This document shows positions 1 through 46,756 of a DNA stretch of 46,756 bases, one piece after another. This DNA comes from Bdellovibrio sp. CG22_combo_CG10-13_8_21_14_all_39_27. GTDB lineage: Bacteria > Bdellovibrionota > Bacteriovoracia > Bacteriovoracales > Bacteriovoracaceae. The notes under the pieces were generated by a model that worked only from the letters and a program-made list of their open reading frames with translations, was not told where the DNA came from and searched no databases. A program made the position numbers and the translations under genes. The stretch covers positions 16,658 through 63,413 of the forward strand of contig PCTW01000032.1 of assembly GCA_002786715.1 (NCBI GenBank), written 5' to 3'. How positions within the stretch are numbered: position 1 is the stretch's first letter; every line of letters starts with the position of its first letter.

Positions 1-1217
1 GAAAAATCATCTGTGCCTTCAGCTTTTTGGTTGTAAATTTGCCAATGGCCTTTTGCCATAAAGTACTTGCAAGCAAAAATGGGTCGATTGTCTAAAATTC
101 CTATTCTCCAATCATACTCACTAGGAACAAATTCTTGAACAATGATCAAATCACTTTTAGAAAGAAGTTGATCTGCCATCTCTAAAAATTCTTCCTTACT
201 TGTCGCTTTGTAAACTCCGAGAGAGAAGGCTGAGTCAGGTTGTTTCAAAACAACGGGATATTTTGAATTATTTGAAAGTTCTTTCAGATTGTCTTTGTGA
301 AGAATGCTAGTTTTTGGTCGAGCGATTTTTAAGCGACTTAAGGTTTCTTCAAGAAAGACTTTGTTGGCACATTTTAGAATCGCTTCGGGATGATCTACGA
401 CGATCAATCCTTCCTGTAAGGCCCTACGGGCCAAACGATAAGTATGATGATTGACAGCCGTTGTCTCGCGAATAAATAGGGCATCATATTCTAAAATTGA
501 AGTCGTAAGATCTTCTTTTGTTAAAATTTCAGCTCGAATCCCACATTTTTTTGCGGCCCAAACAAAATTATCAAGCGCTTTAGGATTTGATGGAGCAGCT
601 TTCTCTTGAGGGTTGGTAAGAATTGCTAAGTCGTAAGAATAGTTTTTCGTTGAAGTTGAGCGGGCCGATGATTTCTTTTCAAAAAATTCATCTGCAGCTT
701 GTTGTAAAAAATCTATATGGGAATCAGCTACTTCAGAAAGAGGAATCGGGCGTAGCGACTTTAAAATCCAGCTACCATCCTTTTCAAAATCGGCCCTAAA
801 CAAGGGAGCCGACATAAAGGCAAAAAGCTTTTTTGATAAATCATTATATTGCTCTGAAATATTCTTTCCAAAATAGACCGAGAGCTTAAAGCTATCAGAC
901 TTAATATGCTTCAGTCTTTTTTGAATAAGCTCATCAATTTCATCCGAATAGAACTTGGCAATTTTCTGGTCTTTCATATCTTGAATCGTAATGGTATCAG
1001 GCATGACTCTGTGGTTGCGTGCTTGCGCCAATAGCGAGACGTAATAGCCCTTGCTTTGATAACGGTAGGATTTACAAAGATTAAAAATTTTAGCTGATTT
1101 GAGTTGGGCAAACTCAGGCTCTGTTAAATATTGTCGTGCAGATATGACTGTAGCATTTTTGATATTAAATTTAATGTCCGCCAATTTGTCGGTAACAATA
1201 TAGAGGGGAGCGCTCAT
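1..1217 (-). CDS. RimK-family ATP-grasp ligase with RLAN N-terminal domain (partial, 3' end cut by window)
   Basis: At least 405 residues read from ATG at 1217 before the window ends; the C-terminus lies outside. The N-terminal half (MSAPLYIVTDKLADIKFN onward, then CKSYRYQSKGYYVSLLAQAR near residue 50) matches the RLAN domain found in front of RimK-type ATP-grasp modules. The later half carries ATP-grasp features such as RETTAVNHHTYRLARRA and YPVVLKQPDSAFSLGVYK. Family knowledge: RimK relatives join amino acids or peptides to a carboxylate using ATP. Its start codon shares one base with the stop of the upstream C39-like peptidase (TAATG), so the two are co-translated. In other proteobacteria RLAN-RimK genes sit beside a GNAT/C39 peptidase protein, which supports the pairing. 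The substrate is unknown. Confident in family, not in function. Confidence 0.85.
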   Translation of the reverse strand, partial: MSAPLYIVTDKLADIKFNIKNATVISARQYLTEPEFAQLKSAKIFNLCKSYRYQSKGYYVSLLAQARNHRVMPDTITIQDMKDQKIAKFYSDEIDELIQKRLKHIKSDSFKLSVYFGKNISEQYNDLSKKLFAFMSAPLFRADFEKDGSWILKSLRPIPLSEVADSHIDFLQQAADEFFEKKSSARSTSTKNYSYDLAILTNPQEKAAPSNPKALDNFVWAAKKCGIRAEILTKEDLTTSILEYDALFIRETTAVNHHTYRLARRALQEGLIVVDHPEAILKCANKVFLEETLSRLKIARPKTSILHKDNLKELSNNSKYPVVLKQPDSAFSLGVYKATSKEEFLEMADQLLSKSDLIIVQEFVPSEYDWRIGILDNRPIFACKYFMAKGHWQIYNQKAEGTDDF

Positions 1218-1933
1218 TAATTGTCCTTTGGAGATATAATTAATAAATTTCCATCATAGGTCATCACTCCTAACATGATGGCGACAACCAACCGGTCCAT
1301 TTTAACAGAATAGTAATGTTGGTTGGCAAATGGATTTGGTAGGTAGGGATCAGCAATTAATACTTCATTGGTGTTAGCGTCAAAGCCGCAAAGAACAACA
1401 AAATGTCCTCCGGGTTCTCCTTTGAATTCATCATACTCAGTTGTTTCACTTATTTCTCTGGGCGATTGATAAAGATATGTCGATGAAAGTCCAGTCAAAA
1501 CAGGAAAATCGTTGAGCAAAAGAGACTGGATTAGGTCCGCTTTCATGTCCGCAAAGAGTTTGAGGTGCCCACCGTTTTTTAAAAAATCGATATAAGCTTT
1601 ACTGGCCGATATGAACTTTTCTTCGCGCTCTTTTGCCGCAAGCTGTTGTTCTAGTTTCAAGGCCAAATCGAGTGGACCTAAATCTTTCCAAGTGGGGTCA
1701 AAGATGGAAATATTATAGGTATAGACTACTGCGTTGTAGTTTTTAGATAAGGCGTGGTTGGCCAAGACAACGGCCAAAGTTCCGCCACCTTTTTCAAATT
1801 GTTGGACACCTTTGATACACTCTTGAAGAGTGATGGGATCATCATAATAGTTATAAACTGAGTGGAGACAAGTTGGGCCACAAGTTGTGTTATCGGGTTG
1901 TCTTTGAATAGTAAGGGATATTTTTTTTCGCAT
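1217..1933 (-). CDS. C39-like papain-fold cysteine peptidase
   Basis: A 238-residue protein with a classical C39/papain layout: catalytic Cys18 in TTCGPTC, His177 in PGGHFVVLCGFD and Asp195 in IADPYLPNPF. No signal peptide or membrane segment is visible, so it is probably cytoplasmic. It is the first gene of a two-gene leftward operon and overlaps the RLAN-RimK ligase by one base. In gammaproteobacteria the equivalent peptidase is often fused to an N-terminal GNAT domain; here it stands alone, although two unlinked GNAT genes lie a few kilobases away. It likely trims or removes the product of the partner ligase, or matures a peptide substrate; this is inference. It is not a bacteriocin-exporter C39 domain, because no ABC transporter is attached. 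Confidence 0.8.
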   Translation of the reverse strand: MRKKISLTIQRQPDNTTCGPTCLHSVYNYYDDPITLQECIKGVQQFEKGGGTLAVVLANHALSKNYNAVVYTYNISIFDPTWKDLGPLDLALKLEQQLAAKEREEKFISASKAYIDFLKNGGHLKLFADMKADLIQSLLLNDFPVLTGLSSTYLYQSPREISETTEYDEFKGEPGGHFVVLCGFDANTNEVLIADPYLPNPFANQHYYSVKMDRLVVAIMLGVMTYDGNLLIISPKDN

Positions 1934-1976
1934 ATTTTTTACCAGGTAATGGGCTAGATTCTACTCCTGTTTCTAA

Positions 1977-1988
1977 CTCTGGCCAGAG
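1977..1988. promoter_or_regulatory. 12-bp perfect palindrome CTCTGGCCAGAG in a divergent intergenic region
   Basis: A perfect inverted repeat lies in the 94-bp gap between the leftward C39/RimK operon (start 1933) and the rightward RMD1-like gene (start 2028). Its position suits an operator for either promoter. No bound factor can be named, and its GGCC core is common in this genome, so chance is a real alternative. Confidence 0.2.
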
Positions 1989-2027
1989 AGAAAAATTGCG
2001 TTAATAATTAATTTCCGAGGGAATAAA

Positions 2028-3125
2028 ATGCAGAACTTTAACGGACAAATTATCTACTATCGTGTTTTTGATATAGCCGCTGAAATCGATACCAATTTGG
2101 CGCGCGAACTCCTATCTAAGCAAAGCGTTGCCGAACATTTTAAACTCCGCAGAAGTTCTCGCGAGATGGTTATTGAGCAAGCTCCAGTAGTTATGAACCT
2201 CGGAACCTTTGATCAAACGATCAACCATCGCGATTTTCCCATTTTGGGGCAAGCAAAGCTTTGGAGTTTTGGTGCGGTATCGATCTCTTTTCGCTTAGAG
2301 CTCAGTCAAAGTATCAGCATTCAAGAACTCAAGTCACTTGCGGCCAGCATTGAAATGGAAAATTCACTCCATGAGCATGCTTTGGAAATTGTTAAAAAGC
2401 TGATCCATCAATTAGGAAGCTGCTTAACCAATCAGGGCGTTTGGGATCAATACGAAGATTACCTTATTTACAATATGGATCCTCATCAAATTAAAGGGGA
2501 TATTAAAAGTATTTTAGATCAAGAAGAGTTTTATCAACTTATTTTTACTGAAGAAGTAGATCAATTAAGTGAGGGCCAAAAGAATTTGATCCGTCAAAGT
2601 TCTATTCAGTATGGAAAAAACGATTTAATTGTCATTGATTGGAATTCTGCCTTCATCTGCTCACAAGGTGACTCCCAAGATGTGGCCGATGTGATTGAGT
2701 TTGCTCTTTGTCAGTTGCTTGAATTGCGCTATTACGATGAGCTTCTCGATCGCAAACTTTCGAGCCTATATAAATCAATTCAAAACAAGGAACCATCCTT
2801 GCTGTCCAATCAGTATAATAAGTTTTCGCATGAAGCTGCCGTCGTCTATATTGAAATCTCAGATATTGTCGAAAAAATTCAGAATTCTCTTAAAGTCATT
2901 GGTGACTTTTATTATGCTCGTATTTTCCGCTTATCGGTTGAAAAGTTTCGTTGTAGTGATTGGCAAAAAAGTGTTGATAGTAAACTTAATAATCTGGCCG
3001 AAGTTTCTCGTCTTTTCCATAGTCAAGTTAACGAGAGAAGAAATCAGTTGCTTGAAATCATTATCATCGTGTTGATTGCCGTTGAATTGATTCCTTTCAT
3101 ACAGGGCTTGATGGCCAAATTTTAA
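2028..3125 (+). CDS. RMD1/YagE (DUF155) family protein with C-terminal membrane anchor
   Basis: A 365-residue protein. The C-terminal third has the layout of DUF155/RMD1 proteins: a helical region with HEAAVVYIEISDIVEKIQNS, then a long helix (QVNERRNQLLE) running into one hydrophobic segment (about residues 342-360, IIIIVLIAVELIPFIQGL). An FxFxxxxxWS-like strand around ILGQAKLWSFGAVSISF also fits. The family is known from yeast Rmd1/Rmd8 and bacterial homologues; its biochemical role is unclear. A good Shine-Dalgarno (CGAGGG) precedes ATG 2028. The gene ends on TTAA shared with the convergent lipoprotein gene, a four-base tail-to-tail overlap. Family assignment is by motif pattern only and is moderately sure. 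Confidence 0.6.
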   Translation: MQNFNGQIIYYRVFDIAAEIDTNLARELLSKQSVAEHFKLRRSSREMVIEQAPVVMNLGTFDQTINHRDFPILGQAKLWSFGAVSISFRLELSQSISIQELKSLAASIEMENSLHEHALEIVKKLIHQLGSCLTNQGVWDQYEDYLIYNMDPHQIKGDIKSILDQEEFYQLIFTEEVDQLSEGQKNLIRQSSIQYGKNDLIVIDWNSAFICSQGDSQDVADVIEFALCQLLELRYYDELLDRKLSSLYKSIQNKEPSLLSNQYNKFSHEAAVVYIEISDIVEKIQNSLKVIGDFYYARIFRLSVEKFRCSDWQKSVDSKLNNLAEVSRLFHSQVNERRNQLLEIIIIVLIAVELIPFIQGLMAKF

Positions 3126-3934
3126 GGCTTATATTTTTTAAAATCATCGATACATTCTTGGCCATACAAAACAGTGTCTCCACTTTGCATAATCTTTTGT
3201 AGAAATTGCATAAAGTCTTTGCCACCCTCGTTTTGCCAATACATCACGCATTCTGGATTGGTACAGTGAGCGCCATGTTCGGAATCATGGTGCGATGATG
3301 AGAGTGGAACCCCATTATTAACGAGACCTAAAGCGTGTCCCATTTCGTGGACAAGAGTGGATTGCTCTCCGAACTTGGCAATTTGTTCACCTTGAAGATT
3401 GGCCATTTCCTTCACAACGTCTTTGAAAATGGCTATAACTGTAGTTCCCGTGACATTGAGGCCAATGACGTTGGTCGCTACATCTTCACCATTTTTAAAA
3501 TGTCCATTGAGAAAGAGAATAACAAACCGTGCGTGAGTTGTTTCAGATTTTGGATTCCCAACCGCCTCTGCTTTTGCCACGATCTCTTCGGCCGTCCAAG
3601 TTGTTTTTTGATCAGATGGGATCTCAGTCATTTCCGTCAAAGTCTTTGGAACAGTGAGTGCGACAGTTTGATTTCTTGAAGTAAAAATTGATTGCAAATT
3701 GTCTTCCAGCAATTGCCAGTAATACTTATCTCTTAATGTTTTACCAGTGTAAGGCTCTGCTCCAGTTTCGTAGATCACTTGGACAGTGAGGTTGGTCATT
3801 GAATTATAAAAAATATTAAGATTTTCGGGGGTCTGAATTTTGTTAATGAGCACTTGCTCTTCAATAGTGACTTCTTTTCGTCCACAAGAAAATAGAAGGA
3901 GCGCACAGATTAAAAAAGTGACAGTCTTTTTCAT
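3122..3934 (-). CDS. Lipoprotein zinc metallopeptidase, archaemetzincin-like motif
   Basis: A 270-residue exported protein. The N-terminus is a lipoprotein signal with lipobox LLFSC (Cys17). Residues 196-206 read HEMGHALGLVN, a metzincin-type zinc site (His196, Glu197, His200), with Gly203 and Asn206 in the spacing used by archaemetzincin-like enzymes. This is followed by HCTNPECVMYW (His223, Cys224, Cys229, Met231), which resembles the HCx4CxM element after the archaemetzincin zinc site; Met231 may be the Met-turn. The third zinc ligand could therefore be Asn206, His223 or another residue; the sequence alone does not settle it. It likely acts as an envelope-anchored endopeptidase. It faces the RMD1-like gene tail to tail with a four-base overlap and no terminator between. 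Confidence 0.7.
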   Translation of the reverse strand: MKKTVTFLICALLLFSCGRKEVTIEEQVLINKIQTPENLNIFYNSMTNLTVQVIYETGAEPYTGKTLRDKYYWQLLEDNLQSIFTSRNQTVALTVPKTLTEMTEIPSDQKTTWTAEEIVAKAEAVGNPKSETTHARFVILFLNGHFKNGEDVATNVIGLNVTGTTVIAIFKDVVKEMANLQGEQIAKFGEQSTLVHEMGHALGLVNNGVPLSSSHHDSEHGAHCTNPECVMYWQNEGGKDFMQFLQKIMQSGDTVLYGQECIDDFKKYKP

Positions 3935-4063
3935 GCTTATTTATCGGTTCTTTGGATAATATTTAGAGAAAATATTGACCGATCATTGAACTCAATTAAC
4001 CTAATGTTCGACACTCTAAAGTTCTAATGACAAATCAGCTTACTTAAGACAAGATTTGAAGCT

Positions 4064-4771
4064 ATGTTATTGATCCTCTTGACCTTTTTTACTCATTTGG
4101 CGCATGCCCAATGGTCAATGGACTTGGCCCTTGCTGGCCAATCACAGTCCATCTATCGGGGGGCTGAAACATGGCCCGAGAAGGGCCTTATGCTTGGTCC
4201 AGGTTTTTCTTATGATAATCAGCTCTTTATTCAGGGGCCTCACGTCTATTGGGCCTTTTTTGACCGTCAAGATGATCGACAGCTTATTTTGGGAATTCAT
4301 TACTTTGATGATAATAAACCGATGATTTCTCTCGGTGATCATGAAGTCGATTACCGAAATCAACGAAAAAACTCTCTCGAATTTTACTCAAGAGGTGAGT
4401 ACAAGTTTGGATGGAAAAATAAATTCAATCTGAATTTTCAAATTGCGAGAGATTTTATTTCTTATGAAGGACTTTATTCTGAAATAGGAGCTCAGGCTCC
4501 ATTACTGCCATTTACTTCGCTGTCTACCAAAATAAGTTTTGCAGAAAAGAGTACTCAATCTTATCTCTATGGACCAGGTTCTCTCTCTGGTGCCGGTTTT
4601 TCTTCTCTTGGATTAAAATTTGTTTGGCCATTTCTCCCTTTTGAAGGAATCGCTATGCTGGGCTACGACTATTCTTGGGTTCTAAAGGGCATCAATCAAC
4701 ATGCTGATTATGTGAGAGGTCGCTCTCGTCACCAAGTCTTTTCCTTGCGTATCATTGCTAAAATTTTTTAG
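4064..4771 (+). CDS. MipA/OmpV-like outer membrane beta-barrel protein
   Basis: A 235-residue protein with a cleavable signal peptide (LLILLTFFTHLAHA, cleavage near residue 15). After it come alternating hydrophobic and aromatic strands and a C-terminal aromatic residue (IIAKIF), as in outer-membrane barrels. The opening GQSQSIYRGAETWP followed by GLMLGPGFSYDN resembles the first strands of MipA/OmpV family scaffold proteins. Members are proposed to tether murein-synthesis machinery or act as small channels. The gene is divergent from the metallopeptidase lipoprotein and 18 bp upstream of a GNAT gene, probably one transcript with 4790-5671. The Shine-Dalgarno is weak. A generic beta-barrel of another family is the main alternative. 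Confidence 0.6.
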   Translation: MLLILLTFFTHLAHAQWSMDLALAGQSQSIYRGAETWPEKGLMLGPGFSYDNQLFIQGPHVYWAFFDRQDDRQLILGIHYFDDNKPMISLGDHEVDYRNQRKNSLEFYSRGEYKFGWKNKFNLNFQIARDFISYEGLYSEIGAQAPLLPFTSLSTKISFAEKSTQSYLYGPGSLSGAGFSSLGLKFVWPFLPFEGIAMLGYDYSWVLKGINQHADYVRGRSRHQVFSLRIIAKIF

Positions 4772-4789
4772 TCGACTTAAAATAAGAGT

Positions 4790-5317
4790 ATGACCAGTTT
4801 AGTGATTGACCATCGTCGTCCATTGGATGATGAAGAATTGAGCGATCTTAAAAATATTTTTTTTATGAGTAGCTCTGTACAATCTTTTAAAGATGAAGAG
4901 AGCCGAGAACACTTTTATCAGAGATGGTTGGGACAGTATCTCGATCGTTTTCCGGATTGGATTTGGCTTGCTCTCTTAAATAATAAAATTGTTGGCTATA
5001 TCGTTGCTTCTCCTGACTCCCTCTCTATTTTGAACGATTTTAAGATTCCAGGGATGGAATTATTTGAAGAACATTATTCTCGATTTCCAGTTGGCCTTCA
5101 TATCAATGTCGATTCACAAGCACGAGGTATGGGTGTAGGTGAGAAATTGATTTCGAAATTGTCGGAAGAATGTCAGATAAGAAAATTACCAGGGCTCCAT
5201 GCCATTACATCAGCAGGTGATCGCAATAATCATTTTTACAGAAAAAATAATTTTCTCTTTGAATATGAAGCACCTTTCAAAGGTCATAGACTATTATTTA
5301 TGGGGAAGTCTCTTTAA
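4790..5317 (+). CDS. GNAT family N-acetyltransferase
   Basis: A 175-residue single-domain GNAT enzyme. The acetyl-CoA-binding motif A is visible as HINVDSQARGMGVGEKLISKL (R/Q-x-x-G-x-G/A form QARGMGVG), preceded by strand WLALLNNKIVGYIVASPD and followed by FYRKNNFLFEY, the usual motif B. It transfers acetyl from acetyl-CoA to an amine; the substrate cannot be predicted. It follows the MipA-like gene by 18 bp and precedes a small membrane protein by 9 bp, so the three are probably co-transcribed. Confidence 0.8.
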   Translation: MTSLVIDHRRPLDDEELSDLKNIFFMSSSVQSFKDEESREHFYQRWLGQYLDRFPDWIWLALLNNKIVGYIVASPDSLSILNDFKIPGMELFEEHYSRFPVGLHINVDSQARGMGVGEKLISKLSEECQIRKLPGLHAITSAGDRNNHFYRKNNFLFEYEAPFKGHRLLFMGKSL

Positions 5318-5326
5318 GGAGAAATT

Positions 5327-5671
5327 ATGGGTAAAATCGCTTTTTTCGCATTACTCGTTTTAGGTGGATTGATGTATTACCTAAAAGATAAGAGTTTAGA
5401 CACCATCACAAAAAGTAAAACTGAGTTGGTAAAAGAGGGTGTTTTGACCAGACCCGGAGAAGGAGAGTTCGTTCCGAAATGGAAATTTGGAGATTGTATC
5501 TTTGAAAATGAAAAATCTTGGGACTATGAAAAAATACTTTTCGCGAGTAAGGAAGAATATAAATTTATAATTTGTCGAAAGTTTAAAGGCTGTACAACTG
5601 AGCCAAAACCTTACCCCGCAAAAGCCTACGAGAAAGATCGCCCTCGGTTCATTGCTTTGCCTTGTCAGTAG
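5327..5671 (+). CDS. Small hypothetical protein with N-terminal membrane segment
   Basis: A 114-residue protein that I do not recognise. Residues 4-18 (IAFFALLVLGGLMYY) form one hydrophobic segment, either an anchor or an uncleaved signal, followed by a soluble domain of about 90 residues with four cysteines (GDCIFE, IICRKFKGCTTEP and the C-terminal LPCQ). This suits disulfide formation outside the cytoplasm. A strong Shine-Dalgarno (AAGGAG) sits seven bases before ATG 5327, supporting that it is translated. Its last 23 bases overlap the 3' end of the convergent alpha/beta hydrolase gene. Confidence 0.6.
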   Translation: MGKIAFFALLVLGGLMYYLKDKSLDTITKSKTELVKEGVLTRPGEGEFVPKWKFGDCIFENEKSWDYEKILFASKEEYKFIICRKFKGCTTEPKPYPAKAYEKDRPRFIALPCQ

Positions 5672-6584
5672 TGAGATTGGTCTTCATGAATCGATTAAGG
5701 AGTTGAGCTATCTTTACGGGATGTTCAAACTGCGGAGCATGTCCGGTTTTTTTGAAAATATATTTTTCAGATTTTGGAATACTTTGGTGAATCGTCTCTG
5801 CTATCTCAACAGGAAAAATGCCATCGCAATCCCCCCATAAAATGAGCACAGGTTGTTTAAGTTTTTTAATTTTTTCGTTAAATGATCTCTCCGCGATGAC
5901 AGCTGGATCATTAACATCAATATCTTTCCCCACCAGGTCGTTCATCATTTTTCCAAACCAATCGTGATTACTTTTGATTCGTTGATAGAGGTAGCGAGCT
6001 ACTGGTTTCGGAATTTTATGGGGTTGGTGAACAAGTTTTGCTAATAACTTTTGATATGTTTGCTCATCCGTCACTTGAAAGAGATTAATCCCATCTGCAT
6101 ACTCATGCAGCAAAGAAGGAATGTGGGGATAATAAAATCCAGCAGAGTCGATAAGAGTTAGGGTTTTGAAATGTTCAGGGTGCTCTAAACACAATTTAAT
6201 GGAAAGGGCTCCCCCAAGTGAGTTGCCGGCCACATGACATGGGCCTAAATCGAGCTCCTCTATCCAATTCCAAAGGCAAGCCTTGGAGTAGTCCATAGAG
6301 TAATTTCTTTGCCAATTTTGAGGATTATCGCCAAAACCTGGCAGGTCTGGCATGAGGACCCGATATTTCTTCAAGAGCATGGCCGGCCAGAGAAAACCGT
6401 CTTTATTGTCACCAAACCCATGAATATAGATGAGAATAGGCCCATCAGGGTTACCCGTTTCCATGTAATGCAGTCCTTCATACTGGTCATTACCTAAGCT
6501 TTTAGCGACTTTTGCGCCTAAGAGCGTTCTGTGGAATTTGATATTGGCCTCATAGAGAAAATGGCCAAAACTACGTTGGTTCAT
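5649..6584 (-). CDS. Alpha/beta-fold hydrolase
   Basis: A 311-residue hydrolase with the full catalytic triad: nucleophile Ser122 in GNSLGG, Asp254 in WGDCDGIFP and His282 in TGHAPQFEHP. The oxyanion loop is IYIHGFGDNK, and LMPDLPGFGDN follows as in the epoxide-hydrolase/meta-cleavage-hydrolase group. A cap of about 90 residues lies between Ser and Asp. The reading frame extends upstream to a TTG at 6623, but ATG 6584 is preceded by GAGGT at a five-base spacing and is the better start. There is no signal peptide, so it is cytoplasmic. The substrate is unknown; a carboxylesterase or C-C hydrolase is likely. Its 3' end overlaps the convergent small membrane-protein gene by 23 bases. Confidence 0.85.
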   Translation of the reverse strand: MNQRSFGHFLYEANIKFHRTLLGAKVAKSLGNDQYEGLHYMETGNPDGPILIYIHGFGDNKDGFLWPAMLLKKYRVLMPDLPGFGDNPQNWQRNYSMDYSKACLWNWIEELDLGPCHVAGNSLGGALSIKLCLEHPEHFKTLTLIDSAGFYYPHIPSLLHEYADGINLFQVTDEQTYQKLLAKLVHQPHKIPKPVARYLYQRIKSNHDWFGKMMNDLVGKDIDVNDPAVIAERSFNEKIKKLKQPVLILWGDCDGIFPVEIAETIHQSIPKSEKYIFKKTGHAPQFEHPVKIAQLLNRFMKTNLTTDKAKQ

Positions 6585-6611
6585 GTATACCTCAATAGTT
6601 AATTTTTGCCC

Positions 6612-6640
6612 TTCATAAGGCAAAGATCAAGTTGTATGAT
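6612..6640 (+). promoter_or_regulatory. Possible sigma70-type promoter for the miniprotein/GNAT/dioxygenase genes
   Basis: TTCATA (6612-6617) and TATGAT (6635-6640) are separated by 17 bp. The -10 matches consensus at five of six positions and the -35 at four of six. It sits 27 bp before the ATG at 6668 in the divergent gap after the hydrolase start. Position supports it; the -35 is weak. Confidence 0.35.
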
Positions 6641-6667
6641 GCTAAAAACAAAAATTGGGAGAATTTT

Positions 6668-6772
6668 ATGGCAAAAGCTAAAAACAAGAAAAACAAACCA
6701 AAGAAATCACTAAAGGCTCATAAGCGCTTAGCTCAAAAGAAAAGATTGACTAAAAATCATCAACGTCACTAG
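6668..6772 (+). CDS. 34-residue lysine-rich miniprotein
   Basis: A short gene of 34 codons. The protein is almost entirely Lys, Arg, His, Ala, Asn and Leu, starts MAKAKNKKNKPKKSLKAH and ends TKNHQRH, with no acidic residue at all. A Shine-Dalgarno (GGGAGA) lies seven bases before ATG 6668, and a plausible promoter lies upstream. Its stop (TAG 6770-6772) is three bases before the ATG of the next GNAT gene, so the two are likely translated as a unit. The composition suits binding to RNA, ribosomes or DNA. I do not recognise a family. The main alternative is that it acts as a leader whose translation sets GNAT expression. Confidence 0.55.
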   Translation: MAKAKNKKNKPKKSLKAHKRLAQKKRLTKNHQRH

Positions 6773-6775
6773 AAA

Positions 6776-7381
6776 ATGTCATCTCATTTATTGAGAACAG
6801 ACGTTGTGATGGGCCAGAACATTGAGAAATATCTTAATGATTTGGCCAAACTTCGTATTGAAGTTTTTAAAGATTATCCTTATCTCTATGATGGGAATCT
6901 TGATTATGAGTCAAACTATCTTGCAAAATACTGTAAAGATCGTAAAAGCATAGCGGTCATCGTTAAAGACGGTGATCGCATCGTTGGTGCATCGACGGCC
7001 ATGCCGTTAAGTAGTGAGCACGAAGAATTTAAATTGCCGTTTAAAAATTCTGGAATCGATATCAATGATGTTTATTATTTGGCTGAATCGGTTTTGCTTC
7101 CGGAATATAGAGGTCGAGGCTTGGGTCATCGTTTCTTTGATTTTAGAGAGAGTCATGCCTCGGCATTAAGATTTTCGATTACAGCTTTTTGCGCTGTTGA
7201 AAGACCTACTGACCATCCAAGTGCCCCAGCTGATTATTCTCCTCTCGATGAATTCTGGAAGTCCAGAGGCTATCGAAAAAGTCCTTTAACCTCAGAGTTC
7301 AAATGGAAAGAAATTGGTGAATCTGAAGAATCTCCAAAGACCATGAGGTTTTGGCTTAAAAGTACGAATAAGGATTTTTGA
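6776..7381 (+). CDS. GNAT family N-acetyltransferase
   Basis: A 201-residue GNAT. Motif A is LAESVLLPEYRGRGLGHRFFDF (acetyl-CoA pyrophosphate loop YRGRGLG), preceded by the substrate-side strand SIAVIVKDGDRIVGASTAMPL; FWKSRGYRKSP gives motif B. The long segment after motif A (SITAFCAVERPTDHPSAPADYSPLDEF) is typical of a subgroup acting on small amines or peptides. The start is three bases after the stop of the basic miniprotein, and the stop overlaps or abuts the dioxygenase gene, so 6668-8217 forms one operon. Whether the lysine-rich miniprotein is its substrate is speculation. Confidence 0.8.
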   Translation: MSSHLLRTDVVMGQNIEKYLNDLAKLRIEVFKDYPYLYDGNLDYESNYLAKYCKDRKSIAVIVKDGDRIVGASTAMPLSSEHEEFKLPFKNSGIDINDVYYLAESVLLPEYRGRGLGHRFFDFRESHASALRFSITAFCAVERPTDHPSAPADYSPLDEFWKSRGYRKSPLTSEFKWKEIGESEESPKTMRFWLKSTNKDF

Positions 7382-7386
7382 TCCTT

Positions 7387-8217
7387 ATGAAAGTGCTTCC
7401 TAAAGGTCTTCTCTACCAAAAGTTTTTTATCAATAAAGAAGAGCGAAAACTCATTTTAGAGTGGCTAGAGACTCTCGTTCCACTGTGGGAAATGCGCTAT
7501 TCAAAACATCATCCACCTCCAGAGGGAGATGAACAAAGACCATTGCTCAGACCTGTTTATTGGCTCGGAAATTGGCAGTTTGCTTGCCTCGGATATTATC
7601 ATCCACCTGAAGGTATTCATAATCGTTCAGTACATTCAACTCCCTATCCTCCATTATTAGATAAAATCGTAAAACGCATTGAGTTCTTAGTTAAGCGAGC
7701 GATTCCGAGCACTGATATTCCCAAAGGATGGAAGTTGAATACTTGCTTGGTGAATTTTTATGGCGATAAGTTGGTCGAGAAAAAATGGGAAGATCGAGCG
7801 AGAGTTGGTGAGCATAAAGATTTTGAGCCTGGTCCAGTCGCTTCACTTTCATTAGGTGATCGCGCCTTCTTTCAATTTGTTTCTGGCAAACCAAAAGTAG
7901 ATGGGAATAAAGTTTTTTGGGAAGGCTGGTTAGAAGATTCTTCATTGCAGGTATTTGCAGGTAAAAGATTTAAGGAGCAGTTCTTCCATCGTGTTCAAAG
8001 AGTTGATCGCAAAAGTCGCGAATCCTTTTCATTTCGAGTGGAGGATTTTAAAACCAGAAGAATCAATTTTACTTTTCGTTTCGTTCCGCCTGAGCACATC
8101 GTTAATCTCCATGAACTTCCTTCTGAAGATCTTGAAGATGTTCTTCCTCTGGCCCAAGAATTGGCCAAGTCTGATCCCTTTTTTCAAAGAGCCATTGCAG
8201 AAATTATAAGGAGTTAA
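7387..8217 (+). CDS. AlkB-like 2-oxoglutarate/Fe(II) dioxygenase
   Basis: A 276-residue protein with the iron and 2-oxoglutarate sites of the AlkB family: His133-Lys-Asp135 in VGEHKDFEPG, distal His191 in FFHRVQRVD and the 2-oxoglutarate-binding RxNxTxR motif at 215-221 (RINFTFR). LNTCLVNFYG before the HxD is also typical. Such enzymes remove alkyl groups oxidatively from nucleic acid bases, less often from proteins. An upstream TTG at 7378 is in frame, but it sits only three bases from AAGGA; ATG 7387 follows that sequence at a workable distance and gives a natural N-terminus. Third gene of the operon with the miniprotein and GNAT. Roughly 50 C-terminal residues beyond the core are of unknown purpose. 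Confidence 0.8.
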   Translation: MKVLPKGLLYQKFFINKEERKLILEWLETLVPLWEMRYSKHHPPPEGDEQRPLLRPVYWLGNWQFACLGYYHPPEGIHNRSVHSTPYPPLLDKIVKRIEFLVKRAIPSTDIPKGWKLNTCLVNFYGDKLVEKKWEDRARVGEHKDFEPGPVASLSLGDRAFFQFVSGKPKVDGNKVFWEGWLEDSSLQVFAGKRFKEQFFHRVQRVDRKSRESFSFRVEDFKTRRINFTFRFVPPEHIVNLHELPSEDLEDVLPLAQELAKSDPFFQRAIAEIIRS

Positions 8218-8321
8218 TAACTAACTCATTGAAATTATGTGTGAAAAAAACGACATGTTACTTGCTTCCATTGCTGCTTTGAGGCATATTGCATGGGCCT
8301 GGGGTCTTACGGGGGTAAGCA

Positions 8322-9260
8322 ATGGTTCATGTCTTAGCGATTCATACATCGGCGAATGATATTCATCGTGACGATGAAATATTATTTGATCAAACTAAAA
8401 TTCGCTTAACGCAATTGAGCGTCGATTTTGATTATGATTTGGCGCGAGAGCTTATTATAAAATTTGATGGGCTTTGCGATGCCATTGCCTTATCTGGAAT
8501 TCCCCCTGTTATGAAAGCCGGTCAAAATCTTTTCTCACATCCTTGGCGAGAAAAACTTCTCAATACAGCAGAAGAAACTCCTGTTCTTGACGGTCTTGTC
8601 TTAAAAGAAATTTATATGCCTTGGTTGTTACGGAAATATTTCGTTAATAACCCTGAATGGATTCGCAATAAGAAAATTGTTTTTTACTCTGGTGCTCTTA
8701 TGCAGCAGGTTTTAGACGTGGTTGATGACTTCACAGAAGATGTGACATTGGCCGATCCTTATTTCTTGGCAAAAGTTCCTATGTTGATCAAAGATACTCG
8801 AGATCTCGGGAAATGGATTTCACGTTTTTGGCCAGTGATGAGAAATGTTCCCATTAGAAGAAAAGGTCTTGGTGGATTTAGTGATTCGATTTTAAACTTG
8901 CCTACGATGAGAGCAGTAAATGATGCTCAAATCTATGTCGCCAATATGGCAACGCTGGAATTGATTGATCTCAAACATTTGAGAGGCAAAAAAGTTATTC
9001 TAGATGTTTGCAATCAAAAAGTTTTAGACATGCTTAAGATGCATGGAGTTGAAGAAGTGCTCGTTCTTCTTCCTCAAATGATAGACGGTGTTTTCGTTAA
9101 TTTTTCTATTCTCGAGGGACTGCTGCAAGCGACTCAAGTGTTAAATCAAACACTTTCAGTCGATTTTGTTTTGTCTCACATGAATAACTTGAAAATCTCT
9201 CCTGTTGTGGTTAGGTTGGATAAAGTAGAAAACTGGGAAACACAATTTCATTACTTATGA
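8322..9260 (+). CDS. Conserved Rossmann-like protein, possibly related to the 'quinate 5-dehydrogenase'-annotated family
   Basis: A 312-residue cytoplasmic protein. I do not recognise it with certainty. The layout resembles a family often labelled quinate 5-dehydrogenase: an N-terminal strand VLAIHTSANDIHRDDE, a segment DAIALSGIPPVM in place of DaiGLGGidlY, TPVLDGLVLKE in place of TPVVDGsgLK, and a C-terminal block LRGKKVILDVCNQKVLDML plus GVEEVLVLLPQMIDGVFVN that parallels GKtVitN...GvktLvTttPrleGRSFGtN. The match is from memory of the family and needs a profile search. Its stop overlaps the start of the LON-domain gene by four bases (ATGA), so the two are coupled. GGGGG precedes ATG 8322. 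Confidence 0.4.
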   Translation: MVHVLAIHTSANDIHRDDEILFDQTKIRLTQLSVDFDYDLARELIIKFDGLCDAIALSGIPPVMKAGQNLFSHPWREKLLNTAEETPVLDGLVLKEIYMPWLLRKYFVNNPEWIRNKKIVFYSGALMQQVLDVVDDFTEDVTLADPYFLAKVPMLIKDTRDLGKWISRFWPVMRNVPIRRKGLGGFSDSILNLPTMRAVNDAQIYVANMATLELIDLKHLRGKKVILDVCNQKVLDMLKMHGVEEVLVLLPQMIDGVFVNFSILEGLLQATQVLNQTLSVDFVLSHMNNLKISPVVVRLDKVENWETQFHYL

Positions 9261-9904
9261 CTATAATTAAAAGCCACTTATTTGTTCTGCCCAATATTCT
9301 TTTGAATCCAGGCGGGAAAGTAACTTTAAATATTTTTGAACCGAGGTATCAGGCTTTAGTAGATGATTGCATCACTAATAAAGTTCCGATGTCTTTAGGG
9401 ACGGCCTTTACTGATAGAAATGATGATGATCTCATTCGCATACCTCATGAAAAGTTTTTATACGTGACACCAATTGTAGGTTTTGGGCAGGTTAGACATT
9501 TGCACACGGCTGATAATGGTCACAAATTAGTGCTCATTCACGGTCAAATGAAAGGTAAAATTTTAGATATCTATAGTGAAGGAACTCAGTATTTAAGTGC
9601 TGAGATCGAAGTTATAGATGAGCAACTCGAACTCTCATCGATGAATAAATTTCTTTTTAGAAGATTACACGCTTTAATTGAAGACAAAGTAAAACCAATG
9701 CTAACCGAAACTCGTGATCGGAAAGTTTTACTTGATTCACTTGTCCACCCAAGTGAAGTTGTTGCCTTTTACAGCGAAAACATTTTGAACAGTTTAGAGG
9801 CCAAGCTTCACTTGCTTCGTTTAAATGACATCAATGATAAAATTTCTTTTCTCTCAGAGCTTGTTTTAAAGGCTCCTGAAGATAATGTCTCACATCTGGC
9901 TTGA
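9257..9904 (+). CDS. LON substrate-binding (PUA-like) domain protein
   Basis: A 215-residue protein made only of the N-terminal substrate-binding domain of Lon, without AAA+ or protease modules. SHLFVLPNILLNPGGKVTLNIFEPRY is the signature opening (FPLPxxVLFPGxxLPLxIFEPRY in the family), and HGQMKGKILD with the strand around YLSAEIEVID follow the domain pattern. The C-terminal helical part (from about residue 130) matches the helical bundle that follows. Stand-alone LON-domain proteins are widespread and lack a firm role. The four-base ATGA overlap with the upstream gene suggests the two act together. The 3' end overlaps convergent sixA by 15 bases. Confidence 0.8.
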   Translation: MTIIKSHLFVLPNILLNPGGKVTLNIFEPRYQALVDDCITNKVPMSLGTAFTDRNDDDLIRIPHEKFLYVTPIVGFGQVRHLHTADNGHKLVLIHGQMKGKILDIYSEGTQYLSAEIEVIDEQLELSSMNKFLFRRLHALIEDKVKPMLTETRDRKVLLDSLVHPSEVVAFYSENILNSLEAKLHLLRLNDINDKISFLSELVLKAPEDNVSHLA

Positions 9905-10324
9905 TCGCCAAAGCATCTTCGCCGACTTATCATCTACTTCAATTGCTATGACTTCAGCAGTGTTAAAATTAATTGCTTGTCCAGTGAGATATTCGACCGC
10001 TTCTGCCATGAACGGCATATGACCAACGAACAAAGTATCTTCCTCGATCAATTTAGCTTCTTCACAAAAAGTAGAAAAATTATCATTTGGTTTAAGGCCT
10101 TGTTCTTCAGATGGAGCTCCTAACTCGAGAAATTGGCAAAGATCATAAGCTGTTTCTTTGGCCCTAAGTAAGGTTGAATGGATTACTTTCTTAATATTTA
10201 GATTCATCGGCATTAGTTTCGCTGCAGTTCTTTCAACTTGCTCATGTCCTTCAGGACTCAAAGGGCGAAGTTGATCATTTGGAGCGTCAACAGCATGTCC
10301 ATGTCGCATGAGATAAAGTTTCAT
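9890..10324 (-). CDS. sixA: SixA-type histidine phosphatase
   Basis: A 144-residue member of the histidine phosphatase (RHG) superfamily. It starts MKLYLMRHGHA with catalytic His8; LRPLSPEGHEQ and SxxxRAKETA (STLLRAKETAYDL) follow, and the second catalytic His is in VGHMPFM. Length and sequence fit SixA, which removes phosphate from phosphohistidine in phosphotransfer or PTS proteins. No PTS or Hpt gene lies nearby, so the target is unknown. Its 3' end overlaps the convergent LON-domain gene by 15 bases. Confidence 0.8.
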   Translation of the reverse strand: MKLYLMRHGHAVDAPNDQLRPLSPEGHEQVERTAAKLMPMNLNIKKVIHSTLLRAKETAYDLCQFLELGAPSEEQGLKPNDNFSTFCEEAKLIEEDTLFVGHMPFMAEAVEYLTGQAINFNTAEVIAIEVDDKSAKMLWRSSQM

Positions 10325-10371
10325 AAATATCTTCCTTGATTAAGTGATGTTGATCTCATGATAATATCCTT

Positions 10372-10830
10372 ATGCTAGATCGACGACATTTTTTAAAGTG
10401 GGGTGTTTTACTCGCCTTTATGCCATTACCTGCACTTAGCAAGGAAGTTGAATTTATTCGTCTTTTTGCAGACGTAGCACTTCAGGGTTCAAACTATACT
10501 GATTCACAATTTGCACTTTGGAACGATTCATTTCAAAAGGCGGTTTCTTTCAGACCTGTTCATGAGCAAGAAGAATTGTCTCGTTTATTATCGGCCTTAG
10601 ATTTTGCTCCATCTCGCTGGCTGCTCGGTGGCCCTTGGAAAGATTGGAGTTTAGAGAGACGTTCTGATTTAGATCTTATGTTAAATTCTTGGAAATCATC
10701 TCGCTTTGATCTTCTCAAAAAAGGTTATAGCGGGCTGATCTCTTTAACTCAGTCGAGTTGGTATGCTCTTGATCAATCTTGGCCTGGAATTGATTATCCT
10801 GGCCCACCTGACAAGTGGTGGGCAACATGA
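10372..10830 (+). CDS. Tat-exported small subunit, gluconate 2-dehydrogenase subunit 3-like
   Basis: A 152-residue protein with a twin-arginine signal, DRRHFLKWGVLLAFMPLPALS (RRHFLK motif, then hydrophobic stretch and an ALS cleavage region). The mature part (LFADVALQGSNYTDS, SRWLLGGPWKDW, and C-terminal WPGIDYPGPPDKWW) resembles the small subunit that accompanies membrane GMC dehydrogenases. Its stop overlaps the ATG of the GMC oxidoreductase gene (ATGA), confirming the pairing. In such enzymes the small subunit carries the Tat signal and takes the flavoprotein subunit out with it. No cytochrome c subunit follows, so the electron acceptor is unknown. Confidence 0.6.
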   Translation: MLDRRHFLKWGVLLAFMPLPALSKEVEFIRLFADVALQGSNYTDSQFALWNDSFQKAVSFRPVHEQEELSRLLSALDFAPSRWLLGGPWKDWSLERRSDLDLMLNSWKSSRFDLLKKGYSGLISLTQSSWYALDQSWPGIDYPGPPDKWWAT

Positions 10831-12341
10831 GCGATCAAGTTGTCGAAGCCGATATTGTTATTATTGGTTCTGGAGCAGGTGGCGGAGAAGCGGCCAAGCT
10901 GCTTTCAAAACATTTTAATGTCGTCATTGTTGAAGAAGGACCTCATCGCACAAGCAATGATTTTAAAATGAAAGAGTCAATTGCTTATCCCGAACTTTAT
11001 CAGGATAGTGGAGCTAGGCTGACAGTCGATGGTGCCATCAAAATTCTTCAGGGAAAAAGTGTCGGTGGTTCGACGACTGTCAATTGGACCTCGTCATTTC
11101 GAACTCCTCAAGAGACTCTTCTTCATTGGAATAAAGAATTTGGGATTCATACTTTGACTCAAGATAGTTTGCTTTCACATTTTCTTCGCATTGAAGATGA
11201 ATATGGAATAACTCCTTGGGATGGAGAGCCAAATTTAAATAACCAATTGATGGCCAATGGAATGAGTAAACTTGGTATTCGTCACGGAGTTATTCCTCGT
11301 AATGTGAAGGGGTGCTTAAATCTTGGTTATTGCGGAATGGGATGTCCAACGAATGCTAAGCAATCAACACTGATTAACGCCATACCTCGTGCCCTAGAGA
11401 ATGGAGCTAAACTTTTTTCTCAATTTAGAGTCGAAAGATTGATTTGGAAAAATGACAAGATAGTAGAGGCCATTGCATATTCAGTGACTCCAACTGGAAA
11501 GATTGAGGAAAATAAAAAAACTCTCACATTAAAAGCACAGCATTTTTTATTATGTGGTGGTGGAATTAACACTCCTATTTTACTGATGAAATCAGATCTT
11601 CCAGATCCTTATTTTAATATTGGTAATAGAACCTTTCTCCATCCTGTAACTGTTTCGCTAGCTCTATTTAACCAAAAAGTAGAAGCCTACCAAGGAGCTC
11701 CGCAATCAGTTTATTCAGATCAATTTTTATGGCCTGAAGATGATAGTCTGGGGTTTAAAATTGAAGCTCCACCGATTCATCCTGCATTAACCAGTTCTCT
11801 CATCAATCAACATGGCAGTGAAGCTTCTGAAATGATGAAGAGATTTTCACATTCTCAGGGAATGATTGCACTGGGACGAGACGGATTTCATGAACAGGCA
11901 CCTGGTGGAAAAATTGTTATGACTAGTAATGGAAGATTTGGACTTGATTATCCTTGGAATGACTACTTAACAAATGGATATAAAAAAGCGTTATTAACAA
12001 TGGCTTCAATCCAATTTGAAGCTGGTGCCCGGAGTGTTTATCCTCTTCATCGCTTTGCTCGATCTTTTGAAAGACTTGGCGAAGTAAAAAGCTTTCTTGA
12101 TTCTTGTTCTGTTGATCGTTACGATCTTCAAATCGTTTCTGCGCATGTGATGGGGGGCGCGGCCATGGGAAGTGACGAGAAAAATTCTGTGGTCGATAAC
12201 GATGGTCGCTTTCATCATATGTCGAATCTTTTTATTTTTGATGGTTCTCTTTTTCCCACTTCATTGGGAGTCAATCCGACAGAATCTATTTTAAGTTTCA
12301 GTTCTTTGCTAACTCATAAATTGATTGAGAGAATCAAATGA
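10827..12341 (+). CDS. GMC family FAD-dependent oxidoreductase
   Basis: About 504 residues from ATG 10827; an upstream in-frame GTG at 10815 is less likely because 10827 gives the ATGA overlap with the small subunit. The N-terminus has the FAD-binding fold DIVIIGSGAGGGEAAKLL, then LQGKSVGGSTTVNW. CLNLGYCGMGCPTNAKQS is the cysteine-rich stretch seen in bacterial gluconate/alcohol-dehydrogenase-type GMC proteins. The C-terminal active-site block is SAHVMGGAAMG followed by NPTESI. Family members oxidise sugars, sugar acids or alcohols. It has no own signal, so it probably hitch-hikes through Tat with the small subunit. The next gene, formate-THF ligase, overlaps by four bases, an unusual partner. 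Confidence 0.85.
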   Translation: MSDQVVEADIVIIGSGAGGGEAAKLLSKHFNVVIVEEGPHRTSNDFKMKESIAYPELYQDSGARLTVDGAIKILQGKSVGGSTTVNWTSSFRTPQETLLHWNKEFGIHTLTQDSLLSHFLRIEDEYGITPWDGEPNLNNQLMANGMSKLGIRHGVIPRNVKGCLNLGYCGMGCPTNAKQSTLINAIPRALENGAKLFSQFRVERLIWKNDKIVEAIAYSVTPTGKIEENKKTLTLKAQHFLLCGGGINTPILLMKSDLPDPYFNIGNRTFLHPVTVSLALFNQKVEAYQGAPQSVYSDQFLWPEDDSLGFKIEAPPIHPALTSSLINQHGSEASEMMKRFSHSQGMIALGRDGFHEQAPGGKIVMTSNGRFGLDYPWNDYLTNGYKKALLTMASIQFEAGARSVYPLHRFARSFERLGEVKSFLDSCSVDRYDLQIVSAHVMGGAAMGSDEKNSVVDNDGRFHHMSNLFIFDGSLFPTSLGVNPTESILSFSSLLTHKLIERIK

Positions 12342-13837
12342 AAAAAATAATCGATCAACTCTCTCTCAGCGAAGATGACTATTTTTATTGTCATCGCGAA
12401 ATCTTAAAAATGACAAAAGGGCCAACATATAGTTTGGCCAAGCAAAAAGGTAAGCTCATTTTAGTAACGGCCATGTCTCCAACAACAAGTGGGGAAGGGA
12501 AAACGACAGTCGTTGTTGCATTAAATGATGCTTTAAAAAGATTAGGACACTTATCGATTGCAACATTAAGACAACCCTCACTCGGACCCGTTTTTGGCAT
12601 GAAAGGGGGAGCCTCTGGTGGCGGAAAAGCCTCAATCGAACCAGCAGATAAAATTGACTTCGGTCTCTCTGGGGATTTTTCACTTATTGAATCGGCCAAT
12701 AATCTTCTCGTGGCGCTAACTGAAAATCATATCTATCAAAGAAATTCACCTCAATTAAAAACGGATGAACTACTCTTACCTCGTTGTATGGATATGAACG
12801 ATCGAGGTTTGAGGAATTTTACCAATTCCCAAGGTCAAAGACATTTTGTTATTACGGCCGCCAGTGAACTCATGGCCATTTTAAGTCTCTCTAAGAATCA
12901 TGCTGATCTTGAGCGAGCGGTGTCAAAAGTGGCTTTGGCCTATGATCACAACGGAAAAGTTGTCACAGCAGGTGAGCTTGGCTTTCACAAAGCTGCAGTT
13001 AAAATTCTTCACGATGCTTGTTATCCCAATCTGGTCAGAAGTAGAGAAGACGCCCCGATTTTTATGCATGCAGGTCCATTTGCAAATATTGCTCAGGGAA
13101 CATGCTCTCTTCGTTCGACATCATTAGCACTTGATATGGCCAATTATGTTGTGACCGAAGCTGGTTTTGGCGCTGATCTGGGAGCAGAGAAGTTTTTTGA
13201 TATTAAATGCCAACGAGGAAATTTGGCCGTCGCCGCTGCTGTCTTAGTGGTTACGACCAAGGCCATTGCAGAACATGGTCTTGAAAATGTGCGAACTCAT
13301 TATCAAAATCTCCAATCCTTTGGAGTGCCGGTCGTTATAACGATAAATAAGTTTGCCACAGACAGTGATCAAGAATTGAGCTTGTTATTACATGATTTTG
13401 CTCAAGAGGGTTGGGAAGCTGTCATTTGTGATGGTTTTGCTCTCGGTAGCGAAGGGAGTTTAGATTTAGCTTCAAAAGTTGTTTCTGTTGCTCAAAATCG
13501 CGCAGTTGAATCTCTCTACAAAAATCAAACCCAGTTTAAAGATAAAGTGATTCAGGTCGCGACCAAAATTTATCGTGCCCAAAAAGTGGAGTGGTCTCCA
13601 TTGGCCCTCGAAAAACTAAAAAATTGGGGGAAAACTTTAAATTCTTTTAATGTTTGTATTGCCAAGACGCCGCTCTCTTTAAGTGATGATCCTCAAATTA
13701 AAGGTTCTCCCACTGATCACACTCTTCATGTGAGAGACTTAGAGATAAAGTATGGAGCCGAGTTTGTGATTGTCCTGTGTGGTAAAGTTCAACTCATGCC
13801 GGGACTACCAAAACATCCAAGGGCCTTATTGTTTTAA
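12338..13837 (+). CDS. fhs: Divergent formate--tetrahydrofolate ligase
   Basis: A 499-residue protein, shorter than the roughly 555 usual for this enzyme. The P-loop is MSPTTSGEGKTTVV (around residues 47-59), followed by RQPSLGPVFGMKGGASGGGKA and a block SANNLLVALTENHIY that align with the canonical sequence. The normally strict VVPMEDINLHFTGDxHAI segment is replaced by IEPADKIDFGLSGDFSLI. The C-terminus keeps LCGKVQLMPGLPKHP. The enzyme makes 10-formyl-THF from formate, THF and ATP. The missing length is spread over the C-terminal half. It overlaps the GMC oxidoreductase gene by four bases (ATGA) and the convergent lipoprotein gene by four (TTAA). The changed substrate region leaves some doubt over its exact substrate. 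Confidence 0.85.
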   Translation: MKKIIDQLSLSEDDYFYCHREILKMTKGPTYSLAKQKGKLILVTAMSPTTSGEGKTTVVVALNDALKRLGHLSIATLRQPSLGPVFGMKGGASGGGKASIEPADKIDFGLSGDFSLIESANNLLVALTENHIYQRNSPQLKTDELLLPRCMDMNDRGLRNFTNSQGQRHFVITAASELMAILSLSKNHADLERAVSKVALAYDHNGKVVTAGELGFHKAAVKILHDACYPNLVRSREDAPIFMHAGPFANIAQGTCSLRSTSLALDMANYVVTEAGFGADLGAEKFFDIKCQRGNLAVAAAVLVVTTKAIAEHGLENVRTHYQNLQSFGVPVVITINKFATDSDQELSLLLHDFAQEGWEAVICDGFALGSEGSLDLASKVVSVAQNRAVESLYKNQTQFKDKVIQVATKIYRAQKVEWSPLALEKLKNWGKTLNSFNVCIAKTPLSLSDDPQIKGSPTDHTLHVRDLEIKYGAEFVIVLCGKVQLMPGLPKHPRALLF

Positions 13838-15210
13838 TTCAAAAGAATATTTTGAACAACTCCTTCGCAGCTCACTGACTTTTGGTGGCGAGTAAACATT
13901 TCCAAGCATTTTTTTCCTTTTAGAGTTTTTGATTCTCCGCTCAGGCAGTTGGCGTATTCAATCCACTTCAGCCAAGCTTCGTTATTCGCGGAATAATTCT
14001 TTCCGTAATAGCCATACATATAATCCATATTAAAGCGCGAGCTTTGAAGTGCGGAGATATCTATTCCGGTAATGTTTGAAAAATCGTTTTCAAAAACTTT
14101 AAAGAAGCTCTTGGACCACTGATCATATATTTCACTCGTCATCCAATCGGGAGGTTGATTCCCATGCAATATACCAACTGCCAAGCTAAGCTTTTTGCTA
14201 TGAACGTTACCACTTTCCCAAATCTTCGCCATTTCGTGGTTATGAGTATTTTCAACAAATTCTTTTACAATATATGAATCTCCAAAGTCTCTTAGAACAA
14301 TTCTTCCAGTTGGTTTCATTTTTTCATCAAGTTCGATTAAGAAGTTTTGCGAGTGAGGAGAGTCATAAGTCACTCCTGTCATCGCTGTGAATTCAGCTAC
14401 TGCATGTCCCATTGATTCGGCATAATGTTTGCCCCAAAATTTTGCCGGATCAACTTCTCCATTGATCTCAGCGATATGTCTTCCTACCTCACTATGGAGG
14501 GCCGAAAATCCTGGAAGGTAGTAGTGTTTTCCGGAGGGAACATCATTGAGTGAGCGCATAATCATGGCCTGGTCGATATCGGGAATTCCAACGGCAAATG
14601 GCTCATCTTGGATGACTAAATGTTCAGCGTTCATTTTTTCAGTAATAGATTTGACCCAGTCAGAAATTTTTCTAATTTGTTTTGCATCTACCCAATCTTG
14701 TTTTTTGTCTTTCCAGTTTCCACCTGTGTTATTAGTTGAAACTTTGAGGGACATGCTTGCTCCTGTTTCTGGATTCACTACAATCATAGATCGAGAAGCT
14801 GTATAATAACCTTCAAAAAATGTTTTTGGTTCAGAATCAAGACCCTTGCTCTCTAGCCAATTCTTGAGTTCGAGATGCCATTTTGTGTCTTCTGGATTGA
14901 TTAGCCATCTGACATAATCTTTTCCCTCTTTTTTAAAAATAACAGATTCGCGAACTTGAGGATCGAGGTCAGCCCGAATATCTTTTTCGATAGCTTCAAG
15001 AGGGATTTCATAATGCTGGAGTTGAATTTTTTTATTTGAACGAACGCCGGCACCATTGCCTTTGGTTTCCCAATCAACGAGTTGCTTGACGTTACGTGGA
15101 GTCGTATCGGATGCGAACATTCTATAGCGAGGTCCTTGGCAGCCCATCACTAATAATGAAGTTAAAGTAATTGATATTATTGTCGACTTGAATCCCATTT
15201 TCATGTTCAC
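13834..15210 (-). CDS. Large lipoprotein with an IucA/IucC-like motif region
   Basis: A 458-residue exported lipoprotein (signal TLTSLLVMGC, Cys24; an internal ATG gives a shorter start). I do not recognise the family. The middle and C-terminal half carry YYLPGFSALHSE (about 230-241), then YDSPHSQNFLIELDEKMK (282-299) and GRIVLRDFGDS (302-312). The arrangement His286-x-Gln288-Asn289, a strand, then Arg307-Asp308 resembles the ExHxQN...RD core of NIS siderophore synthetases (IucA/IucC), with Ser in place of the Glu. The C-terminus has four cysteines that may form disulfides. If the resemblance is real it would be an unusual envelope-anchored relative, since the known enzymes are cytoplasmic and ATP-dependent. 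The resemblance may be chance. Confidence 0.5.
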   Translation of the reverse strand: MNMKMGFKSTIISITLTSLLVMGCQGPRYRMFASDTTPRNVKQLVDWETKGNGAGVRSNKKIQLQHYEIPLEAIEKDIRADLDPQVRESVIFKKEGKDYVRWLINPEDTKWHLELKNWLESKGLDSEPKTFFEGYYTASRSMIVVNPETGASMSLKVSTNNTGGNWKDKKQDWVDAKQIRKISDWVKSITEKMNAEHLVIQDEPFAVGIPDIDQAMIMRSLNDVPSGKHYYLPGFSALHSEVGRHIAEINGEVDPAKFWGKHYAESMGHAVAEFTAMTGVTYDSPHSQNFLIELDEKMKPTGRIVLRDFGDSYIVKEFVENTHNHEMAKIWESGNVHSKKLSLAVGILHGNQPPDWMTSEIYDQWSKSFFKVFENDFSNITGIDISALQSSRFNMDYMYGYYGKNYSANNEAWLKWIEYANCLSGESKTLKGKKCLEMFTRHQKSVSCEGVVQNILLN

Positions 15211-15349
15211 TCCAAACCCTTTATTTTGAATCCCACGTTTACTTTTCGGAAATCTTTGTCAGAAATTGAGGGACTTTTCGAGCTTAACTATTTGATTTTA
15301 CATATACGAAAACTGGCCAATTCGAGCACCGCATGATAGCCATTAAGTA

Positions 15350-15781
15350 ATGAAAAAGATTGAAGAAAGAGTACAAGATATAACCGCTGAATTTGCCCAA
15401 TTCAAAGATTGGGAAGGTCGTTATAAGCATTTGGTTGAAATTGGTAAAAAGTTGCCAATTGTTTCAGATGACAAGAAGACTGACACTTTTAAAGTTCGTG
15501 GATGCCAATCTCAAGTATGGTTGATTCCTCGCCTCGAAGATAATCGTGTTTACTTTGAAGCTGATAGTGATGCTTCAATCGTCAAAGGTATCGTTGCCCT
15601 TTTGCTTGCCATCTATAGTGATAACACTCCACAGGAAATCCTCAATCTTAAACTTGATTTTTTAGATTCAATTGGATTGAAGCAACATTTAAGCATGAAC
15701 CGGGCCAATGGTTTGGCTTCTATGGTTAAACAGATTCAAATGTATGCCTATGCTTATCAAACTCAAATAGGTCAGAGGTAA
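15350..15781 (+). CDS. sufE: Cysteine desulfuration protein SufE
   Basis: A 143-residue SufE-type sulfur acceptor. The active cysteine is Cys52 in FKVRGCQSQVWL, and the framing segments EEFAQFKDWEGRYKHLVEIG-like and SDASIVKGIVALLLAIY are diagnostic. SufE takes persulfide from a SufS-type desulfurase and hands it to the scaffold for Fe-S cluster building. No suf genes adjoin, so it is an isolated copy. It lies one base ahead of hemB (TAA ends 15781, ATG at 15783), so the two are one transcript, linking Fe-S and tetrapyrrole supply. The window also encodes many Fe-S proteins of the hydrogenase. Confidence 0.9.
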   Translation: MKKIEERVQDITAEFAQFKDWEGRYKHLVEIGKKLPIVSDDKKTDTFKVRGCQSQVWLIPRLEDNRVYFEADSDASIVKGIVALLLAIYSDNTPQEILNLKLDFLDSIGLKQHLSMNRANGLASMVKQIQMYAYAYQTQIGQR

Positions 15782-15782
15782 T

Positions 15783-16763
15783 ATGCAACTCAATCGTCCT
15801 CGTCGCAATCGTCGAAGTTCATCAGTCAGATCAATGGTTGCTGAAACTGTTTTAACCACTAACGATTTATTAGCTCCGCTTTTCGTCGTTGCAGGTCAAA
15901 ATCAACGTATTCCAATTCAATCAATGCCTGGCCAATTTCGATTTAGTATTGATCAGTTGATTATTGAGGCGAAAGAGATTTATTCACTTGGTATTCCGGC
16001 CGTCGCGGTCTTTCCAGCAATTGAGGGAAAGTTAAAAAATCCAAAAGCGACAGAGGCCGTCAATCCTGACGGGCTTTATTCTAGGGCGCTACGAGCTGTT
16101 AAAGAGGCCGTGCCTGAGTTAACTCTCATGACTGATATTGCTCTTGATCCTTACAACTCTGACGGGCACGACGGATTGGTCGATGCTGAAAGTGGAGAAA
16201 TTTTAAATGATCAAACTTTAGAAATCCTTTCTCAAATGGCAGTTCTTCAGGCCAATTGTGGGGCAGATATTGTAGGTCCTTCTGACATGATGGATGGGCG
16301 TGTCGGTGCCATAAGAAAAGCACTCGAAGGAGAAGGGTATCACCATACTCTTATTATGAGCTATTGCGCTAAATATGCTTCTAGTTTTTATGGTCCCTTC
16401 AGGGATGCGCTCGATTCTGCTCCAAAAGCAGGGGATAAAAAGACTTATCAGATGAATCCCGCCAACATCAGAGAAGCTCTGAGGGAAGCCCAATTGGATG
16501 AACAAGAAGGGGCAGATATTTTAATGGTAAAGCCAGGGTTGCCTTATCTCGACGTTATCAAATCCCTGAGAGAGAGCTCCCACCTGCCCATTGCTGCTTA
16601 TAATGTTTCAGGCGAATACGCCATGATCAAAGCTGCTGCTGAAAAGGGCTGGCTTGATGGTGAACGGGCCATGATGGAAATGCTTTTATCATTTAAACGT
16701 GCAGGTACAGATATTATTTTAACTTATTTTGCCAAAGAGGCAGCAAAGATAATCAACTCATGA
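15783..16763 (+). CDS. hemB: Delta-aminolevulinic acid dehydratase (porphobilinogen synthase)
   Basis: A 326-residue enzyme that condenses two 5-aminolevulinate molecules to porphobilinogen in haem synthesis. The two Schiff-base lysines are Lys197 in YCAKYASSFYGPFRDA and Lys250 in ILMVKPGLPYLDVI. The metal-site segment reads TDIALDPYNSDGHDGL (117-132), with Asp/Asn where zinc-type enzymes have three cysteines, so this is a magnesium-type enzyme as in Pseudomonas. The N-terminus RPRRNRRSSSVRSMVAET is the usual arm. It is co-transcribed with sufE and is followed after eight bases by a YiiX-like hydrolase. Confidence 0.95.
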   Translation: MQLNRPRRNRRSSSVRSMVAETVLTTNDLLAPLFVVAGQNQRIPIQSMPGQFRFSIDQLIIEAKEIYSLGIPAVAVFPAIEGKLKNPKATEAVNPDGLYSRALRAVKEAVPELTLMTDIALDPYNSDGHDGLVDAESGEILNDQTLEILSQMAVLQANCGADIVGPSDMMDGRVGAIRKALEGEGYHHTLIMSYCAKYASSFYGPFRDALDSAPKAGDKKTYQMNPANIREALREAQLDEQEGADILMVKPGLPYLDVIKSLRESSHLPIAAYNVSGEYAMIKAAAEKGWLDGERAMMEMLLSFKRAGTDIILTYFAKEAAKIINS

Positions 16764-16771
16764 GGTCTTAC

Positions 16772-18367
16772 ATGAAGCCATTATTACTATCAGTTTTACT
16801 CTTGTGTTCATTAAATTTAATGGCCCAGGACAATCCTTATTTGATGATGAAGGAAATTCAAGTGGCGCTTGATTCAGTTGATTATCAACCTGACAATGCC
16901 ATGGATACGGTGATCGAATATCAAAAAATTTATCCTCTCGAGTTGAAATTTATTTCATGGCTTGAGCAATTTCATTCAGATTTAGTGACGAAAATCGAAC
17001 AGAAAGTGGCCTTGTCTGGCGGTGAACTGACACTTCTTCACAAAGCTTTAAAAACTTTTTTCGTCATTCACTCTCGTACTTTGGCCCTAGTAGAAGCTTG
17101 GGAACCTAAAACAAAAGAACTTTTCACGAATGATGTTGAATTGAGCTCTCGACATCTTTTATGGCTTAACATGAGATGGAGTGGCCTCACTCGTATGTTA
17201 AAAGCTTATCAGCCCTTTCTTTCAAATGAAAAATTGCGTCGTTTACTTAATTCTGCTGATTCAGCTTATGCTATAGAAAAAGATCAGTTGTTAGGTTTTA
17301 TCTACGGCCTATTTAGTCGTAGCTACTTAGGAGCACTAAATAATGGAAGAATTTCAATAAATAACTCTACTGAAGTCATTGATGAATTGAGAACTCAGTC
17401 AGCTCTTTTTGATCGTTTTTTTGATATTCTCAAGTCTCAAATAGGTTCAGAATTTGTAACTAGTGCAGAACGCTCCGACTCTGAGATTGAGCGTTATGAT
17501 CAATATGCAAAGAAAGATGGCCGCGCTCGTTTTTTTACAACAGTCTTTCATCATATCAGTGGCGCTTTTGGAAATTTTGCTGGAAGTATTCGCTGGAGAA
17601 AGGGCTGGCTTGACAAGAACTCTAAGTTAAATGATGAAATTGCTAGCAAATTAATTCCGTTTGATATGATCACCGAGAGAACTCCTTTTGCTTTAACGGA
17701 TAAATTTATCCCGGGGAACTTTGGCCATAATGCTATCTGGCTCGGGACAAAAGATCAGCTGCAAGCATTAGGCTTATGGGATCATCCTTCGGTAAAACCA
17801 ATTCAGCGTCAAATTGAGCAGGGAATGTCAATTTTAGAAACTGATCGTAAGGGGACCCACCTCAAAGAAATCGCAGAGTTCATGAAAATTGATGAATTCG
17901 CGATCATGAGAAACAAAGATCTTTATAGTTCACCGGACAAAATGGAGAAACTGTTAGAAGTTGGCATTGCTCAATTAGGCAAGACTTATGACTTTAATTT
18001 TGATGTCGAAACAACGGATCGCTTAGTTTGTTCAGAATTATTATATCAATCATTTGGCGATATCAAATGGCCAACAGAGTATATCGCGGGAAGAAATACT
18101 ATTTCACCTGATAACGTGACTGAACTTATGTTTTATGAAAATGCTCCCAATGAACTTATCTATTATGTGGCCGCTTTCAAAAAAGGAGTTCTCGAATATC
18201 CTGATCTTTTTGATCTTGCTCCAAAACTCAAGTATCGCTTGAATAGTGAGCTATCAACAACGGATATTCCTTACTTTGAGGAGCGAACAAAAAAATGTCA
18301 TAAGATGATGAAGGAAGATCAGCTTTTTAATGCTTGCACTACAGTTTGGCAGCATCATATATATTAA
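16772..18367 (+). CDS. Exported permuted papain-fold (YiiX/YebB NlpC/P60-like) hydrolase
   Basis: A 531-residue secreted protein with signal peptide MKPLLLSVLLLCSLNLMA. The C-terminal half holds the circularly permuted NlpC/P60 (YiiX/DUF830) core: a catalytic His near residue 319 in FGHNAIWLGTKD and a catalytic Cys near residue 420 in LVCSELLYQSF, with LGKTYDFNFDV between. The N-terminal 280 residues are helical and unrecognised. Relatives cleave peptidoglycan peptides or lipid/acyl amides. ATG 16760 overlaps the hemB stop, but ATG 16772 is preceded by GAGGT at five bases and starts a normal signal peptide, so I chose it. The long helical part could place the enzyme in the periplasm as an attached cell-wall hydrolase. 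Confidence 0.75.
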   Translation: MKPLLLSVLLLCSLNLMAQDNPYLMMKEIQVALDSVDYQPDNAMDTVIEYQKIYPLELKFISWLEQFHSDLVTKIEQKVALSGGELTLLHKALKTFFVIHSRTLALVEAWEPKTKELFTNDVELSSRHLLWLNMRWSGLTRMLKAYQPFLSNEKLRRLLNSADSAYAIEKDQLLGFIYGLFSRSYLGALNNGRISINNSTEVIDELRTQSALFDRFFDILKSQIGSEFVTSAERSDSEIERYDQYAKKDGRARFFTTVFHHISGAFGNFAGSIRWRKGWLDKNSKLNDEIASKLIPFDMITERTPFALTDKFIPGNFGHNAIWLGTKDQLQALGLWDHPSVKPIQRQIEQGMSILETDRKGTHLKEIAEFMKIDEFAIMRNKDLYSSPDKMEKLLEVGIAQLGKTYDFNFDVETTDRLVCSELLYQSFGDIKWPTEYIAGRNTISPDNVTELMFYENAPNELIYYVAAFKKGVLEYPDLFDLAPKLKYRLNSELSTTDIPYFEERTKKCHKMMKEDQLFNACTTVWQHHIY

Positions 18368-18408
18368 AGTTAAGGTATTGAATGTTCGATAAGTAAGTCA
18401 TTATTTTT

Positions 18409-20961
18409 ATGATGGAATACTTGTTGAAAGAATTTAATCTAAAATTTTTTTTTAAATTTCTATTTGTATTCTTAGGATATTACGTTTTAGCTCGAACTGG
18501 ACTTCTTTTAAGTACCATCAATGACAATATTTCTCCCATTTGGCCTGCTTCAGGACTTGCCATAGGTGCTCTCATCTTAGGTGGGCCAAAATATGTCGTG
18601 GCCGTGGCAATGGGTGCTTTTACCGCCAATTTACACACCGGCGCACCATTATGGGTAGTCGGTTTCATTTCATTTGGAAATGCTTTTGAAGCTTATCTGG
18701 CAAGCTTTATTTTTAAAAAAATAGGGCCATTATCAGAAAAGTTCGTTTTTCACAGCGAAAGCTTCCGCTTGATTACATCTTGCTTTATCAGCTGTCTACC
18801 GGCTGCCCTCATTGGAGTGAGTTCACTTTATGTTGCCCAAGTTATTCCAGGTAGTGCTCTTACTAACTCTATTCTTACTTGGTGGAGTGGAGATCTTGTA
18901 GGCGCTTTAATTCTTTTGCCGATAATTTTAGAAACTGCAAAAAATAAAAAAATTGAATGGAAATTGAAACTTGATATACCAATTTTCACTGTAATGCTCT
19001 TTGTCTTCTTATCATTTTACCTTCTTGTGATAAATACGAACAAAGTTTACCTCTTTTTAATTCTACCAGCTTTACTGGCCATGACATTTAATAATTCCTT
19101 AAAAGTATCACTCTACGGGGTTTTAGCTTTTTCTATTTTTAGTATTCTAGGTGTTTTAACCAAGCATGGACCTCATCAAGGAGCTTTGGCCCTTCAGAAT
19201 TTAATTTCAATGCAATTATTCCTTGCAGGGGTAATCATTTCAAATCTGCTTATTCATGGTCATAAGAAGAAAGTATCGTTAGATAGTCTAGTTCTCTATT
19301 TTATGGTCGGATGGATTATTTCGACTGGTGTTTTCTACGCATTAAGCAAGTGGGAAAAGCATCAGGAGCGTGATCTCTTTGAAGAGCATGTCCATAAAGC
19401 AATTCTTAATCTACAAACTCATTCTATCGTTTATGAAAATGCTTTAAGAGCAGGAGCAGGACTGTTTCTTGCTTCAGATAAAGTGGATAGCGAAGAATGG
19501 CGAATTTTTGCAAGCACTCTTAAACTAGAAGAGCGATTCGAAGGGATTAATGGAATTGGTTACATACAAGAAGTTGAGAAAACCAAAGTCGAAAAACAAA
19601 AATTTTTGGAAGATGAAAAAAAGTATAATCCAGACCTAAATTTAGAGATTAAAATTGTTCCAGGTGGCGATCAGTTTAATCGAATTCATTATCTAATTAA
19701 ATATATTGAACCGCTGTATAAAAATGTTCAAGCTTTAGGACTTGATGTGGGATCTGAAATTAATCGGCGAGTTGGGGCAGAGATTGCCAAATCAAGTGGA
19801 AAATATACATTCACGGGTCCTATTGTCTTAGTTCAAGATAATGAAAAGGGTCCTGGGTTCTTGGCGTTTTACCCCGTCTTTAAACAGAAAAAAAGTGAAG
19901 ATGAATTTATTGGATGGATTTATGCTCCTTTTATCATGAAGAAATTTTTTGGAAAGGGTTTTGGGGATAGTTTAAATTTGGTTGATGTCATTGTTTCAGA
20001 TGTGACGCAGAGGCAAGATTCTGCAATCCTTTTTTCTTCGAATTCACAATTTTCACCAAGCAAAAGTGAAATGAATTTTGAAATTAATCTTGGCGGTCGG
20101 ATCTATATGACCCAATGGAGAAGAGGTGATCTTCTTCTTCGTTCAGTTAATACATACCCAGAGCTATTGGCCTTTTTATCGCTCCTTCTCGTTATGTTTT
20201 TTGCTGGCTCCATTGCAAATCATCAATACTTAACCGATCAGGCCAATATTTTGGCCATCGACAAAAACAGGAAACTTCGCATTACTCTATTAGTAAATGA
20301 GATTTTGAATTCTGAGCTTTCCATTGAAAAAAAGATTCACTCAATAATTATGAGTATTCGAAAGGAGTTTAACTTCAGTATTGCTGGGTATTGGAAATGG
20401 AATGAAGAAAATGAGTATCTACAATTTCAAACCTATGATCTTAAAGATAATATCGATTTGAATTGTAAGTTTTTAGTTGATTCAGAAAGAATTATATTTA
20501 AATTGGGAGAAGGGTTGCCTGGCCGTTCGATTAAAGAAAATAAATGCATTGTCATGACCAATGAACTTTGTGATTGTGAGCTAAATTTTCGTTCACAAAG
20601 TGCTCTCCTTATTGGTTTGAAAAATGGTTATGCCTTTCCTATCGTTTTTGATAATGAAAAATTTGGAGTCATGGAATTCTATACAATGAGTGATTTTTAT
20701 ATGGATGAGGAATTGGTTGATACCTTATGTAACATCTCATTTAAGATTGCTTCCTCTATGAATTTTAGCAAAATTAAGCGTGAAAATGATCTTCACCAAT
20801 TAAAACTTTTAGAATCTTCTAAAATGTCAGCTCTTGGTGAAATGTCTGCTGGTGTTGCTCATGAAATTAATAACCCCCTAACTATTATCAGAGGTAAGGC
20901 TTCTGTAATGTCTTCTCGCATTTTAAAATCAGAATTTGATAGTGAATATTTTCTTAAATAA
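18409..20961 (+). CDS. MASE1-CHASE-GAF sensor histidine kinase, N-terminal part ending at an in-frame stop
   Basis: An 850-residue open part of a larger kinase. The first 290 residues are a MASE1 membrane domain of eight or so helices (NDNISPIWPASGLAIGALIL is its signature). Residues about 335-570 are a CHASE periplasmic sensor domain (FEGINGIGYIQEVEK, KYTFTGPIVLVQD), closed by another membrane helix near 595. A GAF-like domain (620-780) and the phosphoacceptor helix follow: MSALGEMSAGVAHEINNPL with His818. Reading then hits TAA at 20959-20961, inside the second dimerisation helix. The same frame continues at once as kinase sequence. As it stands the protein keeps the phosphorylatable histidine but lacks the ATP-binding domain. 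The ligand is unknown. Confidence 0.85.
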   Translation: MMEYLLKEFNLKFFFKFLFVFLGYYVLARTGLLLSTINDNISPIWPASGLAIGALILGGPKYVVAVAMGAFTANLHTGAPLWVVGFISFGNAFEAYLASFIFKKIGPLSEKFVFHSESFRLITSCFISCLPAALIGVSSLYVAQVIPGSALTNSILTWWSGDLVGALILLPIILETAKNKKIEWKLKLDIPIFTVMLFVFLSFYLLVINTNKVYLFLILPALLAMTFNNSLKVSLYGVLAFSIFSILGVLTKHGPHQGALALQNLISMQLFLAGVIISNLLIHGHKKKVSLDSLVLYFMVGWIISTGVFYALSKWEKHQERDLFEEHVHKAILNLQTHSIVYENALRAGAGLFLASDKVDSEEWRIFASTLKLEERFEGINGIGYIQEVEKTKVEKQKFLEDEKKYNPDLNLEIKIVPGGDQFNRIHYLIKYIEPLYKNVQALGLDVGSEINRRVGAEIAKSSGKYTFTGPIVLVQDNEKGPGFLAFYPVFKQKKSEDEFIGWIYAPFIMKKFFGKGFGDSLNLVDVIVSDVTQRQDSAILFSSNSQFSPSKSEMNFEINLGGRIYMTQWRRGDLLLRSVNTYPELLAFLSLLLVMFFAGSIANHQYLTDQANILAIDKNRKLRITLLVNEILNSELSIEKKIHSIIMSIRKEFNFSIAGYWKWNEENEYLQFQTYDLKDNIDLNCKFLVDSERIIFKLGEGLPGRSIKENKCIVMTNELCDCELNFRSQSALLIGLKNGYAFPIVFDNEKFGVMEFYTMSDFYMDEELVDTLCNISFKIASSMNFSKIKRENDLHQLKLLESSKMSALGEMSAGVAHEINNPLTIIRGKASVMSSRILKSEFDSEYFLK

Positions 20962-21012
20962 ATCGAAACGGTTATAACTGCCGTAGATCGTATTTCAAAG
21001 ATCATCAAGAGC

Positions 21013-21501
21013 TTGCAAAAATTTTCGAGAAACGCTAGTCAAGATCCTTTCCGTCTCTGTTCTGTTCAGCAAATTTTTGATGATACTGTTGAATTGGTGA
21101 AAGATCGGTTTCAAACTAATAAGATAAAATTTGATTATCCTACTGGTTTAAATACTCAGATCGAATGTCATGAAGGTGAAATTGTTCAAACCTTATTAAA
21201 TCTGCTCAATAATTCCTTTGATGCCATTTTTAATTCCAATTCTCCTTGGATTAAACTTGGATTTAAAGATTGTGGAGACATGATTGAGATCACCGTTACG
21301 GACTCTGGCCTTGGTTTATCAGAAGAGATACAAGAAAAAATAATGCAGCCTTTTTTTACGACAAAAGAAATTGGAAAAGGAACAGGCTTGGGAATGAGTG
21401 TTTCTCAAGGAATTGCCCGTTCGCACAATGGCGATCTTATTTATAATCGACAATCTGCAAATACAGAATTTATTTTAACTTTACCTAAACGACATTCTTA
21501 A
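21013..21501 (+). pseudogene. C-terminal ATPase part of the interrupted histidine kinase
   Basis: In the same frame as the upstream kinase, separated only by one TAA and 17 codons (IETVITAVDRISKIIK..) that plainly complete the dimerisation helix. This part holds the HATPase domain: NNSFDA (N box), DSGLGL (G1), PFFTTKEIGKGTGLGMSV (F and G2 boxes). The first possible internal start is TTG 21013, giving 162 residues; no strong Shine-Dalgarno precedes it. If translated separately it could still act on the upstream His domain in trans, but the simplest reading is a nonsense mutation or a sequence error. Its stop overlaps convergent hypE by four bases (TTAA). Confidence 0.75.
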
Positions 21502-22472
21502 CAAATTCGCGGCAATTGATCATGATCAGGATAGGGCAATATTCGATGCCCGCCAATGCTGGTCGACAGGGTCACTGGAAAGGCCCCTTTTTCTTTTAGC
21601 ATTCCGATCTCAATTAAGTTTGGGTAAAACTCCAAAATGGTCGAATCCTCAGGAGCGATGATGAGAAGGACTCCTTCATTCGCAACTTCTAAAGATCCCA
21701 AACCTAAAAATTGCAATGCAGCTTCAACATGTTTCTGAACGGGGATTTTGGATTCAAAAAGTTCAATTGATAGCGAGAAAAGATTTGCGAGCTCATGGGC
21801 GACTGTGGCAACTCCTCCTCTGGTGCAATCTCTCACATAACTGAGAGCGATGTTTTGCTCAAACAAATTTTTAAATGGATGATAAAGAGATTGGCAATCG
21901 GAAATCAAATGCCCTTGGAATGGAAGTTTCTCTCTTTCAATGAGCAATGTCAGACCGTGCTCAGCTATCGTTTTGTTAAGATATACTCGATCTCCAGGAA
22001 GTGGTTTTTTAAACACAAAGTCACAATTTATTCTCTCTCCGATAAGTGTAGAGTTAATAAATATGCCAGGATTTCCTCTCGCGGGGATAACTTTAGTATC
22101 AGCACAGACTAATTTTATTTCATTTTTCCTTAGTTCAATGGCCATGCTTTCTATTATTTTTCTTAGCTCTTCTATGGCAAGCCCTTCTTCAATGATAAAA
22201 CTAACCGACATATAGAGAGGACGCCCTCCTCTGGTTAATAAGTCATTAACGACTCCGCAAATGGAAAGCTTTCCGATATCTCCACCCGGAAAAAAAAGAG
22301 GATCGATGACGTGAGCATCCGTAGTTATTATAAGATCTTTCTTATTCCAGAACAGTTCCGCAGCATCATGTGGTGACAGGAGGTCATTGTTGAGCTCTGG
22401 TAAAAAAACTTTTTGAATAAGCTCATGGGTAGAGCGTGCACCATTTCCGTGAAGAGAGGTTATTCTAGTCAT
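21498..22472 (-). CDS. hypE: Hydrogenase maturation protein HypE
   Basis: A 324-residue HypE. The C-terminus is the required DQLPRIC, whose last cysteine is carbamoylated and dehydrated to thiocyanate to make the cyanide ligands of the NiFe centre. HGNGARSTHELIQ at the N-terminus and PGGDIGKLSICGVVNDLLTRGG are typical, as are the AIRS-type ATP motifs. The frame extends to 22505, but ATG 22472 overlaps the hypD stop (ATGA) and gives the normal N-terminus MTRITSLHGNG. It works with HypF on carbamoyl phosphate and passes cyanide to HypC-HypD. Last gene of hypFABCDE. Confidence 0.95.
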   Translation of the reverse strand: MTRITSLHGNGARSTHELIQKVFLPELNNDLLSPHDAAELFWNKKDLIITTDAHVIDPLFFPGGDIGKLSICGVVNDLLTRGGRPLYMSVSFIIEEGLAIEELRKIIESMAIELRKNEIKLVCADTKVIPARGNPGIFINSTLIGERINCDFVFKKPLPGDRVYLNKTIAEHGLTLLIEREKLPFQGHLISDCQSLYHPFKNLFEQNIALSYVRDCTRGGVATVAHELANLFSLSIELFESKIPVQKHVEAALQFLGLGSLEVANEGVLLIIAPEDSTILEFYPNLIEIGMLKEKGAFPVTLSTSIGGHRILPYPDHDQLPRIC

Positions 22473-23569
22473 ACCGATATCCCCTGAGCGTAATAGGCAC
22501 TGCAAGTTCCTTCGCTACTGACCATACAAGCACCCAGTGGATTTGCGGGAGTACAAGCTTTGGCATAAAGCTTACAATCGAGAGGCGATTTTTCTCCTCT
22601 TAAAATAGAACCACATTGGCATAGCTTATGTTCCGGAACTTTAGATAACTTGATCTTAAAGAATTCTTCAGCATCTATTTCTTTGTATCGAGGACTTATT
22701 TTATAGGCGGACTGTGAGATTTCCCCTAGTCCTCGCCAGTAAAATGACTTTCGAAATTCAAAAACTTTTTTGAGCAATTTTTGAGCTTCAAGGTTTCCTT
22801 CGGATTTTAAGGCCCTTGTGTATTCATTATAAACTTTGTTCTTTTTATTTTTTATTGATTTCACTAAAGTAACCAAAGACGTTAATAAGTCATTGGTTTC
22901 AAAACCACTAATACAAATAGGAACTGAGTATTTTTCAGAAGCTTGATGGTAGAGATCAAGGCCGGTTACTAGGGAAACATGTCCAGGACCGATGAGTCCC
23001 ATAGGTCTTCGTTCGGGCCTTAGATTTTCCATAACAACGGCAATAGCAGGTGGAGTTGTTACGTGAAGACAATAGACTTTGAGATTTGAAATTTGTTGCT
23101 CATCAATTCTATAAATGAGTCTGGCCGTCGCAGGAGCAGTTGTTTCAAAGCCAATTGCTAAAAAGAGAAAGAGTTTCTCTGGTTCATTTTTGGCCATCTT
23201 TAATAAGTCTGTTGGATCGTAGACCATTCTTACATCTTCACCGCGGGAGCGAGCCCCTAGGAGTGAATCACCACCTAATGTGGGAATTCGCATAAGGTCT
23301 CCAAAGCAAGCGACGACAAGTTTTGAATTGCTCTTAAGTAAATCGAGGGCGGCCTGAATATGCTCAGAAGGAAGAACGCAAACAGGACAGCCTGGGCCAT
23401 GAATCATTTTTAAATTATCAGGGAGTAGTGACATTAATCCACTTTTAACTAGCTGATGTGTATGTCCACCGCAAAACTCCATGATCCGAACTTCATTTTC
23501 ATTTTCCAATTCCATTTGGAGTTGGTTTAGCAATGAGTGAGTATCTTTTGGCGAACTAAAGTTATCCAT
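22469..23569 (-). CDS. hypD: Hydrogenase maturation protein HypD
   Basis: A 366-residue HypD. The conserved motifs are EFCGGHTHQLVKSG, MIHGPGCPVCVLP and FLAIGFETTAPATA, plus C-terminal cysteines (HKLCQCGSILRG, DCKLYAKACTPANPLGACMVSSEGTC) that bind the [4Fe-4S] cluster. HypD with HypC is the scaffold on which Fe(CN)2CO is assembled. ATG 23569 overlaps hypC's stop by eight bases (ATGGATAA), and its stop overlaps hypE by four. The length matches the family and no key residue is missing. Confidence 0.95.
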   Translation of the reverse strand: MDNFSSPKDTHSLLNQLQMELENENEVRIMEFCGGHTHQLVKSGLMSLLPDNLKMIHGPGCPVCVLPSEHIQAALDLLKSNSKLVVACFGDLMRIPTLGGDSLLGARSRGEDVRMVYDPTDLLKMAKNEPEKLFLFLAIGFETTAPATARLIYRIDEQQISNLKVYCLHVTTPPAIAVVMENLRPERRPMGLIGPGHVSLVTGLDLYHQASEKYSVPICISGFETNDLLTSLVTLVKSIKNKKNKVYNEYTRALKSEGNLEAQKLLKKVFEFRKSFYWRGLGEISQSAYKISPRYKEIDAEEFFKIKLSKVPEHKLCQCGSILRGEKSPLDCKLYAKACTPANPLGACMVSSEGTCSAYYAQGISV

Positions 23570-23780
23570 TGTTGAGCTCTTGATCTAAAAGTTTCAAAGT
23601 TTCACGCACATCCTGATCATCCATAACAGATAAGGCCATGCCCGCATGAATGATCAAGTGATCACCAATTTTTGCTTCGGGGACAAAGGTAAGATCGACT
23701 TCGAGCTCGAGTCCCGCTTTCACCACAATCCCTCGATCTTTATCAATTGATATGAGCATTGCTGGTATGGCCAGGCACAT
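23562..23780 (-). CDS. hypC: Hydrogenase maturation chaperone HypC
   Basis: A 72-residue HypC. ATG 23780 gives MCLAIPAML, placing the functional cysteine at position 2 as required after Met removal; the two codons upstream (ML) are not used. It then has VDLTFVPEAKIGDHLIIHAGMALSVMD, the standard body. HypC carries the iron ligand assembly between HypD and the large subunit precursor HoxH. It overlaps hypB by 38 bases at the front and hypD by eight at the end. Confidence 0.93.
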   Translation of the reverse strand: MCLAIPAMLISIDKDRGIVVKAGLELEVDLTFVPEAKIGDHLIIHAGMALSVMDDQDVRETLKLLDQELNNG

Positions 23781-24528
23781 AAGCATTCTCCTTAAGTGAA
23801 AGGGATTTCTCGAGTGTCTCTTTGAGTTCGGAGATTCCTAAGCCTGATTTCGTCGAGCAAAGAATAAGAGGGGCTGAGGGATTGAGGGAACGAATATTTT
23901 TAGTGACCAAATCCAAATCGTAATTCAATACTTCAATCAAATCACATTTAGAAAGAACAATAACATCGGCATCATGGAAGAGTACCGGATATTTGAGAGG
24001 TTTTTCTTCTCCCTCCGGAGTTGAAAGCAGGGCGATTTTAAGCTCCTCGCCTAAATCAAAAACGGCAGGGCATACTAGATTTCCCACATTTTCGATGACT
24101 AGGAGTTGTAAATGATTGGGAAGATCAACTAAGTTTTCACGAATTCTTTTGGCATCAAGGTGGCAAGCGGCATGGGTATTAATTTGCTTGGCAAGCACTC
24201 CCTGTTTTGCATATCGATCGGCATCGATAGTCGTTTCTTGATCACCAACTAACACGGCCAAAGAATAGTGCTCTTTCATTTCTCCTAATAATTTCGAAAG
24301 TAATGTCGTCTTGCCAGAGCCTGGAGAACTCATCACATTGATGACCTTCAGCTTTTCGGTGGCAAAAAACTGTCTATTCTCAGAAGCATTATTTTGATTC
24401 TTTTGAAAAAGTGACTCTTCAATCGAAATTTTACGTGTCGATTTTATTGTTCCTGAGATTTTTAATTTTTGTTGAGATCCAGGAAAAAGGGGATGGGTGG
24501 CAGTTGAACATCCGCAATCTTTACACAT
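23743..24528 (-). CDS. hypB: Hydrogenase nickel-incorporation GTPase HypB
   Basis: A 261-residue HypB. The N-terminus MCKDCGCSTATHP carries the CxxCGC high-affinity nickel motif, then a linker and the GTPase: SSPGSGKTTLLSKLL (P-loop), GDQETTIDADR, metal-site cysteine and histidine in INTHAACHLDAKRI, ENVGNLVCPA, and SKCDLIEV (guanine recognition). It uses GTP to insert nickel into HoxH with HypA. ATG 24528 overlaps the hypA stop by eight bases (ATGTGTAA). Its 3' end runs 38 bases into hypC, longer than the other overlaps here. Confidence 0.95.
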   Translation of the reverse strand: MCKDCGCSTATHPLFPGSQQKLKISGTIKSTRKISIEESLFQKNQNNASENRQFFATEKLKVINVMSSPGSGKTTLLSKLLGEMKEHYSLAVLVGDQETTIDADRYAKQGVLAKQINTHAACHLDAKRIRENLVDLPNHLQLLVIENVGNLVCPAVFDLGEELKIALLSTPEGEEKPLKYPVLFHDADVIVLSKCDLIEVLNYDLDLVTKNIRSLNPSAPLILCSTKSGLGISELKETLEKSLSLKENAYVPGHTSNAHIN

Positions 24529-24769
24529 TGGTAACCTCCAAAGAATGGAATTGAAATGTATGGTCATCAGTTTCAGTAATGATAAGATGGGCCTTTTCTA
24601 ATTTTGTTCCTTTAGCTGCTTCGGGAAAAGCAAATTCAAAACACGAGCGATCGACTCCTGAAAGCTTACCTATCGTTATTGAAAGGGAAGTCGCTTCAGT
24701 TGCTCCTTCTTGTTTAAGGATTTCTGTAGCTCGATCTACGAGATCGATGGCCAAAGTTAACTCATGCAT
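24521..24769 (-). CDS. hypA: HypA-like nickel chaperone lacking the zinc domain
   Basis: An 82-residue protein. It opens MHELTLAIDLVDRATEIL, keeping the nickel-binding Met1-His2-Glu3, and continues with TSLSITIGKLSGVDRSCFEFAFPEAAKGTKLEKAHLIITE, all normal for HypA. It then stops where the zinc domain (two CxxC pairs) should begin, ending FQFHSLEVTNV. Usual HypA is about 113-115 residues. No frameshifted remnant of the zinc domain is visible, because hypB starts within the last eight bases. Zinc normally stabilises HypA and tunes nickel delivery, so this form must do without it or depend on HypB's CxxCGC. It overlaps hypF by 13 bases. Confidence 0.85.
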   Translation of the reverse strand: MHELTLAIDLVDRATEILKQEGATEATSLSITIGKLSGVDRSCFEFAFPEAAKGTKLEKAHLIITETDDHTFQFHSLEVTNV

Positions 24770-26883
24770 TCAAAAACTCCTATTTGACCAAGGGCAATCG
24801 ATTCATCATTACAGGGTGATGAATATAATAATTCTTTTTTAATTTGAGTAAAATAATGCAGACAGCGCTTTCTTAAGAGTTGATTTTGCCAAACTCCGCC
24901 ACTCGCACCAAAGCAATATTCCTTTCTTTGCTCTGCAATTCTTGCCACTAAGAATGCTAGTCCATCATGGGCCAGCCAGGCCCTTTCATTCGGACTAAAT
25001 CGTCCTTCAAATTCATAAATGATATATTTTGCTAAAGTCAAAGTTGGAAAATTACCTTGAAAATTAAACTGTTTCCAATCAATTGACTGGCTTGGTTCTA
25101 TCGCCAGTTGTTCTAGTTCAATGGCCGCTTGAGCTTCATATGTAATTTCTTTTTCCTTAAAAAAGAGATGTGATGCTAAGGCATCAAACCATCTGCCTGC
25201 TGAAGTTGTCATCAATGATGACTGATCGATATAAGGCTTCAGAGTTCCTTCATAGGTTCCGCATTGTGTTTTAAGTGCCGCCAAAGCAAAGGCCGGAAAC
25301 TTGATCATTTGTTCGCCCGCAAAGTAGGGCATGGGTTCGAAAGAGAAAAGACGTTTCCACTGGCCTTGTGGAGATCTCTCAAGTAATTCACCACCCCAAT
25401 GGTGGCCATCTTCTCCGTAACCAGTGCCATCAAAGGTAAAGACGAATTCTGTCTTCAGTTCTTGATATGCACTTTCGGCATGGGCGTGATGGTGAAAAAT
25501 GAGTGTGGCGTCTTGTGAGTGAATCAACTGTTTAGTTAAAGATTGCGGGTGAGCATCTATTAAATCTATATAATTTTTAATATTGAGTAATTGAAGCATA
25601 TCCTCCACTTCTTTTTTAATTCTCTCACCATTTTTTGGATGCAAGAGCTCTCCTAAATAGGGCAATTGAACTCTTTGAGTGGGCGTTTGGATCAGAGGTG
25701 ATACTTTCATATCTGAGCCCCAGGCAACAAGATTGCTTTTTAATGAACTCTTTGCTTGATGAGGAGAAATTTTCGGGGCCAATCCTCGTCCTCTTCGAAT
25801 GATTTGATTCTCAATTACGATGGAATCATCAACACAGTGTTGAATGACTCGATTATGATCGAGGATGAAATCGATTTGATTGAGCCAATCAGCAGGAAGT
25901 TCATCTTTATCTTTAACCAGTGGATAGTTCTTTGGGTTACCTGAAGTCGCAATAAGAAATTTTAAATCTCCAAATAGCAAAAAATGAAGTGGAGTTGGTG
26001 GTAACATGACGGCCAATGTCTTTAGCTTTGGTGCTAATAGCTTTTGAAATTTGGTTTTAATTTTATTGGTAATAACGAGAGGAGCAGAGCTGGCTTTGAG
26101 CTGTGCTTGAAGGACTTGATCAACTTGATGACAATCTTTCAGCATAACGGCCAATGCTTTTTCTGGTCGTGATTTTAAAAGACGAATTTTTTGAATGACC
26201 AATTCGGATTCAGCATTTCCTACTAAGTGATAACCGGTTAGACCTTTCACTAAACCGATCTTATTATCAGCAATCATTAATGCTGCTTGATTAATGGGCA
26301 TCGATAACTGAGGCCCACAATTCTTACAACAAAGAGTTTGTGAGTGGAATCTCCTCGAGTTAGGATTTTGATAGTCCTCCAGACATTCATGGCACATTGG
26401 GAATTGTTTCATCGAAGTCTGATTTCGATCATAAGGAAGCTTTTCAACAATGGACCATCTCGGCCCGCAATCGGTGCAGCTTATAAAGGGATATTGGTAC
26501 AAGCGATGATTGGGATTATGGAAATCGTCCCAGCATGAAGAACATGTCGCAAGATCTGGTGGAAGGGAATAGTTGTTTGATTCAGCACCATCGACAGAGG
26601 CGCCAATCATGAGCTTTTGATGATATTTTAGTTCAGCTTTTTGTATGGTTATTTTTTCAATTTTAATCGGATTCAATTGTGCTGATTGAATCTCAGCAAT
26701 GAAGCGTTTTAAGTATTCAGAATGACCTTCTAAGTCAAGATGTACGCCTTTCGCATTGTTAAAGATGTTGCCGGTCAGAGAATAGCTATTGGCGATGCGA
26801 TAAATTGTTGGTCTGAAGCCTACTCCTTGTACGCAACTAAAACAGTCAATTAATAGGCGTTCAATTTTTACATCAGCATTCAT
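24757..26883 (-). CDS. hypF: Carbamoyltransferase HypF
   Basis: About 708 residues from ATG 26883. Domains in order: acylphosphatase (CVQGVGFRPTIYRIA, 15-90), two zinc-finger motifs (CSSCWDDF..CTDCGPRW and CHECLEDY..CKNCGPQL), a YrdC-like domain (VKGLTGYHLVGNA, RPEKALAVMLKD) and a Kae1/carbamoyltransferase-like C-terminus (FHHHAHAES, FDGTGYGEDGHHWGGE, GASGGVWQN). HypF makes thiocarbamate on HypE from carbamoyl phosphate and ATP. The frame is open to 27030, but that extension overlaps hoxF and looks unlike the family; ATGs at 26895, 26892 and 26883 are the realistic starts. It lacks a clear Shine-Dalgarno. First gene of the leftward hyp operon. Confidence 0.93.
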   Translation of the reverse strand: MNADVKIERLLIDCFSCVQGVGFRPTIYRIANSYSLTGNIFNNAKGVHLDLEGHSEYLKRFIAEIQSAQLNPIKIEKITIQKAELKYHQKLMIGASVDGAESNNYSLPPDLATCSSCWDDFHNPNHRLYQYPFISCTDCGPRWSIVEKLPYDRNQTSMKQFPMCHECLEDYQNPNSRRFHSQTLCCKNCGPQLSMPINQAALMIADNKIGLVKGLTGYHLVGNAESELVIQKIRLLKSRPEKALAVMLKDCHQVDQVLQAQLKASSAPLVITNKIKTKFQKLLAPKLKTLAVMLPPTPLHFLLFGDLKFLIATSGNPKNYPLVKDKDELPADWLNQIDFILDHNRVIQHCVDDSIVIENQIIRRGRGLAPKISPHQAKSSLKSNLVAWGSDMKVSPLIQTPTQRVQLPYLGELLHPKNGERIKKEVEDMLQLLNIKNYIDLIDAHPQSLTKQLIHSQDATLIFHHHAHAESAYQELKTEFVFTFDGTGYGEDGHHWGGELLERSPQGQWKRLFSFEPMPYFAGEQMIKFPAFALAALKTQCGTYEGTLKPYIDQSSLMTTSAGRWFDALASHLFFKEKEITYEAQAAIELEQLAIEPSQSIDWKQFNFQGNFPTLTLAKYIIYEFEGRFSPNERAWLAHDGLAFLVARIAEQRKEYCFGASGGVWQNQLLRKRCLHYFTQIKKELLYSSPCNDESIALGQIGVFECMS

Positions 26884-26939
26884 TACTGGCATCATAGAAG
26901 GTATTTTGAGACTTAGTAAAGCTTGCAAGGACGCATGAT
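26884..26939. promoter_or_regulatory. Compact divergent control region between hypF and hoxF
   Basis: Only 56 bp separate the likely hypF start from the hoxF start. I see AAGGA eight bases before the hoxF TTG as its ribosome site, but no convincing -35/-10 pair and no sigma54 GG-N10-GC element in the gap. The promoters must lie partly within the opposing coding regions, so both directions are probably regulated together. Confidence 0.4.
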
Positions 26940-28682
26940 TTGAACAAAAAAAGTGTTTCCAAAATTGTACGGCATCTGCCGCGTGATCCCACTCGATTGC
27001 TCGATTATTTATGGGCGATACAAAGAGCAAAAGGTTTTATTTCACCTCTTGATATTTTTGAATTGGCCAAGCTTTTAAAGATTGATGAATCACGTATCAA
27101 AGAAGTTATTACTTTTTATCATTTCTTTTTTGATAAACCACATGGTGAGTTTTCCATTTTTTTGGATCAATCAATCATTGCCAAACATGCAGGCATCGAT
27201 TTAATTGAAAAAGTCTTTGAAGAGGCGCTTGGAGTAAAGTCTGGTCAAATGACAGATGATTGGCAATTCGGATTGTATAAAACTTCTTGTATTGGAATGA
27301 GCGATCAAGCTCCAGCAGCTTTAATTAACATGATTCCTTTTGTTAATCTCACAACAGATAAAGTTTTAACTTTGATTACTTGTCTAAAACGTGGTGATGA
27401 GCTTTTAAAACTCCAAAAAGATCTTGATTGTGTTCCCCAAAATACTGTCCATCAATCATTAGTTACTCAAGATCAATGGGACCAAGATATTACTTCTCTG
27501 CATACGCAAATACTTAATCCTCAAGATATTATTCAAGAAATAATTTCCTCCGGTTTAAGAGGTCGGGGTGGTGCAGGATTTCCGACTGGAAAAAAATGGC
27601 AATTATGTCGTCAATATCCAGGACCTCGAGTCGTTGTCTGTAATGCTGATGAAGGTGAGCCAGGAACGTTTAAAGATCGTTATCTCTTAACTGAGCATGC
27701 GACAAAATTATTTTATGGAATGGCGATTGCGGCCAAGGCCATTGAGTCTCAAGAAGCTTACCTCTATCTCAGGGCCGAATACACTTATCTGCTGGATCAT
27801 TTACATTTTGTTTTGACAAAACTTCAGAGAGATCCTCTCATTCGTCAAATTAAGTGGCGTATACAGTTAGGGGCAGGAGCTTACGTTGTCGGAGAAGAGA
27901 GTGCCCTGCTCGAGTCATTAGAAGGCAAACGTGGAGAACCAAGATTGCGTCCCCCTTTTCCAGTTGAGAAAGGATATTTGGGAAAACCCACAATCGTCAA
28001 TAATGTAGAAACTTTTGTCCTTGTCTCCAAAGTTTTGGAAAAAGGCTTTGAGTCATTTCGAAAATGGGGGACCGATCAATCAGCAGGAGTACGTTGGTTA
28101 TCCATATCTGGCGATGTATCCAAACCTGGACTATATGAAGTTCCATGGGGAATTCGTTTGCGAGAGGTCCTAGAACTTTGTGGGGCCCAAAGCCCATTGA
28201 TGATTCAAGTCGGTGGTCCCTCTGGTGAATGTATAAATGCAACTATTCTTAGCGAGCTTGAGCGAAAGTTATCATTTGAAGATCTGCCAACAGGAGGATC
28301 TTTTATGGTTTTTTCTAAAGAGCGCGATATTTTCACCATTCTCCAAAACTTTATGCAGTTTTTTGTCGATGAATCTTGTGGAAACTGTACTCCTTGTCGA
28401 GCAGGTAATGTTGTCTTGAACAATCAATTAAAAAAGGTCGTTGACGGTCATGGTCGCCCTCAAGATTTGATGAGCTTAACTCAATGGTCTCATGTCGTTA
28501 TGAAAACTTCGCGCTGTGGCTTAGGTATGAGCTCTCCACGAGTCATAACCACTTCAATGAAGGCCTTTCCCGAAATATATCAACACAAAATTGACTCATC
28601 TAAGAGCTCACTCATTTTTGATTTTGATGAGCAAAAGGCCACTTCTGATTACGATAAGATATTTGGAGAGAATCATGAGTAA
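26940..28682 (+). CDS. hoxF: NAD-reducing hydrogenase diaphorase subunit HoxF
   Basis: A 580-residue fusion of a NuoE-like N-terminal domain (1-170) and a NuoF-like domain. The FMN/NADH sites are GLRGRGGAGFPTGKKWQLC and VVVCNADEGEPGTFKDRYLL; the [4Fe-4S] ligands are ESCGNCTPCRAGN and SRCGLGMSSP. The N-terminal domain reads FYHFFFDKPHGEFSIFLDQSIIAK and TSCIGMSDQAPA, following the Cupriavidus necator soluble hydrogenase layout; only one of the four usual [2Fe-2S] cysteines remains. The start is TTG with AAGGA at eight bases; no in-frame ATG fits. HoxF passes electrons between NADH and the HoxU clusters. Its last eight bases overlap hoxU (ATGAGTAA). Confidence 0.93.
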   Translation: MNKKSVSKIVRHLPRDPTRLLDYLWAIQRAKGFISPLDIFELAKLLKIDESRIKEVITFYHFFFDKPHGEFSIFLDQSIIAKHAGIDLIEKVFEEALGVKSGQMTDDWQFGLYKTSCIGMSDQAPAALINMIPFVNLTTDKVLTLITCLKRGDELLKLQKDLDCVPQNTVHQSLVTQDQWDQDITSLHTQILNPQDIIQEIISSGLRGRGGAGFPTGKKWQLCRQYPGPRVVVCNADEGEPGTFKDRYLLTEHATKLFYGMAIAAKAIESQEAYLYLRAEYTYLLDHLHFVLTKLQRDPLIRQIKWRIQLGAGAYVVGEESALLESLEGKRGEPRLRPPFPVEKGYLGKPTIVNNVETFVLVSKVLEKGFESFRKWGTDQSAGVRWLSISGDVSKPGLYEVPWGIRLREVLELCGAQSPLMIQVGGPSGECINATILSELERKLSFEDLPTGGSFMVFSKERDIFTILQNFMQFFVDESCGNCTPCRAGNVVLNNQLKKVVDGHGRPQDLMSLTQWSHVVMKTSRCGLGMSSPRVITTSMKAFPEIYQHKIDSSKSSLIFDFDEQKATSDYDKIFGENHE

Positions 28683-29364
28683 TGTTTTTTTTCAATGTGA
28701 TGGCAAATCAATGCAAGCGCCGGCGAATACTACTGTCGTAGAAGCACTAAAACTTAATGGAGAAATTGTTCCTACGTTATGTTGGTCTCCAGGAATTGAA
28801 CCTTGCCTTGGTACTTGTCGTGTTTGTACTATAAAAATTAATGGCAAAGAAGCTGCGGCATGCACCCAAACAATTTCTGAAAATATGATCATTGAAAGCG
28901 CAACAGATGAAATAAGGGATTTGCAAAAAGCAATTGTGGAGTTGCTCTTTGTAGAAGGAAATCATTATTGTGCTAGTTGTGAGAAGTCTGGAGACTGCGA
29001 GCTTCAAGGTCTTGCCTATCAGATGGGAATGACTCACTCTCGTTTTCCCTATCAATTTACTCCTTATGAACTCGATTATACTGGAGTGCATTTATTGCTT
29101 GAAAGGAATCGCTGCATCCATTGCAAACGTTGCACAGATTTATTTGTTGATGATAAGCAAAGAAAGGTCTTTTCGTTTGAGGGAAAAGGTTCAGATACTC
29201 TAGTCCAGATGAATCATAAGTACGAAAGCGAACTTTCTGATCATAAAAGGAAAGAGGTTGTTGATTTATGCCCAGTGGGGGCCATCATTTTTAAAGGTAA
29301 GGGTTTTGATCGTCCAATTGGTACAAGAAAATTTGATCATTGGGGAGATAAGATAGATGTCTAA
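28675..29364 (+). CDS. hoxU: NAD-reducing hydrogenase Fe-S subunit HoxU
   Basis: A 229-residue subunit from ATG 28675. The N-terminal [2Fe-2S] ligands are Cys36, Cys48, Cys51 and Cys63 (PTLCWSPG, GTCRVCTIK, AACTQT). Next is a His/Cys [4Fe-4S] motif, NHYCASCEKSGDCELQ, and one further [4Fe-4S] site, RCIHCKRCTD with DLCPVGAI. It wires HoxF to HoxY. The upstream in-frame sequence to 28591 lies inside hoxF and is not used. It overlaps hoxF and hoxY by eight bases each. Confidence 0.95.
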   Translation: MSNVFFQCDGKSMQAPANTTVVEALKLNGEIVPTLCWSPGIEPCLGTCRVCTIKINGKEAAACTQTISENMIIESATDEIRDLQKAIVELLFVEGNHYCASCEKSGDCELQGLAYQMGMTHSRFPYQFTPYELDYTGVHLLLERNRCIHCKRCTDLFVDDKQRKVFSFEGKGSDTLVQMNHKYESELSDHKRKEVVDLCPVGAIIFKGKGFDRPIGTRKFDHWGDKIDV

Positions 29365-29899
29365 AAAGAAGGTTGCTACTGTCTCGCTTGCTGGTTGTTT
29401 TGGATGTCATATGTCGTTTTTAGATATGGATTTAGAATTACTAGATTTGATTGATCTCATTCAATTTGATCGTTCTCCTCTAACAGACATAAAAACATTT
29501 AAGCACCGAGTTGATATAGGTCTCATCGAAGGAGGTGTTTGCAATGATCATAACCTTCATGTGCTTCGTGATTTTAGACAGCATTGCGATGTTCTCATTT
29601 CTTTGGGAGAATGTGCTATCATGGGTGGTTTACCTGCCATGAGAAACGATATTCCTCTTAGTGAATGTTTAAATGAAGCCTATCTCGGTGTGCCCACAGC
29701 AATAAAAAATTCAACCATCATTCCTCATCATGAGGATTTACCAAAGATTCTTGATCGTGTTTATCCCTGTCATGAACTGGTCAAAATTGATTATTTTTTA
29801 ACAGGTTGTCCTCCTTCAGGGGAGGTTATTGCTCTTGCCCTCAAAAGTTTACTTAGGGGGGATTTAACTATTCCGCGGGAGCTGATTAAATATGACTAA
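29357..29899 (+). CDS. hoxY: [NiFe] hydrogenase small subunit HoxY
   Basis: A 180-residue small subunit. The proximal [4Fe-4S] ligands are Cys14 and Cys17 (SLAGCFGCHMSFLD), the cysteine in SLGECAIMGG and the cysteine in LTGCPPSGE. It has no Tat signal, so the enzyme is cytoplasmic, and it lacks the medial and distal cluster cysteines of uptake enzymes, as expected in the NAD-linked group 3d. It overlaps hoxU (ATGTCTAA) and hoxH (ATGACTAA) by eight bases each. Confidence 0.95.
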   Translation: MSKKKVATVSLAGCFGCHMSFLDMDLELLDLIDLIQFDRSPLTDIKTFKHRVDIGLIEGGVCNDHNLHVLRDFRQHCDVLISLGECAIMGGLPAMRNDIPLSECLNEAYLGVPTAIKNSTIIPHHEDLPKILDRVYPCHELVKIDYFLTGCPPSGEVIALALKSLLRGDLTIPRELIKYD

Positions 29900-31343
29900 A
29901 ACTCGAAAAATTATCATTGATCCAGTGACACGAGTGGAAGGTCATGGACGAGTAACTCTTCACATGAATGGACAGAATGAAATTGAAGAAGCTCGTCTTC
30001 ACATTGTCGAATTTCGTGGCTTTGAGCGATTTGTTCAAGGTCGACCTTATTGGGAAGCCCCTGTTTTGGTTCAAAGGCTCTGCGGTATTTGCCCCGTTTC
30101 ACATCATCTTTGTGCTGCAAAGGCGATAGATGAAATTGTAGGTATGAATGATGAAACTCTTCCTGAAACAGCAAGGCAAATGCGAAGGCTAATGCATTTT
30201 GGACAGGTCCTTCAATCCCATGCTCTCCATTACTTCTATCTGGCTGCGCCAGATCTCTTGCTCGGAGTTGAGTCAGACCCCTTAAATCGAAATGTGGTAG
30301 GACTGGCGAGCCACGAACCAGAAATAGCGAAGAGGGGAATCCTCATTCGAAAATTTGGGCAAGAAATTATCAAGGCAACTGCTGGGAAAAAAATTCATGG
30401 CATTTCTGCAGTGCCAGGAGGAATTCACAAGAATTTAAGTCTTGAAGAGAAAGAGACCTTTTTGAAGGGTGAAGCGATGCCTTCTGTTTCAACAGTCGTT
30501 TCTTGGTTGCAAGAAATGATCTCTCATTACAAAAGTTATGCTTCTCGAAATAAAACTTGGATTGATCAGTTTGCTACTGCCCAAGGTTTGAGCACTTCAT
30601 TGATTGGCCAAGACGGAGCACTCGAGCTTTATCATGGTCGTTTGCGCTCTCTCGATTCCGCAGGCAAACCAGTTCTCGATGATGTTGATTATCACGATTA
30701 TGTAGATTTTTATGCAGAAGAAGTCAAAGAATGGAGTTACATGAAATTCCCATTCTTAAAATCTCATGGAGCAATAAAAGGCGCGATGAAAGTTGGACCA
30801 CTCGCGAGATTGATGAATTGTGATTATATTCCAACTCCTCTGGCGCAAAAAGCTCTTGAAGAATATCGCAGCATCAATGGACGTTTTTCAACAGTGTTAC
30901 TCCATTATCATTGGGCCCGCTTGATAGAAATGCTTCATTGTGCAGAAATGATTGAAAAACTTTTACATGATCCCATACTTCAGGGAAATGATTTAATTAA
31001 GACCTCTCATCATCATCAAAGAGGGATAGGTTTTTTAGAAGCTCCTCGTGGTACTCTCATTCATCATTATGAAGTTGCTGAAACGGGAGAGATTAGAAAA
31101 TGTAATCTTATCGTCTCAACAACTCATAATAATCAAGCGATGAATAATAGTGTTTCAGAAGTGGCCAAATCTTTGATGAATGGACATGAAAAAATATCAG
31201 AAGGTATGCTTAATCAAATCGAAGTGGCCATTAGGGCCTATGACCCGTGTTTAAGTTGTGCCACTCATGCCGTCGGTAAGATGCCGCTTAAGATAGAGAT
31301 CTTTCGTGGAGAGGAATTGGTGGATTGCTTTGTTAGAGACTAA
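29892..31343 (+). CDS. hoxH: [NiFe] hydrogenase large subunit HoxH
   Basis: A 483-residue catalytic subunit. The N-terminal nickel-iron ligands are Cys64 and Cys67 in QRLCGICPVSHH, the C-terminal ones Cys453 and Cys456 in DPCLSCATH. The last 24 residues after His459 (AVGKMPLKIEIF..) form the extension removed by HoxW after nickel insertion. TRVEGHGR at 13-20 is also diagnostic. The enzyme reversibly couples H2 and NAD(H). It overlaps hoxY by eight bases, and the protease gene begins inside its 3' end. Confidence 0.96.
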   Translation: MTKTRKIIIDPVTRVEGHGRVTLHMNGQNEIEEARLHIVEFRGFERFVQGRPYWEAPVLVQRLCGICPVSHHLCAAKAIDEIVGMNDETLPETARQMRRLMHFGQVLQSHALHYFYLAAPDLLLGVESDPLNRNVVGLASHEPEIAKRGILIRKFGQEIIKATAGKKIHGISAVPGGIHKNLSLEEKETFLKGEAMPSVSTVVSWLQEMISHYKSYASRNKTWIDQFATAQGLSTSLIGQDGALELYHGRLRSLDSAGKPVLDDVDYHDYVDFYAEEVKEWSYMKFPFLKSHGAIKGAMKVGPLARLMNCDYIPTPLAQKALEEYRSINGRFSTVLLHYHWARLIEMLHCAEMIEKLLHDPILQGNDLIKTSHHHQRGIGFLEAPRGTLIHHYEVAETGEIRKCNLIVSTTHNNQAMNNSVSEVAKSLMNGHEKISEGMLNQIEVAIRAYDPCLSCATHAVGKMPLKIEIFRGEELVDCFVRD

Positions 31344-31779
31344 ACCGCTTCTCATTATCGGTATCGGTAATCCTTCAAGAGGGGATGATGCCATTGGCCC
31401 TCTCCTGATTGAATGGTTAGAGCAGGCAACAAATTTTGATTGTCGCTGGAATTATCAACTTCAAATTGAAGATGCGGAAGAAATAGCTGGATACGATTCT
31501 GTTCTTTTGATAGATGCTCATGTAAATCAAGATCGCTTGCTAGAAATAAACGAAGTATTGCCGATAGAAGATTCGTCATTTTCAACTCATTCCCTTTCTC
31601 CTGCCACAGTGACAGCACTTAATCGAAAATATTTCTCTCATCATCCTAAGGTGCAACTTTTATCTTTAAAAGGGGTAAGTTTTGAATTGGGCTCTAGTCC
31701 TTCTCTACAAGCTGATCTTGCTATGAATGAAGCTAAAGTTTTTTTGACTCAATTTCTTTGCGAGTATGATAAAGCTTAA
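31330..31779 (+). CDS. hoxW: Hydrogenase maturation endopeptidase HoxW
   Basis: About 149 residues. It has the family start LLIIGIGNPSRGDDAIGPLL, whose Asp coordinates the nickel of the substrate, LLIDAHV (second acidic ligand) and THSLSP (His ligand). It clips the HoxH C-terminus after nickel is loaded. No ATG fits: GTG 31306 and TTG 31330 are both in frame inside hoxH; I chose TTG 31330, which has GGAGAGG upstream, though widely spaced. Either way it overlaps hoxH. Its 3' end overlaps the convergent DUF1275 gene by 47 bases. Confidence 0.88.
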   Translation: MLETKPLLIIGIGNPSRGDDAIGPLLIEWLEQATNFDCRWNYQLQIEDAEEIAGYDSVLLIDAHVNQDRLLEINEVLPIEDSSFSTHSLSPATVTALNRKYFSHHPKVQLLSLKGVSFELGSSPSLQADLAMNEAKVFLTQFLCEYDKA

Positions 31780-32464
31780 AAGCTATAATCAAACTAAGAA
31801 CCGCCGGTATGAAGAAGCTTAAATATTTAATCTGTTGAATGATGACGACTCCGATGAGTGAGCCAACTAAGAAGGAAACAATAATGCCAATTCTTAACCA
31901 ATTTGATTGATATTCAATGTCATGGCCTTGTCTATTTAAAATTTTAGCAATTCCAATTCCTAAATCAGTTGTGATGCCAGTTAAATGAGTTGTTCTGACG
32001 ACTGCGCCTGAAGCTGAAGTAAAAAGCGCATTTTGCATGCCACAGGTAAAACTTAATGCTGCTAATAAGATAAAATCGTGAAAGCTTTCGAAAGGCTCTC
32101 CGAAAATTCCCAAGCTACCGTTAACACCGAGAATTCCTAAAGTCGCAAAGACCAGAGACATAGAGATCATACTTATGATGTATATTGGAGCTTGTCCTTT
32201 TTCTCGTCTGACTTCAGTAAAGAAACCACTGACAGTTGAGCCGATCAAAAAGAAAACGGGAATAAAAAAGGCCGCAAGGGCATCGGTGTATTTAACTTCA
32301 TAAAGTGAAAACGCAAATCGACCAGCAAATCCTGTGACATGTGAAACAAATCTGTGAACGGCCAGGAAGCCCAGTATGTTAACGAAACCGCCTTGAAAGG
32401 CCAAGGCATACCAAACGATGCGGTTTCGAGGAGCATATATAGCGTCAGCGTTTTGATGAAACAT
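31733..32464 (-). CDS. YoaK/DUF1275 family integral membrane protein
   Basis: A 243-residue protein with about six membrane helices. WYALAFQGGFVNILGFLAVHRFVSHVTGFAGR is close to the DUF1275 signature (GxVDAxxxL..xxFVSxMTGN), and CGMQNALFTSASGAVVRTTHLTGITTDLG is the second conserved block. The function of the family is unknown. The gene is convergent with hoxW, with a 47-base overlap, so it is probably not part of the hydrogenase system; an antisense relation at the 3' end is possible. Confidence 0.85.
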   Translation of the reverse strand: MFHQNADAIYAPRNRIVWYALAFQGGFVNILGFLAVHRFVSHVTGFAGRFAFSLYEVKYTDALAAFFIPVFFLIGSTVSGFFTEVRREKGQAPIYIISMISMSLVFATLGILGVNGSLGIFGEPFESFHDFILLAALSFTCGMQNALFTSASGAVVRTTHLTGITTDLGIGIAKILNRQGHDIEYQSNWLRIGIIVSFLVGSLIGVVIIQQIKYLSFFIPAVLSLIIAFKLYHTRKEIESKKL

Positions 32465-32525
32465 ATAATTATCATAAGGTTGAGAGAGTCTTGGCGCAAA
32501 GCAATAATAGCATACTCTCTAGGCA

Positions 32526-32555
32526 TTGACAAAAATGGTATTAGACCATCATAAT
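32526..32555 (+). promoter_or_regulatory. Sigma70-type promoter for the RRM protein gene
   Basis: TTGACA (32526-32531), a perfect -35, is followed after 18 bp by CATAAT (32550-32555), five of six matches to the -10. Transcription would start near 32562, leaving an untranslated leader of about 128 nt before ATG 32690. A long leader is a feature of cold-inducible RNA-binding protein genes. Confidence 0.6.
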
Positions 32556-32689
32556 AAATACGAACTATTGATTTAAGGAATTCGCCAAAAAACTTTACCC
32601 ATGCCTCTTCATTATCTAATCCCCATATTTATTTTTCATGCATTCAAAAAACATTTCGTTTTGAGAATGGCAATTTTTAAGGAGCTTTC

Positions 32690-33055
32690 ATGAATTCGAA
32701 ACTGTACATCGGCAATCTCTCTTACCAAGTCAAAGATGAAGAACTCACTGACACTTTTTCTCAATACGGAAGTGTTAAGTCTGTTCGTATCGTCACTGAC
32801 CGCGAAACCGGAAGACCAAGAGGCTTCGCTTTCGTTGAAATGTCTAACGCTGACGAAGCTCAAGCGGCTATCGACGGACTTGATGGTAAAGAGGCCTTTG
32901 GAAGAGCACTCAAAATAAGTTTAGCTATGGAAAAGGAAAGAACTGGCGGCGGCGGTCGTGGTGGATTTGGCGGCGGTGGAAACCGTGGTGGCTTCGGTGG
33001 CGGTGGAAACCGTGGTGGCGGTTACGGCGGCGGTGGAAACCGTGGCGACTATTAA
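32690..33055 (+). CDS. Glycine-rich RRM RNA-binding protein
   Basis: A 121-residue protein: one RNA-recognition motif (residues 1-83) with RNP2 LYIGNL and RNP1 RGFAFVEM, then a tail of about 38 residues made of GGGGNRGG repeats. This is the cold-inducible bacterial/cyanobacterial Rbp type, which binds RNA and may act as an RNA chaperone. The Shine-Dalgarno AAGGAG sits six bases before ATG. It has its own promoter and long leader, and is followed by a clean terminator, so it is monocistronic and probably highly expressed; its codons are more GC-rich than the surroundings. Confidence 0.93.
   Translation: MNSKLYIGNLSYQVKDEELTDTFSQYGSVKSVRIVTDRETGRPRGFAFVEMSNADEAQAAIDGLDGKEAFGRALKISLAMEKERTGGGGRGGFGGGGNRGGFGGGGNRGGGYGGGGNRGDY
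32972..33045 (+). repeat. Three copies of a 17-bp repeat coding for the glycine-rich tail
   Basis: GGCGGTGGAAACCGTGG occurs exactly at 32972-32988, 32999-33015 and 33029-33045 (periods 27 and 30 bp). It encodes GGGNRG units of the RRM protein. The periodicity keeps the frame, so the tail could lengthen or shorten by slippage. Confidence 0.85.
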
Positions 33056-33068
33056 TTATTAAAATGAG

Positions 33069-33094
33069 AAGGCCCTCTTGCGAGGGCCTTTTTT
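33069..33094. terminator. Rho-independent terminator, probably bidirectional
   Basis: A perfect 9-bp stem, AAGGCCCTC (33069-33077) and GAGGGCCTT (33082-33090), with loop TTGC and a T run after it, 13 bases past the RRM gene stop. On the opposite strand the stem is followed by CATTTTAA, so it may also end the convergent serine protease transcript. It is the only clear intrinsic terminator in the window. Confidence 0.9.
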
Positions 33095-33095
33095 A

Positions 33096-34010
33096 TTAAT
33101 TGAGTTCTGGCACTTTCGTTATGCGATAGACTTTCTCTTCGCTGATTAAGCCTGAGTTTGATCTCTCATTTGATTTTTGACAAAATTGATCTTGGTCAAC
33201 TTTAAAATCTTCTGCGCCTTGAATGAGGATCCCTTCAACCAAACCTGTTTTCTTATTAAAAACTGGAGAGCCTGAGTTTCCTGCATAAGTATCGAGGTTC
33301 GCTGTAAAGTAATGACTTTTTCTGACGATGGTTCTAATTGGAGTGATCAACTCTTTCCAATTGGCCAATTTGATTGAAGCCCCATCGGCTATTTTTTGTG
33401 GAAGTCCCATTGGGTGGCCAATGACCACCAATTTTGTTCCAACAAAAGCGCGACCTTTTGTTCTGAACTTAAGAGGTTCACGATCTGTTACAGGACGATC
33501 AAGTTCAATCACGGCATAATCTCTAATTTTATAATAGCTGCCTTCCAATTTTTGACTGATAATTCTTTTGCATGAATAGACATCTTTTTTGGCTATCGTT
33601 TCATGGACATTCAAATAGCTAAAAACCCATTTGTAGTTTTCACAATCAAAATCGCTGGTAATACAGTGACCGGCCGTAACTAGCTTCGTAGGTGAGATGA
33701 GAAAACCTGTACAGACTGGAAGAATATTTTGCTCACCAAATCTCTCAGTAGGGCAAAAGCTAAAAGCATTGGCCGCAGTATTCTTATTAAAGGTGTAAGT
33801 TGAGCTATTAAAATCGATCAACTTTGAACTGCTCACCATTCCTGCAACAGACATTGATGCTTTTTGGAATCTTTTATCACCATAGAGATAAGGCTCTACC
33901 CGATTATCTGTGCCGTAAATGAGTTTATCGCCTGTGACTTTGAGATCAATGGCATGCGCAGAGAATGTGCTTGCGATTGTCAAAAGAGTAAGAAGTGCTG
34001 TCGTTTTCAT
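33096..34010 (-). CDS. Secreted trypsin-like (S1/V8-type) serine protease
   Basis: A 304-residue protein with a cleavable signal (TLLTIASTFSAHA). The triad is His115 in LVTAGHCIT, Asp154 in IRDYAVIELD and Ser236 in YAGNSGSPVFN, the GNSGSP form typical of V8/glutamyl-endopeptidase relatives. Cysteines around the His loop (Cys86, Cys100, Cys116, Cys123) suit disulfides. A pro-region of about 50 residues may precede the mature enzyme. It is secreted to the periplasm or outside. It starts the 34011-34382 gap, which holds one miniprotein gene. Confidence 0.9.
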   Translation of the reverse strand: MKTTALLTLLTIASTFSAHAIDLKVTGDKLIYGTDNRVEPYLYGDKRFQKASMSVAGMVSSSKLIDFNSSTYTFNKNTAANAFSFCPTERFGEQNILPVCTGFLISPTKLVTAGHCITSDFDCENYKWVFSYLNVHETIAKKDVYSCKRIISQKLEGSYYKIRDYAVIELDRPVTDREPLKFRTKGRAFVGTKLVVIGHPMGLPQKIADGASIKLANWKELITPIRTIVRKSHYFTANLDTYAGNSGSPVFNKKTGLVEGILIQGAEDFKVDQDQFCQKSNERSNSGLISEEKVYRITKVPELN

Positions 34011-34109
34011 GGATTTCCCCAGTTTTTAATTCTGGGGCAAGATAGTTCAAAACGGTGTTCGTCTCAAGTGAGAGAGTAATCTTTTTAGAGTAATAAGTTA
34101 CCAAAAAGT

Positions 34110-34241
34110 CTAAGTCGAGCGTTGTGATTTCCGGCTTTTAACCGGAACAGGTACTCGTTCATTCTTTTTAGCGATGTCTTTTGCTAGTGAAGCCAAGCCT
34201 ATGGCCCCAATAACGACAGATATCCAGGTGATCAATCCCAT
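34110..34241 (-). CDS. 43-residue membrane miniprotein
   Basis: An ATG-started frame of 43 codons: a single hydrophobic helix (LITWISVVIGAIGLASLA, residues 3-20) followed by a basic tail (KDIAKKNERVPVPVKSRKSQ). A good Shine-Dalgarno (AGGAG) lies seven bases before the ATG. It fills the middle of the 372-bp stretch 34011-34382, which otherwise shows nothing but A/T-rich sequence and a 6-bp inverted repeat (TTCCGG at 34129-34134, CCGGAA at 34142-34147) inside this gene. The shape suits a small membrane-bound regulator. I know no family for it. Confidence 0.5.
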   Translation of the reverse strand: MGLITWISVVIGAIGLASLAKDIAKKNERVPVPVKSRKSQRST

Positions 34242-34382
34242 TAAGGCTCCTCAATCTCAGAGAGTAGGTCCTCTAAGATATTTTACCAGATAATGCCTAA
34301 TCGGCGTAATAGGGGAAAAGCTGTAATCGGTTAGACAAGAAATCAGGTAGATGGAGCTGAGATGGCCTGTATATGGGCCAAT

Positions 34383-34967
34383 TTAAAGAAGAGATTGCAC
34401 TTTGTTGATAAATTTTGCGGTCTTGCACTGTTCCCAGTAACCGTTGGCCAAAGCGACAGGTATATCTGATTGGAGCATCGCCACGGTCTCAATAACTGTG
34501 GCCTTGCACTCATCTCCACCTGTAACCAGGTGTGCGCCCTCGTGAATAAAGATTTGGGCCATCAGCTCGGGGCTTTGAAAGAGGCCGATCGGGCATACAT
34601 TCATATCCTTTCCGACATAGTTAATCGCAAAGGCCAATACATTTCCTCCAGAGCAATAGCGGCTTTTAGAATCGGGAGAAATGATATTGAGTTGGGTTTT
34701 TTTCAGTCTCAAAGCGAGGTTTTTATAAATTCGATTTTGACCAAAAAAACCATGAGTCCAAGGATTATCAGTTGCTGCTTTTTCTACAATTTTAATCGCA
34801 AGTTCATGGGCCAGATTGAGCTTTTCGAGAATCTCAGCTTTCTCTGCTGAATTCCAACGATCGAGCATTTCTTGCTCTTTCACGAGAATGACTCCGTCCT
34901 GTGAAAACTCAGTCGCATTTGCAAAAGACGTGACAAAGAAGAAAGCAATTAGGACGAAGGTTTTCAT
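34383..34967 (-). CDS. Exported putative zinc metallopeptidase (HEGAH)
   Basis: A 194-residue protein with signal peptide (VLIAFFFVTSFANA). The key motif is IFIHEGAHLVTGGDECKATVIE: His142, Glu143, His146 as HExxH, with Asp152 and Glu160 as possible third ligands (aspzincin or gluzincin style). Four or five cysteines (CSGGN, NVCPIG, DECKA, EQCKT) may form disulfides. No known family is certain. It lies between the membrane miniprotein and the methyltransferase, both same strand, without tight spacing. Confidence 0.55.
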   Translation of the reverse strand: MKTFVLIAFFFVTSFANATEFSQDGVILVKEQEMLDRWNSAEKAEILEKLNLAHELAIKIVEKAATDNPWTHGFFGQNRIYKNLALRLKKTQLNIISPDSKSRYCSGGNVLAFAINYVGKDMNVCPIGLFQSPELMAQIFIHEGAHLVTGGDECKATVIETVAMLQSDIPVALANGYWEQCKTAKFINKVQSLL

Positions 34968-35040
34968 CTGTCGATCTTCTCATTTCAAGCGAATTTAAAA
35001 CAGAATGACTGAAAAAAGGATGGGTGCGATTAAAATTTAG

Positions 35041-35799
35041 TCACTTTTGTGCGATCACCAAAAAGCTATCTCTGCGGTCGTAAACTCTAGGGTCTACAAG
35101 TAAGATTTTTAGTCCTAAGTGCTCAAATAATTGGGCGATTTCAATTTCAGTCCAGACATGATGATGTATGCTCGCAGAGTCTAACAACTGCTGCTTGTCG
35201 AGATGCTTATAGTGTTCTGGCATGAGGTCTTTTTGAACTACGTTTTGAAACCATTCTTCTAGGTGAGTATCATCATTGTAGGGGACGTCTTTCTCGTAAT
35301 CTTCAATGAGATGTGAAAGTGGAGTCGTTTGTCGAAAGCGATCATTGGTTCTTTCTTTATGGGGAAGGAAGCAGATGATAACTCCACCTTTTTTGAGAAC
35401 TCGAATCCATTCTTTGAGTGCTTTTATGGGGTTGGCGATATGTTCGAGAACATGCTCGCTCAGAACAAACTGAAACGTTTCAGATTCATAAGGTATTTTA
35501 TCTCCTTTGAAAAAGACTTTGGCGATAGATCCTTGAACTCCATGTGAGCTGAAGGCATCTGAAAGTACGGTTCGATTTGTCGGGCTAATCGTTCTTGAGC
35601 CACATCCAATTTCTAAACCAACTCCCTGGGGAGCAAATTGCTGAATTTTTTTTCGAGAGAAGCTTCGCCGATGGGCACGATTGAGAAATTGGTAAAAAGC
35701 CTTATGGCCTCTATCTTTTAGGAGTGTTCTAAAATAGTGAAGAAAGTCTACTTTTTCAAAAGTATAATCGCTTAAATTATTGACCATAATGATTCCCAT
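35041..35799 (-). CDS. SAM-dependent class I methyltransferase
   Basis: A 252-residue protein. The SAM site is VGLEIGCGSR (motif I), then FQFVLSEHVLEHIANPIKALKEWIRVLKKGGVIICFLP, the type-11 methyltransferase core. The N-terminus FRTLLKDRGHKAFYQFLNRAHRRSFSRKK is basic. ATG 35799 has no ribosome site, whereas ATG 35787 is preceded by GGGA, so the protein may be four residues shorter. It sits before the O-antigen ligase cluster on the same strand but 212 bp away; it may modify surface sugars or a small metabolite. Confidence 0.8.
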   Translation of the reverse strand: MGIIMVNNLSDYTFEKVDFLHYFRTLLKDRGHKAFYQFLNRAHRRSFSRKKIQQFAPQGVGLEIGCGSRTISPTNRTVLSDAFSSHGVQGSIAKVFFKGDKIPYESETFQFVLSEHVLEHIANPIKALKEWIRVLKKGGVIICFLPHKERTNDRFRQTTPLSHLIEDYEKDVPYNDDTHLEEWFQNVVQKDLMPEHYKHLDKQQLLDSASIHHHVWTEIEIAQLFEHLGLKILLVDPRVYDRRDSFLVIAQK

Positions 35800-36011
35800 T
35801 TTATGAGAATCTATTGCTTAATGGCAACGAAAAGCGAAATTAGACCTGAACTTTTGTACCAATCAAAATAATAAGTGAAATAAGGCTATAAATAACCATA
35901 TCGATCTTTTCCACAGGTTCCCCCTCTAATTAAAACAAGTGGCCATCAATATCATGTGTGGCGGGGAAATTAATAGATGGTGTGTAAAATGTAAATGATT
36001 TTACTCAATTT

Positions 36012-37355
36012 TTACAAATGGGAATCTTCTTGAAATCGCGAGCTTTTACTCCATATGATCGCCAAGTAGCCAAAGATCAAGTAATACATTCGATCGCCCA
36101 GTCCCCCTAAGGAAAGGTGGACGTGATAAATCACAAAAACGGGTAAATGGGAAAGTAGAAAAAGTCCTAACATTTGCCGGTTAGGATCCTTTTGTACGAG
36201 CGCCTTGATGGTTCCCATGATCATCATAAAATAGCCGATAATGGATAAGAGGAGCAGTGGCCAACCTCCAATAACACCAGCTGAAATGAAGAGATTATGA
36301 GGGTCCTTAAATGAGTTATAACCTTCCATTTCGACGCCTTCACCACCCATGAATTTATAAAGAATTCCTTGACCAAAATATTCACTTTTTTTGAACATTT
36401 TTATTCCACGTGTGACTTCTTCCATACGGGATTCAATGCCATCTTGAGCAGGTCGCATACCAAAACTTTTATGTCCAGTGGCCACATCGTAGATGAATTC
36501 ACCAGTAGGCACTCCAAAGAGTAAAACGGCCGTTGTAAAAATCGAGATAAAGCAAAATTTGAACAGACGAACTGTTTTTTTCTTAGAACCATAAATGAGT
36601 GTCGCCACAAAAAAGACTAAAAGAATTGTGATTACTGCTGCTTTAGTGGCCGTGAGTAAAACGGCAATGGTAATAAGAAAAAGAATGAAGGGAAAAAGAA
36701 ATTTATTTTTTCTTTCGTGATAGGGACCGATACGGAAAACACTCGGTATAAAAAAGATAAACGCAAAAGTGGCAGCCGATACCATATGAGGAATATGCTT
36801 AAACACCCCAATGAATCTACCACCTCTAAAAAAATGGGGAAAAAAGATAGGTAAGAGTAATAGGCTGAGCAAAACCAGAATGACGCTGGTTCGACGAACG
36901 ATAAAGATAAATCGCTCTAACGGCATCATGGTCGGAATCATAATGCCGTACATGGTGAGCAGCACCAGAGCATTTAATAAACCGCCAAGTTGCATCCAAG
37001 GTGAGTAGGAAACGTTAACGAGTGCAATTTGGAAAAGTGTCTGAAGAGTTAAAACGACCATTAAGGTGTACATATAAAAGAGATAAAGCGGACTTAGTTT
37101 GACGAGTTTTTTAGTGCGAACCCATATGAAGAAGAGAATCGCAAAAATTCCAAAGTTGAGAGCGAAATTGATATAGGGGCTGAGGCCGTGTTGATAAACA
37201 ACAAAGGATAAGCGAAAGGGTACGATACGAGTCCATTTGAGTGATATTTTTGAAACAAACATCAATACTAAAAGAAAGACACAAATAGCATCAGTGATTT
37301 TACCTACTGATAACTTTGCATCGGCAATGGGATTGAGAGGCTTTGCTTGCTCCAT
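36012..37355 (-). CDS. O-antigen ligase/polymerase (WaaL/Wzy-like) membrane protein
   Basis: A 447-residue protein with about 11 membrane helices. The hallmark is DPHNLFISAGVIGGWPLLLL near residue 350 after a large periplasmic loop (GQGILYKFMGGEGVEM), the PHN motif of the Wzy_C/O-antigen ligase family. It joins or polymerises surface polysaccharide at the outer face of the inner membrane. It follows the SLBB gene by three bases; both are read leftward from the promoter near 37926, opposite to the Wzz-like gene. Confidence 0.8.
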   Translation of the reverse strand: MEQAKPLNPIADAKLSVGKITDAICVFLLVLMFVSKISLKWTRIVPFRLSFVVYQHGLSPYINFALNFGIFAILFFIWVRTKKLVKLSPLYLFYMYTLMVVLTLQTLFQIALVNVSYSPWMQLGGLLNALVLLTMYGIMIPTMMPLERFIFIVRRTSVILVLLSLLLLPIFFPHFFRGGRFIGVFKHIPHMVSAATFAFIFFIPSVFRIGPYHERKNKFLFPFILFLITIAVLLTATKAAVITILLVFFVATLIYGSKKKTVRLFKFCFISIFTTAVLLFGVPTGEFIYDVATGHKSFGMRPAQDGIESRMEEVTRGIKMFKKSEYFGQGILYKFMGGEGVEMEGYNSFKDPHNLFISAGVIGGWPLLLLSIIGYFMMIMGTIKALVQKDPNRQMLGLFLLSHLPVFVIYHVHLSLGGLGDRMYYLIFGYLAIIWSKSSRFQEDSHL

Positions 37356-37358
37356 TAA

Positions 37359-37886
37359 TTAATTTTTTCTACGATCTTCAATTGCAAGCACCGTGAGTGC
37401 TGAGGTTAAGATAACGGAGATGACTGTGACCAAACGAAAAGTATCATTACTGATAAGGCTCGTTCGTGGCTTAACCAAAACAATGTCATTGGTTTGAAGT
37501 GCGTAATCATTTTTAGGGTTGTTCTCTAAAGTTTTTTCCAAGTCGAGAACCAAGCTTTCTTGTTTTTTTCCTGTCTCATTATCTTTTACACCGTGCAAAT
37601 CATTTCCAATAAGAACTTCATTGAGGTTGGCATTATTGGTAGTCCCACCTGCAAGACTCAACAATGTGATGAGCTTCAAATTTTTTGGAACGTGATAGAG
37701 ACCAGCTCTTTGAACTTCACCAAGCAAGCGAATAGAGATCAGTTCTTCGTCGCGATTTGACTGAAAAATAAATTCAGAAGGTTGAGACAATTTGTATTGG
37801 CGGGCCTTGATGTCGGAGATTTCAAAGGCGTAACTACTACTGATTAAGAGTGAGTAACAAAGTATGGCACTGATTAAGCGTTTCAT
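37359..37886 (-). CDS. SLBB-domain polysaccharide export-related protein
   Basis: A 175-residue protein: signal peptide (ISAILCYSLLISSSYA), one SLBB domain (ISIRLLGEVQRAGLYHVPKNLKLITLLSLAGGTTNNA, about residues 50-90), a linker with NDIVLVKPR, and a C-terminal membrane helix (RLVTVISVILTSALTVLAI). It lacks the polysaccharide export (Wza) domain itself, so it is a partial relative that may assist a separate exporter. First gene of a leftward pair with the O-antigen ligase. Confidence 0.75.
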   Translation of the reverse strand: MKRLISAILCYSLLISSSYAFEISDIKARQYKLSQPSEFIFQSNRDEELISIRLLGEVQRAGLYHVPKNLKLITLLSLAGGTTNNANLNEVLIGNDLHGVKDNETGKKQESLVLDLEKTLENNPKNDYALQTNDIVLVKPRTSLISNDTFRLVTVISVILTSALTVLAIEDRRKN

Positions 37887-37925
37887 TCTAGCTCCAAGTC
37901 ATTGATAATTCGTAAAGACGCTTCT

Positions 37926-37953
37926 ATTATACTGAGACAATCAAGCTTATGAA
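37926..37953 (-). promoter_or_regulatory. Promoter for the SLBB/O-antigen ligase pair
   Basis: On the minus strand, a perfect TATAAT (37931-37926) is preceded after 16 bp by TTCATA (37953-37948, four of six). Transcription would start near 37919, about 33 bases before the ATG at 37886. The -10 is strong, the -35 weak. Confidence 0.45.
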
Positions 37954-38033
37954 AGAAGATAACTGATGATTATTTAAGAAGTTCTGAGGGCTTACCGAAG
38001 AGACTTTATTCAATTTAAAGACGGAGTGATGTT

Positions 38034-39335
38034 TTGGAAACTTTTAACCATGGTTATAAATCACCTGATTTAAAACCCCCCGAGCCCCAAGAAGAAGTTA
38101 CCATGCTCGAGGTCGTTACTGTTTTCTTAGGCCGCTGGAAATATTTAGTAACTTTGGCCTTGGTCTTTGTTTTGATTGCACTCGTTAAGCATAAGTATTA
38201 TCCGATTTATCCTTCGACAGGTAAGCTCATCATCAAAGATCAAAGTGACGGTCAGATACAATCATTTCTTAAAAACATCCCGAGCAGCTTTGGTGGATTG
38301 TCGATTCAAAATTCAAGTGACCAAGTCAATAAAGCGATCATTTTTCTGGAGACTAATGATTTTTTTATGTCATTGGCACAAAGAGTCCTCGATATCGTTC
38401 AAATGGACCAGTTAGATGCGCCTGACAATATGGCCTTTCAAGCTTTACTTGCGCAAATCAAAACTCCAAAAGACGATCCTGAGTACCTTCAAATACTGGC
38501 GTCAAAACTAGATACAATGATATCTTTTTCTCCCTCAAAAACAGGTCAGATCATTTTCAAAGTGAAATCGAGCAATAAATCGATTTCCGTTTATTTGGTT
38601 AATGCCGCTCTCGATCAAGCCAAAGAAGTTTTGATTGCCCATGAAATGAATGAGCTTAATCGTGCTGAAACTTACTTCCAATCAGAAGTTGAAAAAGTCA
38701 AAAAACGTTTAGATGAGCTAGAAGGGGAAACCGTTTTTAAGTTAAGAGAGAAAGATACTATTTCAGTAGATGCAAAGACGGACGAAACTTCTCGTTATTT
38801 AAATGAACTTCGTAAAAATATTAATGATAACAAAATTAAAATCAGCGAGAATAATTTGCTCCTAAAGTCTCTAAGAAAAAAACTTAAAAAAGGTCAACAT
38901 GCGGAGACAAACGCGCTCAGTAAGTTTGATTTAAGTAATAAAATATTAATGATCGAAGATGAAAATAAGGCCTATCGTATACGCTTAAAAACTTACGAGA
39001 GTTATTTAAAGAAAAACTCTGGGCAAAGTCAAAAACTTGTTCCTTTTCAAAATGAGATTGAAAAAATTAAAAATAATTATCTCTTTGAATCAAAAGTATA
39101 CGAGAATCTCAGGGATTCTCTGGCCAGGATTGGTCTGCAAAAAACTTTTGTCTTGTACAGCGTCGAGATTTTGGAACAAGAGCGCATGAGTAGAGTTAAA
39201 TCGGAACCAGGTTTAATCATGATGATTTTGATAGCAATAATGCTGTCTCAAATCATTGGGTTTGGAGCGATTTACTTAATCGAACTCTTTAAACCTCTTC
39301 GAAAAACCAAAGATCCTCTCTATTTCAGAGTCTAA
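38034..39335 (+). CDS. Wzz/chain-length-determinant family protein
   Basis: A 433-residue inner membrane protein with a helix at each end (about 35-55 and 397-418), and a long periplasmic coiled-coil region (residues 195-360, rich in KxLDELE and NKIKISENN type heptads). This is the Wzz/PCP layout that controls the length of surface polysaccharide. No cytoplasmic tyrosine kinase domain follows. TTG 38034 with GGAG seven bases upstream is the likely start; no in-frame ATG precedes the first helix. It diverges from the SLBB and O-antigen ligase genes and ends with a four-base overlap with the convergent ferredoxin-like gene. Confidence 0.8.
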   Translation: METFNHGYKSPDLKPPEPQEEVTMLEVVTVFLGRWKYLVTLALVFVLIALVKHKYYPIYPSTGKLIIKDQSDGQIQSFLKNIPSSFGGLSIQNSSDQVNKAIIFLETNDFFMSLAQRVLDIVQMDQLDAPDNMAFQALLAQIKTPKDDPEYLQILASKLDTMISFSPSKTGQIIFKVKSSNKSISVYLVNAALDQAKEVLIAHEMNELNRAETYFQSEVEKVKKRLDELEGETVFKLREKDTISVDAKTDETSRYLNELRKNINDNKIKISENNLLLKSLRKKLKKGQHAETNALSKFDLSNKILMIEDENKAYRIRLKTYESYLKKNSGQSQKLVPFQNEIEKIKNNYLFESKVYENLRDSLARIGLQKTFVLYSVEILEQERMSRVKSEPGLIMMILIAIMLSQIIGFGAIYLIELFKPLRKTKDPLYFRV

Positions 39336-39637
39336 TCATTCATAAGCTTCTCGAGAACTTCTTGAACTCTGAAATCATCTTGAGGCGATAGCCCTAAGAG
39401 CCATTTGTTTTGCGGATAAATGGCGCAACTGATGCCATGTTCGCATTGACCAAGGCAACCAGAGGAGTTGACTCGTATTTGCGATTTTCCAAATTTTTCG
39501 ATGGCCCATTTTTTTATTCGATTTCGCAGGTCAGCAGTTTGTTCAGGATCGGTATATGTGCCATCAGTCTTCTTGTGCTGACAAGAAGTACAGATAAAGG
39601 CATGAACTTTGTAATCGGTTTTAGTTGAGCTATCCAT
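39332..39637 (-). CDS. Thioredoxin-like [2Fe-2S] ferredoxin
   Basis: A 101-residue protein with the four cysteines of the TRX-fold (Aquifex-type) ferredoxin family: FICTSCQHKK in the first half and SSGCLGQCEHGISC in the second, then AIYPQNKWLLGLSPQDD, the usual end. It carries one [2Fe-2S] cluster and passes electrons in the cytoplasm. Partner unknown. It ends in a four-base overlap (CTAA) with the Wzz-like gene. Confidence 0.85.
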   Translation of the reverse strand: MDSSTKTDYKVHAFICTSCQHKKTDGTYTDPEQTADLRNRIKKWAIEKFGKSQIRVNSSGCLGQCEHGISCAIYPQNKWLLGLSPQDDFRVQEVLEKLMND

Positions 39638-39761
39638 TTGGTTATTCCCTTTGTCGTCATTCTCGTCACTTGATCATTTCAATGAGAGCTAAAACGTTTT
39701 ATCATATTGCATAGACTTTGTATTTTAGTATCTAAATTTTGTCCAACGGAGGGACAAAACG

Positions 39762-41174
39762 ATGACCATTCAAAAATCACTTGATCCCATTCAAAAGGCC
39801 CTTGAAATCAATCTCAACGCCCAAATCTATGGAACTTTTGCGGAAATTGGCGCAGGACAGGAAGTGGCCAGAGCTTTTTTTAGGGCCGGTGGCGCAGCAG
39901 GTACCGTGGCCAAGACCATGTCGGCCTATGATATGACTTTTTCTGATTCAATTTACGGCAAGTCTTCTCGCTATGTTTCTGATGATCGCTTGGTAACAAT
40001 GCTTAAATATGAGATGGACCTCTTGGTTGAAAGACTTGGACCTAAGAGAGGAAGTGATACTCGCTTTTTCTGTTTTGCAGATACTGTGGCCGCTAAGAGC
40101 TTTAAGGGGGGAGGCGATTGTCACGGTTGGCTGGGAATGCGTTTTCAGCATGAAATCAATGCTCCAAGCTCGCAAGTTATCGTGCATATTCGCATGTTGG
40201 ATAAAATCAATCTTCAGCAACAAGAAGCTCTTGGCATCGTGGGCGTGAATTTGATTTATGCTTGTAGTTACCTTAGTGACGATCGTGAGAAATTTATTGT
40301 TTCTTTGATGGATCACTTAGGACCAGATCGAATTGAAATTGATATGATTACGGTCAATGGGCCGGCATTTAAAAATGTTGATTCACGACTTTGGAGTTTG
40401 GAGCTGGTTAAACATGACTTCACCCAAGCTGTTTTATTCAACGAAAAGGGCGACGTTATCAATGCTAAAGATGCCCTCTATAAAAAACATATTCTCACAT
40501 GCAGAGGCTCTTATCGACCACCAACATTAGTTAATATTGATATGCTTGAACGTGGGAAACAAACCATGATGAAGGATCTCAAATGTAAGAATGATGAACT
40601 GTGGGTATTGCCAGAAATCTCGATGAACAAATTGAGAGAAAGAGGTGGAGAAGTCGATAACGAAGATTTCTTGGCAAGAGTAGATCTTCTCAAAGAAATT
40701 AATTATTCCGTTTTGATTTCTAATTATCGTAACTATTCAGAGTTGTCTCAGTTCTTGGCCCAAAACTCAAAGATGAACATTGGCTTCGTCTTTGGCTATT
40801 ATAACCTGATCGAAATATTTGATGAGTCTCGCTATGATGAACATCCCGCTGGCATTCTTGGTGGGGTAGGAGAGCTGATTGGTCAACGAGGTCGTTTTTA
40901 CTGTTATCCAGGTCACGATGAAAAAACTCAATCGACTCTCAGTTTAAAAGATGCTCCTGTGGCAAAGGAAGTCCGCCCTCTCATTGATTATTTGATTGCA
41001 CGCAATCGCCTTAGTGATATTACGGAATATAATCAAAATGTTTTTCACATTTGGTCTCGCACCGTATTGAAAATGATTCAAAATGGAGAGTCGGGCTGGG
41101 AAGAGATGGTCCCAAAGGGTTTGGCAAAACTAGTCAAAGAAAAATGCCTCTTTGGGTATCCTTGCAAGGTGTAA
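39762..41174 (+). CDS. Conserved soluble protein of unknown function (GTFAEIGAGQEVAR family)
   Basis: A 470-residue cytoplasmic protein without signal or membrane segments. Conserved blocks are YGTFAEIGAGQEVARAFFRAGGAAGTVAKTMSAYDM-like at residues 25-60, RFFCFADTVAAKSF, CHGWLGMRFQ and ALGIVGVNLIYA. I recall this as a widespread family found in several phyla and carrying unreliable names such as nicotinate-nucleotide adenylyltransferase or TonB-related protein; no function is established to my knowledge. A strong Shine-Dalgarno (GGAGGG) precedes ATG 39762. The stop is four bases before the ATG of an RnfD-like gene, and that gene overlaps a DUF2330 gene, so the three make one operon. Confidence 0.7.
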   Translation: MTIQKSLDPIQKALEINLNAQIYGTFAEIGAGQEVARAFFRAGGAAGTVAKTMSAYDMTFSDSIYGKSSRYVSDDRLVTMLKYEMDLLVERLGPKRGSDTRFFCFADTVAAKSFKGGGDCHGWLGMRFQHEINAPSSQVIVHIRMLDKINLQQQEALGIVGVNLIYACSYLSDDREKFIVSLMDHLGPDRIEIDMITVNGPAFKNVDSRLWSLELVKHDFTQAVLFNEKGDVINAKDALYKKHILTCRGSYRPPTLVNIDMLERGKQTMMKDLKCKNDELWVLPEISMNKLRERGGEVDNEDFLARVDLLKEINYSVLISNYRNYSELSQFLAQNSKMNIGFVFGYYNLIEIFDESRYDEHPAGILGGVGELIGQRGRFYCYPGHDEKTQSTLSLKDAPVAKEVRPLIDYLIARNRLSDITEYNQNVFHIWSRTVLKMIQNGESGWEEMVPKGLAKLVKEKCLFGYPCKV

Positions 41175-41178
41175 TTTG

Positions 41179-41970
41179 ATGAAGCTCACTATAAGAGAGG
41201 GACAAATTGCATTGCAGTCCTTGTTGATAATGATTCTCATTTCACTTTTTTCTGTGATAATTCCAATTCATAGAATTGTATTCATTATTTCAAGTTGTTT
41301 GCTAACGCAGTTTTTCTTTGATTTAAAATTTTCAAGAAAGTTTAATTACAAAAGTTCATTTATTACCAGTATGTCGCTTCTCCTCTTAATTAAGACTCCT
41401 CATTATTCTTTTGATGTCATCGCCTCAGTCTTGGCGATTAGTAGTAAGTTTTTGATTCGAATGGACCGCAAGCACATTTTCAATCCTGCTAATTTTGCGA
41501 TTGTGATGCTTATGCTATTTGGTTGGGCTTGGGTCACTCCCATGCAATGGGGACAGGATATTTGGGTATTACTCATAGTGACTTTGTTTGGAACTTGGCT
41601 TTGTTACAAGGCCCAGAGGCTCGATGTTCCTTTGGTATTTCTTTTTGTCACATGGGCATTGCTTTTTCATCGTCACGTTCTCTTTTTAGGGGATCCTCTT
41701 CCCATTTTCTTTCACCGATTGTCGGTAGTCTCTCTTTATGTCTTTGCCTTTTTAATGATCTCGGATCCAAAGACCACTCCTCATCGCCTCGGAGCAAGGA
41801 TGATGTGGGTCTCTATGATTGCGATTATGAGTTTTGTTATTGAGAATCATTATTTCGTACGTCATGGAACTTTGTATGTTCTTTTTGCCTTTGCCTTTTT
41901 TAATGGACTCTTAAATAAAACTTTGCCTGGAAAGGAATTTGTATGGAAAGACTCAGCCGCCTCTTACTAA
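41179..41970 (+). CDS. RnfD/NqrB-like integral membrane protein
   Basis: A 263-residue membrane protein of about eight helices. HIFNPANFAIVML and FLMISDPKTTPHRLGARM are the conserved blocks of an RnfD-related family. I do not see the S/DGATxxT flavinylation motif of true RnfD/NqrB, and no RnfABCEG or ApbE gene is nearby, so it is an orphan relative with a different job. The frame extends nine codons upstream to 41152, but ATG 41179 starts with MKLTIREGQ and sits four bases after the preceding stop. It overlaps the DUF2330 gene by 28 bases. Confidence 0.75.
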   Translation: MKLTIREGQIALQSLLIMILISLFSVIIPIHRIVFIISSCLLTQFFFDLKFSRKFNYKSSFITSMSLLLLIKTPHYSFDVIASVLAISSKFLIRMDRKHIFNPANFAIVMLMLFGWAWVTPMQWGQDIWVLLIVTLFGTWLCYKAQRLDVPLVFLFVTWALLFHRHVLFLGDPLPIFFHRLSVVSLYVFAFLMISDPKTTPHRLGARMMWVSMIAIMSFVIENHYFVRHGTLYVLFAFAFFNGLLNKTLPGKEFVWKDSAASY

Positions 41971-43319
41971 TCGTTTTTTTATTGCCGACCTATGGCCACG
42001 CTTTTTGTGGTTATTATGTTTCTAAAGCTGATACCAAGCTTTTTAATAAAGCTTCAAAGGTGATTTTGGTACGCGATGGCGATCGCACTGTTCTTACCAT
42101 GGCGAACGATTTTAAAGGTGATGTCAAAGAATTTGCCATGATTGTCCCCGTTCCCACTGTTCTCGAAAAAGAGCAAATTAATGTCGCAGAGAATGCCATC
42201 GTTGATCGAGTTGATGCCTTTACAGCTCCTCGATTGGTGGAATACTACGACGAAGATCCCTGTGCCATGAGAATGTATGAAAAGACATTAGCGATGAGTG
42301 CAAGTGGTGGCGCGCCCATGAAAAAGGGCAGAGGGGCCGAAAAAGATCTTGGGGTAACGGTTGAAGCTCAATATACCGTGGGCGAGTATGATATTTTAAT
42401 TTTGTCTGCCAAAGAAAGTTCGGGTCTTTTAACTTGGTTAAAAGAGAATGAATATAAAATCGCTGATTCAGCTGTGAAAACACTTGAAAGTTATATTAAG
42501 CAAGATTTGAAGTTCTTTGTCGCAAAAGTAAATCTTAAAGAGCTCGCTAAAAGTGGGAATGAATTCTTGCGCCCACTGCAAATGGCCTATGAATCTACAA
42601 AATTCATGCTTCCAATTAGATTGGGAACTCTCAATGCCGATGGTGATCAAGAACTCTTTGTTTTTGCAGTGACTAAAAAAGGAAGAGTTGAGACTGTGAA
42701 CTATCGCACAGTCTCAATCCCATCAGAGTTAGAACTTCCTCTTTTAATAAAAGACGATAAACAGTTTAAGAAATTTTACCAAGACATGTTTGCAACCGCC
42801 CATCGTCGCGAAGATGCCAAAGCTGTTTTTCTTGAATACGCTTGGAACATGAGCTGGTGCGATCCTTGTGCTGCAGAACCTTTAACGCCTGAGGAATTAA
42901 AAAAAATTGGTGTTTTTTGGATGAATGAGAGTGAACGTCCTGGTGTCTCTCCCATGAATAAAATTCTGCCTAGATCTCCACGTCCAAATGCTCCAGTTGA
43001 AGCTTATATTTCTCGCTTACATGTTCGTTATAATGCTCAAACATTTCCTGAAGATTTGCGTTTTCAAGTAACGAGTAATCAAGAAAATTTTCAAGGGCGG
43101 TATATCTTGAGACATCCTTTTACAGGAAAAATTACTTGTGACGCAGGCAAGGAGTACCAAAAACAGTTAGTTGATCGGTCCGAAAAGGAAATTGCGAATT
43201 TGCTGCATGTCACTGGATGGAAAAGGAGCGATTTACCTGCTGATCTTGCTTCTGAAGTACCGGTGACAGATGACAAAGATCAGAAAAAGAAAAAATGGTG
43301 GCAAAAACTTTGGGATTGA
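41943..43319 (+). CDS. Exported DUF2330 protein
   Basis: A 458-residue protein with signal peptide (LLLIVFLLPTYGHA). After cleavage it begins FCGYYVSKADTKLFNKASKVILVRDGDRTVLTMANDFKGDVKEFAMIVPVP-like, which is the DUF2330 signature. Cysteines are few: Cys22, one in DEDPCAM, CDPC in NMSWCDPCAAEP (a CxxC motif around residue 305) and one near the C-terminus (ITCDAGKE). It is probably periplasmic or outer-membrane facing with a redox or metal site. It starts inside the RnfD-like gene (28-base overlap). The C-terminus is lysine-rich. Confidence 0.8.
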   Translation: MERLSRLLLIVFLLPTYGHAFCGYYVSKADTKLFNKASKVILVRDGDRTVLTMANDFKGDVKEFAMIVPVPTVLEKEQINVAENAIVDRVDAFTAPRLVEYYDEDPCAMRMYEKTLAMSASGGAPMKKGRGAEKDLGVTVEAQYTVGEYDILILSAKESSGLLTWLKENEYKIADSAVKTLESYIKQDLKFFVAKVNLKELAKSGNEFLRPLQMAYESTKFMLPIRLGTLNADGDQELFVFAVTKKGRVETVNYRTVSIPSELELPLLIKDDKQFKKFYQDMFATAHRREDAKAVFLEYAWNMSWCDPCAAEPLTPEELKKIGVFWMNESERPGVSPMNKILPRSPRPNAPVEAYISRLHVRYNAQTFPEDLRFQVTSNQENFQGRYILRHPFTGKITCDAGKEYQKQLVDRSEKEIANLLHVTGWKRSDLPADLASEVPVTDDKDQKKKKWWQKLWD

Positions 43320-43332
43320 TAAAAATAGTCGG

Positions 43333-43360
43333 TTGATTGTCGACAGAAGAATACTATAAT
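43333..43360 (+). promoter_or_regulatory. Sigma70-type promoter for the response regulator
   Basis: TTGATT (43333-43338) and a perfect TATAAT (43355-43360) are separated by 16 bp, 30 bases before ATG 43390. Transcription would start near 43367, just after the end of the DUF2330 gene, which argues for a transcript independent of the upstream operon. Confidence 0.6.
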
Positions 43361-43389
43361 CATTTTAAGTTTAATCTTGGGATAATTTT

Positions 43390-43797
43390 ATGAGTAAGCC
43401 TTTAGTAGATGATGCCATAATCGTTGATGATGATAAGGAAGTCATTGAAGTTCTTAAAATGTATTGTGAGAACTTGGGTTGTTTCCGTTATATCATCACT
43501 GCAAAAGATGGAATCGAAGCTTCCATGAAATTATCCAATCAAAAGTTTGCATTGATTCTATTAGATATCAATATGCCTAAGAAAACTGGTGTAGATATCT
43601 TGAAGGAACTTGATAAGAATTCAAATAATTCTGTAGATTCAATTGTTATCGTTTCAGGCGAACTTAATAAAAATGTTATATCTACTGCTATGTCAAAGGG
43701 CGTAAAAAATTATCTCGTAAAACCCTTTGATGAGGATGCTTTTCAAACAAAAATCCGCCAAGTTCTGGCCAAAGTTCGACCCGGCTTACTTCCGTAA
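43390..43797 (+). CDS. Single-domain CheY-like response regulator
   Basis: A 135-residue receiver domain with nothing after it. The acidic pair is IIVDDDKE (residues 10-17), the phosphoacceptor Asp59 is in LILLDINMP, the Ser/Thr position is VIVSGELN, and the lysine is in YLVKPFDE. It has no DNA-binding or enzymatic output, so it acts by protein contact as CheY does. No kinase lies beside it; the broken MASE1-CHASE kinase is 22 kb away. It precedes the ClpB-like gene but that gene has its own promoter. Confidence 0.9.
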   Translation: MSKPLVDDAIIVDDDKEVIEVLKMYCENLGCFRYIITAKDGIEASMKLSNQKFALILLDINMPKKTGVDILKELDKNSNNSVDSIVIVSGELNKNVISTAMSKGVKNYLVKPFDEDAFQTKIRQVLAKVRPGLLP

Positions 43798-43820
43798 TTT
43801 CCTGATTTTCGGTCAAAAAC

Positions 43821-43848
43821 CTTGACGTTTATTTAGTTGCTCCCAACT
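43821..43848 (+). promoter_or_regulatory. Heat-shock (sigma32)-like promoter for the ClpB-family gene
   Basis: CTTGAC (43821-43826) and TCCCAACT (43841-43848) are spaced 14 bp apart, matching the sigma32 pattern CTTGAA-N13-15-CCCCATNT at most positions. The sigma70 reading of the same site (TTGACG) finds no good -10. It lies 38 bp before ATG 43887, which has a strong AAGGAG site. This fits heat-induced expression of a disaggregase. Confidence 0.5.
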
Positions 43849-43886
43849 TAATTAGGAGAGAGTTCTTTAATTTAAAAGGAGTTTAT

Positions 43887-46250
43887 ATGAATAAATTTAA
43901 TCAAGTGGTTCTAGGGGCCCTCGATATAGCTCAAACTGAAGCAGTAGAGCGCAAAAATGCAGAACTTTGCCCAGAACATGTTATGTGGGGCTTAGTTGCT
44001 AACCCTCAATCACACTCTTCGAAAGTTTTAAAAAAATATCAAAAAGAATTAAAAGCTTTATTAGATAAATTGCCGACGACATCCAGTCGAGTCAACGTAA
44101 GTGAGTTGAAAGCATCGGGCAAGTTTCAAGATTGGATAACACAAGCTTCATCTCATGCTATTCAAGCAGGACGACAAGAAGTTGCGGAGCAAGACCTTCT
44201 TCGTTTTTTACCGAAAATTCTTCCCGATTGGAAAATTAATTATGAGGAATTAAATTCTTCGGAAGAGGAAACGGAAGTTCCTTCCTATCTTACAAATTTA
44301 AATGAATTAGCAGAGAAAGGAAAACTTGATCCAGTGATTGGACGTACTAAAGAAATACGCGCGGTGATGGAAATTCTTGGACGTCGCGGAAAAAATAATC
44401 CAGTTCTCGTAGGCCCCGCCGGTGTTGGTAAAACCGCCATCGTTGAAGGTCTTGCGGATGCCATCGTCAAGGGCAATGTACCAGATGTTCTCCAAGGCAA
44501 AACAGTCTTTGCCCTTGATATGGGATCCCTTATGGCCGGAACGAAATACCGAGGTGAATTTGAAGAGCGACTGCAAACGCTAATTAAATTCATCAAGGAC
44601 AAAGCAGGAGAGGCGATTCTCTTTATTGATGAGATCCATCAATTGGTCGGTGCAGGTCGTACTGATGGTGCTATGGATGCTGCCAATCTTTTGAAACCAG
44701 CGTTGGCACGAGGTGAGCTCAATTGCATTGGGGCAACGACACCAGCGGAATATCAAAAATATATTCTTGGGGATTCTGCTCTCGATAGACGTTTTCGCTC
44801 GGTCCCTGTTAACGAGCCAAGTAAAGAAGATGCCATTGAAATTATCATGGGTATTAGAGATAAACTGGAAGCTCACCATGGTATAAAAATCTCTGATGAA
44901 GCGATTTATTCATCGGTTTTACTGTCTACACAATATATTACCGATAAAAATCTTCCTGATAAGGCCATCGACTTAGTTGATGAAGCTGCCTCTGCTCTAA
45001 AATTATCAGCGGAGGCCATGCCTGCAAAAGTTGCTGAGCTCGAAGCTGAAATACGTTCGAAAAAAGTTTTATCTCAAGTCGAACCCGACAATCAGACTAT
45101 AAAGTCAGAGATCACAAAACTTGAAGCTCGATTCGTTGAAGAGAAAGAAAAGTGGGAAAAAGAAGTTTTATCGATGAAGCGTGTCTCTGAGATTAAGGGA
45201 CAACTCGATAGAACAAAATTTGAAATGGAACAAGCTGAGAGAACAGGGGATTGGGAATTGGCCGGTCGACTCAAATATTCGATCATTCCAGAACTTGAAA
45301 AGCAATTGGGCCAAACAGGACATGACTGGAATCTCAAACCTAGAGATATTGCCAATGTTATTGCCAGACAAACAGGGATTCCTGTAGAGAAGATTTTAAA
45401 ATCGAAGCAAGATAATATTCTTGATCTTGAAAATTATCTTACTCATAGGGTCTATGGCCAAACTCAGGCCCTGCATGAAATTTCAGAGACTTTAATGACC
45501 TCCCATGCAGGTTTAAAAGACGAGACTCGTCCGCTTGGTTCTTTCTTACTTAGAGGTCCATCAGGTGTAGGAAAAACTGAAACTGCCAAGAGCCTAGCTG
45601 AATTTTTATTTAACTCAGAAAATGCAATGATTCGTTTGGACATGTCTGAATTTTCTGAAAAGCATTCTGTCTCAAAGCTTATCGGATCTCCAGCTGGTTA
45701 TGTTGGTTATGAAGAAGGAGGCGTTTTAACTGAAGCTGTGAGAAGACGGCCCTACGCCGTGATTCTCTTTGATGAAATCGAAAAGGCCCATCGTGACTTT
45801 TCAGATATTCTTTTACAGATTTTAGATGATGGACGCTTAACAGATAATAAGGGGCGAACAATTGATTTTAAAAATACCATTATTATTTTAACCACCAACT
45901 CAAAAAATCCTGAACAGGATTTTAAACCAGAAGTTCTGGGGCGTTTGGATGCTATCCTCGACTACAATGCCCTTGATCCGGTAGTGATGAAATCCCTCAT
46001 TGATAAGCAAGTTAAGCTTTTAAATGAGAGATTGGCCGTGAAAAAAATGGAAGTGGTTCTCGATGAGGAAACTTATTCTATGTTAAGTGAGCAAGGCTAT
46101 GACCCTCGCTATGGCGCCAGACCTTTGAGCAATGCCTTTAACAAGTTTGTGATTAGACCTCTCTCGAAAAAACTTTTGGAGGATCAAGCGCATGAAGGTA
46201 AGTTTAAATTGAGCTGGAATACCGAAGCTAAAGAGATGGTTATTCAGTAA
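43887..46250 (+). CDS. clpB: ClpB-family AAA+ disaggregase (shortened)
   Basis: A 787-residue protein with a Clp N domain (1-130), first AAA+ module with Walker A GPAGVGKT (176-183), a coiled-coil middle domain (about 374-475, including [24 protein letters not shown], which is diagnostic of ClpB), and a second AAA+ with GPSGVGKT (557-564) and C-terminal [14 protein letters not shown] see no IGF/IGL loop for docking to ClpP, so it should refold aggregates with DnaK rather than feed a protease. It is about 70 residues shorter than usual ClpB (about 857), mainly in the N domain and the C-terminal module. ClpA is the alternative but has no such middle domain. A heat-shock-like promoter precedes it. 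Confidence 0.88.
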
Positions 46251-46264
46251 AAATTATTCATTTT

Positions 46265-46305
46265 CCCTGATGTCATGCTTGCATGGCATCGGGGCTCATG
46301 GCATC
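46265..46305 (+). other. Strong intercistronic hairpin with a duplicated 3' arm
   Basis: A 13-bp stem pairs 46265-46277 (CCCTGATGTCATG) with 46282-46294 (CATGGCATCGGGG), two G-T pairs included, around the loop CTTG. The arm CATGGCATC is repeated at 46297-46305, so GATGTCATG (46269-46277) could pair with either copy. There is no T run, so it is not a standard terminator. It sits between the clpB stop (46250) and the next gene's ATG (46315). Confidence 0.55.
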
Positions 46306-46314
46306 CTATTCTAT

Positions 46315-46665
46315 ATGACTGATACTAATTTAAAATTGAAACCAGAAGAATATCTAGTCCGTGAAGGCGAAGAGAGCAACGAGATGTTCTATCTTCAGAA
46401 TGGAACACTTGCTGTTTTTAAACGCAAGGGTAATGGTGAGCAACAAATCGGGACCATTTATTCTGGTGAGCTTGTTGGTGAAATGAGTTTTTTCGATAAT
46501 AAGCCTCGTTCGGCTTCTGTTAAAGCAATATCAGATTGTGAACTCGTTTGTATACCAAGGGCCAAAATGGATTCACTCCATCGTCAACTTCCGCCTTGGT
46601 TTAAGGCTTTAGTCAACACTCTCTTAGATCGGCTTCGCCGAGCGAATACACGCGTTCGTATCTAG
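46315..46665 (+). CDS. Cyclic-nucleotide-binding-domain protein
   Basis: A 116-residue single cNMP-binding domain of the CRP fold with no DNA-binding helix-turn-helix: EYLVREGEESNEMFYLQNGTL, then the phosphate cassette GELVGEMSFFDNKPRSASVKA, which follows the FGExALLxxxPRxATV pattern, including the conserved Glu and Arg, so it can probably bind a cyclic nucleotide. ATG 46315 is preferred to an ATG at 46270 that would lie inside the hairpin. It probably regulates a partner protein. It follows clpB by 64 bases. Nothing more is seen in the last 91 bases of the window. Confidence 0.8.
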   Translation: MTDTNLKLKPEEYLVREGEESNEMFYLQNGTLAVFKRKGNGEQQIGTIYSGELVGEMSFFDNKPRSASVKAISDCELVCIPRAKMDSLHRQLPPWFKALVNTLLDRLRRANTRVRI

Positions 46666-46756
46666 TTAAAACTGGACCACTTTGATGGTGTTCAGAAAAT
46701 ATCAATCGCTCTTTCATTTTGTTATTTAGTGCTAAGTTGAGCCATTCTTTTCAATG

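Follow-up and report, generated by a model that had tools for sequence, protein, structure and literature searches.

Three tightly packed genes in a 46,756-nucleotide stretch of a Bdellovibrio sp. contig (the window, meaning all of the DNA that was analysed) raise the question of whether a soluble protein, an RnfD-like membrane protein and an exported DUF2330 protein together form an undescribed system, as an earlier note on this DNA had proposed, and what such a system might do in the envelope. The gene calls bear out the positions and the tight packing described in that note, with the ATG of gene 2 lying four bases past the gene 1 stop (an alternative start could be the in-frame TTG at 41152) and the start of gene 3 overlapping the end of gene 2 by 28 bases (Table 1). 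A promoter and terminator scan of the locus gave signal near the shuffled expectation, and therefore no operon boundary was drawn from it.

Table 1. Genes and sequence features of the locus, in positions of the window.
Feature	Position	Strand	Details
Gene 1	39762-41174	+	470 aa; NadD-like and CinA/PncC-like predicted fold; neighbour outside the conserved module
Gene 2, linker-less RnfD/NqrB-like membrane protein	41179-41970	+	263 aa from ATG 41179
Asn102 codon (F-N-P motif)	41482-41484	+	equivalent of the riboflavin-binding Asn of RnfD, by alignment
Linker-deletion site, residues 118-125 (W-V-T-P-M-Q-W-G)	41530-41553	+	hhalign gap; Asn-Asp spacing
Asp196 codon (S-D-P motif)	41764-41766	+	equivalent of the riboflavin-binding Asp of RnfD, by alignment
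Gene 3, exported DUF2330 protein	41943-43319	+	458 aa; PF10092 match
Predicted signal peptide of DUF2330, cleavage A20/F21	41943-42002	+	sequence and conservation
C306-D-P-C309 motif of DUF2330	42858-42869	+	invariant in 54/54
C-terminal W-W-Q-K-L-W tail of DUF2330	43296-43313	+	conserved in 78/80; remaining two have a shortened W-W-x-W

The conserved system at this locus consists of two genes, encoding the RnfD-like and DUF2330 proteins, and not of three. At 78 of 80 DUF2330 loci, distributed over several phyla, an RnfD-like gene is adjacent on the same strand or lies within the same ORF. Among 583 genomes from three clades, all full-strength RnfD-like genes (23/23) were found beside DUF2330, while DUF2330 occurred alone in 6, and the pairing is far above chance in each clade (Fisher p = 1e-14, 9e-16 and 9e-7). 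Five of those 6 are Alphaproteobacteria that keep a strong DUF2330 with no RnfD-like gene of this class, suggesting that DUF2330 can work without the RnfD-like protein. The two are naturally fused into a single ORF at loci L107, L108, L170, L171 and L172, the one at L171 coding for 718 aa, and such fusions include some Acidobacteriota. Cultivable hosts of the pair include Henriciella and Calothrix. Likewise, pairwise distances within the RnfD-like and DUF2330 families are correlated (r = 0.70), a value reached in 0 of 1000 permutations. With co-occurrence, gene order and fusion all directly observed, the pair is almost certainly a functional unit. No conserved third gene was found among the recurring neighbours at the 80 loci, which vary with lineage. 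These neighbours include uvrC, pgsA, sensor kinases and response regulators (named by sequence reading).

When co-occurrence and gene order were examined, the two-gene module thus came through very strongly and the three-family system failed; the part of the proposed system that stands is the RnfD-like/DUF2330 pair, and gene 1, which is not associated with DUF2330, falls away. Gene 1 occurs widely where the other two genes are absent, and they in turn occur widely in its absence. Of 144 genomes of the phylum, 69 carry gene 1, and DUF2330 is present in just 3 of these (odds ratio 0.38, Fisher p = 0.21). Among 12 genomes from other phyla that bear the module, a single one has gene 1, on a different contig from the module. 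Only Bacteriovoracales-type Bdellovibrionota showed all three genes in this order (genomes G128, G033 and G020; loci L075, L076 and L077). As a single sequence, gene 1 matched no Pfam or NCBIfam model, and its AlphaFold model (pLDDT 89.5) joins NadD-like and CinA-like domains according to Foldseek (TM-score by target approximately 0.65). The HxGH motif is absent from gene 1, which has T-L-V-N at 255-258 instead (Thr255 is invariant in 25 members), as well as from the family members displayed. The catalytic AESxTGG of CinA/PncC, in which we take AES to supply the catalytic Ser, is replaced by A-E-I-G-A-G-Q at 27-33, and the YxNxxK motif of these enzymes (PMC3855486) is absent near K51. Gene 1 therefore shares predicted domain folds with NadD and CinA/PncC and differs from them in its replaced motifs; an active NadD or PncC was rejected on these grounds, and its reactions are probably not theirs. 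It is very improbable that gene 1 is a cytoplasmic component working with the RnfD-like and DUF2330 proteins. Such a role would fit the tight packing, the recurrence of the order in those genomes and loci, and the folds of NAD-metabolism enzymes, and is contradicted by the missing motifs and by the co-occurrence counts, on which the three-gene system was rejected.

RnfD and NqrB belong to respiratory pumps that have six subunits and two flavins. As a single sequence, gene 2 matched no Pfam or NCBIfam model; PF03116 (NQR2_RnfD_RnfE) was matched by 9 of 10 members of its alignment, and its family aligned with canonical RnfD/NqrB over approximately 250 columns (hhalign probability 98.7, E 1.5e-16). 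The gene 2 profile also matched the RnfD chain 8ahx_D in the PDB (E 2e-16), and by these profile comparisons its product is a true RnfD/NqrB homologue. One large gap in the alignment removes the periplasmic linker bearing the FMN-Thr, which is invariant across 14 canonical proteins, and the spacing between the conserved Asn and Asp is correspondingly 93-99 residues in the RnfD-like class versus 131-155 in canonical proteins. An FMN-type motif is absent from gene 2 and from every one of the sequences that the scan could place (51 of 52), so that the missing flavin-attachment motif noticed earlier is confirmed and reflects deletion of the linker. The usual partners are missing as well, as had been stated: no RnfA/B/C/E/G gene is apparent beside gene 2, no Rnf/NQR gene recurs as a neighbour at this locus or across the 80 DUF2330 loci, and the host genome's own NqrB is on another contig (C33).

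What has been kept is the residue pair of the cytoplasm-facing flavin site. Asn102 and Asp196 are invariant in 52/52 RnfD-like sequences and in 20/20 of a sister class that lacks the linker too (72/72 together), in a family with only 13 invariant positions. They correspond to the riboflavin-binding residues N123 and D249 of A. woodii and N124 and D248 of C. tetanomorphum, and Rnf activity in A. woodii requires each of the two (PMC11889175, PMC9588780).

The gene 3 product belongs to DUF2330 (PF10092; score 260.6 bits, cut-off 24.7). Its signal peptide cleavage site was read by eye with the -3/-1 rule and leaves a predicted mature N-terminus, F-C-G-Y-Y-V, that is conserved. The CxxC noted previously is present, and C-D-P-C is one element of a set of five invariant cysteines. 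Neither sequence nor fold comparisons showed a likeness to redox proteins, and no papers on DUF2330 were found in the open literature searched. The C-terminal WWxxLW is also present in DUF2330 proteins that have no RnfD-like gene next to them, which does not support a role for it as a docking tail for the RnfD-like protein.

We would propose that the products of genes 2 and 3 make up an envelope module of two proteins, in which the RnfD-like protein has shed the linker for covalent FMN and may retain a working riboflavin pocket formed around Asn102 and Asp196. The exported DUF2330 protein probably docks on its periplasmic face, at the position that RnfG/NqrC and the linker would otherwise occupy, and one-electron transmembrane traffic via a non-covalent flavin would be the most likely mode, with DUF2330 and its invariant cysteines acting as a partner dedicated to it on the periplasmic side. 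The homology, the linker loss and the invariant residues are observed directly; that a flavin is bound, that DUF2330 docks and that electrons are transferred, along with the direction of transfer and the substrate, is what we infer. The leading single mechanism is electron transfer to DUF2330 by way of riboflavin, at a likelihood somewhat short of even, and the same likelihood applies to the two-protein flavin explanation as a whole. The earlier suggestion that the locus moves electrons or a cofactor across the membrane gains some support, as a possibility, from the survival of the two RnfD residues that bind riboflavin. It should be noted that, once the periplasmic FMN is gone, no relay is known that would connect the riboflavin site with the periplasm, and that no electron donor gene is encoded near the pair.

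A non-redox function is a real possibility, only a little less likely than the redox mechanism. Here the RnfD-like protein would be a transporter or scaffold using an ammonium/urea-transporter-type fold, either moving a small solute or serving as a membrane anchor or maturation factor for DUF2330 (and for UnbV in the sister class). The structures of RnfD/NqrB are indeed related to those of ammonium and urea transporters (PMC9588780, PMC12174285), part of the flavin relay is missing, the unrelated exported partners would suit a generic anchor or maturation factor, and the Asn-Pro and Asp-Pro motifs could have been retained for structure. Against this reading stands the exact retention, in both classes, of the two residues that contact riboflavin despite the loss of the FMN linker. 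Moreover, DUF2330 does not always need an RnfD-like anchor, because it has its own signal peptide and occurs in some species without the RnfD-like protein.

It is improbable that DUF2330 is instead a periplasmic protease inhibitor or pseudosubstrate of the P35 fold, with the RnfD-like protein as its membrane platform or sensor. The idea arises because, in two libraries, Foldseek matched the DUF2330 model significantly only to baculovirus caspase inhibitors, namely P35 in the PDB (E 1e-4, probability 1.00) and P35/P49-like proteins in the viral library (E 1.4e-4, probability 0.99). P35 works through its amino terminus and a reactive-site loop that becomes cleaved, and gingipain-K, a bacterial protease, is also inhibited by it (PMC3375223); in DUF2330 the mature N-terminus is conserved and residues 109-135 form a variable loop, low-confidence in the model. 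The match is weak, however, with TM-scores of just 0.23-0.38, below 0.4, and rmsd above 10 A; the loop has no conserved cleavage site, a sequence search against P35 or any solved structure returned nothing at E = 10, and DUF2330 is bacterial and periplasmic.

As for the proposed flavin module, the linker-less RnfD form recurs across several phyla. It has lost one flavin site, has apparently preserved the other and comes with an exported partner that is obligate, and may offer a minimal system for testing the role of the riboflavin site alone. The pairing also provides a first functional handle on DUF2330. The sister class (94-172 bits with the A4 profile, versus 250-390 for complete DUF2330-linked copies) is paired or fused with UnbV/FG-GAP proteins, and one linker-less membrane unit therefore seems to serve different exported partners. 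At one locus (L164), an UnbU-like RnfD protein paired with UnbV_ASPIC/FG-GAP also precedes a type I PKS. UnbU-UnbV RnfD pairs are presumably linked to enediyne pathways; no papers on RnfD with CRTAC1 or enediynes were found in the open literature searched. The DUF2330 pair could also help to explain what similar RnfD-UnbV pairs do, those of enediyne-type pathways among them. We regard as speculative, and on balance unlikely, the broader idea that linker-less RnfD proteins make up a large class, so far unrecognised, of minimal transmembrane flavin modules with a riboflavin site only, each served by just one exported protein of its own (DUF2330 or UnbV) and with neither covalent flavin nor the rest of Rnf/NQR, of which the enediyne UnbU-UnbV and DUF2330 pairs would each be one branch.

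Among known systems, the UnbU-like RnfD proteins share with gene 2 the linker deletion, the invariant Asn/Asp, the layout of one membrane and one exported protein and the occurrence of fusions, and differ in having a beta-propeller/UnbV_ASPIC partner rather than DUF2330. In flavinylated extracytosolic electron-transfer clusters, an NqrB/RnfD-type membrane domain, common to both systems, links the cytosol with the outside and is accompanied by a fused NqrF-type NAD domain, FMN-binding domains and ApbE (PMC8238504). None of these additional components is seen next to the gene 2-gene 3 pair, which has no FMN acceptor motif, and no FMN-binding domain or ApbE was recognised among the recurring neighbour families of the 80 loci by sequence reading, as distinct from a profile search. 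Finally, the RnfD/NqrB proteins of Rnf and Na+-NQR have in common with gene 2 the N-P and D-P motifs with the riboflavin-binding residues; there, an FMN-Thr linker joins two five-helix halves and the protein works with the other Rnf/NQR subunits, whereas gene 2 has lost the linker and has instead one dedicated exported partner, DUF2330.

The three genes of the cluster are tightly packed, with four bases separating gene 1 from gene 2 and a 28-base overlap between genes 2 and 3, exactly as the earlier note had placed them. Searched as single sequences against Pfam and NCBIfam, genes 1 and 2 each gave no match; in the alignment built for gene 2, nine of ten sequences hit NQR2_RnfD_RnfE.

Coordinates of the features discussed (window positions unless a locus is named)
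Feature	Coordinates	Strand	Remarks
Apparent exopolysaccharide locus	36012-39335		
DUF1636 protein gene	39332-39637	minus	small, several cysteines; beyond the exopolysaccharide-like locus, adjoins the cluster
Gene 1 (soluble protein)	39762-41174		
Gene 2 (RnfD-like membrane protein)	41179-41970		ATG at 41179; in-frame TTG at 41152
Gene 3 (exported DUF2330 protein)	41943-43319		PF10092, 260.6 bits
Single-domain response regulator, ClpA-like ATPase, cyclic-nucleotide-binding-like protein	43390-46665		after DUF2330; same gene kinds near DUF2330 in genomes G128 and G020
RnfD-UnbV fusion, own genome, contig C77	L073:6853-9615		921 aa
Linker-less RnfD protein, own genome, contig C46	L072:4851-5666		immediately 3' of FG-GAP/CRTAC1-like proteins
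UnbV_ASPIC, linker-less RnfD, type I PKS (ketosynthase, acyltransferase), in succession	L164:1435-7999		Acidobacteriota, genome G326
One RnfD-like gene, then three tandem DUF2330 genes	L194:2615-8064		genome G520

The pairing of the RnfD-like gene with DUF2330 is very secure. A scan of the DUF2330 alignment against 84,980 species genomes yielded at least 562 relatives, and among the best 80 of these, which, judged from record titles, span Alpha- and Gammaproteobacteria, Acidobacteria, Nitrospira, Dadabacteria, Rokubacteria, Cyanobacteria, Verrucomicrobia and Bdellovibrionota, an RnfD-like gene is a same-strand neighbour or part of the same ORF in 78. The RnfD-like gene mostly comes first (the order is opposite in loci L094 and L104), and in L107, L108, L170, L171 and L172 both parts lie within one open frame, linked by a retained DUF2330 signal-peptide-like segment. 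Such a link fits a cytoplasmic C-terminus of the RnfD part with the DUF2330 part outside, and DUF2330 may also start internally in these frames, at its own start. PF10092 and the RnfD-like alignment were searched separately in fixed genome samples. The 199 Acidobacteriota genomes gave nine strong matches each for DUF2330 and for the RnfD-like alignment, in the identical nine genomes; all are adjacent, three of the pairs being one ORF. Bdellovibrionota (144 genomes) hold 11 DUF2330 and 10 strong RnfD-like matches, the 10 in common being adjacent (in G033 the RnfD-like gene is truncated at the end of its contig), with a divergent DUF2330 in G091 the sole exception. Among 240 alphaproteobacterial genomes there are nine strong DUF2330 and four RnfD-like matches, all four adjacent. 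Overall, a strong RnfD-like gene lies beside DUF2330 in 23/23 cases, and 23 of the 29 strong-DUF2330 genomes have one; the dependence is one-sided, because some Alphaproteobacteria have DUF2330 alone. A literature search, without most subscription journals, found nothing on DUF2330 or this pairing.

The module is two genes, and gene 1 is its neighbour; the three-family system proposed in the earlier note thus stands for genes 2 and 3 but not for gene 1. The latter occurs in 69 of 144 Bdellovibrionota genomes, and DUF2330 is present in just three of those 69 (odds ratio 0.38, p = 0.21). Of 12 genomes from other phyla that carry the module, a single one has gene 1, and there it lies on a contig other than that of the module; on these counts gene 1 was rejected as a third member. 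The full order is seen only in the window, in G128, G033 and G020 of its family, and at L075, L076 and L077, which may in part duplicate those genomes. The AlphaFold model of gene 1 (pLDDT 89.5) resembles nicotinate-nucleotide adenylyltransferases and a CinA/PncC deamidase domain. Either reaction is unlikely judging from the residues, because T-L-V-N stands in place of the NadD HxGH motif and the PncC motifs, sought in the gene 1 sequence, are absent. The family is well conserved, without a Pfam model, common in Bdellovibrionota, and has lost its catalytic motifs.

Profile comparison of the RnfD-like protein with 14 canonical RnfD/NqrB proteins (probability 98.7, E 1.5e-16, 250 columns) leaves one large gap, the periplasmic five-helix linker, in which all 14 carry the invariant FMN-accepting Thr. 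This deletion bears out the earlier remark that the flavin-attachment motif is missing. The N-P Asn and the D-P Asp are 93-99 residues apart in the RnfD-like proteins, versus 131-155 in canonical proteins. On the cytoplasmic side, RnfD binds riboflavin through N123/D249 in A. woodii and N124/D248 in C. tetanomorphum (PMC11889175, PMC9588780). Their alignment counterparts in gene 2, N102 and D196, are invariant in 52/52 RnfD-like members, which have only 13 invariant positions in total.

The RnfD-like profile also matches a second class (about 94-172 bits), whose examined members share the linker deletion and the invariant Asn and Asp (20/20). These genes adjoin FG-GAP proteins in most regions inspected, those scanned being UnbV_ASPIC proteins; at L165 the neighbour is instead ApbE-like by sequence reading, and no UnbV gene was seen in the L166 region. 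Many Bdellovibrionota matches fall in ORFs some 920-965 aa long; of these, the ORF on C77 was scanned for domains, and it joins a linker-less RnfD domain to an FG-GAP/UnbV_ASPIC propeller. A 496-aa protein with no Pfam match is encoded immediately upstream of it. The window's genome has this class as one adjacent pair and one fusion. The arrangement at L164, with the pair ahead of the PKS, is that of UnbV-UnbU in enediyne clusters, and an enediyne-type pathway in Acidobacteriota is possible.

DUF2330 proteins share a signal peptide, a mature N-terminus with F-C-G, five invariant cysteines (22, 107, 306, 309 and 399, of which 306 and 309 form the CxxC noticed earlier) and, in 78/80, a C-terminal tail W-[WY]-x-x-hydrophobic-W. 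Inspected alphaproteobacterial members lacking an RnfD-like gene have the same mature N-terminus and tail. The predicted model (pLDDT 81.3) has significant fold matches in the PDB and viral library only to baculovirus P35/P49 caspase inhibitors, at TM-scores below 0.4, a modelled likeness that is a lead rather than a finding.

The RnfD-like protein probably keeps a single flavin site, facing the cytoplasm, and has lost the covalent flavin together with the linker facing RnfG/NqrC, with DUF2330 as its probable periplasmic partner. The simplest reading is that the pair forms a pared-down device, either a conduit for single electrons or a redox sensor, with DUF2330 at the periplasmic end. This mechanism is not secure: the Asn and Asp motifs may be kept for structure, and no donor, outer-half membrane relay or substrate is known, so that a transporter or scaffold role is nearly as likely.

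Canonical RnfD and NqrB carry the linker with its FMN-accepting Thr, whereas the RnfD-like protein has dispensed with it and retains the riboflavin Asn and Asp; we file this two-gene pair as derived from the membrane subunit RnfD/NqrB.
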